Source of the DNA: an uncultured PS1 clade bacterium
Lineage (GTDB): Bacteria; Pseudomonadota; Alphaproteobacteria; MED-G09
Assembly (NCBI GenBank): GCA_902626605.1
Contig: CACOFZ010000004.1
Location: 16,446-80,445 of the forward strand
Reading direction: 5' to 3'
Length of the DNA: 64,000 nucleotides
Shown here: in pieces, positions 1 to 64,000 of the stretch
Position numbering within the stretch: position 1 is the first letter of the stretch
Layout: every line of letters starts with the position of its first letter
Program-made: the position numbers and the translations under genes
Notes under the pieces: generated by a model
Told to the model about the DNA's origin: nothing
What the model saw: only the letters and a program-made list of their open reading frames with translations
Databases searched by the model: none

Positions 1-1404
1 AAGATCGTAATCAACCTCCAAATAATGGTCATTAAATGCATTGTTTTGTTCCGGATCTAAAACTTCTAATAGAGCTGAGGCAGGATCGCCTCTAAAGTCT
101 GAACCAAGTTTGTCAATTTCATCAAGAAGAATTAAAGGATTAGTAGTTTTTACTTTTTTTAATGATTGAATTATTCTACCGGGCATTGAACCAATATATG
201 TTCTTCTGTGTCCCCTGATTTCAGACTCATCTCTAACGCCACCCAGAGACATTCTAATAAATTCTCTTCCAGTTGCTTCGGCAATTGATTTACCAAGAGA
301 TGTTTTGCCAACCCCAGGAGGTCCAACTAAACATAAAATAGGACCTTTTATTTTTTTTGATCTATTCTGAACAGCTAAATACTCAGTAATCCTATCTTTA
401 ACCTTATCTAAGCCAAAATGGTCTTTATCTAATATTACCTGAGCAGCCGAGAGATCTTTTTTCACCTTCTTCTTTTTTCCCCAAGGAATATCTAAAATCC
501 AATCTAAATAATTTCTTACTACTGTTGCCTCAGCAGACATGGGACTCATTTGTTTAAGCTTTTTTAACTCGTTTTTTGTTTTTTCTAATGCTTCTTTAGA
601 AAGCTTTGTTTTTGATATTTTTTCTTCAATTTCTGAAATATCATCAATACCTTCATTATCATCGTCTAATTCTTTTTGAATAGCTTTCATTTGTTCGTTC
701 AAGTAATATTCTTTTTGAGTTTTTTCCATTTGGTTTTTAACTCTTCTTTTAATCTTTTTTTCAACCTGGAGAACTGAAAGCTCGTCTTCTAAATCATTTA
801 AAATACTGTTAAGTCTCTCTTGAACATCAATAATTTCAAGAACTTTTTGTTTTTGACTAACATTGCCTGACATTTGACTTGCAATTGTATCTGCTACTTT
901 TGATGGGCTATCTGCGTCATTTAAAGCAGTAGAATTATCTGATGTAACTTTATTATTAGTTTTAACAAAATCCTCAAAACGAGAAGCTACCTGCCTGGAC
1001 AAAGCTCTATCTTCGCTATTGATTTCATTATTTTCAGAAATAACTTCAATTTTAGCCTCAAGGTAATCTCCAGACTCATTAAATTCTTGGACCTTAGCCC
1101 TTTTTAAACCTTCAACTAAAACTTTTACTGTTCCATCTGGTAATTTTAATAATTGAAGAACTTTTCCAAGTGTTCCAACCTCATAAAGATCTTTTTTTTC
1201 TGGATCGTTAATATCAGCATCTTTTTGTGCAAGAAAAAGTAATTCTTGGCCCTTATCCATTACTGATTCTAGAGCTGAGATTGATTTGTCCCTACCTACA
1301 AACAAAGGAACAACCATATGAGGGAAAACAACAATATTTCTCAAAGGAAGCACAGGTGTGTTTTTAAATAATTTAAATTCTTGAACTTTTTTTTCTTCAG
1401 TCAT
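1..1404 (-). CDS. lon: ATP-dependent protease Lon, N-terminal part (runs off the left edge; absent from the ORF track)
   Basis: Reverse strand from ATG at 1404 reads MTEEKKVQEFKLFKNTPVLPLRNIVVFPHMV...; edge reads VLDPEQNNAFNDHYLEVDYDL, a Lon AAA+ segment; upstream neighbour is clpX. Confidence 0.96.
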   Translation of the reverse strand, partial: MTEEKKVQEFKLFKNTPVLPLRNIVVFPHMVVPLFVGRDKSISALESVMDKGQELLFLAQKDADINDPEKKDLYEVGTLGKVLQLLKLPDGTVKVLVEGLKRAKVQEFNESGDYLEAKIEVISENNEINSEDRALSRQVASRFEDFVKTNNKVTSDNSTALNDADSPSKVADTIASQMSGNVSQKQKVLEIIDVQERLNSILNDLEDELSVLQVEKKIKRRVKNQMEKTQKEYYLNEQMKAIQKELDDDNEGIDDISEIEEKISKTKLSKEALEKTKNELKKLKQMSPMSAEATVVRNYLDWILDIPWGKKKKVKKDLSAAQVILDKDHFGLDKVKDRITEYLAVQNRSKKIKGPILCLVGPPGVGKTSLGKSIAEATGREFIRMSLGGVRDESEIRGHRRTYIGSMPGRIIQSLKKVKTTNPLILLDEIDKLGSDFRGDPASALLEVLDPEQNNAFNDHYLEVDYDL

Positions 1405-1509
1405 TGCATATCCATAAAATTAATAGTTATTTTTTAAGTGATTTAGAACATCTTAATACTTTAATATGGACTTTAAAAAATAAGTATCAAGGGGTAAAAG
1501 AGAATAAAA

Positions 1510-2784
1510 TTAATTAACTATCTTTTTTTCATTCTTTTTTTCTTTTTCACCATAAATATAAAGTGGAGGGGATTTACCCTCAACAACATCTCCAGAAATT
1601 ACAACCTCGGTAACGTCCGGTGTGCCGGGTATTTCAAACATGGTATCCAAAAGGATATTTTCAATTACGGATCTAAGACCTCTTGCGCCAGTAGAATAAG
1701 ACATTGTTTTCTTAGCAATAGCAAGCAAAGCGTCATCTGAAAATTTTAGATCAACATTTTCTAAGTTAAATAATTTCTTATATTGTTTAACAACTGCATT
1801 TTTAGGTTCAGTAAGTATCCGAATAAGAGAGTCCTCGTCTAAGTCCTCCAATGAAGCGCAAACAGGAAGTCTTCCAATAAATTCAGGAATTAATCCAAAT
1901 CTAAGAAGGTCTTTAGGTTGAAGATCTTTGAGTATTTCTCCAGTTCTTCTATCGTCTTTTTCTTTAACCTCAGCTCCAAAACCAACTGATCTATTAGTTC
2001 CTCTTTCAGAAATTATATTTTGAATACCATCAAATGCTCCGCCGCATATAAATAGTATATTTGTTGTATCAACTTGCAGAAATTCTTGCTGTGGATGCTT
2101 TCTTCCACCTTGTGGAGGAACAGAAGCAACTGTTCCTTCCATAATTTTTAATAAGGCTTGCTGAACTCCTTCACCAGATACATCTCTTGTAATAGAGGGG
2201 TTATCAGATTTTCTTGTAATTTTATCAACCTCATCAATGTAAACTATACCTCTTTGCGCTCTTTCAACATTATAATCTGCAGCTTGTAATAGTTTTAAGA
2301 TAATATTCTCAACATCTTCTCCTACATAGCCTGCTTCAGTTAACGTAGTTGCATCAGCCATTGTAAAAGGAACATCTAATATTCTTGCAAGAGTTTGTGC
2401 TAATAAAGTTTTTCCACACCCAGTGGGACCTAGTAATAAAATATTCGATTTTGCCAACTCAACATCATCCTTATTAGAGTCGCAATCAAGTCTCTTGTAA
2501 TGATTGTGTACAGCAACTGAAAGAACCTTTTTTGCTCTTTGCTGACCAATTACGTAATCATCTAAAACACCATATATCTCTCCTGGAGATGGAACTGAGT
2601 CTACTGATTTATCTTCAAAGTTTTTAGCCTCTTCTTTAATTATGTCCATACATAATTCTACACACTCATCACAAATAAAGACTGTAGGGCCAGCAATAAG
2701 CTTTTTAACTTCGTGCTGGCTTTTACCACAAAAACTGCAATAAAGTGTATTCTTTGAATCTCCGCTATCACTAATTTTACTCAT
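1510..2784 (-). CDS. clpX: ATP-dependent Clp protease ATP-binding subunit ClpX
   Basis: N-terminal zinc finger ([18 protein letters not shown]...CDEC), Walker [18 protein letters not shown]; next to clpP. Confidence 0.99.
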
Positions 2785-2820
2785 AATCTTATTTTACCTT
2801 ACCTATATTAATGTACAAAA

Positions 2821-3444
2821 TTAATCTTCTGATTTTAATTCTCTATTTTCAACAACTTTATCAATCAAACCAAATTTCATAGCATCATCTGATGTCATAA
2901 ATGTATCTCTATCAAGAGCTTTTTCAATAGTTTTTAAATTTTGACCAGTATGTTTTACATAAATATCATTTAACCTAGACCTGAGTGATAAAATTTCTTG
3001 AGCATGTCTCTCAATATCGGATGCTTGTCCTTGAAAGCCACCTGAGGGTTGATGAACCATTATTCTAGCATTGGGTAGAGAGAATCTCTTACCAGCAGAA
3101 CCTGCTGATAAAAGAAGGCTACCCATTGAAGCTGCTTGACCAATACATAAAGTAGAGACTTCAGGCTTTATATATTGCATTGTATCATAAATTGCTAAAC
3201 CTGATGAGACTACACCTCCAGGAGAATTTATATACATTGAGACTTCTTTTTTTGGATTCTCTGCCTCAAGAAAAAGCAGTTGAGCAATAATTACACTGGC
3301 CATGTAATCTTCGACAGGACCAGTAACAAAAATTATTCTTTCTTTCAAAAGACGAGAATAAATATCGTAAGCTCTTTCACCTCTATTGGACTGCTCAACA
3401 ACCATAGGAATAAGGTTTCCTGTAGGTATATTATTTTTATCCAT
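2821..3444 (-). CDS. clpP: ATP-dependent Clp protease proteolytic subunit ClpP
   Basis: [14 protein letters not shown] and [16 protein letters not shown] active-site motifs. Confidence 0.99.
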
Positions 3445-3548
3445 AATAATTTCCTCTGTATCATTTATATATATGGGATAATTCTTTTAATATGCAAAGA
3501 TAAAACTGAAAAAAAATATTTTTTTAAAAATTTTATTTAAACAATAAT

Positions 3549-4988
3549 TTATTTATCTTTTTTAGCTGAAACTTTTTTTGCCTTAGATTTAGGTTTAGAT
3601 TTATTCCCTGAAGTTGATTTAGATTTAGTTTTTTTCTTGGATTTTGACTCCTCTTTTAAGCCCGTGTCAAATAAATCCTCTCTGGATACTTTTACATCTT
3701 TTAAATCTACTTTTTCTAAAATAAAATCAATAACTTTATCCTCAAAAACAGGGGCTGTAAGCTGTCTTATTGCGTCTTGATTTTTTTGGTAATAGTCTAA
3801 AATTTCTTTTTCTTGACCAGGATATTTTTGCATCTCTATTTGCAAGGCTTTATTAATATCGTTATCTTCTAATTGAATATTATTTTGTTTGCCAATTTCT
3901 GCAATCAAAAGTCCAGTGCATACCCTTTTTTCAGAAATTTCTGTATAATTTTTTCTAATCTCTTTTTCACTTAATTCTAAATCTTTTAATTCTTTTTTTT
4001 GTTGCTCTAGCTGTTGTTGAAGCTGGTTCCACATTTGATCAAATTCTTGATTTACCATGCTTTCTGGAAGCTTAAATTTATGTTTCTTTTCTAATACATC
4101 CAAAAGACTATCTTTAAGCTTCATGCGAGCAGCAGAGTCAAAGTCCTGCTGTATTCTCTCTTCAAGATTTTTTTTGAGAGTTTTCAAATCTTCCATTCCT
4201 AAATTTTTTGCAAGATCGTCATTAACTTTTGAGTCTTCGGCTTTAGAGACTTTTTTTATCTCAACATCAAATGTGGCATCTTTACCTGCCAAATCAGAGC
4301 TTTGATAATTGTCAGGAAATTTAACGTTAACAAGTTTCTTATCACCTTTTTTTAAACCAATTAATTGATCTTCAAAATTATCTATAAAAGATTTAGAACC
4401 TAAAACTAAATTGGCATCGTTTGCAGTACCGCCATCAAAAGCAATATCGTCAATTTTTCCAATATAATCTATTGTTACTTGATCGCCATTTTTTGATTTT
4501 GTTTTTTCAGGTACTTCTTTAAATGATTTATTTTGTTTAGCTAAATACTCTAAAGCATCTTTTATATCTTTTTCTGTAGGTTTAGAAACAGGTTTATCTA
4601 ATTTTATTTTTGAAAAGTCAGTAATTTCAATCTCTGGAAGTACCTCACAATTCATTGTAAAAATAAGGTCTTTATTTTTCTCAATTACTTCATTCATATC
4701 TAACCCAAGTTTTACTTCAGGTTTTACTGCGGCTCTAAGGTCTCTATCTTGTAAAACACTTTGTGATGCTTCAGAGACTGTCTCCTCAATAACTTCAACC
4801 ATCACACTCTGCCCGTAAAGTTTTTCAATATGAGAAGTAGGAACTTTTCCAGGTCTAAAACCGTCAATCTTTGCTTTTGATGCAATATCTTGAAGCTTTT
4901 TAATTTTTTTTTCCTTAATATCATCGATACCAATGGTAATTGAAAACTCTCTTTTTAGGCCTTTTGATTTTAATTCTTTAACTTCCAT
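3549..4988 (-). CDS. tig: Trigger factor (with Lys/Ser-rich C-terminal tail)
   Basis: GFRPGKVP motif, FKBP-like domain, tig-clpP-clpX-lon order. Confidence 0.97.
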   Translation of the reverse strand: MEVKELKSKGLKREFSITIGIDDIKEKKIKKLQDIASKAKIDGFRPGKVPTSHIEKLYGQSVMVEVIEETVSEASQSVLQDRDLRAAVKPEVKLGLDMNEVIEKNKDLIFTMNCEVLPEIEITDFSKIKLDKPVSKPTEKDIKDALEYLAKQNKSFKEVPEKTKSKNGDQVTIDYIGKIDDIAFDGGTANDANLVLGSKSFIDNFEDQLIGLKKGDKKLVNVKFPDNYQSSDLAGKDATFDVEIKKVSKAEDSKVNDDLAKNLGMEDLKTLKKNLEERIQQDFDSAARMKLKDSLLDVLEKKHKFKLPESMVNQEFDQMWNQLQQQLEQQKKELKDLELSEKEIRKNYTEISEKRVCTGLLIAEIGKQNNIQLEDNDINKALQIEMQKYPGQEKEILDYYQKNQDAIRQLTAPVFEDKVIDFILEKVDLKDVKVSREDLFDTGLKEESKSKKKTKSKSTSGNKSKPKSKAKKVSAKKDK

Positions 4989-5005
4989 TTTAATCTCTCA
5001 TATAT

Positions 5006-5090
5006 TGGTGCGGGCGGAGGGAGTTGAACCCCCACGCCTTGCGGCACAGGTACCTAAAACCTGCGTGTCTACCAATTCCACCACGCCCGC
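5006..5090 (-). tRNA. tRNA-Leu (anticodon UAG), encoded CCA
   Basis: Reverse strand GCGGGCGTGGTGGAATTGGTAGACACGCAGGTTTTAGGTACCTGTGCCGCAAGGCGTGGGGGTTCAACTCCCTCCGCCCGCACCA; 7-bp acceptor stem GCGGGCG/CGCCCGC, anticodon loop TTTAGGT, long variable arm. Confidence 0.96.
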
Positions 5091-5148
5091 ATATTTAATT
5101 ATGAGTTCTTATCAGTACATTAAAAGAATATCTAGGGTAATTATTTTT

Positions 5149-5652
5149 TTATTCAAAGAAATACTCAAAAATTCCGACATTCCAAAATTTTCCGAATTTT
5201 TTTCCAACCTTATTCAATACACCAATTTTTTTAAAACCCAAAAGTATATGAAGTCTCTCTGATGCATTGTTAGGTTCGGTTATAAATGCATAAGCTCTAT
5301 TTATACCATAACCATCTATTTTGTTTAACAGATCTTGCATTAGTAGCTTTCCAAATCCTTTGCCGATATATTTCTCACTAATATAAACACTTGTTTCAAT
5401 TGAAGACTTATAAGCCTCCTTATCTCTAAAAGGCCTTGAACTTGCAAAACCAATAAGAATATCATTTTCATAGGCTACAACACATTGAAACGGACTATCT
5501 TTTTTAAAAATTTTAAACCATTCTTTTTTTTGAGATAATGTTTTTTCTTCAATATCAAAAGTAAAAGGTGTTTCTCTTATGTAATTATTATAAAGTGAAT
5601 TAACAGCCTCTATATCAGCATCTTTTATATTTCTAATAAAAATATTTTCCAT
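5149..5652 (-). CDS. GNAT-family N-acetyltransferase (phosphinothricin acetyltransferase-like)
   Basis: IRNIKDADIEAVNSLYNNYI..., YIGKGFGKLLMQDLL acetyl-CoA binding motif. Confidence 0.85.
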   Translation of the reverse strand: MENIFIRNIKDADIEAVNSLYNNYIRETPFTFDIEEKTLSQKKEWFKIFKKDSPFQCVVAYENDILIGFASSRPFRDKEAYKSSIETSVYISEKYIGKGFGKLLMQDLLNKIDGYGINRAYAFITEPNNASERLHILLGFKKIGVLNKVGKKFGKFWNVGIFEYFFE

Positions 5653-5679
5653 TTAACAAACTCTTTAAAAAAATTACTT

Positions 5680-6258
5680 TTAATTAATTAAAGTCGAAGC
5701 TTCATCTCCCAATGAAATAATTTTTAATTTTTTATCTGATAGAGAAAGGTGAGTTAAAGAAGTATTGTCGGGATTAAAAAAAACAACTTTGTCACTTTTT
5801 TTCAGATGGCTAACTATAGAATTAATAACTAAATAATGAGTAAAAATAAATGTATCTTTATTTAGTGACAAAAAAAACTTTAAAATATTCTCTCTCCATA
5901 AAAAATAATCAATTTTTGACTTCCTAGAATCTTCATCAGAAATAAGATCGTCCCATGTAAGAGGTAGTACTCTTTTGAGCCATAAAACTCTTTTTTTTAA
6001 ATTTTTTATTGGAGATGGAATTTCAATCACCCTGTTTTCAATTTTAATTTTCTTGTTTTTGATTTTAGAGAATGGTTTGGCTGTCTCAACACATCTAGTT
6101 AGAGGGCTAGAAAAAATATCAAAAGGTTCTTTTGCAATTTGTAATAATTTTAAAGCAATTTCTTCAGATTGTTTTTTTCCTGATAGATCAAGATGAGGAT
6201 CGGTATAATCCCAACCTGATGAAGCCTTACCATGACGAATTAAATAAATATTTACCAT
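5680..6258 (-). CDS. SixA-like histidine phosphatase family protein
   Basis: N-terminal YLIRHGKASSGW RHG motif, later FTHYLVI histidine. Confidence 0.8.
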   Translation of the reverse strand: MVNIYLIRHGKASSGWDYTDPHLDLSGKKQSEEIALKLLQIAKEPFDIFSSPLTRCVETAKPFSKIKNKKIKIENRVIEIPSPIKNLKKRVLWLKRVLPLTWDDLISDEDSRKSKIDYFLWRENILKFFLSLNKDTFIFTHYLVINSIVSHLKKSDKVVFFNPDNTSLTHLSLSDKKLKIISLGDEASTLIN

Positions 6259-7790
6259 TAATTTATTCTAACAATACTATAACCATTATCAGATTGCTGA
6301 ACACCACATTCTCTATTTAAACATTCTTCATTCATTAATTTATCAAGATCGTTGTCATTCTTCGTTATTGCTATAAATCTATAATTACTTTTATTAAGCC
6401 TTCCTATTACGATTCCTAAATTAGGACCATCTCTTCCATTGGCAACAGTATAAGTTTCAATTTTTGCTTCTCCTTTTGGATTTTCTTCTACTATCGGTTT
6501 AGGAAGATTATCAATACATTTTTGATAATTATTAGGATCCTCCCTTTTCCATTCACCCTCAAAAGGTTCACTTGAATAGAGACCTATACCATGCTTAGTG
6601 GCAAACCAACCGTTTGATGTACAAAGTCCTTTAGATCCTTGATTCTCTCTTAGTCTATCCATAATTGTTGCAATTGAATGAGTAACATAATTATTCCCTG
6701 CTCCGCCAAAATATGGTAGGCCCCCCGTGACGGTTAAATCTCTTTTATCATTAAGACCTATTCCTAATGCCTCCCTTCCAAGTTCAACCATACTCGGAAA
6801 GCATGAATATAAATCTATAAAATCAATTTCATCAATATTCCATTTAGACATTGAAAAAGCTTTTTCTGCCATAAGTTTTATTGCCTTAGATGAATGTAGG
6901 TCAGGTCTTTCAGTTACATTCCATACCTCATTTATATCAGCACATCCATGTAAATATACTCTTTTTTCTTTTGGAATTTTAAATTGATTAGCTTTCTCCT
7001 CACTCATCATTATAAGGGTGGCGGATTGATCAACCTCCATAATAGCATTCATAAATTTTGTGTAAGGATATCCAATATATCTATTAATTTTTGTTGCTGT
7101 TGAAATTTCATTTGCAGATCTCTCAATTGGAAACCATGCATTAGGGTGATTTTTTGCGATCTTTGTAAAAGGAGAGAACAATTCACCCAGATACTTTTGG
7201 TGTTTTTCAATTGAATTACCCATTCTTCCTCTAATTGCAGTTTCAAACAACGGATAGACATTTACTGGGAATGCTATTCCATGCCTAATTTCATTTTCAG
7301 TACCGCCTGGTTTTTCGTAACCTAAATCAATCCTTGTGCCAGTTACATCATCTCCCCAGCCAGTTTTTTTTCCACTCTTAGATGCTTTTCTCATTGTTGA
7401 AAAACACTCAGAACCCGACAACAAAACTACTTCGCTCTGTCCATTGCTTATTCTTTCAGCAAAGATATTTAAAAGAAACTGAGGTGTATTTCCTCCAGTA
7501 GGTCCATAAAAAGTTTCCGCATCATTGATGCCCAATTTATCTGCAAGAGATTTAGGAGGATTTTTATAAATTGAAAAAGGTGGCCTTGCCCCAGCCCCAG
7601 AGTCAAAAATAAATCTTACCGTAACAACGCTATCAATATAATTCTGTAAATCACCTATACCGGTATCTTGAATTGCTAAAAGTGAAGCCTCATGCATCAT
7701 TTCGATAGGATTTTTTGCATCTTCAAAATTTTCAATTTTTTGCGTAATTTGACCAGAACCAACTAATACAGGTGTTTTTGGATTAATCAT
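6258..7790 (-). CDS. Thiolase-like acetyl-CoA acetyltransferase with extra C-terminal domain
   Basis: PVLVGSGQITQK..., IDFIDLYSCFPSMVE, TGGLPYFGGAGNNYVTHSIA; extended C-terminal region. Confidence 0.82.
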   Translation of the reverse strand: MINPKTPVLVGSGQITQKIENFEDAKNPIEMMHEASLLAIQDTGIGDLQNYIDSVVTVRFIFDSGAGARPPFSIYKNPPKSLADKLGINDAETFYGPTGGNTPQFLLNIFAERISNGQSEVVLLSGSECFSTMRKASKSGKKTGWGDDVTGTRIDLGYEKPGGTENEIRHGIAFPVNVYPLFETAIRGRMGNSIEKHQKYLGELFSPFTKIAKNHPNAWFPIERSANEISTATKINRYIGYPYTKFMNAIMEVDQSATLIMMSEEKANQFKIPKEKRVYLHGCADINEVWNVTERPDLHSSKAIKLMAEKAFSMSKWNIDEIDFIDLYSCFPSMVELGREALGIGLNDKRDLTVTGGLPYFGGAGNNYVTHSIATIMDRLRENQGSKGLCTSNGWFATKHGIGLYSSEPFEGEWKREDPNNYQKCIDNLPKPIVEENPKGEAKIETYTVANGRDGPNLGIVIGRLNKSNYRFIAITKNDNDLDKLMNEECLNRECGVQQSDNGYSIVRIN

Positions 7791-7883
7791 GAATTTTCCC
7801 TCAAAAGTATTTATGTTTTATATATATTACCTTAAGTCAATAAAATACTTATTTTATAATAAAGTTATCGAAATTAAGATAAA

Positions 7884-7899
7884 TGGCATAAAAATTGCT
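7884..7899 (+). promoter_or_regulatory. Sigma-54 (RpoN) -24/-12 promoter of glnB
   Basis: TGGCATAAAAATTGCT matches TGGCAYR-N4-TTGCW, 35 bp upstream of the glnB ATG. Confidence 0.78.
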
Positions 7900-7910
7900 T
7901 ATTAAAATAA

Positions 7911-8273
<363 letters not shown>

Positions 8274-8451
8274 TGCAAATATAGTGTGTAAATTACTTTT
8301 GTGTAATATGTGTAATTTTTATCAAAATATAGGCAATATAAGTATTTAAGGGCTAGTATTTTTTAAAATAATAGTTTTAATAGTCTTCTGTTAAAATTTT
8401 ATGCAATTAATCAAATTAAGATTTAGGAACAATTGAAGGAGAAAACTTAAA

Positions 8452-9423
8452 ATGACAAAGTATGAATATGTTTGGTTGGATGGCTATCAACCAGAACCAT
8501 TTTTAAGAAGTAAAGTTAAAGTTACCAATGATCAAACACCACCAGAATGGTCATTTGATGGTTCATCAACTCTTCAGGCTGATGGCGGAAGTTCAGATTG
8601 TATATTGACCCCAGTTCAAGAGTATACCAACCCTCTTTTTGGCGACAAACTTGTAATGTGTGGCGTTCAAACTGGCTCAAGAGAGGTACATCCGTCAAAT
8701 ACCAGGCATGCTGCATCAGAAGTTGCTTCTGATGAATGGTGGTTTGGCTTTGAGCAAGAATATTTCTTAACTAACCCTGATGGAACTATTTTGGGTTGGG
8801 AAGATGGTATTCCATCAAAACCTCAGGGTGAATATTATTGTGGTGTTGGGGCTGCAAATGTCAAAGGTAGAGAGATATCTGAAGCACATCTTGAAGCGTG
8901 TTTAGAAGCTGGAATTGAATTGACTGGAACAAATGCTGAGGTTGCATTAGGCCAATGGGAATATCAGTGTCTTGGTAAAGGTATTAAGGCTGGTGATGAC
9001 CTTTGGATGAGTCGATATTTACTTCATAAAGTAGCAGAGGATTTTGATGTTTCAGTAAATATTCATCCAAAACCTCAGTCAGGTGATTGGAATGGATCGG
9101 GAATGCATACAAATTTCTCAAATAAAGAAATGAGAGAGAATGGTTCTGAGAATTTATTTAACTCAATGTGTGAAAAACTTGGAACTGTTCATGAAGATGC
9201 AATCAGTAATTATGGATCTGACAATGATCAAAGGCTTACAGGTCTGCATGAAACACAAAAAATTACTGAATTTTCATATGGTGTTAGCGACAGAGGTGCA
9301 AGTATACGTATTCCAATATATACAGTTGAACATGATTGGAATGGATACCTTGAGGATAGAAGACCAGCCTCTAATGCTGATCCATACCGAATAATTCATC
9401 ATATAATTAGTACTTTAAGCTAA
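8452..9423 (+). CDS. glnII: Glutamine synthetase type II (GSII, eukaryote-like; 323 aa)
   Basis: YVWLDGYQPEPFLRSK, PPEWSFDGSSTLQA, FGFEQEYFL, GSGMHTNFSNKEMR. Confidence 0.94.
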   Translation: MTKYEYVWLDGYQPEPFLRSKVKVTNDQTPPEWSFDGSSTLQADGGSSDCILTPVQEYTNPLFGDKLVMCGVQTGSREVHPSNTRHAASEVASDEWWFGFEQEYFLTNPDGTILGWEDGIPSKPQGEYYCGVGAANVKGREISEAHLEACLEAGIELTGTNAEVALGQWEYQCLGKGIKAGDDLWMSRYLLHKVAEDFDVSVNIHPKPQSGDWNGSGMHTNFSNKEMRENGSENLFNSMCEKLGTVHEDAISNYGSDNDQRLTGLHETQKITEFSYGVSDRGASIRIPIYTVEHDWNGYLEDRRPASNADPYRIIHHIISTLS

Positions 9424-9446
9424 AAAATTTTAAACATTTTACTTTG

Positions 9447-9477
9447 AAAAATAGCCTTCATTGAAGGCTATTTTTTT
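9447..9477 (+). terminator. Rho-independent terminator after GSII
   Basis: AAAATAGCCTT-CATTG-AAGGCTATTTT followed by a T tract. Confidence 0.85.
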
Positions 9478-9536
9478 ATTATTAATACGAATCGTATAAT
9501 TGTTGGAATTAATAGTGCCATTTTTTAGGATTAAAT

Positions 9537-11468
9537 TTGTCAAAAAAAAACTCATATGATGCATCTGATATTGAAGTTCTTGAGGGACTTGAACCGGTAA
9601 GAAAACGACCAGGAATGTATATTGGGGGAACAGATAAAAATGGTATGCATCATCTTTTTTCAGAAATTATTGATAACTCCATGGATGAAGCGGTTGCTGG
9701 TCACGCAAATAAAATTAGTGTCGAAATTTTAGATAATAACATGATTACTATTTTAGATAATGGCAGGGGAATACCAATTGATAAACATCCTAAATTCCCA
9801 AAAAAATCTGCCTTAGAAGTGATTTTGACAACACTTCATGCTGGTGGAAAATTTAATAATAAAGTTTATCAAACATCAGGTGGTTTGCATGGTGTAGGGA
9901 TAAGTGTTGTAAATGCACTATCTGAATTTTTAGATGTTGAAGTATATCGTAATAAAAGTATTTATTCACAAAACTTCAAAAAAGGAATACCTCAAGGAGA
10001 TTTAGTAAAATTAAATCAAAAAACAAACAAAAGAGGAACTAAAGTTAGTTTTAAACCAGATGAAAGCATCTTTGATAAAAATATAAAGTTCAATATAAAA
10101 AGATTGTATGATTTCTGTAAATCAAAAGCTTACTTATTTGCTGGAACTGAAATTAGGTGGGTTTGCGATGATAAATTAGCTTTAGAAAATAATATTCCAA
10201 ATCTAGAGACTTTTAATTTTTCAAATGGACTAGAGGATTATCTTAATAATGAAGTTGAAAAATCATCATTCGTTAATACAGATTGTTTTTCAGGAAAAAA
10301 AGAAAAGGATGGTGATGATAATTCAGTAGAATGGGCGATAAATTGGACTATTAATTCCGATGGATTTTTAAAATCATTCTGCAATACTGTCCCAACCCCC
10401 GAGGGTGGTACTCATGAAATTGGTTTGAAAAGCGGTTTATTAAAAGCCCTCAAGTCACATTCAGATAGAATTGGTAATAAAAAAGCCTCGTCAATTAATT
10501 CTGAAGATTTATCAAAATCAATGGTTTGTGTAATTTCTCTTTTTATACCTGATCCAAAATTTCAAGGACAAACAAAGGACAAATTATCAAACGCTTCTGC
10601 TCAAAAATTTATTGAAAATATTATCAAAGACAGATTTGAAAACTGGTTATCAAACTCTCCTCAACAAGCAGAGAAATTATTAGATTGGATAATAAGCTTT
10701 ACTGAGGAAAGGTTAAGAAGAAAAAAAGAAAAAGAAACATCAAGAAAAACGGCTATTAGAAAAATCAGACTACCTGGAAAACTATCTGATTGTTCTCAGG
10801 TAACAAAAGAAGGTACTGAATTATTTATTGTTGAAGGAGATAGCGCTGGAGGATCAGCAAAACAAGCAAGAGATAGAAATTTTCAAGCAATTCTTCCACT
10901 GAGAGGTAAAATACTAAATGTTGCTAATTCAAATCAGACAAAAATTAGTGAAAATCAGCAAATAGCAGATTTGGTTCTTGCACTAGGTTGTGGCCTTAGA
11001 AACTCTTATAATGAGAATGATTTAAGATACGATAAAATAATTATCATGACTGATGCAGATGTGGATGGGGCTCATATAGCATCTTTATTAATAACCTTTT
11101 TTCATGAAGAAATGCCAAAAATTATTTCAAATGGTAAATTATTCATAGCTGTACCTCCACTTTATAAATTGTCTCAAGGAGGAAAAATATTATACGCAAG
11201 AGATGATGAGCACAGAGAGGCCATAATTGATAAAAATTTTAATAGATCCAATAAAATTGAAATTAATCGTTTCAAAGGTCTTGGTGAAATGATGCCCTCG
11301 CAACTAAAAGAGACGACTATGATACCAGGTAATAGAACACTTTTAAGAGTTATGATACCTGAAAATAAGAAAAGTATTACACAAAAAACTATAACTAATT
11401 TAATGGGAAATAAACCAGAAATGAGATTTGAATTTATTAGAGAAAAAGCTAATCTAAGCAATAATTAA
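9537..11468 (+). CDS. parE: DNA topoisomerase IV subunit B
   Basis: GHKL motifs DNSMDEAVAGH, GRGIPIDKHP, TSGGLHGVG; EGDSAGGSAKQARDR toprim; TTG start. Confidence 0.9.
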   Translation: MSKKNSYDASDIEVLEGLEPVRKRPGMYIGGTDKNGMHHLFSEIIDNSMDEAVAGHANKISVEILDNNMITILDNGRGIPIDKHPKFPKKSALEVILTTLHAGGKFNNKVYQTSGGLHGVGISVVNALSEFLDVEVYRNKSIYSQNFKKGIPQGDLVKLNQKTNKRGTKVSFKPDESIFDKNIKFNIKRLYDFCKSKAYLFAGTEIRWVCDDKLALENNIPNLETFNFSNGLEDYLNNEVEKSSFVNTDCFSGKKEKDGDDNSVEWAINWTINSDGFLKSFCNTVPTPEGGTHEIGLKSGLLKALKSHSDRIGNKKASSINSEDLSKSMVCVISLFIPDPKFQGQTKDKLSNASAQKFIENIIKDRFENWLSNSPQQAEKLLDWIISFTEERLRRKKEKETSRKTAIRKIRLPGKLSDCSQVTKEGTELFIVEGDSAGGSAKQARDRNFQAILPLRGKILNVANSNQTKISENQQIADLVLALGCGLRNSYNENDLRYDKIIIMTDADVDGAHIASLLITFFHEEMPKIISNGKLFIAVPPLYKLSQGGKILYARDDEHREAIIDKNFNRSNKIEINRFKGLGEMMPSQLKETTMIPGNRTLLRVMIPENKKSITQKTITNLMGNKPEMRFEFIREKANLSNN

Positions 11469-11548
11469 GTTTTGTAAAAAATTAAAATTTGTTTTTTTTT
11501 ATTTTTTTCACTATAGAATTTAAGTTATTCTTTTAACTGGAGACAATT

Positions 11549-12343
11549 ATGCAAGAATTTAAGAAAGTTACTTTAGAAATAAATGATGATGTAGGTATAA
11601 TGAGATTGAACGATCCAAGTGCAATGAATGCAGTCTCTGATGAAATGTTAGAAGGCCTTTGGGATTGTTTAAACGTGATTGAAGAAAAAAACTCAAACAT
11701 TAAATGTTTAGTTTTTACAGGGGAAGGAAGAGGATTTTGTGCAGGAGCAAATCTAGCAGCAAGACCTGATAAATCAAATCATGGCAGACAGGATGCCGGC
11801 CAAAGATTGGAAACTGGTTATCATCCGATCTTGAGAAGGCTTAAGAATTTAAAGATCCCACTAATAACCTCAATTAATGGACCAGCTGCAGGTGCAGGTA
11901 TGTCACTTGCATTAATGGGTGATATGATTATAGCTGGAAAATCAGCATTTTTTTTACAGGCATTTAGAAGAATAGGATTAGTCCCTGATGCTGGATCAAC
12001 TTGGATTTTACCAAGATTAATTGGGATGGCAAGAGCAAAAGAGCTTGCTGTTTTAGGCGAGAGATTAAGCGCTGAAAAAGCACTTGAGTGGGGTCTAATT
12101 AATAGACTTTATGATGATAGCGAATTACTTGAAGAAACAATAAAACTGGCCAAAGAGTTATCAAAAGGTCCTATGTCTCTTGGTCTTATTAGAAAAGCTT
12201 TTTGGGATAGTTTTGATAATTCATATGAAGAGCAGCTTAACCTAGAGAGAGATCTTCAGTTTATTGCAGGACAATCTGATGACTTTAAAGAGGGAGTAAA
12301 AGCTTTTCTTGAAAAAAGAGATGCAAAATTTATTGGGAATTAA
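11549..12343 (+). CDS. Enoyl-CoA hydratase/isomerase family protein
   Basis: GEGRGFCAGANL and NGPAAGAGMSLALMGD crotonase motifs. Confidence 0.92.
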   Translation: MQEFKKVTLEINDDVGIMRLNDPSAMNAVSDEMLEGLWDCLNVIEEKNSNIKCLVFTGEGRGFCAGANLAARPDKSNHGRQDAGQRLETGYHPILRRLKNLKIPLITSINGPAAGAGMSLALMGDMIIAGKSAFFLQAFRRIGLVPDAGSTWILPRLIGMARAKELAVLGERLSAEKALEWGLINRLYDDSELLEETIKLAKELSKGPMSLGLIRKAFWDSFDNSYEEQLNLERDLQFIAGQSDDFKEGVKAFLEKRDAKFIGN

Positions 12344-12725
12344 AAGTACCTTTATCATAGTCAACTGGAATATCTGCTTCCACTAAAGTAACGGACTCAC
12401 CACATCCACATGCATCAGTTTGATTTGGGTTATTAAAAACAAATCCAGAATTAAGAGCAGATTGTTCATAATCCATCTCAGTTCCTATTAGAAATAGTAT
12501 TGCTTTAGGATCAATTACAAGCTTAATACCATCAACTTCAATATATTCATCATTATCGTTAACTTCATCAACATAATCCATTGTATAAGCCATTCCAGCA
12601 CAACCAGCATTTTTAACCCCAAGCTTAATTATATTATTTGCCTCAGGAGAGTCTTTAAGAATAGATTTTAAATGCTCAACTGCACTTGGCGTTAAACTTA
12701 ATAATTTATTTTCAACATAATTCAT
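12330..12725 (-). CDS. sufA: Iron-sulfur cluster assembly A-type carrier (SufA/HesB-like)
   Basis: Three conserved cysteines: NAGCAGMAYTMDY ... TDACGCGES. Confidence 0.93.
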   Translation of the reverse strand: MNYVENKLLSLTPSAVEHLKSILKDSPEANNIIKLGVKNAGCAGMAYTMDYVDEVNDNDEYIEVDGIKLVIDPKAILFLIGTEMDYEQSALNSGFVFNNPNQTDACGCGESVTLVEADIPVDYDKGTFNSQ

Positions 12726-12727
12726 TT

Positions 12728-13087
12728 TTAATACATATTTAAAGTTAATCTAGCCTCTTCAGACATCAAACTCATGTCCCAAGGTGGATCAAAAACCATT
12801 TCGACATTAACTTTCTCTACTCCGTTAATTTTTTTAATTGCAGACTCAACCCATCCAGGCATTTCTTCAGCAACTGGACAACCAGGTGCAGTAAGTGTCA
12901 TTTTAATTTCAACAATTTTATTTTCAATAATATCAACATTATAAATTAATCCCAACTCATAAATATCAACAGGTATTTCTGGATCAAATACTGTTTTAAG
13001 AGCTTTCACTAAATCATCATTATTTATCAATGATTCATTTGTATTAATTTCATTTTTTTTTATAATTTCATTATCAATTTTATTCAT
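12728..13087 (-). CDS. sufT: SUF system maturation protein SufT (MIP18/DUF59 domain)
   Basis: VFDPEIPVDIYELGLIYNV, MTLTAPGCPVAEEMPG; located inside the suf operon. Confidence 0.92.
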   Translation of the reverse strand: MNKIDNEIIKKNEINTNESLINNDDLVKALKTVFDPEIPVDIYELGLIYNVDIIENKIVEIKMTLTAPGCPVAEEMPGWVESAIKKINGVEKVNVEMVFDPPWDMSLMSEEARLTLNMY

Positions 13088-13114
13088 TTTTAAATTTTAT
13101 AACTTTGTTTGTAT

Positions 13115-14335
13115 TTAGTCAAAAAATGAAATGGCTTTATCCAAAGAATTTATAAAAATATCAATATCATTTTTATTTGTATACATTCCTATAGATGCTC
13201 TTGCCGTTGATGATAAGTTGAAGAAATCGAGTAAAGGTTGAGTGCAGTGTTGACCAGCTCTAATCGCTACACCTTCTTTATCAACTATTGTTGCAATATC
13301 ATGGGGATGAGAACCATCAACAGTAAATGATACCATTGGACTTTTTAAATTTTCCTTACCATATACTTTTACTCTTGGTAATTTGCTCATTTCATTATGA
13401 AAATATTTAGCAATTTTCTCCTCATAATGAAATAAACCTTGTTTCTTTTTTTCGTTAAAATAATCTATTGCTGCACCCAACCCTACTGCTTGAACAATAT
13501 TGGGTGTACCAGCTTCAAATTTAGAGGGAGGCTTCGAATAAGTTACCTTATCTTTAAAAACTTCATTAATCATCTCTCCGCCACCTCTCCATGGATGCAT
13601 GGTTTCTAAAAGATCATACTTTCCATATAAGACACCTACACCAGTTGGGCCATATAATTTATGTCCTGAAAAAACATAATAATCACAGTCTAAGTCCTGA
13701 ACATCAGTATTCAAATGAGCAATTCCCTGGCATCCATCAACCAAAACTCTTATATTTTTATCATGTGCAATACTAATTATCTCTTTTAAAGGTATTTCAG
13801 ATCCCAAAACATTAGACATTTGGGTTATTGAGATTAGTTTAGTTTTATTTGATATAGCCTTTATAAAATCCTTAACTTTGATATTTCCGTTGTCATCACA
13901 ATTTATCCATTTAATGTTAACACCACACTTTTCTCTCAAAAAATGCCATGGAACAATATTTGAATGGTGTTCCATTACTGTCAAAATAATTTCATCTTCT
14001 TTTGTAAAAAAATCATGTGATAAGGATTGAGCTACTAAATTAATTGCATCGGTCGCGCCCATAGTAAAAATTATTTCATTTTCACTATTTGCATTAATAA
14101 AATCTTTAACTTTTTTTCTAGATAATTCATATTGATCGGTCGCTAGATTAGACAAATAATGAATTCCTCTGTGTACATTAGAATACTCTTCTTCCTGAAA
14201 TCTTTTCATCGAATTTATAACAGATAATGGTTTTTGAGCACTAGCCGCGCTATCAAGGTATACTAATTTCTTATTGTTAACTTTCTTTTTTAAAATTGGA
14301 AAGTCGTGACGAGTATTTTCTATGTCAAATATCAT
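13115..14335 (-). CDS. sufS: Cysteine desulfurase SufS (group II)
   Basis: YLDSAASAQKP, FSGHKLYGPTGVGVLYGK, RAGQHCTQPLL. Confidence 0.95.
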   Translation of the reverse strand: MIFDIENTRHDFPILKKKVNNKKLVYLDSAASAQKPLSVINSMKRFQEEEYSNVHRGIHYLSNLATDQYELSRKKVKDFINANSENEIIFTMGATDAINLVAQSLSHDFFTKEDEIILTVMEHHSNIVPWHFLREKCGVNIKWINCDDNGNIKVKDFIKAISNKTKLISITQMSNVLGSEIPLKEIISIAHDKNIRVLVDGCQGIAHLNTDVQDLDCDYYVFSGHKLYGPTGVGVLYGKYDLLETMHPWRGGGEMINEVFKDKVTYSKPPSKFEAGTPNIVQAVGLGAAIDYFNEKKKQGLFHYEEKIAKYFHNEMSKLPRVKVYGKENLKSPMVSFTVDGSHPHDIATIVDKEGVAIRAGQHCTQPLLDFFNLSSTARASIGMYTNKNDIDIFINSLDKAISFFD

Positions 14336-15465
14336 TTGTACTTCTCAGGTAAAAAATTAATTAATGATGAATTTTCTGAAATATACTCATTAATAATTCC
14401 CTGTAGGAGAATTTTTTCAGCTTCAACTTTATTCAAACCTCTCGAATTCAAATAGAAAACTTGCTCTTGGTTGAGAGATCCTATAGTTGTACCATGCTTA
14501 CAAATAACATCATTATTATATATTTTCATTTCTGGTTTTGCATTCATTGATGCTTTTTCATCCAATAAAATAGCCCTACAATCTTGATCAGCTCGACTAT
14601 TTTTTATTTTGTTTTCAACATCAATCAAAGCTTGAAAGGAACATTCTGTTCCCTTTCCTAAAATTGATCTCATGCCGACATCACTATTACAATTTGAACT
14701 TAAATGATTATTATGAACAAGAAAATCATCTTTACAGTCATCATAGGGAATTGAAACAGATTTAAATTGAGCAAAAGAATTCTCATCCCTAAAAGAATTA
14801 AATATTTGAAATCTAGACTTATTTTTAGGTATTGATAGATTTTCTAGATTTATTTCAGAATTTTTATCTAAATTACTAAAGAAAGTCTCTGAGTGTATAG
14901 AAGAAGATTCATTCAATCTTAAAATTTTTACATTTGAATTTTTTCCAATATTTATTTCTGTTATTTGATTAATAAAGCCTAATCCACCCCTATTAAGAAA
15001 TTGTATTTCTGCATTAACATTATTATCAATGTTTATTAAAATTCTTGGAAAAGACATACCATGACCCTCTGAACGAATATCGATAATAACTGGTTTTTTC
15101 AGGTTTTTTTTAATTGTTAAAACTTTAAATAAATTTGAGTACGAAAGGTTTAAATTAACAATGCCTTCATCTTTTAAATAATTTAAAGGCTGCAAATATT
15201 GATCTTCATTCTTTTTAAAATAATCAATTTCATTAATTTCGAATTTGTCTAATTTATTTTTTTTAATCTTTATAGAAGTTTTACATAAAGAAAATTCAAT
15301 ATTTCTAATATCATTTTTTAAATCGTTATATTTCCATCTTTCAAACTTCTTGGAAGGAATCCCAATATTCTTTAAATTTAAAAAAGCTTTTTCTCTTAAT
15401 TGAGTTAAAGACGATAAATTATCAAAAGATTTATCAAAATTTTTTATATTAAGGAAATTAGGCAT
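14332..15465 (-). CDS. sufD: Fe-S cluster assembly protein SufD (start corrected from the track's 15558)
   Basis: ATG at 15465 (MPNFLNIKNF) overlaps the sufC stop (ATGCCTAA on the reverse strand); C-terminal CKHGTTIGSLNQEQVFYLNSRGL. Confidence 0.9.
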   Translation of the reverse strand: MPNFLNIKNFDKSFDNLSSLTQLREKAFLNLKNIGIPSKKFERWKYNDLKNDIRNIEFSLCKTSIKIKKNKLDKFEINEIDYFKKNEDQYLQPLNYLKDEGIVNLNLSYSNLFKVLTIKKNLKKPVIIDIRSEGHGMSFPRILINIDNNVNAEIQFLNRGGLGFINQITEINIGKNSNVKILRLNESSSIHSETFFSNLDKNSEINLENLSIPKNKSRFQIFNSFRDENSFAQFKSVSIPYDDCKDDFLVHNNHLSSNCNSDVGMRSILGKGTECSFQALIDVENKIKNSRADQDCRAILLDEKASMNAKPEMKIYNNDVICKHGTTIGSLNQEQVFYLNSRGLNKVEAEKILLQGIINEYISENSSLINFLPEKYK

Positions 15466-16210
15466 TATTAAATCTTTCATAGCCATTTTTATCAATTTCT
15501 TCAGCAAGCTCTGGTCCACCAGATTCAATAATTGATCCATTAATAAAAACATGGACAATATCAGGTTGTATTCTCTCTAATAGTCTTTGATAATGGGTGA
15601 TAATAAGCATGCTATTTTTTTTACTTCTAGTAGAATTAACTGCATCAGCCACTATTTTAAATGCATCAACATCTAGGCCAGAGTCTGTTTCATCTAATAT
15701 TGCAAGTGAAGGTTCCAACATCATTAATTGAAGAGCTTCATTTCTCTTTTTTTCACCACCTGAAAATCCAACATTAAGTTGACGCTTTAAATTTTCATCC
15801 GAGATGCCCAATAATTTAGACTTTTCCTTGATTAACTTTAAAAAATCACCAGGTTTTATCGGATCTAGGCCATTATACTGCCTGTTGCTTTCTAAGGCAG
15901 TTTTAATAAAATTTATATTTGTTACACCAGGAATTTCAACTGGATATTGGAAAGCCAAAAAAATTCCTTTATTGGCTCTTTCATCAGGAGAAAATTTTAA
16001 AAGATTTTCTCCAGAAAAAGATATTTTTCCATTTGTAATATTATATCCCTCCTTTCCCGCTAGAACATTTGATAATGTCGATTTTCCGCAACCATTTGGG
16101 CCCATAAGAGCATGAACCTCTCCCTTATTAATATTAAGATTAAGATTCTTAATTATACATTTGTCCTCTACGGAAATCGATAGATCCTTAATTTTTAGAA
16201 AGTTTTTCAT
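15458..16210 (-). CDS. sufC: Fe-S cluster assembly ATPase SufC
   Basis: GPNGCGKSTLSNVLAG Walker A, FSGGEKKRNEALQ signature. Confidence 0.97.
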   Translation of the reverse strand: MKNFLKIKDLSISVEDKCIIKNLNLNINKGEVHALMGPNGCGKSTLSNVLAGKEGYNITNGKISFSGENLLKFSPDERANKGIFLAFQYPVEIPGVTNINFIKTALESNRQYNGLDPIKPGDFLKLIKEKSKLLGISDENLKRQLNVGFSGGEKKRNEALQLMMLEPSLAILDETDSGLDVDAFKIVADAVNSTRSKKNSMLIITHYQRLLERIQPDIVHVFINGSIIESGGPELAEEIDKNGYERFNNA

Positions 16211-17658
16211 TAGCCGACGCTTCCTTCAAGACTAACACTCAAGAGTCTTTGAGCTTCTACAGCAAACTCCATAGGAAGTTTTTGAAGAACATCTTTGCAA
16301 AAACCATTAACTATTAGGGATACTGCCTCTTCTTCATTTAAACCCCTTTGTCTGCAATAAAATAGTTGGTCATCAGAAATTTTTGAGGATGTTGCCTCAT
16401 GTTCAACTATAGAGTTTATGTTCTTAGATTGAATGTAAGGTATTGTATTTGCTGAACAACTATCAGTGAGAAGGAGCGAGTCACATTGAGTAAAATTCCT
16501 ACTATTTTTTGATTTAGGATGAATTGAAACCAAACCTCTGTATGTATTTGATGAGTTACCGGTTGAAATACCTTTTGAAATTATTCGGCTTGAGGTATTT
16601 TTACCTAAATGTATCATTTTAGTTCCGCTATCAACTTGCTGATAATTATTTGATACTGCAATTGAATAAAACTCACCTGATGAATTATCTCCCTTCAAAA
16701 CACAACTTGGGTATTTCCAAGTAATAGCTGAACCAGTTTCAACTTGTGTCCAAGAAATTTTGGAATTATTACCTCTGCAATCGCCTCTTTTGGTAACGAA
16801 ATTGTAAACACCTCCTTTACCGTTTTCATCACCAGGGTACCAATTTTGAACAGTTGAGTATTTTATCTCTGCCCCTTCTAGAGCAACTAACTCGACAACT
16901 GCAGCATGTAATTGATGTTCATCACGCATTGGTGCAGTACATCCTTCAAGGTAACTTACATATGAGTCTTTATCGGCAATAACTAGAGTTCTCTCAAATT
17001 GACCAGTTCCTGCAGCGTTAATTCGAAAATATGTTGATAATTCCATTGGGCATTTTACTCCTGGGGGAATGTAAACAAAGCTTCCATCTGAAAAAACTGC
17101 TGAATTAAGTGCTGCAAAGTAATTATCTGTTCTTGGTATTACAGTTCCAAGATATTTTCTTATCAAATCTGGATATTCTACTACTGCTTCCGAAAACGAA
17201 CAAAAAATAACACCGTCTTCTTTGAGCTTTTCTTTAAAGGTTGTTCCAACAGAAACACTATCAAAGACAGCGTCAACAGCTACACCAGCAAGCCACTCTT
17301 GTTCCTTAAGAGGAATACCAAGTTTGTTATACGTCTCAAGTAATTTAGGATCAACATCGTCAAGACTTTCAATTTTTTCGGTTTTCTTCGGAGCTGCGTA
17401 ATAATAAGAATCCTGATAATCAATGGCTGGATATCTTACACTTGACCAATTAGGCTCCTTCATAGTAAGCCATTTTTTATAAGCAGCGAGTCTCCATTCT
17501 AAAAGCCACTTTGGTTCATTTTTTTTATTCGATATAAACTTAACAATTTCCTCATTAAGACCTTTTGGAGCAAAGTCTGAGTCAATTTCAGTTTCAAAGC
17601 CATACTCATAAGGGTCTTTAAAATCTTTATCAGTTAATTTCTCTTGGTTATCTGACAC
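16210..17658 (-). CDS. sufB: Fe-S cluster assembly protein SufB
   Basis: [45 protein letters not shown]. Confidence 0.97.
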
Positions 17659-18772
17659 TTTTTACTCCAATATAGTTTTCTTTAAAAATATCTTCAAAAA
17701 AATTCAAAAGATTAGTTATGTGACTTTTTCTTGTTGCCCATCCAAGGCTAATTCTTATTGCATTGCTGGAAATTTTATCATCTACATTCATTGCTTTTAA
17801 TACATGACTCTTTTTTACTTTTCCAGAACTACATGCCGATCCTGAACTTACTGAATAACCGGCTAAATCTAATTTCATTAACATTGTATCGGCTTTAATA
17901 TCTGGAAATGCAAAAAGTGATGTATTTGGTAATCTTTTCGAATTACCTCCAAAAATAAAACCACCAAAACTCTTAATATTTTTTTCTAAAATATTTATAT
18001 ATTCTTTCAATTTTTGGTTTTCAGCACAAATTTCATCAATTAGTTTCGCACATTCACCAAAGGCTGTTATTCCTATTAAATTTTCAGTGCCGCCTCTTAA
18101 CCCAAACTCTTGACCTCCCCCTAACATTGTAGGAATAATTTTTTTTATATCTTCGTTTATTATTATTGCACCAGAACCGGCGAAGGCTCCGACCTTATGA
18201 GCCGAAAGGGCCATAAAATGAATATTTAACTCATCAAAGTTAATTTTTACTTTTCCATAGGCTTGAACAGCATCACAAAACAAATAACTCTTATACTTTT
18301 TAACGATATCTGAGATTTCTCTAATTGGTTGAATGATACCAGTTTCATTATTTGCAAACATTACACAAACCAGAGCAGGCCCCTTTTGAAGCATTGATTC
18401 CAATTTATCAAGATTAACAATACCATTCTCATCTACTTCAAGGATTTCAATAGTAGAGTTTGTTTTTTTTGCTGACTCAAAGACCGCTATATGTTCGGTG
18501 GAATTTATTATTATTCTTCCGGGATTTTGATTTAAAGCAATATCAATTGCTTCGGTACCACCACTAGTGAAGATAACATTTTCTGCATTAGTATTTAATG
18601 AATTTGCGATATAAACTCTTGAATTTTCAATTAAATCTCTCATAGTTCTTCCTTCTTCATGTATAGAAGAAGGGTTCCCATAAGATTTATTAATGTTCTC
18701 AATAAGATTAAAGGCTTCTCTTCTTATCAAGGATGAAGCATTGTAATCAAAATATATTCTTTCAGTTTCCAT
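17648..18772 (-). CDS. Cysteine desulfurase, NifS/IscS type (group I); start corrected to [13 protein letters not shown]
   Basis: [39 protein letters not shown]. Confidence 0.92.
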
Positions 18773-18776
18773 AATC

Positions 18777-19223
18777 TTAATAATCAAACGCTCTTGGTGG
18801 AGAAGACCTACCAAGAACATTTCCTTTAATAATATCTCTTAGAGAAATTTGACCTAAAAATAATTCAATATGCCTACTTAGCTCATCCCATAAGTCATGT
18901 GTCATACACCTTCCAGAAACTCCGGTGCAAGATCCTGACTTTGAAACACACCCTTTTGCCTCCATTTTTCCTTCAACAATGTTAACAATATCTGCAATCA
19001 TAATTTTTTCTGGACTTGCTGCTAATTTATAGCCACCATTAGGTCCTCTTACACCAATAATTAATCCTTCTCTTTTAAGCTTAAGTAGTATTTGTTCTAA
19101 ATAAGTCGATGAGATATTTTGTCTCACAGCGATATCAGATATTTTTACATACCCATTATCACCCTCCATAGCTAAATCTGTTAAAGCTAAAACCGCATAC
19201 CTTCCTTTAGTTGTTAGTTTCAT
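18777..19223 (-). CDS. iscR: Rrf2-family Fe-S cluster regulator, IscR-like
   Basis: MKLTTKGRYAVLALTDLA, LEQILLKLKREGLIIGVRGPNGGYKLA, three-cysteine cluster GCVSKSGSCTGVSGRCMTHDLW; first gene of the suf operon. Confidence 0.93.
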   Translation of the reverse strand: MKLTTKGRYAVLALTDLAMEGDNGYVKISDIAVRQNISSTYLEQILLKLKREGLIIGVRGPNGGYKLAASPEKIMIADIVNIVEGKMEAKGCVSKSGSCTGVSGRCMTHDLWDELSRHIELFLGQISLRDIIKGNVLGRSSPPRAFDY

Positions 19224-19303
19224 CGCTATACCTATTTTTTTTTAAATTCTTATGCATCAATCCTATCAATGTGATAGAAGACAATTTAAGTAATTTTGAG
19301 TTT

Positions 19304-19332
19304 TTAATATATTTTCCGAGTATTTTTGTCAA
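19304..19332 (-). promoter_or_regulatory. Sigma-70-type promoter for the iscR-suf operon
   Basis: Reverse strand TTGACA-N17-TATTAA, with TACTCGG in the spacer. Confidence 0.75.
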
Positions 19333-19393
19333 GAACTAGGAAAAAACTTTAATTTTATGCAATTATTAGGAAACTAAAAGGGTCAGAAATAAA

Positions 19394-20053
19394 ATGCCAG
19401 AAGTAATATACAGCGGACCAGATGGTCGTCTAGAGGGAAGAATACACACAGTTGAAGGAAGAAGATCACCTGTTGCTCTTATTTTACATCCATTACCTCA
19501 ATTTGGCGGTAATATGAATAATCCAATTATTTACCATATATATCAAACTTTTCTTAAAAGAGGTTTTTCGGTTTTAAGATTTAATTTTAGATCGGTTGGA
19601 AAAAGTCAAGGAACCTTTGATCAAGGAGTTGGCGAATTATCAGATGCTGCAGCATCTTTGGATTGGTTACAATCACAAGTTCCAGATTCAAGAGGTTGCT
19701 GGGTTGCTGGATATTCTTTTGGGGCGTGGATAGCTATGCAGTTATTAATGAGAAGGCCTGAAATAGAGGGTTTTATATCTATTGCACCTCCGGCGAATAT
19801 GTATGACTTTAATTTTCTTGCACCATGTCCATCATCAGGAATTATAATGCATGGACAAGAAGATAAAGTTGTTCCTGAGGAAGATGTTCTAAGGTTGGTT
19901 GAAAAGCTTCAAGCACAAAAAAATATCGAGGTTGAGTACGAGAGTATTCCTAAGGCCAATCATTTTTTTGAAAAGGAACATGATATCCTAGTTAATAAAG
20001 TTAACAGTTATCTCGATACACGTTTAGTTAGTTCTGATTTTGATATAGTTTAA
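19394..20053 (+). CDS. Alpha/beta hydrolase
   Basis: VALILHPLPQFGGNMNN, VAGYSFGAWIAMQL nucleophile elbow, ANHFFEKEHD. Confidence 0.88.
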   Translation: MPEVIYSGPDGRLEGRIHTVEGRRSPVALILHPLPQFGGNMNNPIIYHIYQTFLKRGFSVLRFNFRSVGKSQGTFDQGVGELSDAAASLDWLQSQVPDSRGCWVAGYSFGAWIAMQLLMRRPEIEGFISIAPPANMYDFNFLAPCPSSGIIMHGQEDKVVPEEDVLRLVEKLQAQKNIEVEYESIPKANHFFEKEHDILVNKVNSYLDTRLVSSDFDIV

Positions 20054-20068
20054 ATTAAAGGCCATAAT

Positions 20069-21298
20069 ATGTATAAATACAAATCAGAGTTTCTAAAATT
20101 TATTAATGAAAGAGGATACCTAAATCAAATTAGTGATCCTGAAAATTTAGATAATGCCTTCCGTAATAAATCTGTTACCGCATATATAGGTTTTGATTGT
20201 ACAGCTCCAAGTTTGCATATTGGATCATTGATACAAATAATGTTATTAAGACATCTTCAAAATTTTGGACATAATCCAATAATACTTATTGGTGGAGGTA
20301 CCAGTAAAGTTGGTGATCCTTCATTAAAGGATAAATCAAGATCACTATTATCAGAGGAAGACATCAATAAAAATCTTCAAGGTATTCAGAAAACTTTCGG
20401 TAGATTTATTGATCTCAAAAAAAAAGGAACAAAAATAGTTAATAATAATGACTGGCTTGGAAAGCTAAATTACATTGATTTCTTAAGAAATGTTGGAAGT
20501 AATTTTTCTGTAAATAGAATGCTTTCCTTTGACTCAGTCAAACTTCGCCTAGAGAGAGAACAACCACTATCATTTCTTGAATTTAATTATATGGTTATGC
20601 AAGGTTATGATTTTTATGAATTAAATAAAAGATATGAATGTATTTTACAAATGGGTGGTTCAGACCAATGGGGAAATATTGTTTGCGGTATTGATTTAGC
20701 TAGAAGACTGTCTGGAACAAGTTTATATGGCCTTACAACACCTCTTTTAACTACCTCATCTGGACAAAAAATGGGTAAAACTGAAAACGGAGCAATTTGG
20801 CTTAATTATGAGAAAGATAATAAAGAATTTTCTACTCACCCACGTGATTTTTGGAATTATTGGAGAGATAAAACTGAAAATGATCTTATAGGTAAATGGA
20901 TGAGACTATTTACTGATTTATCATTAGATGAGATCAAAAAATATGAAAGCCTAGAAGGTGAAGATGTAGAAAAAGCTAAAGAAGTTTTGGCAACCAAAAT
21001 TACAGAAACTGTTCATGGAAAAGACTCAGACTGGAACAGTAATGAAATATTTTATATTTCCAAAGACTTAATTAATAAAGGTGTTGGATTGTTGAGTTTC
21101 CTATCTCCAGAATTTCTAAATCTTACTAAATCAAATAGTGAGTCTAGAAGATTCGTTAAGTCTCAAGCCATAAAAATTAATGGAAGAATAATATCTGATG
21201 AAAAATATATTCTAAATCTATCTGATTTTAATCAAGAGAAGGATATATTGATTTCTCTCGGTAAAAAGAAAAAAATTATCGTCAGAGTTGAAAAATAA
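20069..21298 (+). CDS. tyrS: Tyrosyl-tRNA synthetase
   Basis: YIGFDCTAPSLHIGSL (HIGH-type), KMGKTENGAIWL (KMSKS-type), C-terminal S4 domain. Confidence 0.98.
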   Translation: MYKYKSEFLKFINERGYLNQISDPENLDNAFRNKSVTAYIGFDCTAPSLHIGSLIQIMLLRHLQNFGHNPIILIGGGTSKVGDPSLKDKSRSLLSEEDINKNLQGIQKTFGRFIDLKKKGTKIVNNNDWLGKLNYIDFLRNVGSNFSVNRMLSFDSVKLRLEREQPLSFLEFNYMVMQGYDFYELNKRYECILQMGGSDQWGNIVCGIDLARRLSGTSLYGLTTPLLTTSSGQKMGKTENGAIWLNYEKDNKEFSTHPRDFWNYWRDKTENDLIGKWMRLFTDLSLDEIKKYESLEGEDVEKAKEVLATKITETVHGKDSDWNSNEIFYISKDLINKGVGLLSFLSPEFLNLTKSNSESRRFVKSQAIKINGRIISDEKYILNLSDFNQEKDILISLGKKKKIIVRVEK

Positions 21299-21299
21299 T

Positions 21300-23786
21300 T
21301 TAGAAAATTCTCTGTAATATTCCTGGAGTCAAAATTGAAAGAGGGTTGCTTTGAATATTAATTAATCCATTTTCATCTTCATAAATTTGATACTTAATGC
21401 CTATTAATCCCTCTCCTTTATTATCACCTTTAAAAAGACCACCCAGAAGAGGAATTTTTGAAGGCACCATATTTATACTTGCCAGAGGAACAAGTGTTCC
21501 TTCAATATTTGTTAATTCCGAAAATCCATAAATACCTGATATTGACATTCCAAGAGAGTTATCGAAAATTGGTAAATCGCTTTTAGCCTTTATTACACCA
21601 TCACCAATAAAAACACCTTTTGAGTTAATATTTATTTTCGCTGAGGCCGATTTAAATTCGATGCCTGAGTTATTATCAAAAGTTAAATTAGGTATAGATA
21701 TATTTAATAGCTTAGCAAAAATTGGAAGTTGTAAAATAGAAAATTCACCCACATTTAAATTACCTGAAAAAGTTTCAAGACCGTCTAATTCTTTAATATT
21801 GGCTTTATAATTTATAGGACCGCCTACTAAATTAATATTTAATCCTAAAACCTCAATTAAACTTTCAAAATTTTTAGTAAAAAATTTTATTTCTTTTGTA
21901 TTTTTATTCTCTGATAACTCCCCAAAAATGATCGACTCATCATTTAAAAAAACCCTCATAGATAGATCGTTAAGTTTATTTAATTTTTTATTATAAAAAA
22001 ATTGGGCATTTTTAAAATTAAGTTTTGATTTTGACTTCAGCTCATTAAAGAAAATATTAATCATTATATTCTCATTATTACTACGGGAATTAGGAACATT
22101 TATAAGTTTTGATAAACCATCCCTACCTATACTTAAAATATCGCCTAATATTGATAATTCTAATAATGAGGAGAAATTATTGCTATATTTCAATGAAAAG
22201 TTATTAGAAATACTATCCTTGGATGAATAGGTTTTTAATTTTTCTAATCTAATATTTGTAATCCTATTATTTTTAAATTTAAAATTTCCATCTACTTCTA
22301 TTAGGGGACCATCAATTATAAAATTATAAAAATTAATTTCTTCATTATCAAAAAAATTTATATTGGTTTTTAAAAACATTGATGAAAATTTTGGTTTGGC
22401 CCAATCAAGAATATAAGATTCTATTTTAGTATTTCTAAAATCAAGAAATAAATCCCCTTCCTTTAAATCAAACGAATTTCCTATAAAATTTGCCTCAACA
22501 TCAACTTTTCCCGAAAATTTTAACTTATCTCCAATAAAATTATTAAACATTTTATCGCTAATGGATCCTGACAAGGAGATTAATGTAGAATTAGTTTTTT
22601 TCTTAAAATCCTGCTCCCAAATTAAATTTAGGCTCTGATTACTAGAATTTATTTTACCAACTATATCCAAACCATTGTTTGTAAGATCTATTGTTAATAA
22701 ACTACTCTTAAAATCTCTTGAAAAAATATTGTTTACTCTAACATCAGTAAGATTTGTCTTCGAGTTGATAATAAATTCTTCAAATTTTAATTTTGATTTT
22801 AATGGAAAATTAAATTGAACTTTCAGCTCAGAATTTGCAGAAATATCTTCAAGTTTTAAGGGAACAAATCTTTTAAAATTTCTTGGATGTTGAAAGATAA
22901 AAATCATTACATCATTGATCGAACCTTTTGCGTTAATTAAAATTTCTGCTGGACCATGTTTTTTTGTGATCTCCTTTGCAATAAATTTACTATTAAAAAT
23001 ATCTATTGATTGATGTTTTTTTCCTAAAACCTCTCCTTTTTCCAGATTAACCTCAAAAGACTCTCCATCTAAAATTGCATTGCCTGAAGAATTGTAAATA
23101 GAATCCATTTCTTTAAGAAATGAAATGGTCATATCGTTAAAATTAAATTTTAGATTTATGTCTTTCTTAGCAAGTTTTTTTGAAATTTTAAAAGAGTCTA
23201 AGGGAATATCAGCCTTTAAAGATAAGTCATTGATTAATCCATTTGATAAATTTTTCTGAACCCAATTTTTTGCGCCATTAGCTGTATTTGATGGCCAAAG
23301 ACTTTTTATTAAAGATACAGGTATCAATGATCCTGATGCATTAATTTCTAATTTATTGGAATTAATTTTTCCATTTGTTTTAACAATTATTGAATCATAT
23401 TTTTTTATAGGCTGATCATTATTATTAGTTAAATAAGATGAAAAAGTATAATTGTTTTTAAAACTTATAGTATTAACTAAATTTGTTTTAGCCTCAGATA
23501 CTAGTAGATATTTTTTTTTATCTTGATAATTAATTAAATTTATTTTTATTTTTGCATTTATAGTTCTTCGGTCATTATCAAGATATAAAATTGCTTCTAA
23601 AAAATTATTTTCATAATCATCAATTTTACTCATCAAAAGAGGTTTTATAATAAATTCTATTGGTTTTATATTGATGAAGGAAAAAGAGAGTTGCAATAGA
23701 AAAAAAGAAACAATAAAAATGAAAAATCCAAATATACTAGAGAATAATTTTATTATATTTTGATAAAGTAAAAACATTTTAAACAA
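21300..23786 (-). CDS. AsmA/YhdP-like envelope protein
   Basis: N-terminal hydrophobic anchor, long beta-rich body, C-terminal GTLVPLASINMVPSKIPLLGGLFKGDNKGEGLIGIKYQI. Confidence 0.75.
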   Translation of the reverse strand: MFKMFLLYQNIIKLFSSIFGFFIFIVSFFLLQLSFSFINIKPIEFIIKPLLMSKIDDYENNFLEAILYLDNDRRTINAKIKINLINYQDKKKYLLVSEAKTNLVNTISFKNNYTFSSYLTNNNDQPIKKYDSIIVKTNGKINSNKLEINASGSLIPVSLIKSLWPSNTANGAKNWVQKNLSNGLINDLSLKADIPLDSFKISKKLAKKDINLKFNFNDMTISFLKEMDSIYNSSGNAILDGESFEVNLEKGEVLGKKHQSIDIFNSKFIAKEITKKHGPAEILINAKGSINDVMIFIFQHPRNFKRFVPLKLEDISANSELKVQFNFPLKSKLKFEEFIINSKTNLTDVRVNNIFSRDFKSSLLTIDLTNNGLDIVGKINSSNQSLNLIWEQDFKKKTNSTLISLSGSISDKMFNNFIGDKLKFSGKVDVEANFIGNSFDLKEGDLFLDFRNTKIESYILDWAKPKFSSMFLKTNINFFDNEEINFYNFIIDGPLIEVDGNFKFKNNRITNIRLEKLKTYSSKDSISNNFSLKYSNNFSSLLELSILGDILSIGRDGLSKLINVPNSRSNNENIMINIFFNELKSKSKLNFKNAQFFYNKKLNKLNDLSMRVFLNDESIIFGELSENKNTKEIKFFTKNFESLIEVLGLNINLVGGPINYKANIKELDGLETFSGNLNVGEFSILQLPIFAKLLNISIPNLTFDNNSGIEFKSASAKININSKGVFIGDGVIKAKSDLPIFDNSLGMSISGIYGFSELTNIEGTLVPLASINMVPSKIPLLGGLFKGDNKGEGLIGIKYQIYEDENGLINIQSNPLSILTPGILQRIF

Positions 23787-23798
23787 GTAGGAACGCTA

Positions 23799-24272
23799 AT
23801 GACAAAAGAATTAAAAATTAACGATAATATACCAAATTTTACTCTCCCTTTAAGTGACGACAGCTTATTTAATTCTGAAGAATTAAAAAAGAAATTATAT
23901 ATTATTTATTTCTATCCAAAAGATAATACACCAGGTTGCACTAATGAGGCTAAAGATTTTAGTTCTTTAAGGGAAGATTTTGATAAAATAGATGCTGAAA
24001 TAATTGGAATTTCAAAAGATTCTATTAAAAAACATAAAAATTTTATTGAAAAACAGGGTCTTAAAATTAAATTGGCCTCAGACGAAGAAGGCAATGTTAT
24101 AGAGAGTTTTGGTGTGTGGATTGAAAAAAAAATGTACGGCCGAACTTACATGGGAATTGAGAGATCAACATTTATAATATCTCATGAAAAAAAAATATTA
24201 GAAATTTACAAAAAAGTGAAAGTTAAAAATCATGCAAATATTGTTTTGGAAAGAGCCAAGGAACTAATCTAA
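23799..24272 (+). CDS. bcp: Thioredoxin-dependent peroxiredoxin (BCP/PrxQ)
   Basis: YFYPKDNTPGCTNEAKDF active site. Confidence 0.95.
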   Translation: MTKELKINDNIPNFTLPLSDDSLFNSEELKKKLYIIYFYPKDNTPGCTNEAKDFSSLREDFDKIDAEIIGISKDSIKKHKNFIEKQGLKIKLASDEEGNVIESFGVWIEKKMYGRTYMGIERSTFIISHEKKILEIYKKVKVKNHANIVLERAKELI

Positions 24273-25365
24273 AATCTTTTTTGAAAGGGCAGCTCCTAAA
24301 AAAGAGTCTAAATCTCCATTTAAAACATTTTGTGGGTTAGTATCCTCTACTTCTGTTCTTAAATCTTTTACAAGTTGATAAGGTTGAAGAACATATGACC
24401 TTATTTGATGACCCCAACCAATCTCTGATCTACTATCAAGTTGTTCTTGAGAAATCTCTTCTTTTTTTTGTAATTCAATCTCATATAATCTTGCTTTTAA
24501 CATTGACCAAGCCGTGGCTTTATTTTTATGTTGTGATCTTTCGGCTTGACATTGAACAGCGATTTTAGATGGTAGGTGTGTTATCCTTACAGCACTGTCT
24601 GTAGTATTAACATGCTGACCCCCTGCCCCAGATGATCTAAACGTATCGATTCTACAATCAGACTCTTTCAAGTCTATTTCAATATTATCATCTACAACAG
24701 GGTATACCCAAACACTTGCGAAACTTGTATGTCTTCTTTTTTGAGAGTCAAATGGAGATATTCTAACCAACCTGTGAATACCAGATTCAGTTTTAAGCCA
24801 TCCATATGCATTATTTCCATTAATTTTAATAGTCGCACTCTTTAAGCCAGCTTCCTCTCCAGGATTTTTTTCTACTAAATCAATAGAATAACCTTTATTC
24901 TCTCCCCACCTTATATACATTCTTAATAACATTTCGGCCCAATCTTGACTTTCGGTGCCTCCAGCTCCAGGGTGAATCTCAAGATAGGTTGAATTTTTAT
25001 CAGCCTCACCAGATAGCATTGCTTCAAGACTACTAATTTTTGCTTTTTGTAAAATTAAGTTTAGATTTTCTGTTTCTTCATTGATTACAGTTTGATCTTT
25101 TTCCTTTTCAGCTAATTCAATCATTAAAGTAGAGTCTTTTAGACTTTTTTCTAATAACAGACAATTTTGAATTGTCTCTTCAATATTAGACCTCTCCCTC
25201 ATTATCATCTGAGGATTATCATTTTCTTTCCAAAAACTATCTGAGTCTATAATAGAGTTTAATTCTTCGAGCCTTCTATTGGACAAATCCCAGTCAAAGA
25301 TGCCCCCTTAAAAGAGAAATACATTCTTCAATTTCATCGATTATTTTTTGAATTTCATTTTTCAT
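24264..25365 (-). CDS. prfB: Peptide chain release factor 2 with programmed +1 frameshift (the track gives only 24264..25286)
   Basis: GGQ motif SSGAGGQHVNTTDSAVR; upstream ATG at 25365 reads 23 codons to AGGGGG-CAT-CTT-TGA-C, then +1 frame DWDLSNRRLEEL. Confidence 0.96.
25293..25308 (-). promoter_or_regulatory. RF2 programmed +1 frameshift signal (SD-like AGGGGG plus CTTTGAC slippery stop)
   Basis: Reverse strand AGGGGGCATCTTTGAC. Confidence 0.95.
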
Positions 25366-25376
25366 TAAAATTTATA

Positions 25377-26534
25377 TTACTTATAATTTTGGTTAATTGC
25401 ATCAACAAATTTATCAGCTACATTTGATTGCCAATTTTTACTCCTAAGGTTGTTTCTATCCTTATTGTTAGTTATAAAACCTAATTCTACAAGTACACTT
25501 GGATAATTTGGTGACTTTAAAACAGCAAAACCAGCGTATCTATGAGGTCTTTTCAATAATTGTGATTTCTCTTTAACTTTATTAACCAAAATTTCTGCAA
25601 ATTCAAAAGAAGATTGGTTGGCTTTCTCAAAAGCTTTTTTAATCTGATGATCCTCAATTAAGTTTCTATTCTGAGTAAGATTTATTCCTATTAAGCCCTT
25701 TCTTGAAAAAATCGAACCTTTATTTTCTAAACTTGCAACTTTTTCAGCCTCTCTATCCATTTTTTTCTCTGATAAGGTATAGACTGAAAAACCTCTAACA
25801 GAGTCTTTTTTTGAAGCATCCGCATGAATTGATATAAATAAATCTGCACCTTTCTTCTTAGCAAACTCTACCCTTTCTTTTAGTTCTATAAACTTATCGT
25901 TCTCTCTGGTTAAAAAAACACGATAGCCGTCATTTATTAACTTTTTTCTTAAAGTTTTAGAAAAATTTAGAACAATATCCTTTTCATTCAATATACCTTG
26001 AAAAGAAGTACCTGGATCTTTGCCTCCATGCCCTGGATCAATAACAATAGTTTTTCTTTTTTTTAAAGATTTTGATTTTTTAAAATATTTTTTTTTGCTC
26101 TCTTTTTTAGAATATAAATTATCTTTAATTATTTCTAGCTCAATATATAACATCCTTTTTTTGCCGCTACTTGGCTTTAATAATTTTGTTTTTATTTTTT
26201 TTAAAGGTTTATTGAGATCAAAAACAATACGAGATATATCGTTACTAAATGAACCGAATCTAACGTTTTTTACAATTCCTTTATTTGGTGGTAATGAAAA
26301 ATCACTAGAAAAATTAATATTTGCTAAATCTACAACCAATCTACTGGGGTTCTTTAGAGAAAATACCTCATATTTTACTGGTTTATCACTTTCAAATATT
26401 ACCCTTACACCCTCAGAAATGTTAATTATTCTTAGTTTTGATATTTCAGATAATTCAGTTGATAATAAATTTGATCCATTAAAAATAATAAAAAATGATA
26501 CTAAAATTTTAAATATATTTTTATAAGATAACAT
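25377..26534 (-). CDS. amiC: N-acetylmuramoyl-L-alanine amidase (AMIN + Amidase_3)
   Basis: IVIDPGHGGKDPGT, FISIHADAS, SVLVELGFITN; N-terminal AMIN-like domain. Confidence 0.93.
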   Translation of the reverse strand: MLSYKNIFKILVSFFIIFNGSNLLSTELSEISKLRIINISEGVRVIFESDKPVKYEVFSLKNPSRLVVDLANINFSSDFSLPPNKGIVKNVRFGSFSNDISRIVFDLNKPLKKIKTKLLKPSSGKKRMLYIELEIIKDNLYSKKESKKKYFKKSKSLKKRKTIVIDPGHGGKDPGTSFQGILNEKDIVLNFSKTLRKKLINDGYRVFLTRENDKFIELKERVEFAKKKGADLFISIHADASKKDSVRGFSVYTLSEKKMDREAEKVASLENKGSIFSRKGLIGINLTQNRNLIEDHQIKKAFEKANQSSFEFAEILVNKVKEKSQLLKRPHRYAGFAVLKSPNYPSVLVELGFITNNKDRNNLRSKNWQSNVADKFVDAINQNYK

Positions 26535-26629
26535 ATGTTTTTTAATTATTTTGAATACTTCCTTGCCAAAGCTATTAAATGAAATGTAAAAGTAAACAAG
26601 ATATTAAATTTAACCTAATTATATTTATA

Positions 26630-26650
26630 AATCTAATTTAATTTTAGATT
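26630..26650. repeat. Inverted repeat in the rne 5' leader
   Basis: AATCTAA-N7-TTAGATT. Confidence 0.6.
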
Positions 26651-26677
26651 AGGGAATTAAAAATTATTAAATAGTAA

Positions 26678-26697
26678 TTGGTGTTTATAAATACCAA
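26678..26697. repeat. Near-perfect palindrome/hairpin in the rne 5' leader
   Basis: TTGGTGTTTATAAATACCAA; the one mismatched position becomes G-U in RNA. Confidence 0.65.
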
Positions 26698-26737
26698 ATA
26701 CTCATAGAAAATTAATAATCTGGAAGGATAAAATAAA

Positions 26738-26887
26738 ATGCTAAATTTTAACATGAAAAATAATAGATTTATTTTAGCTCCGGATTTTGGAGAACAAATT
26801 TATGACAAACCAAATTTTAATAGATGCAGCCCACCAGGAAGAGGTAAGGGTTGCGGTTACAAAAAACAATCGTTTGGAGGAATATGA
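26738..26887 (+). CDS. Possible 49-aa upstream ORF overlapping the rne start out of frame
   Basis: GGAAGGA Shine-Dalgarno-like sequence about 9 nt before ATG; MLNFNMKNNRFILAPDFGEQIYDKPNFNRCSPPGRGKGCGYKKQSFGGI*. Confidence 0.3.
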   Translation: MLNFNMKNNRFILAPDFGEQIYDKPNFNRCSPPGRGKGCGYKKQSFGGI

Positions 26888-28892
26888 TTTTGAGTTTGAC
26901 TCAAGGCGTCCAATACGAGGAAATATTTATTTAGCAAAAGTTACAAGAGTAGAGCCGTCACTTCAAGCAGCTTTCGTTGATTATGGTGGTAATAGAAACG
27001 GCTTTCTTCCTTTTGCAGAAATTCATCCAGATTATTATCAAATACCTGTTGCAGATAAAGAAGCTATACTTGAAAAAAATGCATCGGAACTTAACAATGA
27101 TGAAATTGATGAAGAGATTAATGAAAATTTAAATGATCCGTCACATGTAGAGGATATAGGTGGTGATGATCTCGAAGAAATTGAAACAATAAATAAAAAA
27201 AGAAATAAAGACTTAATAAAAAATTATAAAATTCAGGAAGTTATTAAGAAAAATCAAATTTTACTTATTCAAGTATCTAAAGAAGAAAGGGGAAATAAAG
27301 GAGCGGCAATTACAACCTACACTTCAATTCCTGGAAGATATTGCGTTTTTATGCCAAATAGTACATCTGGAGGTGGTGTAAGTAGAAGAATAAAGAATCC
27401 AAAAGAAAGAAAAAAACTAAAAAATACATTAGATAAACTTAATGTTCCTGAAAAAATGGGATTAATAATTAGAACAGCGGGTGCAAAAACAACATCCACA
27501 GAAATTAAAAGAGACTATAAATATCTTACGAAAACTTGGGATAAAATCAAAGAAAATACACTTTCATCGAATGCCCCATCGTTAATTTATGAGGATGGCG
27601 GCGTTATTCAAAGATCCCTTAGAGACCTTTATTCAAAAGAGATTGATATTGTTTTTATTGAAGGGAAAGAGACATATAAATCTGCAAAAAATTTCATGAA
27701 GCTCCTTATGCCAAGTCATGCTGTAAAGATAAAGGAATGGAAGGAAGACTCACCAATTTTTCAAAAAAATAATATAGAACAACAATTATCTTCAATTTAT
27801 GCTGATGAAGTATTTTTGTCATCTGGTGGATCATTAGTATTGAATCAAACTGAAGCACTGGTTGCTATTGATGTTAATTCAGGAAGTTCAACAAAATATC
27901 ACAACATTGAAGAAACAGCTCTAAAAACAAATCTTGAAGCGGCTGAAGAAATTGCAAGACAGCTTAGGCTTAGAGATATGGCTGGATTAGTAGTTATTGA
28001 TTTTATTGATATGGAAAAATTTGCCAACAGGAAATCTATTGAAAAAAAACTTAAAGAATCATTAAAATCAGATAGATCAAAGATTCAGGTTGGAAAAATA
28101 AGTAGTTTTGGCCTTTTAGAAATGTCTAGGCAAAGAATAAGGTCTAGCATCAAAGAGGGTGTTTATAGTCCTTGCTCCAATTGTGATGGCACAGGACTTA
28201 TTCGCTCGATAGATTCCAGATCACTTGAATTATTAAGATTAATTAGTGAAATAAGTATTAGAGAAAATATAAAAAAGATTGATGCTGAAATTCCTAGTGA
28301 GATATTAAATTATTTAGTTAACCAAAAAAGAAGCCTTCTAACAGATCTAGAAAATAATAAGGATGCTTCAGTAAATTTTTATGGAAATGCTCTTCTCAGG
28401 GGTAATGAGAATAAAATTAGAGCTTTTGATATAAATAACAATGAAATAAATCTTGATAAGATTATTAAAAATAATGGCTCAATTGAAAATAAAAATGACT
28501 TAAAACAAAACAAAAAAAGAAAAAAGGGCAAGAACAATAAATTAAATAAGTTAGACAGTAATAATCCAAATAAAACAAACAAAAAAAATAAAGACAGTAA
28601 TGAAACTGATTCAAAAAATATTAAGAAGTCTGATCAAAAGAACGTTATTGATAAAAAATCAACAAGAAAAAAATCATCTAAAAATACAAAAAATATTGGA
28701 AATGTAAAAAAATTAAAAAAAGACGATAATAATATTGAGAAAATCAAAGAGGATAAGAAAATACCTTTAATAGCGAATGTAAAAAAACATCAAGATGATG
28801 AAATTCCAAAAAATGTAAACCATATAGGTGCACCAATTAAAGGCAATGAAAAAAAAGAGAAGCCAAAGTCTGGTTGGTGGAATAAAGGTTAA
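26802..28892 (+). CDS. rne: Ribonuclease E/G with disordered Lys/Asn-rich C-terminus
   Basis: S1 domain AAFVDYGGNRNGFLPFAEIHPDYY, ALVAIDVNSGSS, zinc-link CSNCDGTG, C-terminal GWW; ATG at 26802 with GGAG upstream. Confidence 0.95.
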   Translation: MTNQILIDAAHQEEVRVAVTKNNRLEEYDFEFDSRRPIRGNIYLAKVTRVEPSLQAAFVDYGGNRNGFLPFAEIHPDYYQIPVADKEAILEKNASELNNDEIDEEINENLNDPSHVEDIGGDDLEEIETINKKRNKDLIKNYKIQEVIKKNQILLIQVSKEERGNKGAAITTYTSIPGRYCVFMPNSTSGGGVSRRIKNPKERKKLKNTLDKLNVPEKMGLIIRTAGAKTTSTEIKRDYKYLTKTWDKIKENTLSSNAPSLIYEDGGVIQRSLRDLYSKEIDIVFIEGKETYKSAKNFMKLLMPSHAVKIKEWKEDSPIFQKNNIEQQLSSIYADEVFLSSGGSLVLNQTEALVAIDVNSGSSTKYHNIEETALKTNLEAAEEIARQLRLRDMAGLVVIDFIDMEKFANRKSIEKKLKESLKSDRSKIQVGKISSFGLLEMSRQRIRSSIKEGVYSPCSNCDGTGLIRSIDSRSLELLRLISEISIRENIKKIDAEIPSEILNYLVNQKRSLLTDLENNKDASVNFYGNALLRGNENKIRAFDINNNEINLDKIIKNNGSIENKNDLKQNKKRKKGKNNKLNKLDSNNPNKTNKKNKDSNETDSKNIKKSDQKNVIDKKSTRKKSSKNTKNIGNVKKLKKDDNNIEKIKEDKKIPLIANVKKHQDDEIPKNVNHIGAPIKGNEKKEKPKSGWWNKG

Positions 28893-28976
28893 AATAATTA
28901 ATTATTTGTAATTTTCATTTACTATTTCTTAATTATAAAATTTAAGTAAGTATCATAAAAAAATCAGGTTAAGATA

Positions 28977-30332
28977 ATGTTAATTTTTTTTAAAAAAAAT
29001 AAGTTTTATAAAATCTTCTTAGTTTTAATTTTTATATTTTCTAACAGTAATATTAGAGCAAGCATCATTAGAGATGCAGAAATAGAAAATTTCTTAACTG
29101 AGATGGCTAATCCAATTTTTGAAGCTGCAAATCTTAATCTAAATTCTGTTGATATTTATATATTTAATGACAAAGCTGTAAATGCCTTTGTAGCATGTGG
29201 GCAAAAGGTATTTATAAATACAGGCTTAATTCAATCATTTGATGATCCTTCCATGCTTAGAGGGGTTTTAGCTCATGAAACTGGACATATAGCTGGCGGG
29301 CATTTAGCTCGTTCTGATAAAGCTATGGAAAAAGCTCAAACTCCGATGATTGTTGGACTTTTACTTGGAATTGGTGCTGCAATTGCTGGAGAGGGCGATG
29401 CTGCACAAGCATTACTTCTAGGTAGTCAACAAATTGCAAAAGGTATGGTAGCTAAGTATTCAAGAGGTCAAGAATCAGCCGCCGATCAAGCTGCATTTCA
29501 TTATTTAGAGAAAATAGAAAAATCCTCCACAGGAATGCTTGAAGTTCTATACAGCTTTGCCAATCAAGAGGCTCTTAGTCCCCGTCAGCAAAAAATAAGA
29601 GTAAGAAGTCATCCTGTATCCAGAGACAGAATTAGATCTTTAGAGAAAAAAGTTAATAAATCTAAATTTATTAATAATAAAGATGAAGATGAATTAATAT
29701 TTAAGTACAAAATGATACAAGCAAAATTAGATGGTTTCTTAAACAATGCTAATGATATTATAAAAAAGAAAAAAGATAATTCCGATCATTCCAAGTATGC
29801 TTTAGCGGTCGCTCTTTATAGACAAGCATTATTAAACGATTCATTGTCCGTTCTTGATGAGTTAATTCTAAAATATCCCAAAAATGCTTGGTATTATGAA
29901 TTAAAGGGTCAAATATTATATGAATCCGGAAAAATTGAAGACTCAATAAAGCCTTATACTAGAGCTTTAAGTCTTAAAGGAGAGGAACCTCTATTAATGG
30001 TCGGGCTAGCAACTGCATTAAACGCTCGTGGAAATAAAGGTGACGCAAAAAAAGCAATTAGTCTTTTAAAAGAGTCTTTGAAATATGATAAAAAAAACTC
30101 ACGAACTTGGTATCAATTAGCAATTTCTTATTCTGATATAAAAAATATAGGAATGGCAGAACTATCATCTGCAGAAAGACATTTTCTTACAGGTAATACA
30201 AAAATGGCATCATTTCACGCAAAAAAATCTTTAAAATATTTTAATAATTCTGATATTTCTAAATTAAGAGCTCAAGATATTTTAATTGATGCAGAAAATA
30301 AGGCAAAATGGAAAAGAAGATGTCCAGTTTAA
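28977..30332 (+). CDS. M48 family metalloprotease with TPR repeats (BepA/YfgC-like)
   Basis: LAHETGHIAGGH zinc motif; C-terminal TPR-like helices. Confidence 0.92.
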   Translation: MLIFFKKNKFYKIFLVLIFIFSNSNIRASIIRDAEIENFLTEMANPIFEAANLNLNSVDIYIFNDKAVNAFVACGQKVFINTGLIQSFDDPSMLRGVLAHETGHIAGGHLARSDKAMEKAQTPMIVGLLLGIGAAIAGEGDAAQALLLGSQQIAKGMVAKYSRGQESAADQAAFHYLEKIEKSSTGMLEVLYSFANQEALSPRQQKIRVRSHPVSRDRIRSLEKKVNKSKFINNKDEDELIFKYKMIQAKLDGFLNNANDIIKKKKDNSDHSKYALAVALYRQALLNDSLSVLDELILKYPKNAWYYELKGQILYESGKIEDSIKPYTRALSLKGEEPLLMVGLATALNARGNKGDAKKAISLLKESLKYDKKNSRTWYQLAISYSDIKNIGMAELSSAERHFLTGNTKMASFHAKKSLKYFNNSDISKLRAQDILIDAENKAKWKRRCPV

Positions 30333-31039
30333 TTAAAAAAATAAAAAAAAGTTTACCTTATTTAGTGATCATCTTGATTATTTTAAATTTATTTTTTTTC
30401 GTCTCAAACAATGAACAAGATAAATTTGATGAAGATAAAATTGTAAAAATTCTCTCTGAAAATAAAGATATTTTGCCAAGAATTTTAGATAAACTAGAAG
30501 TAATTGAAGAACAAAATAATAAAAAAAATATTTCTCTTTACTATGAAGATTTAATTAGAAATGAAAATCTTTTCTTAGGGAATAGAAATGGAAAAGATAT
30601 AATTATTGAATTTTTCGATTATAACTGTGGTTATTGTAAAAGAAGCTTTCCTGAAATTATGGAGCTCGTATCAGAAAATAAAAATATCAAAGTTATATTA
30701 AAAGAGCTTCCAGTTTTAGGTGAAAGCTCAATACTTGCAGCAAAAGCTTCTATAGCATCGCAGAAACAAAATAAATATTTTGAATTTCATCAGGAACTAA
30801 TCAATTTTTCTGGTCTAATATCACTTTCAGATATTAAAAAAATTTCGAAACAACTTGGAATTAACTACGAACAACTTCAAAAAGATATGAATAGTGATGA
30901 GACAATATTATTGATTAATGAAAGCTATAGACTAGCAGACCTTATAGGAGTAAGAGGAACTCCAGCATTTATTATTAATAATGATTTGATCCCTGGAGCA
31001 ATCGGAAAAAATGAAATGTTGAGATTTTTGAATAAATGA
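30308..31039 (+). CDS. DsbA-family thiol:disulfide oxidoreductase
   Basis: N-terminal TM anchor, EFFDYNCGYCKRSFP active site, GVRGTPAFIIN cis-Pro loop. Confidence 0.9.
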   Translation: MEKKMSSLIKKIKKSLPYLVIILIILNLFFFVSNNEQDKFDEDKIVKILSENKDILPRILDKLEVIEEQNNKKNISLYYEDLIRNENLFLGNRNGKDIIIEFFDYNCGYCKRSFPEIMELVSENKNIKVILKELPVLGESSILAAKASIASQKQNKYFEFHQELINFSGLISLSDIKKISKQLGINYEQLQKDMNSDETILLINESYRLADLIGVRGTPAFIINNDLIPGAIGKNEMLRFLNK

Positions 31040-31473
31040 AGAAAATTATATATATATTAAATGGTCCAAACTTAAACTTACTGGGTGAGAGGGAGCCTGA
31101 AATTTATGGCTCTGAGTCTATTGATGATATTAAAAAACTTGCTGAGCAGTTTGCTAAATCAAAAAATACAGAGATTATTTTTAAACAAACAAATCACGAA
31201 GGTGAACTTATTGAAATGATTCATGATGCTAGAAAATCAGATGGACTCATCATAAATCCTGCTGGTTATACCCATACATCTGTAGCAATATATGATGCAT
31301 TATTATCTTTGGATATCCCCATAATTGAAGTCCATATATCAAATATTTATAAAAGAGAGAAATTTAGACATTCTTCTTACGTTTCAATGGCAGCGGATAG
31401 TGTCATTAGTGGTTTTGGTATAGATGGCTATATTTTTGCATTAGAAAATATGTTAAAAAATATTAAAAATTAA
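31036..31473 (+). CDS. aroQ: 3-dehydroquinate dehydratase, type II
   Basis: LNGPNLNLLGEREPEIYG, INPAGYTHTSVA, EVHISNIYKREKFRH. Confidence 0.98.
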   Translation: MKKIIYILNGPNLNLLGEREPEIYGSESIDDIKKLAEQFAKSKNTEIIFKQTNHEGELIEMIHDARKSDGLIINPAGYTHTSVAIYDALLSLDIPIIEVHISNIYKREKFRHSSYVSMAADSVISGFGIDGYIFALENMLKNIKN

Positions 31474-31493
31474 ATATTTAAAGAGAGGTGAAT

Positions 31494-31937
31494 ATGGCTG
31501 ATTTTGATAAAGATTTAATTATTTCATTATCTAAGTTATTAGAACAAACAGGCCTTAGTGAAATAGAAATTGAAAATAAAGATGTGGGAAGAATAAAAGT
31601 TGCAAAAAATTTAATTAACCCAAATATTTTATCTTCTTCTCCGAATAACACAAATGATAATTTAGTAACTAAAGAAGAAACTAAAATTGAAAAAAAGGAT
31701 TTATCGAATGCAATAAATTCACCTATGGTAGGAACAATTTATTTAAAACCTGATCCAGAGTCTGAACCTTTTGTGAGTGAAGGCGATAAAGTAAAAAAAG
31801 GCGATACTTTGTTAATAATTGAAGCAATGAAAACTATGAACAATATTCCTGCCGATAAAGATGGGGTAATAAAAAAAGTTTTGGTTGAGAATGAACAACC
31901 AATTCAATTTGGAGACCCTCTAGTGATTATTGAATAA
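31494..31937 (+). CDS. accB: Acetyl-CoA carboxylase biotin carboxyl carrier protein
   Basis: IIEAMKTMNNIPAD biotinylation motif (EAMK); followed by accC. Confidence 0.97.
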   Translation: MADFDKDLIISLSKLLEQTGLSEIEIENKDVGRIKVAKNLINPNILSSSPNNTNDNLVTKEETKIEKKDLSNAINSPMVGTIYLKPDPESEPFVSEGDKVKKGDTLLIIEAMKTMNNIPADKDGVIKKVLVENEQPIQFGDPLVIIE

Positions 31938-31938
31938 T

Positions 31939-33282
31939 ATGTTTGAAAAAATATTAATCGCTAACAGAGGTGAAATTGCTGTAAGAGTTCTTAGAGCATG
32001 CAAGGATCTTGGAATTCAGACAGTATCGGTTTATTCTACTGCAGATAAAGATGCTATGCATGTAAAAATGGCTGATGAAAGTGTTTGTATTGGACCGCCT
32101 CAATCAAAAGAGTCTTATCTTAATATACCATCTATAATCGCCGCATGCGAAGTTTCAGGAGCAGAAGCGGTACATCCAGGATATGGTTTTTTATCTGAAA
32201 ATGCTAGCTTTGTGGAAAAATTAAGCGCACATAATATTAATTTCATTGGCCCAAAAGCTGATCATATTAAAACAATGGGTGACAAAATACTTGCTAAAAA
32301 AACAGCTGAGAAATACGGATTACCAGTAATTCCTGGATCAAATGGTGAAGTTAAAAATTATGAAGATGCAAAATCTATAGCAAAAAATATTGGTTATCCA
32401 ATTATAATAAAAGCCTCTGCAGGAGGTGGTGGAAGAGGTATGGTTGTTGTTTATAATGAAAAAGAACTTGAGGAATCAATAAAAAAAGCAAAAGCTGAAG
32501 CAGATAAGTCATTTGATAACGATACTGTTTACATAGAAAAATATCTTAAAAATCCTAAGCATATTGAAATACAAATAATTGGTGATAACTTTGGTAATAT
32601 GATCCATTTGGGTGAACGTGATTGTTCAATGCAGAGAAGAAATCAAAAATTATTAGAAGAAACACCATCTAAAATAATTGATCAAAAAACCAGAGATCAT
32701 ATTGGAAATTTAACCGTAGAAGCTCTCAAAAAAATTAAATATAGCGGCGCAGGAACTGTTGAATATTTATACGAAAATAATGAATTTTATTTCATGGAGA
32801 TGAATACAAGGCTTCAAGTTGAACATCCTGTAACCGAAGAAATAACTAAATTTGATCTCGTTAAAGAACAAATAAGAGTGGCATGTAACTCAAAACTATC
32901 AAAAAATCAGAACGAAATTAACTTCAACGGTCATTCAATTGAATGCAGAGTAAATGCTGAAGACCCTATTTCATTCATGCCAAGTCCTGGTAAAATTATT
33001 AACTTTCATGCACCTGGTGGTCCTGGTGTAAGAGTAGACTCAGGTTGTTACAGTGGAATAACAATTCCACCTTACTACGATAGCATGATAGCAAAATTAA
33101 TAATTTATGGAGAAGATAGAAATACTTGTATAGCAAGATTAGAAAGAGCTCTTGGAGAGTTTGTTGTTGAAGGAATTAAAACTACTATACCTTTCTATCA
33201 AGAAATACTTAAAGAGGAAAAGTTTCTAAACGGTAATTATGATATTCATTGGGTAGAAAATTACACGGAAAATAAAAAATAA
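31939..33282 (+). CDS. accC: Acetyl-CoA carboxylase biotin carboxylase subunit
   Basis: KILIANRGEIAVRVLRACKDLG, KASAGGGGRGM, EMNTRLQVEHPVTE. Confidence 0.98.
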   Translation: MFEKILIANRGEIAVRVLRACKDLGIQTVSVYSTADKDAMHVKMADESVCIGPPQSKESYLNIPSIIAACEVSGAEAVHPGYGFLSENASFVEKLSAHNINFIGPKADHIKTMGDKILAKKTAEKYGLPVIPGSNGEVKNYEDAKSIAKNIGYPIIIKASAGGGGRGMVVVYNEKELEESIKKAKAEADKSFDNDTVYIEKYLKNPKHIEIQIIGDNFGNMIHLGERDCSMQRRNQKLLEETPSKIIDQKTRDHIGNLTVEALKKIKYSGAGTVEYLYENNEFYFMEMNTRLQVEHPVTEEITKFDLVKEQIRVACNSKLSKNQNEINFNGHSIECRVNAEDPISFMPSPGKIINFHAPGGPGVRVDSGCYSGITIPPYYDSMIAKLIIYGEDRNTCIARLERALGEFVVEGIKTTIPFYQEILKEEKFLNGNYDIHWVENYTENKK

Positions 33283-33286
33283 TTCT

Positions 33287-33736
33287 TTATTTATTATCCT
33301 CTACAGAAAACAATGCTTCTCCAACGAGACCTATTAAATCGATTGACCCTTGAGTAAATAAAATCTCATCCCCGCTTTCTAAATATATATCATTCCCACC
33401 TGGCTCGATAGAAATATAGTTTCCTCCCAACAAACCATCGGTTGTTATTTTTGCAGAACTATCATCTGGTATTAGAATATCAGAGTTAATGGACATTAAT
33501 ACCTTAGCCTGAAAAGTTATGTTATCCAATTCTTGATTTGAAACGGTTCCAATTTTTATTCCAGACATTCTTATATCTGAGCCTAATTTAATGCCATCAA
33601 TTCTATTAAAAACAGCTGAAACATTATAGTTTTGCTCATTATTAAATCTCATTGACTGAAATCCAAAAAATAAAAAAATTATTGTAAAGATAATTACTAC
33701 TACTCCGATTAATGCTTCAAATGTATTTGATTTCAT
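33287..33736 (-). CDS. mlaD: MlaD-family (MCE domain) outer-membrane lipid asymmetry protein
   Basis: MKSNTFEALIGVVVI TM anchor; FNRIDGIKLGSDIRMSGIKIGTV MCE motif; start at 33736 gives an ATGA overlap with the upstream gene. Confidence 0.9.
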   Translation of the reverse strand: MKSNTFEALIGVVVIIFTIIFLFFGFQSMRFNNEQNYNVSAVFNRIDGIKLGSDIRMSGIKIGTVSNQELDNITFQAKVLMSINSDILIPDDSSAKITTDGLLGGNYISIEPGGNDIYLESGDEILFTQGSIDLIGLVGEALFSVEDNK

Positions 33737-34110
33737 TGCTTGCTCTCCGGTGACCAAGATTCATAAGTTTTATTGTTTTTTTTACTGGCTGAGTTTTTAG
33801 GCGTATAAAAATTTTCAGTTCCAGTATTATTCATTTCATGGTCTTTATACCATGATTTTTTATTAATTTCATCTTTAGGAATTTCATCAGTTCTAGAATG
33901 TATCCAGTCATGCCAATCAGCATTAATTTTCGAAGCATCAATTTGACCATTGTAAATTACCCAACGATTTAGACCGTTTTTTTTATTTAAATAATATTTA
34001 TTTCCGTCAGCATCAGTTCCAACAAGTCTGCCATTTAATAATGTATATATTCTTGTACCAAGTGTTTGGCTACTCCACCATGTAAAAATTTCTAAAAAAA
34101 AGTTTTTCAT
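33733..34110 (-). CDS. NADH:ubiquinone oxidoreductase subunit NDUFA12 family protein
   Basis: TWWSSQTLGTRIYTLLNGRLVGTDADGNKYY...RWVIYNG, W-H-x-W-I-H motif. Confidence 0.92.
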   Translation of the reverse strand: MKNFFLEIFTWWSSQTLGTRIYTLLNGRLVGTDADGNKYYLNKKNGLNRWVIYNGQIDASKINADWHDWIHSRTDEIPKDEINKKSWYKDHEMNNTGTENFYTPKNSASKKNNKTYESWSPESKQ

Positions 34111-34125
34111 TTTACAACATTCTTA

Positions 34126-35898
34126 TTAATCATCATCTTCGCTAATATTAATGCCCAACTCATTCAATTGTTCTTTAGATACTTTGGAGGGAGCGCCCAT
34201 AAGAATATCTTGAGCCTGTTGATTCATTGGAAAAGCAATGACTTCTCTAATATTATCTGAATCAGATAAAAGCATAACTATTCTGTCAATACCTGGTGCA
34301 ATTCCTCCATGAGGAGGTGTACCGTATTTAAAGGCGTTGTTCATAGCACCAAATCTTTTTTCTACCTCTTCTTGGTTATAACCAGCAATTTCAAAAGCTT
34401 TCAACAAAATTTCCGGTTTATGATTCCTTATTGCGCCAGAAGATAGTTCGACACCATTGCAAACGATGTCATACTGAAAAGCTTTTATGTCAAGAGGATT
34501 TAAACTCTCTAATGCATCAATGCCACCTTGAGGCATTGAAAAAGGATTGTGAGAAAAGTCTATTTTTTTATTAATTTCATCAAATTCATACATGGGAAAA
34601 TCAACAATCCAACAAAACTCAAAGCTGTTTTCATCAATTAAACCAAGATCATTGGCAATCTTATCTCTGGCGCTTGAAGCAAATGCTAAAAATGTTTTAG
34701 GGACTCCACATATAAAAAATACAGCATCATTATCATTTAAATTAAATTTATTTTTTATGGCAGAGGTTTTTTCCTCTCCTATATTCTTTGCTATTGGACC
34801 TGATCCAGCGCCACCTTTGAAAAATATATAACCAAGACCTGGTTGTCCTTCTTTAATCGCCCATGAATTCATTTTATCGCAAAAAGCTCTGGAACCGCCA
34901 TCTTTTGCAGGTATTCCCCAGACTTTTACATTATCGTCTTTTTTTATTAATTCGGAGAAAATTTTAAATCCCGACTCTTTAAAAACATCAGTAACATCTG
35001 ACATTTCTATGGGATTTCTTAAATCAGGTTTATCTGTAGCATATTTTGATATAGATTCTAAATAAGGAATACGAGGGAAAGATTTTGTAACCCTTTTTTT
35101 AGAAGAAAATTCTTCAAACAAATCTCTTAAAATTGGTTCGACTGTATTTAATACATCATCCTGTGTAACAAAACTCATTTCAATATCAAGTTGATAGAAT
35201 TCGCCAGGTGATCTATCCGCTCTAGCATCCTCATCTCTAAAACATGGAGCTATTTGAAAATACTTATCAAAACCAGAAGCCATTAAAATTTGTTTAAATT
35301 GTTGAGGGGCCTGAGGAAGTGCATAAAAACTACCTTGATGAATTCTTGAAGGAATTAAAAAATCTCTTGCACCCTCTGGGCTTGAAGCTGTCATAATTGG
35401 GGTTTGAAATTCCAAGAAATCATTTTTAATCATTTTATCTCTTATAGATTGAATTATTTGTGACCTTAAAACTATTTTACCATGAAGCGTTTCTCTTCTT
35501 AAGTCTAAAAATCTATACTTAAGCCTTATATCCTCAGGATAATCAGGTTCGCCAAAAACAGGTAAAGGTAATTCCTCTGCTTCAGATAATACCTCTAATG
35601 AATCAACATAAACTTCTATATCTCCAGTTGATAAGTTTAAATTTATTGTATCTTCATCTCTTTTAACGACTTTACCTGAAATTTTTATAACTGTTTCAGC
35701 TGTAATTTTTTCTGCTAATTCAAACGCTTTACTATCTGGATCAAAAACAAGCTGAGTTAAACCATAATGATCCCTTAAATCAATGAAAAGTAATCCGCCA
35801 TGATCTCTTTTTCTGTTAACCCAACCAGATAAATTAACATTTTTATCAACATCACTTATTCTTAATTCGCTACATTTATGAGTTCTATAATGATTCAT
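34126..35898 (-). CDS. aspS: Aspartyl-tRNA synthetase (bacterial type)
   Basis: [71 protein letters not shown]. Confidence 0.98.
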
Positions 35899-35986
35899 TT
35901 AGTTACCTTAAAATTATTTGAGCAATAGGACAATTTAAAAGTCTTTTGTCAAGGACAAGTAAAAAAATTTAATGTATATGGTTTAA

Positions 35987-37138
35987 ATGGATTTAATAAA
36001 AACAAATGAAGAGCTTATTGAGATTTGTGAGTCAATAAGTAAAGAAAAATTTATCACAATTGATACAGAATTTATTAGAGAGAAAACTTATTGGTCTAAA
36101 TTATGTTTAATACAAATTTGTACACATGATAAAGAAATAATCATTGATCCATTAGAAAATAATATTGACTTAAAGCCATTTATTAAAATTTTAAATAAAA
36201 AATCTATTTTAAAAATCTTACACTCTGGAAGGCAAGATATTGAAATTTTTTATAAAATGTCTGGAAGGATTCCTAAGCCAATATTTGATACCCAAATAGC
36301 TGCTATGGTTTGCGGCTTTGGGGAGTCAGTAGGTTATGAAAAACTTGTTGAAAAAACTCTTAATAAGAAAATAGATAAATCATCAAGATTTTCAAATTGG
36401 GAGAAAAGACCTCTCACTAAAAAGCAATTAAAGTATGCCATAGGAGATGTAACTCATCTTTATGAAATATACCCTATATTAAATAAAGAGATAATTGAAA
36501 AAAAAAGGAAAGTTTGGTTAGAAGACGAATTAAAAATTTTACTTTCTGAAGAAACCTATGATGTAAGTCCTGAAAATGCTTACAAAAGACTAAAAATCAG
36601 AAGTTATGATATAAAAACTAGAGGCGTAACCTATCAATTGGCTTTATGGCGAGAAAAAAAAGCTCAATTAAATAATATTCCAAGAGGAAGAGTTTTAAGA
36701 GATGATGTCATTTATGAGCTAGCTTCGATAAAACCTAAATCTATTAATGAAATTAATAATATGCGGTCATTATCAAATGGGTTGAGACTTAGAGAAGAGA
36801 TTAAGGAGGAAATTATTAATAATGTTTTAATAGGTTTATCTTTAAAAGATAGAGATCTTCCAAAGTTACCAAAAAAAAGAAGTTTACCGCATGGTACAAA
36901 TAGTAGAGTTTCATTATTAAAAATTCTTTTAAATTCGGTTTCTGAAAAATATGATGTTGCTCAAAAACTTATTGCATCTACAAAGGACTTAGAAGATTTA
37001 ATTGCTGACGATAATGCAGATATAAAGACACTAAAGGGTTGGAGATATGAGTTGTTTGGAAAGAGAGCTTTAGAGTTTAAAAATGGCAAAATTGCAATAA
37101 TAATGAATAATAATAACATAGAGCTTAAGGAACTATAA
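35987..37138 (+). CDS. rnd: Ribonuclease D
   Basis: ITIDTEFIREKTYW exonuclease motif, FDTQIAAM, HRDC-like C-terminal region. Confidence 0.95.
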   Translation: MDLIKTNEELIEICESISKEKFITIDTEFIREKTYWSKLCLIQICTHDKEIIIDPLENNIDLKPFIKILNKKSILKILHSGRQDIEIFYKMSGRIPKPIFDTQIAAMVCGFGESVGYEKLVEKTLNKKIDKSSRFSNWEKRPLTKKQLKYAIGDVTHLYEIYPILNKEIIEKKRKVWLEDELKILLSEETYDVSPENAYKRLKIRSYDIKTRGVTYQLALWREKKAQLNNIPRGRVLRDDVIYELASIKPKSINEINNMRSLSNGLRLREEIKEEIINNVLIGLSLKDRDLPKLPKKRSLPHGTNSRVSLLKILLNSVSEKYDVAQKLIASTKDLEDLIADDNADIKTLKGWRYELFGKRALEFKNGKIAIIMNNNNIELKEL

Positions 37139-37142
37139 AAGC

Positions 37143-37823
37143 CTAATCTATAAGACCTTTAATTAATTTTATTGAGATTGATTTTTTCTGTGATAAAGAG
37201 ACTTTATCAATCAGTTCTATAATTTCTGAAACTCCTAAATAAGATCTCTCAATTCTCTGCATAAGAAAGTTAACTGTTTTTGGTTTTACTGAAATTTGTC
37301 GATCATTAAATAGTTTTATTATTAAAGCCTCCATTAATGTATCGTCAGGCTCTTCTATCGATGCAGTGTTCATAGCCTCTAGCCTGGAAACCAAGTCTGA
37401 CATTTTGAAGTTTAATTTTGATACTTGTAAGGAAGAAGTTAATAAAAGAGCCTTATTCAATTCTTTAGAGAGATTTATAGAGTGAAATAAAAACTCTTCC
37501 TTTTGCTTAGAATGAAAATTGTTTATATTTTCAATAATAATTACATCATTCGTATTAAAAATATCATAAATATTTTTATTTTCTGAACTTAAAAAAGACC
37601 AGTTAACTCCTTCGAGACTTTTACAAAGTACGTTTACAAGATGAGTTTTTCCACTACCTTTAGGACCAATTAAAATGCCAAGCTTGATTGACTTTTTGTA
37701 AAAATTATCAATAAAGTCTACTGCAACTTTATTTCTAACATTTACAAGAAAATCCTCTCTATTGAGAGCAGTTCTTTTTGGCATTTCAATTGTTAGTTGT
37801 ATGTTATCATTTTCAACTTTCAT
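37143..37823 (-). CDS. DnaA-related ATPase (HdaA/Hda-like), lacking the DnaA DNA-binding domain
   Basis: QLTIEMPKRTALNREDFLV, GPKGSGKTHLV Walker A, length 226 aa. Confidence 0.82.
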   Translation of the reverse strand: MKVENDNIQLTIEMPKRTALNREDFLVNVRNKVAVDFIDNFYKKSIKLGILIGPKGSGKTHLVNVLCKSLEGVNWSFLSSENKNIYDIFNTNDVIIIENINNFHSKQKEEFLFHSINLSKELNKALLLTSSLQVSKLNFKMSDLVSRLEAMNTASIEEPDDTLMEALIIKLFNDRQISVKPKTVNFLMQRIERSYLGVSEIIELIDKVSLSQKKSISIKLIKGLID

Positions 37824-38382
37824 GATTTTCTCTCGTTGAGATTATGCCAATATTTTTCAACCATAATACCAAGTAAATACTCCATGATAATGATGTAAAA
37901 AATCCAATAATATAAGAAAAATAAGGAATTATTATGATTTCAAGTATGCTTAAATTGATAAAGTTTGATAAATTTAATAAAATTAAACCGATATATAAAA
38001 TTTGAAGGAATGTATTAAGTTTGCTTGAAAAAATTGGTTCAATTTTTAAATCACTTTCCATGAGCCAAGAAATAATTACAGCACCCAAGATTGCCAAATC
38101 TCTAGATACTATTAAGATCAAAAGCCATAATGGTATTATTCCAATAAATCCTAAAATTAATATTGAAGAAACAATTAATATTTTATCCGCTAATGGATCT
38201 AAATAACTACCAAGAACAGTTATTTGATTAAATTTTTTTGCAATAAAACCATCAATCGCGTCAGAAAGACCACTTACAATAAAAAAAATAAAACTTGTTT
38301 TATAATAACCTGATAGAATTAACCAAACAATAAAAGGTGTAAAAAGCAGTCTTACAATAGTTATAATATTAGCAAAATTCAT
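37813..38382 (-). CDS. CDP-alcohol phosphatidyltransferase family protein
   Basis: DG-x2-AR-like signature SDAIDGFIAKKFNQITVLGSYLDPLADK; multiple TM segments. Confidence 0.92.
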   Translation of the reverse strand: MNFANIITIVRLLFTPFIVWLILSGYYKTSFIFFIVSGLSDAIDGFIAKKFNQITVLGSYLDPLADKILIVSSILILGFIGIIPLWLLILIVSRDLAILGAVIISWLMESDLKIEPIFSSKLNTFLQILYIGLILLNLSNFINLSILEIIIIPYFSYIIGFFTSLSWSIYLVLWLKNIGIISTRENHES

Positions 38383-38436
38383 TAAATTAACCTTATTTAA
38401 TTATATTAATGATATATTTATTAATATGTAATAAAA

Positions 38437-39561
38437 ATGACTCAAGTCATTAAAAATCATAACAATGGGGCTGAGGCATTGAAAAAACAAAAAAATACCA
38501 AAGATCATAGTAAAAAAATAACTTATGCTTCATCAGGTGTTAATATTGAAAAAGCTAATGATCTTATAGAAGAAATTAAGCCTATAATAAAAAAGACTCA
38601 GAGACTTGGTGCAGATGGAACTATTGGAGGTTTTGGCGGAGTTTTTGATATAGGGCTTTTAAATTATAATGATCCTCTACTTATCTCATCAACTGATGGT
38701 GTAGGAACAAAATTATTGCTTGCAATCGAGAATAACTATTACGAATATATAGGAATTGATCTCGTTGCTATGTGCGTAAATGATTTAATTGTGCAGGGAG
38801 CAGAACCACTTTATTTTTTAGATTACTTTGCAACAGGGCAACTATCAAATTCAACTGCTAAAAAAATTATCAAAAGTGTTGCAGAAGGATGTATTCAGGC
38901 TAATTGTGCTCTTATTGGTGGTGAGACGGCAGAAATGCCAGGTTTGTATGAAAAAGGGCATTTTGATTTAGCAGGATTTTCTGTAGGCTTAGTTGAAAGA
39001 AATAAATTACTACCAAAAAGTAATATTGAAAAAGGTGATTTACTGATTGGCCTTCCGTCAAATGGTCTTCATTCTAATGGTTACTCTCTAGTAAGGAATA
39101 TAATAGACCAAAAAAATATAAATATTACCCTACCAATGCCAGATAATAGTAAAAAAACAATTGCAGAAACTCTTTTGGAGCCAACAAAAATTTATGTGAA
39201 ACTTATTCTTGATTTACTTAAAAGCTCAGATCAAATTAAAGCTATCTCAAATATAACTGGCGGTGGAATTACAGAAAATTTGCCTAGAATATTTGAGAAC
39301 GAAACTATTGGAGCTAAGGTAAACTTGTCATCCTGGTTGAGGCCATCAATATTTAACTGGCTTCAGGAATTAGGAAATATTGACGAGGAAGAAATGCTTA
39401 AAACCCTTAACTGTGGTATAGGTATGATTTTAGTGATAAATCAAAGAGATGTTAAAAAAATATCCAAATTTTTAGAAAAGAAAAATGAAGATTTTTATAT
39501 CATTGGTGAAATTGTAGAAAGTCAAACAGATAGCCCTAAGATCATTTATCATAGAGATTAA
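38437..39561 (+). CDS. purM: Phosphoribosylformylglycinamidine cyclo-ligase
   Basis: TIGGFGGVFDIG, STDGVGTKLLLA, GGETAEMPGLY. Confidence 0.98.
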   Translation: MTQVIKNHNNGAEALKKQKNTKDHSKKITYASSGVNIEKANDLIEEIKPIIKKTQRLGADGTIGGFGGVFDIGLLNYNDPLLISSTDGVGTKLLLAIENNYYEYIGIDLVAMCVNDLIVQGAEPLYFLDYFATGQLSNSTAKKIIKSVAEGCIQANCALIGGETAEMPGLYEKGHFDLAGFSVGLVERNKLLPKSNIEKGDLLIGLPSNGLHSNGYSLVRNIIDQKNINITLPMPDNSKKTIAETLLEPTKIYVKLILDLLKSSDQIKAISNITGGGITENLPRIFENETIGAKVNLSSWLRPSIFNWLQELGNIDEEEMLKTLNCGIGMILVINQRDVKKISKFLEKKNEDFYIIGEIVESQTDSPKIIYHRD

Positions 39562-39562
39562 A

Positions 39563-40195
39563 ATGAAAATTGGAATATTAATATCTGGTGGTGGTTCAAA
39601 TATGATTAAGCTTATAGAGTCATGTCAAAATAATAAAAATGCTTCAATAAATATTGTTATATCCAATAATCCTGATGCGCGAGGTATTGAGTTTGCAAAA
39701 TCAAAAAATATAAAAACAAAAATAATTAATCATAAAGAATTTACGGAAAGGGAAGATTTTGATCATCAGGTTAATAATGTTTTAATTGAAAATAAAATAG
39801 ATTTCTTATGTAATGCTGGTTTTATGAGAATACACGGAGAAAAGTTTGTTGAAAAATGGTTCAATAAACATCTTAATATTCACCCCGCACTTCTTCCGTC
39901 ATTTAAAGGCTTAAATACACATGAAAGAGCAATTAAGTCAGGAGTTAAATTTGCCGGTTGTACTGTTCATTTAGTAAGATCAGGTGTTGATGAGGGACCT
40001 ATCATAGGTCAAGCTATAACATCAGTTGATGCTAATGATGATAAAGAGTCTTTAGCAAAAAAAGTTCTTAAGCTAGAACACAAACTCTACCCAAAATGCT
40101 TAAAATTGTTTACAGATAACTTGGTTAAAGTTAAAAATGATGAAGTTATTTTTTCAGAAAAAGCAATTAAAATTTTAGACGAATTTAAAATATAA
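39563..40195 (+). CDS. purN: Phosphoribosylglycinamide formyltransferase
   Basis: GILISGGGSNM, LNIHPALLPSFKG, GCTVHLVRSGVDEGPIIGQ. Confidence 0.98.
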   Translation: MKIGILISGGGSNMIKLIESCQNNKNASINIVISNNPDARGIEFAKSKNIKTKIINHKEFTEREDFDHQVNNVLIENKIDFLCNAGFMRIHGEKFVEKWFNKHLNIHPALLPSFKGLNTHERAIKSGVKFAGCTVHLVRSGVDEGPIIGQAITSVDANDDKESLAKKVLKLEHKLYPKCLKLFTDNLVKVKNDEVIFSEKAIKILDEFKI

Positions 40196-40196
40196 T

Positions 40197-40619
40197 TTAT
40201 GGGCAAATTTCTTCATCTTTAAAGAAAAAATTAATTTCATTTATAGCATTTTCCTCAGAGTCAGAACCATGAACAGAATTTGCTTCTATTGACAAACCTA
40301 TTTCAGCTCTAATTGTGCCCTGTTCAGCTTCCTGAGGATTTGTTGCACCCATTGTATCTCTATTAAGCTTAACAGCATTTTCACCCTCTAAAACCTGAAC
40401 TACAACTGGCCCAGACATCATAAAATTAACTAAATCATTATAAAATGGTCTATCTTTATGAACAGAATAAAAACCCTCAGCTTGTTCTTGAGATAGTTTG
40501 ATTCTTTTTTGAGCAATAATTCTCAATCCACTGCCCTCAAGCATTTGATTAATCTTGCCAGTAACATCTCTTTTTGTAGCGTCTGGTTTAATTATTGATA
40601 GTGTTCTTTGAATGGCCAT
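40197..40619 (-). CDS. ndk: Nucleoside diphosphate kinase
   Basis: [31 protein letters not shown] active site. Confidence 0.99.
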
Positions 40620-40630
40620 AATATTCTCCC

Positions 40631-41080
40631 TTAATTAGAATTAATCCATTTACCATTTGTATTCTGTTCAAAAGATTTTAAAACATGCTGTGACTGATCA
40701 ATATTTTTTTTATAATTGTCAAATTGATCTAGTAATTTTAAATTTTGCTCATTGAAAATATATATACACCTTTGCCATGAGTTTATATTTTTAACTAATA
40801 AACCATCAATTGAAAAAATAACATCTGAGTCATTAGGATTTTCTTCTTTACAGGTCAAGTAAACTCTATGAAATTCAGGATTTTTATCATTTTGGCTACC
40901 GTGAGGTATAAATGATATATCTTTATATGACCATAAAAAATCATTAACCTCCTCCATTCTTTCAATATTGTCTAGAAGAACGACTGAATTCCAATCATTA
41001 TCAATTGATTTTTCAATTAGACTGGCAAGAAATATTTCACTACTTGAATTTTTAAGTTTGTAAAAAAAAATTTCAGACAA
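40631..41080 (-). CDS. holC: DNA polymerase III chi subunit
   Basis: [13 protein letters not shown]...[13 protein letters not shown] chi-family motif; pepA-holC-ndk order. Confidence 0.85.
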
Positions 41081-41083
41081 AAT

Positions 41084-42550
41084 TTACTCGTAAAATTTTG
41101 AAATTAATGTATTTAAGAGATTTACTCCAAAGCCAGTTGCCCAACTTGTATTGATAGAAGTCTTATCCATGCCTGTTGCTGTTCCAGCAATATCTATATG
41201 AGCCCAAGGCACTTTATTCACAAATCTTTTTAAAAACTGAGCAGCTGTTATTGATCCTGCACCGCCAATGCCAATATTCTTCATATCTGCAAATTTAGAA
41301 TTAATCATTCTATCATAAGACTCTGATAATGGTAATCTCCAAACATTATCACCTGAGACTCTACCAGCATCCATAAGTTTATCTGATAAATCGTCATTAT
41401 TACTAAAAATACCGGCCATTTTATTTCCAAGAGACATAACTATAGCGCCAGTCAATGTTGCTAAATCAATCATTAGTTCAGGTTTATATTTATCTTGAGC
41501 ATACCAAAGAGCGTCAGCTAGAACCAATCTTCCCTCAGCATCAGTATTTTGTATTTCGATAGTTTGACCTGACATTGACTTAATGATATCTCCAGGCTTT
41601 TGAGCAGTTCCATCGGGCATATTTTCTACTAAACCAACAACGCCGACAACATTTACTTTAGCTTTTCTTAGTGCAAGAGCTTTCATTAAACCAACTACTG
41701 CTGCTGATCCCCCCATATCACCAATCATTTCTTCCATTTTATTCCCAGGCTTAAGAGATATTCCGCCAGAGTCAAAACAAACCCCTTTTCCAACAAAGCA
41801 TAATGGTTTAGTTTTTTTACTTTTATTCCCATCCCATTTCATAATAACTAGTTGACTTTCATATTGACTTCCCCGTCCCACTCCTAACAATGACCACATT
41901 CCTAATTTTTTCATTTTTGTTTCATTTAAAACTTCAACTTTTAAACCAAATTTTGAAAGTCCCTTTATTTTTTTTGCATATGCCTCGGGATTAAGAATAT
42001 TACTAGGTTCATTTACTAAATCTCTCGCTAAGAAAATACCTTGAGCTACAGAATTTTTTTGCTTAAATTTATTTTTTAACTTAGCAGCGTTTTTAGAAAT
42101 TATTGTTATTTCATTAATTTGTTTTGTTGCTTTTTTCTTAGTTTTATACTTATCGAATTTATAGGTATTTAATGTTGCACCGAAGCCAATCTCAACTAAA
42201 CTTTCGTCATCAGAAAATTCATTGGCAACAAGTATGCTAACCTTCTTATTTTTAGATTTTGAGGAAATTTGATTAATTTTTCCACCTATAATTGCAAGGT
42301 CATTACCTGATATTAAATTCTTTTGCCCAGGGCTAATTATAATTATTTTAGAAAATGAACTATTTTTACCATTAATAATTTCAAGTGAAGAAAATTTATT
42401 AAATTCAAAATTTTCATTGCTGACAGCATGATTAATTTTACTCATAAGGTTTTTATCTAATTCCCTAAATTCAGAAAGAGATTTTTTATCGGTTATTAAA
42501 GCCAATAATTCATCTTTTTCAGTTAATTTTGAAACAAAACTTACTTTCAT
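41084..42550 (-). CDS. pepA: Leucyl aminopeptidase
   Basis: VGKGVCFDSGGISLKP, NTDAEGRLVLADALWYA; GGAG Shine-Dalgarno before ATG at 42550. Confidence 0.97.
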   Translation of the reverse strand: MKVSFVSKLTEKDELLALITDKKSLSEFRELDKNLMSKINHAVSNENFEFNKFSSLEIINGKNSSFSKIIIISPGQKNLISGNDLAIIGGKINQISSKSKNKKVSILVANEFSDDESLVEIGFGATLNTYKFDKYKTKKKATKQINEITIISKNAAKLKNKFKQKNSVAQGIFLARDLVNEPSNILNPEAYAKKIKGLSKFGLKVEVLNETKMKKLGMWSLLGVGRGSQYESQLVIMKWDGNKSKKTKPLCFVGKGVCFDSGGISLKPGNKMEEMIGDMGGSAAVVGLMKALALRKAKVNVVGVVGLVENMPDGTAQKPGDIIKSMSGQTIEIQNTDAEGRLVLADALWYAQDKYKPELMIDLATLTGAIVMSLGNKMAGIFSNNDDLSDKLMDAGRVSGDNVWRLPLSESYDRMINSKFADMKNIGIGGAGSITAAQFLKRFVNKVPWAHIDIAGTATGMDKTSINTSWATGFGVNLLNTLISKFYE

Positions 42551-42635
42551 TATTTTCTCCAATTATATTCATTAACATCTGTTAACATTATTTAATGATT
42601 AAGGGTATAGTTTGTCGTATATAATACATTATAAA

Positions 42636-43736
42636 ATGAAAAATATTGATAAATACATAATTAGAAAACTTTCATTATCATTTTTTACAGTAATGATTGG
42701 ATTACTCTCGCTTGCATGGCTTAGTCAAGTTCTAAAGCTTCTTGACGAAATAGTCATGAGAGGTGCTGATTTATCGACTTTTTTTATGCTTTCTGTAACA
42801 GTTTTACCAAATATTATTTCTCAAATTACACCTTTGGCAGCATTTATTACATCAGCATTTGTTCTTAATACCATGTCTTCTGACAAAGAAATTATAGTTT
42901 TATTATCATCAGGAATAAGACCGGTTAGACTATTTAAGCCATTTTTATTATTTGGTGCTTCCATAACAATTTTTCTAATTATTTTCTCAATGCTTTTAGG
43001 TCCGAGTGGAATGAGATATACGAAGTTAAAAATTCATGAAATTCGTCACGATTTATCCGGAACCCTTGTAAGAGATGGAATGTTTTCAATGCCTGCGAAA
43101 GGTCTAACAGTATATGCGCATAGAAAAAATAATAATTCAATTGATGGTATACTCGTTCATGATAATAGAAATAGTGATAACCCAATAACCTATTCTGCAG
43201 AGAGAGGATATTTAATCAATGAAAATAATAACCCAAAGCTAATACTTCTGAATGGAAATATCCAGTATAGAAATCTTGTTATTGATGGCCCAGGAATGAC
43301 AACAGTTAGTTTTGAGAAAAATGAATATTTGTTTTCTGATTTTATAACCGAAAATAAAAATTTCAATTTTGATACTAGTCAAAGGTATTTAAGTGACTTG
43401 CTTTTTCCTGATGAAGACGATGAATATGCTAAGACCAGAAAAGGTTTACTTATTGCTGCAGGTAATCATAAAATCGCTCAAATCTCTCATCCAATAATTT
43501 TTATTTTTTTCGCATTTATAGTTTTTATAAATAGCAAATTTGATCGAAGGGAAACAAATAAAAATATTCTAATCCTGACTTTTGGAATTATAAGTTTTCA
43601 AATTTTAGACTTTTTTCTCGCCTCTCAAGCGCAAACTAATTTATCAGCAATTGGGTTTTTATATCTATTTCCATTATTATTTTTTCTTTTGTTGATTTTC
43701 CTGTTTAGAAAAACTTATCAAACAGTGAGCAGTTAA
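42636..43736 (+). CDS. lptF: LPS export ABC transporter permease LptF
   Basis: YjgP/YjgQ family TM topology; paired with lptG and lptD. Confidence 0.93.
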   Translation: MKNIDKYIIRKLSLSFFTVMIGLLSLAWLSQVLKLLDEIVMRGADLSTFFMLSVTVLPNIISQITPLAAFITSAFVLNTMSSDKEIIVLLSSGIRPVRLFKPFLLFGASITIFLIIFSMLLGPSGMRYTKLKIHEIRHDLSGTLVRDGMFSMPAKGLTVYAHRKNNNSIDGILVHDNRNSDNPITYSAERGYLINENNNPKLILLNGNIQYRNLVIDGPGMTTVSFEKNEYLFSDFITENKNFNFDTSQRYLSDLLFPDEDDEYAKTRKGLLIAAGNHKIAQISHPIIFIFFAFIVFINSKFDRRETNKNILILTFGIISFQILDFFLASQAQTNLSAIGFLYLFPLLFFLLLIFLFRKTYQTVSS

Positions 43737-43737
43737 A

Positions 43738-44838
43738 ATGAAATTAAATAATTTATTATCTTTATATTTTTCAAAAAGCTTACTGAAAAATCTTATGTTT
43801 TGTCTATTTATATCTAGCTTTTTCATTTTTTTAATTGATCTTGTTGAATTATCTCGAAGAATAACAAAGTCAAATAATAGTGACTTTCTGCTTGCGCTTG
43901 AGTTAGCAGTATTAAAACTACCTGGAATGATTATAGAGATCTTTCCGTTTATTGTTCTTTTTGCTTCATTGAGTACCTTTTTCTATTTCGCAAAAAGATC
44001 TGAGCTAATAGTTGCTAGATCTAGTGGTTTATCTATTTGGCATTTATTAATCCCTGGAATAAGTTTAATTTTAATAATTGGATTTTTTACAGTAATTTTA
44101 ATTCAACCCTTTATTGCAACAAGTTCGTATAAATTTAAAGAGCTAGAAGCTAAGACTATTAGAGGACAAACTAGTTTAATTACAATTACAGAAAATGGTT
44201 TATGGCTTAAAGATACAGATATAAATAACGATACTTACAGAATAATAAATTCTCAGGGGTTTGATAAAGATGCAAAATATTTAGGAAATGTAATTTTCTT
44301 TAATCACTCAAATACTGGGCAATTAATTAGTAGATATGATGCAGATAAAGTATTTTTAAAACCTAGTTATTGGGAATTAGAGAATGTTTGGGTTTTCAAA
44401 AATTTAGAAAAAACTAAATTTTTAAAGAAAATAGAAATCAGAACTAATTTAACAGCAGAGCAAATTCAAGAAAATTTTGCACCACCAGAAACAATATCTT
44501 TTTGGAATCTACCTGAATTTATTAAAATTGCTGAAAATGCTGGTTTTGCGGCAACTAAACATAAAACTGAATTTCAGTCTTTATTAGCTCTTCCTCTTTT
44601 TCTATGCTCAATGTTAATTATAGCTGCTCCATTTTCAGTCAGGTTTATAAGATCTGAGAATGTAAATTATCTAATTTTATCAGGAATTGTATCTGGTTTA
44701 ATACTATATACTTTTTCAAATGTTATATTTGCATTTGGTGCTTCTGGAAATATTGGCCCTATTCTCTCAGCTTGGTCGCCTCCAATATTAGCAATTCTTT
44801 TAGGAATTACTGCAATCATTTATGTTGAGGAAGGTTAA
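43738..44838 (+). CDS. lptG: LPS export ABC transporter permease LptG
   Basis: YjgP/YjgQ family; follows lptF. Confidence 0.93.
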   Translation: MKLNNLLSLYFSKSLLKNLMFCLFISSFFIFLIDLVELSRRITKSNNSDFLLALELAVLKLPGMIIEIFPFIVLFASLSTFFYFAKRSELIVARSSGLSIWHLLIPGISLILIIGFFTVILIQPFIATSSYKFKELEAKTIRGQTSLITITENGLWLKDTDINNDTYRIINSQGFDKDAKYLGNVIFFNHSNTGQLISRYDADKVFLKPSYWELENVWVFKNLEKTKFLKKIEIRTNLTAEQIQENFAPPETISFWNLPEFIKIAENAGFAATKHKTEFQSLLALPLFLCSMLIIAAPFSVRFIRSENVNYLILSGIVSGLILYTFSNVIFAFGASGNIGPILSAWSPPILAILLGITAIIYVEEG

Positions 44839-47175
44839 ATGAAGAGAGTATTTTTTTTTCTAGTCATTTTTTTTAATCTGAATTCATTAAAAAGTGAAGA
44901 AATAGCTAATTCAATTGAGGCAGATAAAATTGAGTATCTTAATTTGGATGGAAAAATAAAAGCTATCGGATCTGTAAAAATTACTCAAAATGATTATGAG
45001 TTGAATGCCGATGAAATTTCTTTTAATCAAAAAAATAATATTATTGAAGGAAATGGAAATATTACCTTAAAAAAAATTGGAGGTGAAAAAATCTTTGCCT
45101 CAAAAATTAAACTTTCATCAGATTTAAAAGATGGAATTATAGAAAACCCTACACTTCAAACTCCTGATGGAATAAATATTTCATCAGCTTATGCTATTAG
45201 AACAAACGGTAATTCGTTAATCTTAAAAAAAGGAATTTTTTCTCCTTGTAAAGTATGTAGCGATAAAAAACGGAAGTTATCATGGCAAATTAAAGCAAAT
45301 AGAATTATTTATGATGAGAAAGATCAAAATATTACTTATGAGGATGCAAGATTTGAATTATTTGGTATCCCAATCTTTTATGTTCCAATTGCAGCACATC
45401 CCTCTGAAAAAGTTAAAAGAAGAAGTGGTTTTTTAGCTCCAACACTTGGAAGCTCAGGAGATCTTGGTGCAGTTATAAGAATTCCTTATTTTTTCAATCT
45501 CTCCCCACACTATGATCTTACAATTACACCATGGATCGTTACCAAAGGTGCAGCAATAGTTGAAGGTGAATGGAGGCAGAGACTAAAAAGAGGAAGTATT
45601 AATTTTAGTGGAATTATTGCCTCCCCTAACGATCAATTTAAATCAAGAACCGTAAATATAAATGATGACTGGAAAGCAATAATTAATTCTCCCTTTAACA
45701 ACATTGAAGATTTGAGAAAAAATAACAAAAAATTAGTTTTTGAATATGATGATAATACTCATTCAATAAAAAATGTTGAAGTAGCAGAAATTAATGACTC
45801 CAGGCCATCATCAATTGGAGATGCTATTGGTTATGATTATAGGGGTTCATTTAGTGCATCAGGAAATTTTAAATTTGGAAATTGGAATTTAGATTTTAAT
45901 GGAACATTTGTATCAGATGATACTTTTTTAAGAAGATTTAATTTAAATGATGATACCGAAATAAAATCTTATCTATCATTAAACAGGAACTGGAAAAACG
46001 CTCAATTAGAGATAAATTCTCTTCATTTTTCATCGCTTTTACCTGAAAAAGATGGTTCAGAACCTTTAATTTTACCAGAAATAAAATTTCTTTGGGAACC
46101 TAAAAAAATTATATTTGGCGGTATTTCAACAATTAAATTAAACTCTATAGGGATCATTAGAAAAACTGACGGAAATACTTACAGAATCTCAAGTTCTTTG
46201 GATTGGAATAGAAATTTCATTCATGAAAGTGGCAGTATTTTTAAACTTAACATGAATTTTAGAGGAGATTTATACAATACCTCAAAAAAATGGACACCAA
46301 ACAACTCAACAAGAAGATTGCAATCAAATCCTTTTGGAATAGATCAAAATATTTACCGTCTTTTACCATCAATTAGTTTAGAATGGAGGCTCCCATTAAA
46401 AAATACTTCATCCGATACTATAATTGAACCAATTATTCAATTATCATACTCATCAGATGATAAAAAAAATTACAAAATACCCAATGAGGATAGCATTGGG
46501 TTTGAATTAAACTCTCATAATATTTTTGCAAAAAACAGAATGCCTGGTCTTGATTTATGGGAAAAAGGTGGAAGGGTTAATTATGGTTTTAAATTATCTC
46601 ACTTTTTTAATAAAGAAGGTATTTTTACAAGCACGGTTGGACAAAGTTATAAATTCAAAAACCCTGAATTTTTCGATAAAGGCTCAGGCTTAGAAAAAAA
46701 ATTATCAGATTTTATTGTAGATATTTTATTTAAACCAAATAAAGAAATTACTTTCTCCTACAGAGGAAGGTTAGATGAAAATAATATTGATCTCAGAAGA
46801 TCAGAGTTTGATATGTTAATAAATTATGAAAAATGGGGAATTCGAGCTGGTCATGTTTTATTGAATAATATTGAAATTCTTAATTTTGAACAACAGAGGG
46901 AATTGCGCTTTGCTAGTTTTATAAATATCACTGAAAGATGGTTGATACAGTCAGCTATACGTTATGATGAAATTTCAAAAAAATCTTTAAACAATAGAAT
47001 ATCTCTAGTTTATATTGACGATTGTATATCTTTTGAAATAGGATTTAGAAGAAAATTCTCTGAATATAGAGATCTTAAGCCATCTAATTCGTTTATGATT
47101 AAATTTAATGTATTTACATTTGGGGGTGGAACGTTAAATAGTTCAGATCGTATTTCAAAATTGTGGGATAATTAA
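44839..47175 (+). CDS. lptD: LPS assembly protein LptD
   Basis: OstA-like N-terminus (ADKIEYLNLDGKIKAIGSVKITQNDYELNADEISF), PFFNLSPHYDLTITPW-type barrel motif (IPYFFNLSPHYDLTITPWI). Confidence 0.94.
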   Translation: MKRVFFFLVIFFNLNSLKSEEIANSIEADKIEYLNLDGKIKAIGSVKITQNDYELNADEISFNQKNNIIEGNGNITLKKIGGEKIFASKIKLSSDLKDGIIENPTLQTPDGINISSAYAIRTNGNSLILKKGIFSPCKVCSDKKRKLSWQIKANRIIYDEKDQNITYEDARFELFGIPIFYVPIAAHPSEKVKRRSGFLAPTLGSSGDLGAVIRIPYFFNLSPHYDLTITPWIVTKGAAIVEGEWRQRLKRGSINFSGIIASPNDQFKSRTVNINDDWKAIINSPFNNIEDLRKNNKKLVFEYDDNTHSIKNVEVAEINDSRPSSIGDAIGYDYRGSFSASGNFKFGNWNLDFNGTFVSDDTFLRRFNLNDDTEIKSYLSLNRNWKNAQLEINSLHFSSLLPEKDGSEPLILPEIKFLWEPKKIIFGGISTIKLNSIGIIRKTDGNTYRISSSLDWNRNFIHESGSIFKLNMNFRGDLYNTSKKWTPNNSTRRLQSNPFGIDQNIYRLLPSISLEWRLPLKNTSSDTIIEPIIQLSYSSDDKKNYKIPNEDSIGFELNSHNIFAKNRMPGLDLWEKGGRVNYGFKLSHFFNKEGIFTSTVGQSYKFKNPEFFDKGSGLEKKLSDFIVDILFKPNKEITFSYRGRLDENNIDLRRSEFDMLINYEKWGIRAGHVLLNNIEILNFEQQRELRFASFINITERWLIQSAIRYDEISKKSLNNRISLVYIDDCISFEIGFRRKFSEYRDLKPSNSFMIKFNVFTFGGGTLNSSDRISKLWDN

Positions 47176-47193
47176 AATTTTTTAGGTAAAACA

Positions 47194-48426
47194 ATGATAA
47201 AAAAAATTAAATATATATTTTTAATATTTTTTTTAATTGCGAATTTTAATGATAATTTGAAAAGTCAGGATATTCAAGCTATTGCGGTAATTGTGAATGA
47301 TGAAGTGATATCAAGATATGACGTTAATCAAAGAGTAAGGTTAATTTTAGTCACATCAGGAATACCAGCCACTGAAGAAAATGTTAAAAGAATTGAAGAA
47401 CAAGCAATTAAAGCATTGATTGATGAAAAAATACAAATACAAGAAGCAATTAAGTTAGAAGTACCAGAATCGCCTGATGAAATTAACCTGATGTTAGAAA
47501 ATATTGCTAGGGGCAATCAAACTACAGCTGAAGGGATCTTGGAGTCTATTACTAGTCAAGGTGTAAATTCTGAAACTCTTTTAAATCAGATAAAATCTGA
47601 ACTTTTATGGAATAAAATTGTTAGAGGTCGATTTAGCTCTTACATAAATATAAGTGATGAAGAAGTAAATATTATCTATGATAGAACAATTCAAAATATT
47701 AATAACTCACAATATGATATTTCAGAAATTTTTATTGGTTTTGAGAATGAATCTGAAGAAAAAGATGCTAAAGAACTGACAGAAAGGTTAACTGAACAAT
47801 TGAAAAATAATATTGCATTTGAACCGGTAGCACAACAATTCAGTCAAGCCCCATCATCCGGTCAAGGTGGTTTTATAGGCTGGGTGTCCGAAGGACAATT
47901 AGATCCAGATATAATTTCAAATATTAAAAATTTAGAAGTTGGTTCAGTTTCAAATCCTATAAAAACTATAAACGGCTATTATATCATCAAGTTAAATGGG
48001 AAATCTGAAGAAGGTGGAAAAAATCCCATGAAAAATCAATATGACTTAATTTCAGTATCTTTTAATATCGAGGATAAGGCCATGGCTAAAGATTTTTCTG
48101 ATAATTTCATGTCTTGTAAAAGACTAGATGGTCTTCTAGAAAATTATAATCAAAAAGAGGTAAACATTATTGGAAAAAGGCTTCTTCAAGAGTTGCCAAA
48201 AGAACTTCATAAAGAACTTTTAAAGAAAAATGCTGGGAATGCATTGTCCCCAAGATTTTCTGAAGAAAATATTGATATTATATTAATTTGTGATCGCAAA
48301 GATGATATCGGAATTCAGGTAAATAGAGATGTAATTGAAGATAATATTTATTCACAAAAAATGGGTATGATGTCTAGAAGACATCTTCGTGATTTACGTA
48401 GAGATGCTGTCATTGAATACCGATAA
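47194..48426 (+). CDS. surA: Periplasmic peptidyl-prolyl isomerase SurA
   Basis: Signal peptide, AVIVNDEVISRYDVNQR, PpiC domain GQGGFIGWVSEGQLDPDI. Confidence 0.93.
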   Translation: MIKKIKYIFLIFFLIANFNDNLKSQDIQAIAVIVNDEVISRYDVNQRVRLILVTSGIPATEENVKRIEEQAIKALIDEKIQIQEAIKLEVPESPDEINLMLENIARGNQTTAEGILESITSQGVNSETLLNQIKSELLWNKIVRGRFSSYINISDEEVNIIYDRTIQNINNSQYDISEIFIGFENESEEKDAKELTERLTEQLKNNIAFEPVAQQFSQAPSSGQGGFIGWVSEGQLDPDIISNIKNLEVGSVSNPIKTINGYYIIKLNGKSEEGGKNPMKNQYDLISVSFNIEDKAMAKDFSDNFMSCKRLDGLLENYNQKEVNIIGKRLLQELPKELHKELLKKNAGNALSPRFSEENIDIILICDRKDDIGIQVNRDVIEDNIYSQKMGMMSRRHLRDLRRDAVIEYR

Positions 48427-49417
48427 GAAAAATCTTCCGATAGCTATTACTATGGGCGATCCATCTGGAATTAATAGTGAAATAATTCTTAAAGCATTTA
48501 ATAAGATAAGCAATAATAAAGAAATAGATTTTTTTATAATTTGTGATCCAAGCTGGATAAAAAAATCAAAAAAAATTTTTAATATCAATGTTCCATTAAA
48601 TATTATTTCTAAAGAAATTAATATTAAGCAAAATAAACTAAACATACTACCAATTAAAAATAAGGTTTTTTCAAACTTAGGGTCTCCTGATAAAAAAAAT
48701 AATAGAGCTATTATGGAGTCTCTTAACACCTCAATTAATCTTGCAAAAAATAATAAAGTATGTGGAATTGTTACTCTTCCAATTTATAAAAAAAATCTAA
48801 TGGAAGGTAGATCAAGCTTTACAGGTCATACAGAGTATCTTGCAGAAAAGGATAATGGTGAGTCATTAATGATTTTAATGTCAAAAGATTTAAAAGTTGC
48901 AACAATAACTACTCATATTCCGATATCAAAGGTTTCAAAGTCACTTACAAGAAAAAAAATTTCTCAAAAAATAAAAATTCTTCACAAAAGTCTCAGAAGG
49001 GATTTTAATATTAAAAATCCAAAAATAGCTGTTTCATCACTTAATCCTCACTCTGGAGAAGAAGGTAGTATTGGAAAAGAAGAGGTAAAAATAATTATAC
49101 CTTGTATAAATAGTTTTAAGGAAATGGGTATGAAAATTGAGGGTCCATTGCCTGCTGATACACTTTTCTATAAAAAAAACTTAAATAAATTTGATGCAAG
49201 GATTTGTATGTTTCACGATCAAGCCTTAATACCTCTGAAGACAATAGATTTTTATGGAGGAATTAATTTTACTGCTGGATTATCCTTTGTGAGAACTTCC
49301 CCTGATCATGGAACAGCTTTTAATTTAGCTGGAAAAAATAAAGCAAATCCTAAAAGTCTTATATATGCAATAAAACAGGCTTTCATAATTTCAAAAAATA
49401 GAAAAATAGATGAATAG
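48404..49417 (+). CDS. pdxA: 4-hydroxythreonine-4-phosphate dehydrogenase (overlaps the surA 3' end; exact start uncertain)
   Basis: PIAITMGDPSGINSEI, GHTEYLAE, MFHDQALIPLK, FVRTSPDHGTA. Confidence 0.95.
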   Translation: MLSLNTDKKNLPIAITMGDPSGINSEIILKAFNKISNNKEIDFFIICDPSWIKKSKKIFNINVPLNIISKEINIKQNKLNILPIKNKVFSNLGSPDKKNNRAIMESLNTSINLAKNNKVCGIVTLPIYKKNLMEGRSSFTGHTEYLAEKDNGESLMILMSKDLKVATITTHIPISKVSKSLTRKKISQKIKILHKSLRRDFNIKNPKIAVSSLNPHSGEEGSIGKEEVKIIIPCINSFKEMGMKIEGPLPADTLFYKKNLNKFDARICMFHDQALIPLKTIDFYGGINFTAGLSFVRTSPDHGTAFNLAGKNKANPKSLIYAIKQAFIISKNRKIDE

Positions 49418-50240
49418 CGGTAATGATACTCTTAAAAATATTCTTAAAAAATATGATTTAAAGGCTAAAAAAAAATTTGGTCAAAATTTTTTGCATGACA
49501 AAAATATAATAAATCAAATAGTAAGGTCTTCATCATGTGAAAACAATTATGTCGTTGAAGTAGGTCCTGGCCCAGGTTTACTAACAAATGCTATTTTAAA
49601 GAAAAATGTTAAGAAAGTTTTGGTTATTGAAACTGACAAAACCTTTCTTCCTATTTTAGAAAAATTTAAAGAAAATCATTCAAAATTTGATTTTATAATA
49701 AACGATATTCTTAAAATTGATTTAGATAAAATTATCAATGATAAATATTCTGTAATTTCAAACTTACCTTACAATATATCAGTTCCTTTTATTATTTCTT
49801 TAATAGAAAAAGAACATCCAGTTAAATGGGAAAAACTTACCCTTACTGTTCAGAAAGAAGTTGCGGACAGAATGATGGCAAAAATAAATACCAAACAATA
49901 TGGAAGATTGAGTGTTTTAACTCAATGGAGGTGTAAAATCGTTAAAATATGCGAAATTAAGCCAACATGTTTTATTCCGCCTCCTAAAGTTTTATCATCC
50001 GTAATTTCAATAGAACCAAAAAATGATATAAAAGCTCCATTGGTAAAAAATTTTCAAAAAATAGTCTCGCATGCTTTTGGTTTTAGAAGAAAAACACTTA
50101 AAAAAAGTTTATCAAATTTAGATGTTGATATTAATCAACTTGCTGATTTATGTGGAATTGATCTAGGGCTAAGAGCACAAAATTTAAGTATAGATGATTT
50201 TAGTAATTTAGCAGTTGGATATGAAAAACTCTCAAAGTAA
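49410..50240 (+). CDS. rsmA: 16S rRNA dimethyladenosine transferase
   Basis: KKFGQNFLHDKNI, VEVGPGPGLLT, ISNLPYNISVP. Confidence 0.98.
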   Translation: MNSGNDTLKNILKKYDLKAKKKFGQNFLHDKNIINQIVRSSSCENNYVVEVGPGPGLLTNAILKKNVKKVLVIETDKTFLPILEKFKENHSKFDFIINDILKIDLDKIINDKYSVISNLPYNISVPFIISLIEKEHPVKWEKLTLTVQKEVADRMMAKINTKQYGRLSVLTQWRCKIVKICEIKPTCFIPPPKVLSSVISIEPKNDIKAPLVKNFQKIVSHAFGFRRKTLKKSLSNLDVDINQLADLCGIDLGLRAQNLSIDDFSNLAVGYEKLSK

Positions 50241-50876
50241 ATCATCCCTTAAAGATTTTATCATATATTGAATTTTATTTTGTCTCGTTCTTTTTAATCC
50301 TTCAGCAATAAGGATAGAGTTAATTCTTTTTATGCTTTCACTAAAATTTTCGTTAATAATAATATAATCATATTCTGCGTAGTGGCTAATTTCGTCGGAA
50401 GCCTTAGACATTCTTTTTTTTACTGTATCTTCGGTATCTTGATTTCTTTTTAATAATCTTTTCTCTAATTCTTCTGCAGAGGGAGGTAAAACAAAGATTT
50501 TAACTAAATCTTCTTGTACAGAATTCATTAATTGTTGAGTTCCTTGCCAATCAATGTCAAAAAGAATATCTTTTCCTTCTTCAAGTGCATTCATTACAGG
50601 TTGTTTTGGAGTTCCGTAATAATAATCAAAAACTTGAGCATGTTCTAAAAATTCACCTTTATTAAGCATTTCAATAAATTTTTCGTTACTTACAAAAAAA
50701 TAATCATTTTCATTAACCTCTAATGGCCTTGGAGGTCTGGTTGTATAAGATATTGATAAGAATAAATTTTTATTTTCTTTTAACAACTCTCTGGATAAAG
50801 AGGTTTTTCCTGCCCCTGAGGGTGAAGATAAAACAATCATCATTCCTCTTCTATCTTTATTTTGATTACCTTTCAT
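50232..50876 (-). CDS. gmk: Guanylate kinase
   Basis: VLSSPSGAGKTSLSREL, SISYTTRPPRPLEVNENDYFF. Confidence 0.98.
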   Translation of the reverse strand: MKGNQNKDRRGMMIVLSSPSGAGKTSLSRELLKENKNLFLSISYTTRPPRPLEVNENDYFFVSNEKFIEMLNKGEFLEHAQVFDYYYGTPKQPVMNALEEGKDILFDIDWQGTQQLMNSVQEDLVKIFVLPPSAEELEKRLLKRNQDTEDTVKKRMSKASDEISHYAEYDYIIINENFSESIKRINSILIAEGLKRTRQNKIQYMIKSLRDDLL

Positions 50877-50880
50877 GCAT

Positions 50881-52155
50881 TTAATTATAATGATGAGAAA
50901 AGATTAGGGAAGCATTAGTTCCTCCAAATCCAAAAGAATTTGACAATACTGCCTTTATTTCTCTCTCTTTTGCAATATGTGGAACCAAATCAATTTTAGT
51001 TTCTAGAGATGGATTATCTAAATTTATTGTAGGGGGAATAATATTTTCATTCATTGCCATAACGCTAAAAACAGCTTCAATTGCTCCAGCGGCTCCTAAT
51101 AAATGACCTGTAGATGATTTTGTTGATGACATTGATAATCCGTCTATAGCGCTATCAAAAGCTCTTTCTACAGCTCTTAATTCAATCTCATCCCCTAAAG
51201 GTGTAGAAGTTCCATGAGCATTAACATAATTAATTTCTTCTCTGCTTATCCCAGCGTCATCAATAGCCATTAAAATTGATCTATAAGCTCCATCACCATC
51301 CTCTGATGGAGAAGTTATATGAAAAGCATCACCAGATACACCATAACCTTTGAACTCACCATATATTTTTGCATTTCTTGAAAGAGCATGATCCAGCTCC
51401 TCTAAAACTAAAAAACCAGCACCCTCACCCATAACAAAGCCATCTCTGTCTTTATCGTATGGTCTTGATGCTTTCTCTGGAGTATCGTTAAAGTTTGTAC
51501 TTAATGCTCTACTGGCTGAAAATCCAGCCATCCCAATTGGACAAATTGCTGCTTCAGCGCCACCAACTAACATAATATCTGCTTTATTATTTTTTATCAT
51601 TTGCGCACCCTCTCCTATTGAATGAGAGCCTGAGGCACAAGCAGTTACTGCCGCCAAGTTAGGGCCTTTTAAATTATTTTTAATTGAAATTTGACCAGCA
51701 GCTAAATTAATTAAAGCACCAGGAATAAAAAACGGGCTAACTTTTCTAGGCCCTTTTTCATTAAGAAGGAGAGCTGTTTTTTCAATACTTGCTAATCCAC
51801 CTATTCCAGAACCAACTCCTACACCTGCACGAAAATTATCTTCATCAGTTTGAGGTTTCCATCCACTATCTTTAAGGGCCATTTCAGCAGCAGCAATGCC
51901 ATATAAAATAAATGTATCAACTTTCTTTTGATCTTTTTGAGAGATCCAATCATTCGCATTAAAAGATCCATCATTAGCAATTAATCCTTCTCCTAATGGA
52001 ACCTCACAAGCAATTCTACATGGATAGCCAGTTGAATCAAATTTTGAAATAGTTGAAGCACCAGATTTTCCTGAAATTAAATTTTTCCAGCTAGAATTTA
52101 AATCTCCACCAAGAGGAGTTACAGCACCTAACCCAGTAATTACTACTTTACGCAA
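50881..52155 (-). CDS. fabF: Beta-ketoacyl-ACP synthase II
   Basis: VVITGLGAVTPLG, TACASGSHSIGEG, NAHGTSTPLGD, NSFGFGGTNA. Confidence 0.98.
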   Translation of the reverse strand: MRKVVITGLGAVTPLGGDLNSSWKNLISGKSGASTISKFDSTGYPCRIACEVPLGEGLIANDGSFNANDWISQKDQKKVDTFILYGIAAAEMALKDSGWKPQTDEDNFRAGVGVGSGIGGLASIEKTALLLNEKGPRKVSPFFIPGALINLAAGQISIKNNLKGPNLAAVTACASGSHSIGEGAQMIKNNKADIMLVGGAEAAICPIGMAGFSASRALSTNFNDTPEKASRPYDKDRDGFVMGEGAGFLVLEELDHALSRNAKIYGEFKGYGVSGDAFHITSPSEDGDGAYRSILMAIDDAGISREEINYVNAHGTSTPLGDEIELRAVERAFDSAIDGLSMSSTKSSTGHLLGAAGAIEAVFSVMAMNENIIPPTINLDNPSLETKIDLVPHIAKEREIKAVLSNSFGFGGTNASLIFSHHYN

Positions 52156-52177
52156 TTAATTGTACCAGCTTTTAATT

Positions 52178-52414
52178 TTAATTTTTGGCAGAGTCTATAA
52201 AGTTAATAGCATCTCCAACTGAGAGTATAGTTTCAGCTGCATCATCAGGTATTTCGATACCAAATTCTTCCTCAAAAGCCATTACAAGCTCAACCGTATC
52301 TAAACTATCAGCACCAAGATCTTCTATAAAGCTCGCTGAGGCAGTAACTTTATCAGCCTCTACCCCTAAATGCTCAACTACAATTGCTTGGACTTTTTCT
52401 AGTGTATCACTCAT
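52178..52414 (-). CDS. acpP: Acyl carrier protein
   Basis: [22 protein letters not shown]. Confidence 0.99.
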
Positions 52415-52530
52415 TTTATATTCCCTTTTTTTATTTATAATTTAATTTAATTTATTAATATTGAATTAATACAATGCGACTTAGCATATTGGAACAAGTA
52501 ATACAATAATCTGTTTAAATGAGCCAATAA

Positions 52531-53268
52531 TTAAATCATCAACATTCCGCCATTAATATGTATAGTCTGGCCAGTAATATAGCTAGCTTTGTCTGAAGCT
52601 AAAAAACATACAGCCCCAGCAATATCATCTGGTTTACCTAATCTACCAACACTAATTGACTTCAAAATATCCTCTCTTCTGTCATCACTTAACTCTGCAG
52701 TCATATTTGTTTCAATGAATCCTGGGGCTATACTATTAACTGTGATTGATCTTGAACCAACTTCTTGAGCAAGTGATTTGGACATTGCTATTATCCCTGC
52801 CTTTGATGCGGAATAATTTGATTGACCTGCTCCTCCTGCAACTCCTATTACTGAAGTAATATTAATAATTCTACCATATCTTCTTTTAATCATTCCTTTT
52901 ATCAATAGTTTTGTAAGTTTAAAAATTGAATTTAAGTTTATATTTATAACCTCATTCCAATCATCTTCAGACATTCTCATAAATAAATTATCTTTAGTAA
53001 TTCCAGCATTATTAACCAAAATATCTATCTGACCCATAATTTCCTGGGCTTGATATGCTAGATTGTTAATTCCTTCAGAATTTGAAAGATCGGATATAAT
53101 TATTGGACAATTTACTCCAATAATTTTTTGTATATTTTCAAGTTCTGATTTATTCCTTCCTGTTAAGCATAGGTCTGCTCCACTTGATGATAACTCTAGA
53201 GCAATAGCTTTTCCAATCCCGCCACTTGCTCCTGTAACCAAAACTTTTCTTCCTTTTAAATCCATCAT
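52531..53268 (-). CDS. fabG: 3-oxoacyl-ACP reductase
   Basis: TGASGGIGKAIA, YSASKAGIIAMSKSLA; between fabD and acpP. Confidence 0.97.
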   Translation of the reverse strand: MMDLKGRKVLVTGASGGIGKAIALELSSSGADLCLTGRNKSELENIQKIIGVNCPIIISDLSNSEGINNLAYQAQEIMGQIDILVNNAGITKDNLFMRMSEDDWNEVININLNSIFKLTKLLIKGMIKRRYGRIINITSVIGVAGGAGQSNYSASKAGIIAMSKSLAQEVGSRSITVNSIAPGFIETNMTAELSDDRREDILKSISVGRLGKPDDIAGAVCFLASDKASYITGQTIHINGGMLMI

Positions 53269-53277
53269 TTATAATCC

Positions 53278-54210
53278 TTAAAAATCTAATTCTAGAAGCA
53301 GACTTTCTACTGATTCTTTATTCCCAGCAGACTTTCTTTTAAAAGACGGACAACTTCTTTTAGCTAGGTTGGATAATACGGAGCCACTTCCAATTTCGTA
53401 AAACTCTTTAACACCTAAATCAAGAAATTTAATCATTGTCTCTCTCCATCTTACCATTTCGGTTACCTGATTCACCAGATTATTCTTTATTAGATTTTCA
53501 TCACTAGAAAAATCTACAGTAACATTTGATATAACAGGTATATCAGGACTATCTAGTTTAATAGTAGATAATGTTTTTTCCATAATATCTTGCGCAGATC
53601 TCATTAAAGGGCAATGGAATGGAGCGCTTACAGGAAGCTTCATAGCTTTTCTTGCACCGTTTTCTTTAAAAATTTCTAGTGAACTTTTAATACTTTCTTT
53701 TAGGCCTGATAAAACAACTTGGCCGTCAGCATTATCATTTGCAATAAAAACATTATCTTGTAGTTTATTTCTAGAGATTATTTCTTCAATTTGATCAATA
53801 TTTAAACCTAGAATTGCTGCCATTGAACCTTTATTTTTGCCAACAGATCTCTGCATAGCTTTTCCTCTCACCTTTAAAGTTAACGCAGCATCCTTTATTG
53901 AAAAACTATTTGAGGCTGTTAAAGCTGTATATTCTCCTAGAGAATGCCCAGCAGAAACACCAGATAGCTCAAAACCACGCTTTTTTAAAATTTTTATAAC
54001 AGCAATGCTTACGGCCATTAGAGCAGGTTGAGTGTTTTCAGTTAAAATTAATTCTTCCTCGGGACCTTCAAACATAATTTTAGATAAGTTTTGTTCTAAG
54101 GTATCATCGATTTCCTCAAAAACATGTTTTGCTTCAGGAAACGATTCTGATAAATCCAAGCCCATACCAACATATTGACTACCTTGGCCTGGAAAAACAA
54201 ATGCTTTCAT
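53278..54210 (-). CDS. fabD: Malonyl-CoA-ACP transacylase
   Basis: FVFPGQGSQYVGMG, SAGHSLGEYTAL; AAGGAGGT Shine-Dalgarno. Confidence 0.98.
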   Translation of the reverse strand: MKAFVFPGQGSQYVGMGLDLSESFPEAKHVFEEIDDTLEQNLSKIMFEGPEEELILTENTQPALMAVSIAVIKILKKRGFELSGVSAGHSLGEYTALTASNSFSIKDAALTLKVRGKAMQRSVGKNKGSMAAILGLNIDQIEEIISRNKLQDNVFIANDNADGQVVLSGLKESIKSSLEIFKENGARKAMKLPVSAPFHCPLMRSAQDIMEKTLSTIKLDSPDIPVISNVTVDFSSDENLIKNNLVNQVTEMVRWRETMIKFLDLGVKEFYEIGSGSVLSNLAKRSCPSFKRKSAGNKESVESLLLELDF

Positions 54211-54334
54211 CTTGAAACCTCCTTTTTTTTTATATTAAAAATAAATAATCAATATATTACAAGCTTGCAAATTTTAGCTTAATACATTAAGAACTCCATA
54301 GTTTTTAATTTAAATATTTTTATGAAGGGATAAT

Positions 54335-54697
54335 ATGCCATATTACGAGCATGTATTTATAACTAGACCTGAAATAGCTCCTCAACAGGTAGAAAATCTT
54401 GTTGAAGAAATAAAGACAGTTATTAAAGATAATGGTGGTAAATCAGTTTACACAGAATATTGGGGTCTAAGAGACCTTGCATATAAAATCAAAAAGAGTG
54501 AGCGAGGCCATTACTCCTTAATTAGAATTGATAGCCCAAGCTCTGCAATACATGAATTGGAAAGAATTCAAAAACTTAATGAAGATGTTCTTCGTTATTT
54601 AACCATTAAAACTGATGACCTAAGTGAAGAGTCATCACCAATTATGAAAGCCTCTTTGAAAAAAGAAGGCTCATATAGTTCTTCCAAAGGCTCCTAA
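54335..54697 (+). CDS. rpsF: 30S ribosomal protein bS6
   Basis: [20 protein letters not shown]. Confidence 0.98.
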
Positions 54698-54699
54698 TT

Positions 54700-54960
54700 A
54701 TGAATAATTCAATACCAAATATTACTCAAATACCAACAAAAAGACCTTTTCTTCGTAGGAAAAAAACCTGTCCTTTTTCAGGAGATAAATCACCTAAAAT
54801 TGATTATAAAGACACAAAATTATTAAAAAAATATCTTTCTGAGAGAGGAAAGATGATCCCAAGTAGAATTACTGCTGTTTCAGCAAAAAAACAAAGAGAA
54901 TTGGCAAGAGCTATTAAGAGATCAAGATATATTGCTCTTATACCATATCAAATGGATTAA
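54700..54960 (+). CDS. rpsR: 30S ribosomal protein bS18
   Basis: [50 protein letters not shown]. Confidence 0.98.
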
Positions 54961-54965
54961 TCGAA

Positions 54966-55646
54966 ATGGAAGTAATTTTATTAGAAAGAATTGAGCGTCT
55001 TGGTCAAATGGGTGATGTGGTTGTTGTAAAAGATGGCTTTGCTAGAAACTTCCTATTGCCTAAAAATAAAGCTTTGAGAGCTAATAAAGAAAATTTAGAA
55101 TTTTTTGAAAAAGAAAAAATTAATTTAGAAGCTAAGAATTTAAAATTAAAAACTGAGGCTGAAGCCATATCTGAGAAAATTATAGTTAATAATTATATTA
55201 TAATTCGTCAGGCTAGTGATACTGGCCAACTATATGGATCAGTTAACTCCGGTGATATTAGAGAAAAGCTTCAAGAAGAAGGTTTCTTAATTGAAAAGAA
55301 TCAAGTTGTACTTGATAAACCAATCAAAGAAATAGGCCATCACGATATAAGAGTTAAACTTCATCCAGAAGTAACCTCAAATATTTCAATTTATATATCA
55401 AGAAGTCATGAAGAAGCTGAATCGTTAATTAAAGGCGAAGTTACTAATACAGAGGCTGTAAAAGAAGAAATAGTTAACCTAGAAGAAATTTTTGAAGAAG
55501 GAGCAATACCAGAATCTGTAACTGAAGAAGAAGCTAGTCTTAATGAGAATGTAAATGATGAAGAAACTTCTGAAGAAAAAATTGTTGATTTAGAAACAAA
55601 TGAAAATTTATCTGAAGAAGAAGTTAAAGATAAATCAGAGACTTAA
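54966..55646 (+). CDS. rplI: 50S ribosomal protein bL9 with acidic C-terminal extension
   Basis: MEVILLERIERLGQMGDVVVVKDGFARNFLLPKNKALRA. Confidence 0.97.
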   Translation: MEVILLERIERLGQMGDVVVVKDGFARNFLLPKNKALRANKENLEFFEKEKINLEAKNLKLKTEAEAISEKIIVNNYIIIRQASDTGQLYGSVNSGDIREKLQEEGFLIEKNQVVLDKPIKEIGHHDIRVKLHPEVTSNISIYISRSHEEAESLIKGEVTNTEAVKEEIVNLEEIFEEGAIPESVTEEEASLNENVNDEETSEEKIVDLETNENLSEEEVKDKSET

Positions 55647-55659
55647 AGAGTTAACCCCA

Positions 55660-55678
55660 ATATCCACATTTATCCACA
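55660..55678 (+). promoter_or_regulatory. Two tandem DnaA-box-like 9-mers upstream of dnaB
   Basis: ATATCCACA (55660-55668) and TTATCCACA (55670-55678), same orientation, 10-bp period; the second is an exact consensus match. Confidence 0.65.
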
Positions 55679-55723
55679 AATAATTTTCTTTTTTTATTAT
55701 CTTTATAGTTATAGATTGTTTTT

Positions 55724-57241
55724 ATGGAACAATCATCTCCCATACCTTTAAATCAAGATCAAAAAAATCTTAATAATATTGAGTTACCCCATAATTTAGA
55801 GGCTGAGCAACAATTATTAGGTGCTTTAATAAAAAACAATGAATTAATTGATAGAGTTTCCCAAAATGGTCTTAAAGGTATTCATTTTTTTGAGCCATTT
55901 CATGAAGAAATTTATGAAAAAATTACACAAATGAATAATAATGGTAAATCTGTAACCATATTATTTTTAAAAACCCTATTTGAGTCTAATGAAAATTTTG
56001 ATTCTGATAGTTACTTTATAAATCTTGTTGCAAATGCTGCTCATAGTCTGGTTATAAAAGAAGTAGCGGATGAAATTTATGAACTTTCACTTAGACGACA
56101 ATTAATTGATACAGCTGAGTTTTTGGAATATTCATCATATGCATTAAGTGAAGATAAAAGTGTTTCAGAAATAATAGAAAATACTGAAATAAAATTATAT
56201 GAAATAGATCAAAAAGGTGAAACAGGAAAAAGTTTCTTCACTTTTGAAGATTCAATTGCTGAGTCTCTTTTAGCAGCTGAAGCTGCATATTCTTCTGATG
56301 ATGGTTTAGCTGGTTTGGCAACCGGCTTTGTAGATCTTGATAAAGCACTTGGTGGATTGCAAAATTCAGATTTAATAATTTTAGCAGGTAGGCCATCAAT
56401 GGGGAAAACAGCTTTAGCATCAAATATAGCATTTAATGTTGCCAAATCCTTTGGTGACCAAATGAATGAAAATAACTTAAATCAGTTGAATGATGAGGAA
56501 TATAAACCTGGTGCAGTTGCCTTCTTTTCCTTAGAAATGTCCGCTGAACAACTTAGTACAAGAATAATATCTGATCAATCTGGAGTATCTTCTAGTAACG
56601 TTAGAAAAGGAAAAATTGATGAGAGAGAAATTAGTAATTATATTAATGTTGCAAATGAACTAAAAAATATACCTCTATATATTGATGAAACTGGAGCTAT
56701 TCCCATAGGAATTTTATCATCAAGAGCTCGACGCTTATCAAGAACTTTAAAGCAAAAAAATCAAGAATTATCACTCATTGTTGTTGACTATCTTCAATTA
56801 GCCACAACAGGTTCTGATAAGTACAGAGGTAATGTAGTTCAAGAAATATCTCAGATTACTCAAGGATTAAAAGCTCTAGCAAAAGAATTAAATGTTCCTG
56901 TAATTGCTTTATCCCAATTATCAAGAAATGTTGAAAATCGCGATAATAAAAAACCACAACTAGCTGATTTAAGAGACTCTGGAGCTATCGAGCAAGATGC
57001 AGATATAGTTATGTTTGTTTATAGAGAAGAATACTATCTGAGAAGAGAGGAGCCAGACGCAGGTACTGAACAGCATATTGATTGGCAAAATAAAATGGAA
57101 GCTGCACATGGTAAAGCATCTGTTTTAATTGAGAAACATAGACATGGAGCTGTTAAAACTGTTGATATGCAATTTACTGAGGAATTTACAAGATTTTCTG
57201 ATCTTGCGAGAGATCAGTACCTACCTGAAAGAATGGATTAA
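55724..57241 (+). CDS. dnaB: Replicative DNA helicase DnaB
   Basis: LPHNLEAEQQLLGALI, LAGRPSMGKTALASNIA, SLEMSAEQL. Confidence 0.98.
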   Translation: MEQSSPIPLNQDQKNLNNIELPHNLEAEQQLLGALIKNNELIDRVSQNGLKGIHFFEPFHEEIYEKITQMNNNGKSVTILFLKTLFESNENFDSDSYFINLVANAAHSLVIKEVADEIYELSLRRQLIDTAEFLEYSSYALSEDKSVSEIIENTEIKLYEIDQKGETGKSFFTFEDSIAESLLAAEAAYSSDDGLAGLATGFVDLDKALGGLQNSDLIILAGRPSMGKTALASNIAFNVAKSFGDQMNENNLNQLNDEEYKPGAVAFFSLEMSAEQLSTRIISDQSGVSSSNVRKGKIDEREISNYINVANELKNIPLYIDETGAIPIGILSSRARRLSRTLKQKNQELSLIVVDYLQLATTGSDKYRGNVVQEISQITQGLKALAKELNVPVIALSQLSRNVENRDNKKPQLADLRDSGAIEQDADIVMFVYREEYYLRREEPDAGTEQHIDWQNKMEAAHGKASVLIEKHRHGAVKTVDMQFTEEFTRFSDLARDQYLPERMD

Positions 57242-57246
57242 AATTT

Positions 57247-58017
57247 ATGAAAATTTTTATCAATGTAGGCTCTTCTGTAATTAATTTCCTAGAAGAAACT
57301 GGCAGATTTTTTATTTTTACCCTTAAAACCTTAAAATCATCAATTTCAAAATGGTATCTTAAAAATATCTTCCAACAAATGATATCAATAGGTTACTTGT
57401 CACTTCCTGTTGTTGCTTTAACATCATTTTTCACAGGTGGAGCTTTAGCAATACAAATTTATTATGGAGGAAATCAATTTAATTCTGAAGTAATTGTCTC
57501 TTCAATTGTAGCACTTGGAATTACTCGTGAACTTGGTCCAGTTCTTGGTGGTATAGTCGTTGCCGGAAGGGTTTCAGCAGCTATTGCAGCTGAAATTGGT
57601 ACAATGAAAGTAACAGAACAAATCGATGCCTTAAGAACATTGTCAACAAATCCATTTGAATATTTGGTTTTTCCTAGAGTGATAGCAGGAGTAATAGTTT
57701 TACCAATTCTAGTTGGCTTTGCAGATGTAATAGGGATAATGGGGGGATGGTTTGTAGGGATTCAAAGTTTAGATTTTAATGGTTCTGTATATCTTCAAAA
57801 TACCGAAATCTTTCTGGAATCAAATGATATTATTTCGGGTCTTATTAAGGCATCTGTTTTTGGTTTTATTATTACAATGATGGGTTGTTATCACGGATTT
57901 TTCTCTAAAGGTGGAGCCCAAGGGGTTGGAAGATCTACAATGAATGCAGTTGTTAGCTCATCAATACTTATTTTGGGATCAAATTATGTAATGACAAATT
58001 TATTATTTGCTTCATAG
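57247..58017 (+). CDS. mlaE: Mla ABC transporter permease MlaE
   Basis: ALGITRELGPVLGGIVVAGRVSAAIAAEIGTMKVTEQIDALRTL. Confidence 0.95.
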   Translation: MKIFINVGSSVINFLEETGRFFIFTLKTLKSSISKWYLKNIFQQMISIGYLSLPVVALTSFFTGGALAIQIYYGGNQFNSEVIVSSIVALGITRELGPVLGGIVVAGRVSAAIAAEIGTMKVTEQIDALRTLSTNPFEYLVFPRVIAGVIVLPILVGFADVIGIMGGWFVGIQSLDFNGSVYLQNTEIFLESNDIISGLIKASVFGFIITMMGCYHGFFSKGGAQGVGRSTMNAVVSSSILILGSNYVMTNLLFAS

Positions 58018-58027
58018 AGAGATAATT

Positions 58028-58780
58028 ATGATTGAAATTAACAATTTAAATAAAAAATTTTATAAAAATGAAGTTTTAAAAAATTTAAACCTCAAAATTG
58101 AAAAAGGTGAATCTGCAGTTGTAATTGGAAGATCAGGAACAGGAAAATCTGTTTTATTAAAATGTTTATTGGGTTTACTTAGGCCTGATAGTGGAGTTAT
58201 TAAAATTGAAAATAAAAATATTTTAGGAAAAAATCTTCAATACATTGGAAATAAATCAGTAAAAATTGGAATGCTATTTCAGGGTGGTGCACTTTTTGAT
58301 AGTTTAAATATATGGAGAAATATAAGTTTTATATCGTTACAAAATAAAGTAAGCGAAAAAGAGTGTAAAAAAAAAGCAATTGAGACGCTTGAGAAAGTTG
58401 GTTTAAATTCAGATGTGGCTGATTTATATCCTTCAGAATTATCTGGAGGAATGCAAAAAAGAGTTTCGCTTGGTAGAGCAATTTTTTCAGAGCCAGATAT
58501 AATTTTTTTTGATGAACCAACCACTGGTTTAGATCCAATAACTGCAGATGTGATAAATAAACTTATACTTGAAAAAGTAAATGATATAGGAGCAACAGCA
58601 TTGACTATTACCCATGATATGGCTAGTGCAAGAACCATTGCTTCAAAGGTATATATGCTTCATGAGGGTAATATAATATGGGGTGATAATATCGAGGAGA
58701 TGGAAAAAACTAAAAATAAGTATATCTTGCAATTTGTTAACGGCCAGTCTGATGGTCCTATTAAAATTCAAAATAATTAG
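58028..58780 (+). CDS. mlaF: Mla ABC transporter ATP-binding protein MlaF (start set to ATG giving MIEINNLNKKF)
   Basis: VVIGRSGTGKSVLLKCLLGL Walker A, LSGGMQKRVSLGRA signature, FDEPTTGLDP. Confidence 0.94.
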   Translation: MIEINNLNKKFYKNEVLKNLNLKIEKGESAVVIGRSGTGKSVLLKCLLGLLRPDSGVIKIENKNILGKNLQYIGNKSVKIGMLFQGGALFDSLNIWRNISFISLQNKVSEKECKKKAIETLEKVGLNSDVADLYPSELSGGMQKRVSLGRAIFSEPDIIFFDEPTTGLDPITADVINKLILEKVNDIGATALTITHDMASARTIASKVYMLHEGNIIWGDNIEEMEKTKNKYILQFVNGQSDGPIKIQNN

Positions 58781-58840
58781 TTATAGTAATTTTAAAGATA
58801 AACATCTATTTATAAATATCTTTTAACTAAAGAGCTATGT

Positions 58841-59392
58841 ATGGATCCTAACCTACTAGATATAATAATAATTTTGACCATGTTAGTTTCAGGGTTTTTG
58901 GCACTTTCTCAGGGTTTTATTAGAGAAATTCTATCGTTAATTGGTTGGGTAGTTTCATCTATATCAGTAATTTTATTTATGCCTGAGGCAGGAAAATATT
59001 TAAAACCTTTTTTTGAGTCCCAAGCATTATCTGATTTGATCACAATTTTTATAATTTTTATAACCACCCTTCTTGCTTGGAGATTTTTAAGCTTATTTAT
59101 TGGAAAACTGTTTAAATTTACATCTATAGGTTACATAGATAGAACTTTGGGATTTTTATTTGGAATTTTCAGAATTTACATTTTAGCGAGTATAATTTTT
59201 GGAATTTTTGTTCAAAAGATTGAACAAGAAAAAAGACCCTTATATATACAATCCTCTTATTTAACAAAGATAATTGAGAGCTCAAATAAATTTTTATTCA
59301 ATAATTTTCCAGAATTAGAAAACTTTAATTATCAAGCTTACGATAATCAAAATATTCTCTCTGAAGAAGAAAAGGATAAAGACATTGATTAA
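58841..59392 (+). CDS. cvpA: CvpA family protein
   Basis: ALSQGFIREILSLIGWVVSSI; TM topology; immediately before purF. Confidence 0.93.
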   Translation: MDPNLLDIIIILTMLVSGFLALSQGFIREILSLIGWVVSSISVILFMPEAGKYLKPFFESQALSDLITIFIIFITTLLAWRFLSLFIGKLFKFTSIGYIDRTLGFLFGIFRIYILASIIFGIFVQKIEQEKRPLYIQSSYLTKIIESSNKFLFNNFPELENFNYQAYDNQNILSEEEKDKDID

Positions 59393-60854
59393 CTTATATG
59401 AAAATCATGAAGATGATAAACTACATGAAGAGTGCGGGGTTTTCGGTGTTTACAATCACCCAGATGCTGCTGCTTTAACTGCATTAGGGCTTCATGCCTT
59501 ACAGCATAGGGGACAAGAAGCGGCTGGAATAGTAACCTTTGATGGTGATAAATTTCTATCAGAAAAACATTTGGGTCTTGTTAGTGATCATTTCTCAAAA
59601 CCTTCTGTAATTAACAGGCTACAAGGTAGAAATAGCGTTGGTCATAATAGATATTCTACAACTGGTGGAACTGTAAATAGAAATATTCAGCCACTTTTTG
59701 CTGACCTTTGGGGGGGAGGCTTTGCAATTGCACATAATGGCAATATTACAAATGCTTTATCACTAAGATATGATTTAGTAAAAAATGGATCAATTTTTCA
59801 ATCCACTTCTGATACCGAAACAATTCTTCAACTTGTAGCTCGCTCTAGTGCAGATAGAACAATAAAAAGATTTGTTGATGCATTACTTCAAATTGAAGGA
59901 GCTTATGCTCTAGTAATACTTACTAATAAAAAATTGATTGGCGCAAGAGATCCTTATGGAATAAGACCTCTTGTTTTAGGTAATCTCGATGGTTCATATA
60001 TTTTATGCTCTGAAACATGTGCTTTAGATATAATTGGCGCTGATTTTGTAAGAGAAATTGAACCAGGTGAGGTTATTATTATTACAGAAGATGGGATTGA
60101 GAGTATAAATCCTTTTTCAAAAACTGAAAAAAGACTTGATTTATTTGAATATATTTATTTCTCAAGACCTGATTCTGTTCTGGATGGTAAATCGGTATAT
60201 GATTGTCGGAAATCTTTTGGTAACGTTTTAGCAAAAGAATTTCCAGTAGATGCTGATATTGTTGTTCCTGTTCCTGACTCTGGAGTTCCAGCGGCCTTAG
60301 GTTATTCTGAACAATCAAAGATACCTTTTGAATTAGCTATTATTAGAAATCATTATGTTGGAAGAACATTTATTCAACCAAGTCAATCAAATAGGCATTC
60401 ATCAGTAAAATTAAAACATAATCCAAATAAAAGTTCTGTTGATGGAAAAAATATAATTCTTATTGATGATAGCATTGTTAGAGGAACAACCTCTGTAAAA
60501 ATTGTTCAATTAATGAGAGATGCAGGTGCAAAAAAAGTGCATATGCTGATTGCCTCTCCGCCTATTAAGTTTCCTGATTTTTATGGAATAGATACCCCAG
60601 AAACTGAACAACTCTTAGCTGCTAATCACTCAGTAGATGATATGTGCTCTTTTATAGGCGCAGATACCCTTGGTTTCCTATCACTTGATGGATTATATAA
60701 AGCAATGGGCTGTAAAAAAGGAAGAAATAATAATAATCCACAATTTACAGATCATTGTTTTACAGGTGATTACCCAACTGATTTAAAAGATTATAAAGAT
60801 GAAAAAATTCAAGAGCAATTATCTCTTTTATCTGACAGCGATATAGATATTTAA
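59385..60854 (+). CDS. purF: Amidophosphoribosyltransferase (TTG start overlapping cvpA)
   Basis: EECGVFGVYNHPDAA, LHALQHRGQEAAGIV, IILIDDSIVRGTTS. Confidence 0.98.
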   Translation: MINLYENHEDDKLHEECGVFGVYNHPDAAALTALGLHALQHRGQEAAGIVTFDGDKFLSEKHLGLVSDHFSKPSVINRLQGRNSVGHNRYSTTGGTVNRNIQPLFADLWGGGFAIAHNGNITNALSLRYDLVKNGSIFQSTSDTETILQLVARSSADRTIKRFVDALLQIEGAYALVILTNKKLIGARDPYGIRPLVLGNLDGSYILCSETCALDIIGADFVREIEPGEVIIITEDGIESINPFSKTEKRLDLFEYIYFSRPDSVLDGKSVYDCRKSFGNVLAKEFPVDADIVVPVPDSGVPAALGYSEQSKIPFELAIIRNHYVGRTFIQPSQSNRHSSVKLKHNPNKSSVDGKNIILIDDSIVRGTTSVKIVQLMRDAGAKKVHMLIASPPIKFPDFYGIDTPETEQLLAANHSVDDMCSFIGADTLGFLSLDGLYKAMGCKKGRNNNNPQFTDHCFTGDYPTDLKDYKDEKIQEQLSLLSDSDIDI

Positions 60855-61529
60855 ATGTCAAAAATTTTTCAAAATAAAATTGCTCTTGTAACAGGGGCAT
60901 CAAGAGGACTAGGAAGAGCTGTAGCTAAAAATTTAGCGAAAAATGGAGCTGAGCTAATTATAGTTTCTAGAACAATAAGTGCGTTAGAGAGCCTAGATGA
61001 TGAAATAAATAAATTAGATTCCAATTCAACAATTGTTCCATTAGATCTTGAAGATAATGAATCAATTGATTTGTTAGGTAATGAAATTAATAATAAATGG
61101 GGGAAATTAGATATTTTAGTCAGTTGTGCCGGTATAGTTGGAGATATCACCCCAATTTCTCACTTAGATCCCAAGATATGGAATAAAGTTATTAACTTAA
61201 ATTTAAATGTAAATTATCGAATAATAAGATCATTTGAACCTTTATTAAAAATTCCAGAAAGTTCTGATGTAATTTTTGTATCTGACTCAAAAAATCAAAA
61301 ACTTGATCCTTATTGGGGGGCTTATAATATATCCAAATTAGGTCTTGAAGCTTTAGTTAAAACCTGGGAAAAAGAAATAAATCTTACTAATATTAAAGCT
61401 CATATTTTCTATCCGCTGGATATGGATACTCATTTAAGGTCAAGTTTTATGCCTGGTGAAAAAAATGAAAATTTAAAAAATCCTGATGAAATGGCTAGTT
61501 TGCTTACTAACTTAATTAGAAAGAATTAG
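60855..61529 (+). CDS. SDR family oxidoreductase
   Basis: ALVTGASRGLGRAVA, YNISKLGLEALV. Confidence 0.93.
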   Translation: MSKIFQNKIALVTGASRGLGRAVAKNLAKNGAELIIVSRTISALESLDDEINKLDSNSTIVPLDLEDNESIDLLGNEINNKWGKLDILVSCAGIVGDITPISHLDPKIWNKVINLNLNVNYRIIRSFEPLLKIPESSDVIFVSDSKNQKLDPYWGAYNISKLGLEALVKTWEKEINLTNIKAHIFYPLDMDTHLRSSFMPGEKNENLKNPDEMASLLTNLIRKN

Positions 61530-61533
61530 TTTA

Positions 61534-62868
61534 TTATTTTTTTGAATCATAGGGATTTTCTGAGCCTCTAAAATCCATTTTTATTGGTACACCGTCAAAA
61601 TCGAATTCTTTTCTTATTTCATTAATTAAGTATCTTTTGTAAGAGTCTTTAATGTAACTCGGATAATTTGTAAAAATAATAAAATAAGAGGGTCTTACTT
61701 TTGGTTGTGTGATATATTTTATTTTCACAGGCCTTCCATTTTTATTGGGATGTGGGTGCCTGTTAGATATTTGAATTAAGAACTCATTTAATTCAGATGT
61801 CGTTAGCCTTCTATCGCAGATTTTATCAAGTCTTTCTGAAAGCTGCATTAATTTATCAATACCTTGATTCTTTTGAGCAGAGATATAAGCGATACTTATT
61901 TTGCCGACCTGAGGAAGGAATTCTTCAATTTTTTCTTCGATCTCTTTTTTCTTTTCTTTTTTATTCTTTGCCAAATCCCATTTATTCACTGCAATTACAA
62001 AAGGTTTGCCTTCAGATTCAATAATATTAGCAATATTTGCGTCTTGCTTTTCAAAACCTCTTTCTGAGTCTATCATTAAAATAACTATTTGAGATTCCTC
62101 AGCAGCATTTAACGAACTCATAACTGATAATTTTTCAGCATGATCCAAAACTTTAGATTTTTTTCTAATACCAGCGGTATCCCATATTTGATAATTAATA
62201 GAATTCCAATTAAAAAATAATGGAATTGAATCTCTTGTAAGCCCTGCTTCGGGACCAACAATTTGACGATTCTCACCAATTAACTGATTAATTAAAGTTG
62301 ATTTACCTGAGTTTGGTCTGCCCAATATGGCTATTTTTTTAATATTATTCTCTTCATTTTCAAATTCTGTATTTACTGATGAAATTTCAATTATTTGACT
62401 TTGAAGCTCAGAAATTCCTAAATTATGCTCAGAGGAGATTGATAAAGGATCCCCAAAACCAAGTGAGTAAGAGTCAATTTCACCCTGCTTAACATTACTT
62501 CCTTCACATTTATTTGCAATAAGGATAACTTTTTTTCCGCTTTTTCTTATTATAGATGCTAATGAGTAATCATCTGGTGTAAGACTATTTCTTGCGTCAA
62601 TTACAAACAAAATAATATCGGATTTATTAATTGCATTGATCGATGAGTCTTTTGTAATCTTTGAGATATTATTTTTGGATAATTCTTCAATTCCAGCAGT
62701 ATCAATTAATTCATAAGAATTATTTTTAATATTTAATTTTTCAGTTCTATAATCTCTTGTTATTCCTGGCTCATTAGCAACTAAAGCCAATCTTTTACCT
62801 ATAAGTCTATTAAAAAGCGTCGATTTACCAACATTTGGTCTTCCTATTATGGCTAATGTTTCTGACAT
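61534..62868 (-). CDS. der: Ribosome-associated GTPase Der (EngA)
   Basis: Two G domains: GRPNVGKSTLFNRL...DTAGIE and GRPNSGKSTLINQL...DTAGIRKKSKV. Confidence 0.98.
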   Translation of the reverse strand: MSETLAIIGRPNVGKSTLFNRLIGKRLALVANEPGITRDYRTEKLNIKNNSYELIDTAGIEELSKNNISKITKDSSINAINKSDIILFVIDARNSLTPDDYSLASIIRKSGKKVILIANKCEGSNVKQGEIDSYSLGFGDPLSISSEHNLGISELQSQIIEISSVNTEFENEENNIKKIAILGRPNSGKSTLINQLIGENRQIVGPEAGLTRDSIPLFFNWNSINYQIWDTAGIRKKSKVLDHAEKLSVMSSLNAAEESQIVILMIDSERGFEKQDANIANIIESEGKPFVIAVNKWDLAKNKKEKKKEIEEKIEEFLPQVGKISIAYISAQKNQGIDKLMQLSERLDKICDRRLTTSELNEFLIQISNRHPHPNKNGRPVKIKYITQPKVRPSYFIIFTNYPSYIKDSYKRYLINEIRKEFDFDGVPIKMDFRGSENPYDSKK

Positions 62869-62876
62869 ATCAGACT

Positions 62877-64000
62877 TTAGTTATAAATTATTAAATCACC
62901 TGAGTCATTCAATAGGTAGATAACACCGTCAACAATTACAGGAGCTATAAAAAAGGATCCAGGGATTTTATTAGTTTCTATAATTTCTCCAGTTTGAGGA
63001 GAGATAAAAGCAGCAACTCCGTGAGAAGAAATAACAAATAGTTTATCGGAAATCATTACTGGGCCACTCCATCTAATAGGATCTTCTCTTTTTTCTTCAT
63101 TTATATATTGCTCTAATTGAGTAACCCATTTAATTTTTCCTGCATTTCTTGAAATGCACACTAATTCAGAATTTGTCGATAATGCGAAAACCCAATCCCC
63201 CGAAACCCAAGGTGTTTCGGTTCCAGAAATATCCAGTGTCCATAATCTCTCTCCACTAGATATATCAACAGATATCATTCTCCCTGCATGGCTTATTGAT
63301 ATCATCCTTCCATTATCTGTTACTGGTCTTGCTGTGATAGAGTTAATTTCTGAGAGGGATGTTGAAGAACCAGTCCTTGACAAAGAGTCAGTCCAAACAA
63401 CTGATCCATTTAAGCTTCTAATCGCATAAATTTCACCAGATGAGTATGGTATAAAAACAAGGCCACCATCTATTGAAACTGAATTAGACGATAAAACTGA
63501 CGCTGACTCAAGAATTCCTCTATGATTCCATAATACCTCACCATTTAGAGAATTTAGGGCAAAAACTTGATTATCATGGCTAATTACATAGACTATATTA
63601 TCAAAAGCAATAGGCGCTGAGCGAATAGGAATTCTTATATTAATTTTCCAAATTTCCTCTCCGGAATTTGCATCTAGTGCTAAAACATTCCCAAAACCGT
63701 TTGTAACAAAAATTATCCCGTTTTCATATGAAATACCACCTCCAAACCCCTCTTTCTTCTTTTCTTTTTTGACGGACATATCTTTTTGCCAGAGTTTTCT
63801 TTTAGTCTTTAAATCATAAGAATTTACTTTTGAGTCTGAACCTAATGAATATATTTTTCCATCTACAATTATAGGAGAGCTTAAAAGAAAAGCGTTTTTT
63901 GAAGAACCTTTTGCAATATTAAATTTTGAGGTTTGGCTAAGATATTCCGGCCCTATTAGATTGTGTAAGGAATTATCAATTGATCCCCCTGGATAAGGCC
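62877..64000 (-). CDS. bamB: Outer-membrane assembly lipoprotein BamB / PQQ beta-propeller (continues past the right edge)
   Basis: WD/PQQ-like repeats (VLALDANSGEEIWKI, VFALNSLNGEVLWNH). The frame stays open beyond the track's M at 63779: ...GGSIDNSLHNLIGPEYLSQTSKFNIAKGSSKNAFLLSSPIIVDGKIYSLGSDSKVNSYDLKTKRKLWQKD. Confidence 0.92.
   Translation of the reverse strand, partial: PYPGGSIDNSLHNLIGPEYLSQTSKFNIAKGSSKNAFLLSSPIIVDGKIYSLGSDSKVNSYDLKTKRKLWQKDMSVKKEKKKEGFGGGISYENGIIFVTNGFGNVLALDANSGEEIWKINIRIPIRSAPIAFDNIVYVISHDNQVFALNSLNGEVLWNHRGILESASVLSSNSVSIDGGLVFIPYSSGEIYAIRSLNGSVVWTDSLSRTGSSTSLSEINSITARPVTDNGRMISISHAGRMISVDISSGERLWTLDISGTETPWVSGDWVFALSTNSELVCISRNAGKIKWVTQLEQYINEEKREDPIRWSGPVMISDKLFVISSHGVAAFISPQTGEIIETNKIPGSFFIAPVIVDGVIYLLNDSGDLIIYN

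Follow-up and report, generated by a model that had tools for sequence, protein, structure and literature searches.

The 28-bp block at positions 55651-55678, just upstream of the gene for the replicative helicase DnaB, probably belongs to the dnaB promoter and serves as a control site through which DnaA adjusts dnaB transcription. Judging from its sequence and its relatives, the block probably ties the supply of helicase to replication initiation, and is not a second replication origin. The block is kept throughout the family, DnaA boxes are much commoner than expected upstream of dnaB across the Alphaproteobacteria, and the motif of the block recurs at chromosomal origin regions.

The rplI-dnaB gap and its conserved block

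The window (the whole 64,000-nucleotide stretch of DNA that was analysed) is part of contig 4 of a 1.29 Mb genome that is 93% complete. Among named genomes, its closest relatives are those of marine Alphaproteobacteria labelled OCS116 cluster or 'Rhodobiaceae'. Here dnaB (55724-57241, forward strand, ATG at 55724) encodes a protein of 505 aa and lies downstream of rplI (ribosomal protein L9; 54966-55646, forward strand), which precedes dnaB in all 15 family loci. The gap between the genes contains three elements on the forward strand, the direction of dnaB. Element A (TTAACCCCA, 55651-55659) is the OCS116-family form of a class-wide TTATCCCC(G/A). Element B (ATATCCACA, 55660-55668) is a degenerate DnaA box, whose register in the class motif reads NTTTTCACA, and element C (TTATCCACA, 55670-55678) is a perfect one. 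When a DnaA box is defined as a 9-mer matching TTATNCACA, element C is exact and element B has one mismatch; element A and the class core TTATCCCC deviate from the consensus. Elements A and B abut (0 bp between them), and boxes B and C start 10 bp apart with 1 bp between. The 45-bp AT-rich tract at 55679-55723, which reaches the dnaB start and is probably the dnaB promoter/leader, contains a conserved TTTTCTT-like stretch and is about 11% G+C by direct count (genome, about 30%). The tandem same-strand boxes, their 10-bp spacing, and the AT-rich tract before dnaB, all described in the earlier note, are exactly in place; that note overlooked the third conserved element, TTAACCCC, 5' of the two boxes.

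A scan for the sigma-70 consensus before dnaB performed no better than on shuffled sequences and gave no convincing promoter; the sole promoter-like match overlaps box C. An Rfam search returned no credible RNA family, and a candidate hairpin (TTATC-CACA-GATAA) was rejected, as neither the window nor the second genus keeps it intact.

The family set comprises 15 genomes from 3 genera, the window's own included, with DnaB identities of 54-100%. The block is kept in 15/15 of these as TTAACCCC(A/G)ATATYCACAnTTATCCACA, although 8 of the 15 are close kin from the window's own genus, so that the between-genera comparison is the informative one. The footprint can be extended by one 3' base, to TTAACCCC(A/G)ATATYCACAnTTATCCACAG, and ends about 45 bp before the dnaB start. 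Within the block 21 of 28 columns are invariant among the 15 genomes; the corresponding figures are 13 of 45 for the downstream flank and 7 of 47 for the upstream one. The best-conserved part is TTAACCCC (55651-55658), with 8/8 bases invariant. Box C is exact in 14 of the 15 and reads TAATCCACA in the fifteenth; at the position of element B most relatives have ATATTCACA. Thus, the footprinting of rplI-dnaB gaps proposed in the earlier note finds the block in every family genome.

As isolated 9-mers, DnaA boxes are unexceptional, since their numbers are close to or slightly below expectation: the window has 17 matches at ≤1 mismatch versus 20.9 expected from shuffles, and the genome has 12 exact copies of TTATCCACA, about what its composition predicts, most of them inside genes. 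The excess over chance is the conservation at the dnaB position, not the number of boxes.

A class-wide motif common to dnaB and origin regions

Enrichment extends well beyond the family. A sample of 66 non-family Alphaproteobacteria was drawn evenly across the class, with a mild leaning towards close or small genomes. Within 250 bp upstream of dnaB these contain 12 exact boxes in 10 genomes. Chance would give 0.08 by 300 permuted motifs or 0.125 by dinucleotide shuffles, an enrichment of about 100-fold. At ≤1 mismatch there are 38 boxes versus about 3 expected; 30 of the 38 share the orientation of dnaB, and the majority are found 50-150 bp ahead of its start. De novo expectation maximization (EM) on the 66 upstream sequences, with the OCS116 family excluded, recovers the motif agTTATCCCCgttnTTCACA in about 63% of them. 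Its log-likelihood of 212, versus 55-64 for five shuffled sets, gives an indicative margin, as the control used single-base shuffles and fewer restarts, and a single motif width was tried. The OCS116 block, TTAACCCC(A/G)ATATTCACA, corresponds to this de novo motif in identical register. About one third of the class sample has no recognisable copy of the motif before dnaB, and E. coli K-12, the outgroup compared, has no comparable element upstream of its dnaB. An exact-pattern search for ATATTCACANTTATCCACAG in 385 class genomes was discarded; the matches were mostly rpoD coding sequence for VDKFEY.

A sequence-only model, R1, was made from 20 dnaB sites and searched over 142 whole genomes. R1 matches fall immediately ahead of dnaB in most of the genomes that supplied training sites, which is inevitable, and likewise in six that supplied none (G060, G064, G067, G076, G136, and G143). 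The matches are weak, with E values reaching 1 per genome, and many of the remaining ones are unrelated. When 30 matches were made into loci, 15 were dnaB and about 8 were origin-region loci never shown to the model. The latter include hemE with or without COG1806 (L180, L190, L197, L201, L205), rho-maf (L188, L204), and a further locus (L181) that has a trio-like run. The established origin of Alphaproteobacteria is COG1806-hemE (PMC1914354). Because R1 matches occur at hemE/COG1806 and rho-maf origin-region loci, the motif can be linked to DnaA, and the element before dnaB resembles a DnaA box pair of the origin type that is situated at a promoter.

These results raise the prospect of an ancestral, class-wide DnaA-recognition module, common to the dnaB promoter and the chromosomal origin, in which TTATCCCC(G/A) and NTTTTCACA keep a fixed 9-bp register, with TTATCCCC as a second, non-canonical class of DnaA site. 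We consider this a serious possibility, somewhat short of an even chance. TTATCCCC, which matches the canonical box poorly, could be a counterpart of weak DnaA sites such as those described at the Caulobacter origin (PMC4468827).

Some matches lie elsewhere. The second R1 match in the window's own genome (TTATCCCCATTATCCACA, G000:C8:643-667, minus strand, L174) sits between divergent genes, one encoding a secreted-type protein of 177 aa and the other a protein of 181 aa. At G000:C11:22008 (L177) an exact TTATCCACAG lies about 45 bp upstream of uvrC, in uvrC orientation; uvrC is possibly another DnaA-controlled gene. In an unrelated alphaproteobacterium, an R1-like motif, TTATCCCCGTTATACACA, is found directly upstream of a dnaQ-like gene (L206, 1490-1550); dnaQ, too, is listed in the DnaA regulon of Caulobacter (PMC8203912).

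The origin question and other explanations

The earlier note had also suggested a small origin or unwinding element, in which DnaA would open the AT-rich tract beside the boxes. The boxes do adjoin such a tract, and their motif is common to hemE/COG1806 origin regions; however, AT-richness is usual at this genome's base composition, and the other marks of an origin lie elsewhere. In the relative G009 (97% complete, 10 contigs), with dnaB at 53 kb of contig G009:C6, GC skew averages positive to either side of dnaB, and its one lasting change of sign is near 290 kb. Of the box scan and GC skew recommended in the earlier note, the skew of this relative placed the switch away from dnaB, and the scan gave the chance-level genome count above. 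Origins are expected to contain a cluster of about four or more boxes (PMC1914354), and the rplI-dnaB gap of the window has 2 at ≤1 mismatch. This gap also contains no trio-like run of the DnaA-trio/BUS kind. Such runs are present in 2 of 81 dnaB upstream regions, but in the five class-level origin-type loci L180, L181, L190, L197, and L201 among those inspected (L205 has none), and 3 of the 5 rho-ppsR gaps of the family have them as well. Neither origin marker, hemE or COG1806, is adjacent to dnaB, which adjoins rplI; in G009 both ppsR/COG1806 and hemE are on contigs other than that of dnaB. A miniature or accessory origin at dnaB, acting through unwinding, is therefore very unlikely.

A separate candidate exists. 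Going by the marker genes, the rho-ppsR(COG1806) gap on another contig is likely the chromosomal origin, and is a better candidate than the dnaB site. In three genomes of one genus this gap contains a trio-like AGTAGTATTAGTTGTTG or ATTAGTAGTAG; in the second genus the strict trio pattern has no match there, and ATAGTAGATGTGGTAG is present with boxes nearby. Scattered boxes occur in the rho-ppsR gap upstream of ppsR at L267, L268, L269, L272, and L273. Clustering of boxes at ≤1 mismatch picked out no origin in G009, whereas the marker genes did. In the OCS116 lineage hemE is separated from COG1806, and the hemE neighbourhood was rejected as the OCS116 origin, with a hemB-like gene directly upstream of hemE. 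In the window's genome the contig bearing ppsR starts 86 bp upstream of that gene (G000:C7:1-86, L271); the assembly appears to break at the presumed origin.

Three further explanations concern what reads the block, or whether anything does. Another regulator might do so, for example CtrA through TTAACC, the likeness to DnaA boxes being coincidental. The TTAACCCC sequence resembles a CtrA half-site, and element A is the best-conserved part of the block in the family. Yet the class consensus is TTATCCCC, not TTAACC, no TTAA-N7-TTAA is present, and no CtrA-like protein was found among the part of the genome's OmpR-type regulator set that was examined. The roughly 100-fold enrichment of exact DnaA boxes before dnaB also argues against this explanation, and we regard it as improbable. 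Several adjacent boxes that lack an unwinding element could instead be a site for DnaA titration or nucleotide exchange (datA/DARS-like), located before dnaB by accident. E. coli datA and DARS require more boxes and IHF sites. Moreover, the block keeps a distance of about 54 bp from the dnaB start in 15/15 family genomes, and box orientation is biased with dnaB across the class, leaving an accidental location a decidedly small probability. As for two 9-mers falling together by chance in an AT-rich gap, single boxes are indeed not over-represented in the window or the genome; the footprint already contradicts chance, as does the class-wide enrichment, and this explanation has almost no weight.

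Predicted regulation and relation to known systems

For the preferred reading, a DnaA-responsive dnaB promoter, the arrangement of the elements suggests how control might work. DnaA would bind strongly to the perfect box C and cooperatively occupy the weaker boxes B and A, which lie on nearly the same helical face. Bound DnaA would then modulate dnaB transcription, with activation more likely than repression, and helicase supply would thereby track both the level of DnaA and replication initiation. Two facts favour activation: across the class the boxes are mostly well ahead of the start codon, and the Caulobacter DnaA regulon is reported to include dnaB (PMC8203912). The promoter-like match that overlaps box C would suit repression.

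The closest parallel is Caulobacter crescentus, a member of the same class, in which boxes are predicted before the same gene and dnaB, as part of the DnaA regulon, has DnaA-dependent expression (Hottes et al. 2005, reviewed in PMC8203912, the source of the Caulobacter boxes considered here). In contrast, the present block comes from an uncultured, streamlined OCS116 lineage and has three elements with one perfect TTATCCACA. The block also resembles the E. coli double DnaA box of purH, polA, and DARS2 in that a weak box is followed at close spacing by a perfect box on the same strand; however, E. coli DnaA prefers pairs 2-3 bp apart (PMC11317965), and the spacer at dnaB is 1 bp. With the alphaproteobacterial oriC (hemE/COG1806, PMC1914354) the dnaB element has in common the TTATCCCC(G/A)-NTATTCACAG box pair, but it differs in its neighbours and in having no DnaA-trio-like run, box cluster, or skew extremum.

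DnaA control of dnaB, as the earlier note proposed, thus gains comparative support from the family footprint, the class enrichment, and the de novo motif, together with the Caulobacter report. Such control through upstream boxes is already reported for Caulobacter; the sole new part is possibly the class-wide composite motif common to oriC, of which a literature search, with many subscription-journal papers outside its scope, found no description. The results suggest that the replicative helicase has long been under DnaA control in the Alphaproteobacteria and still is in streamlined marine lineages; the footprint provides a concrete, origin-shared motif that can be tested in culturable species. 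If the common recognition module is real, the DnaA assembly that fires the origin would also set helicase expression.
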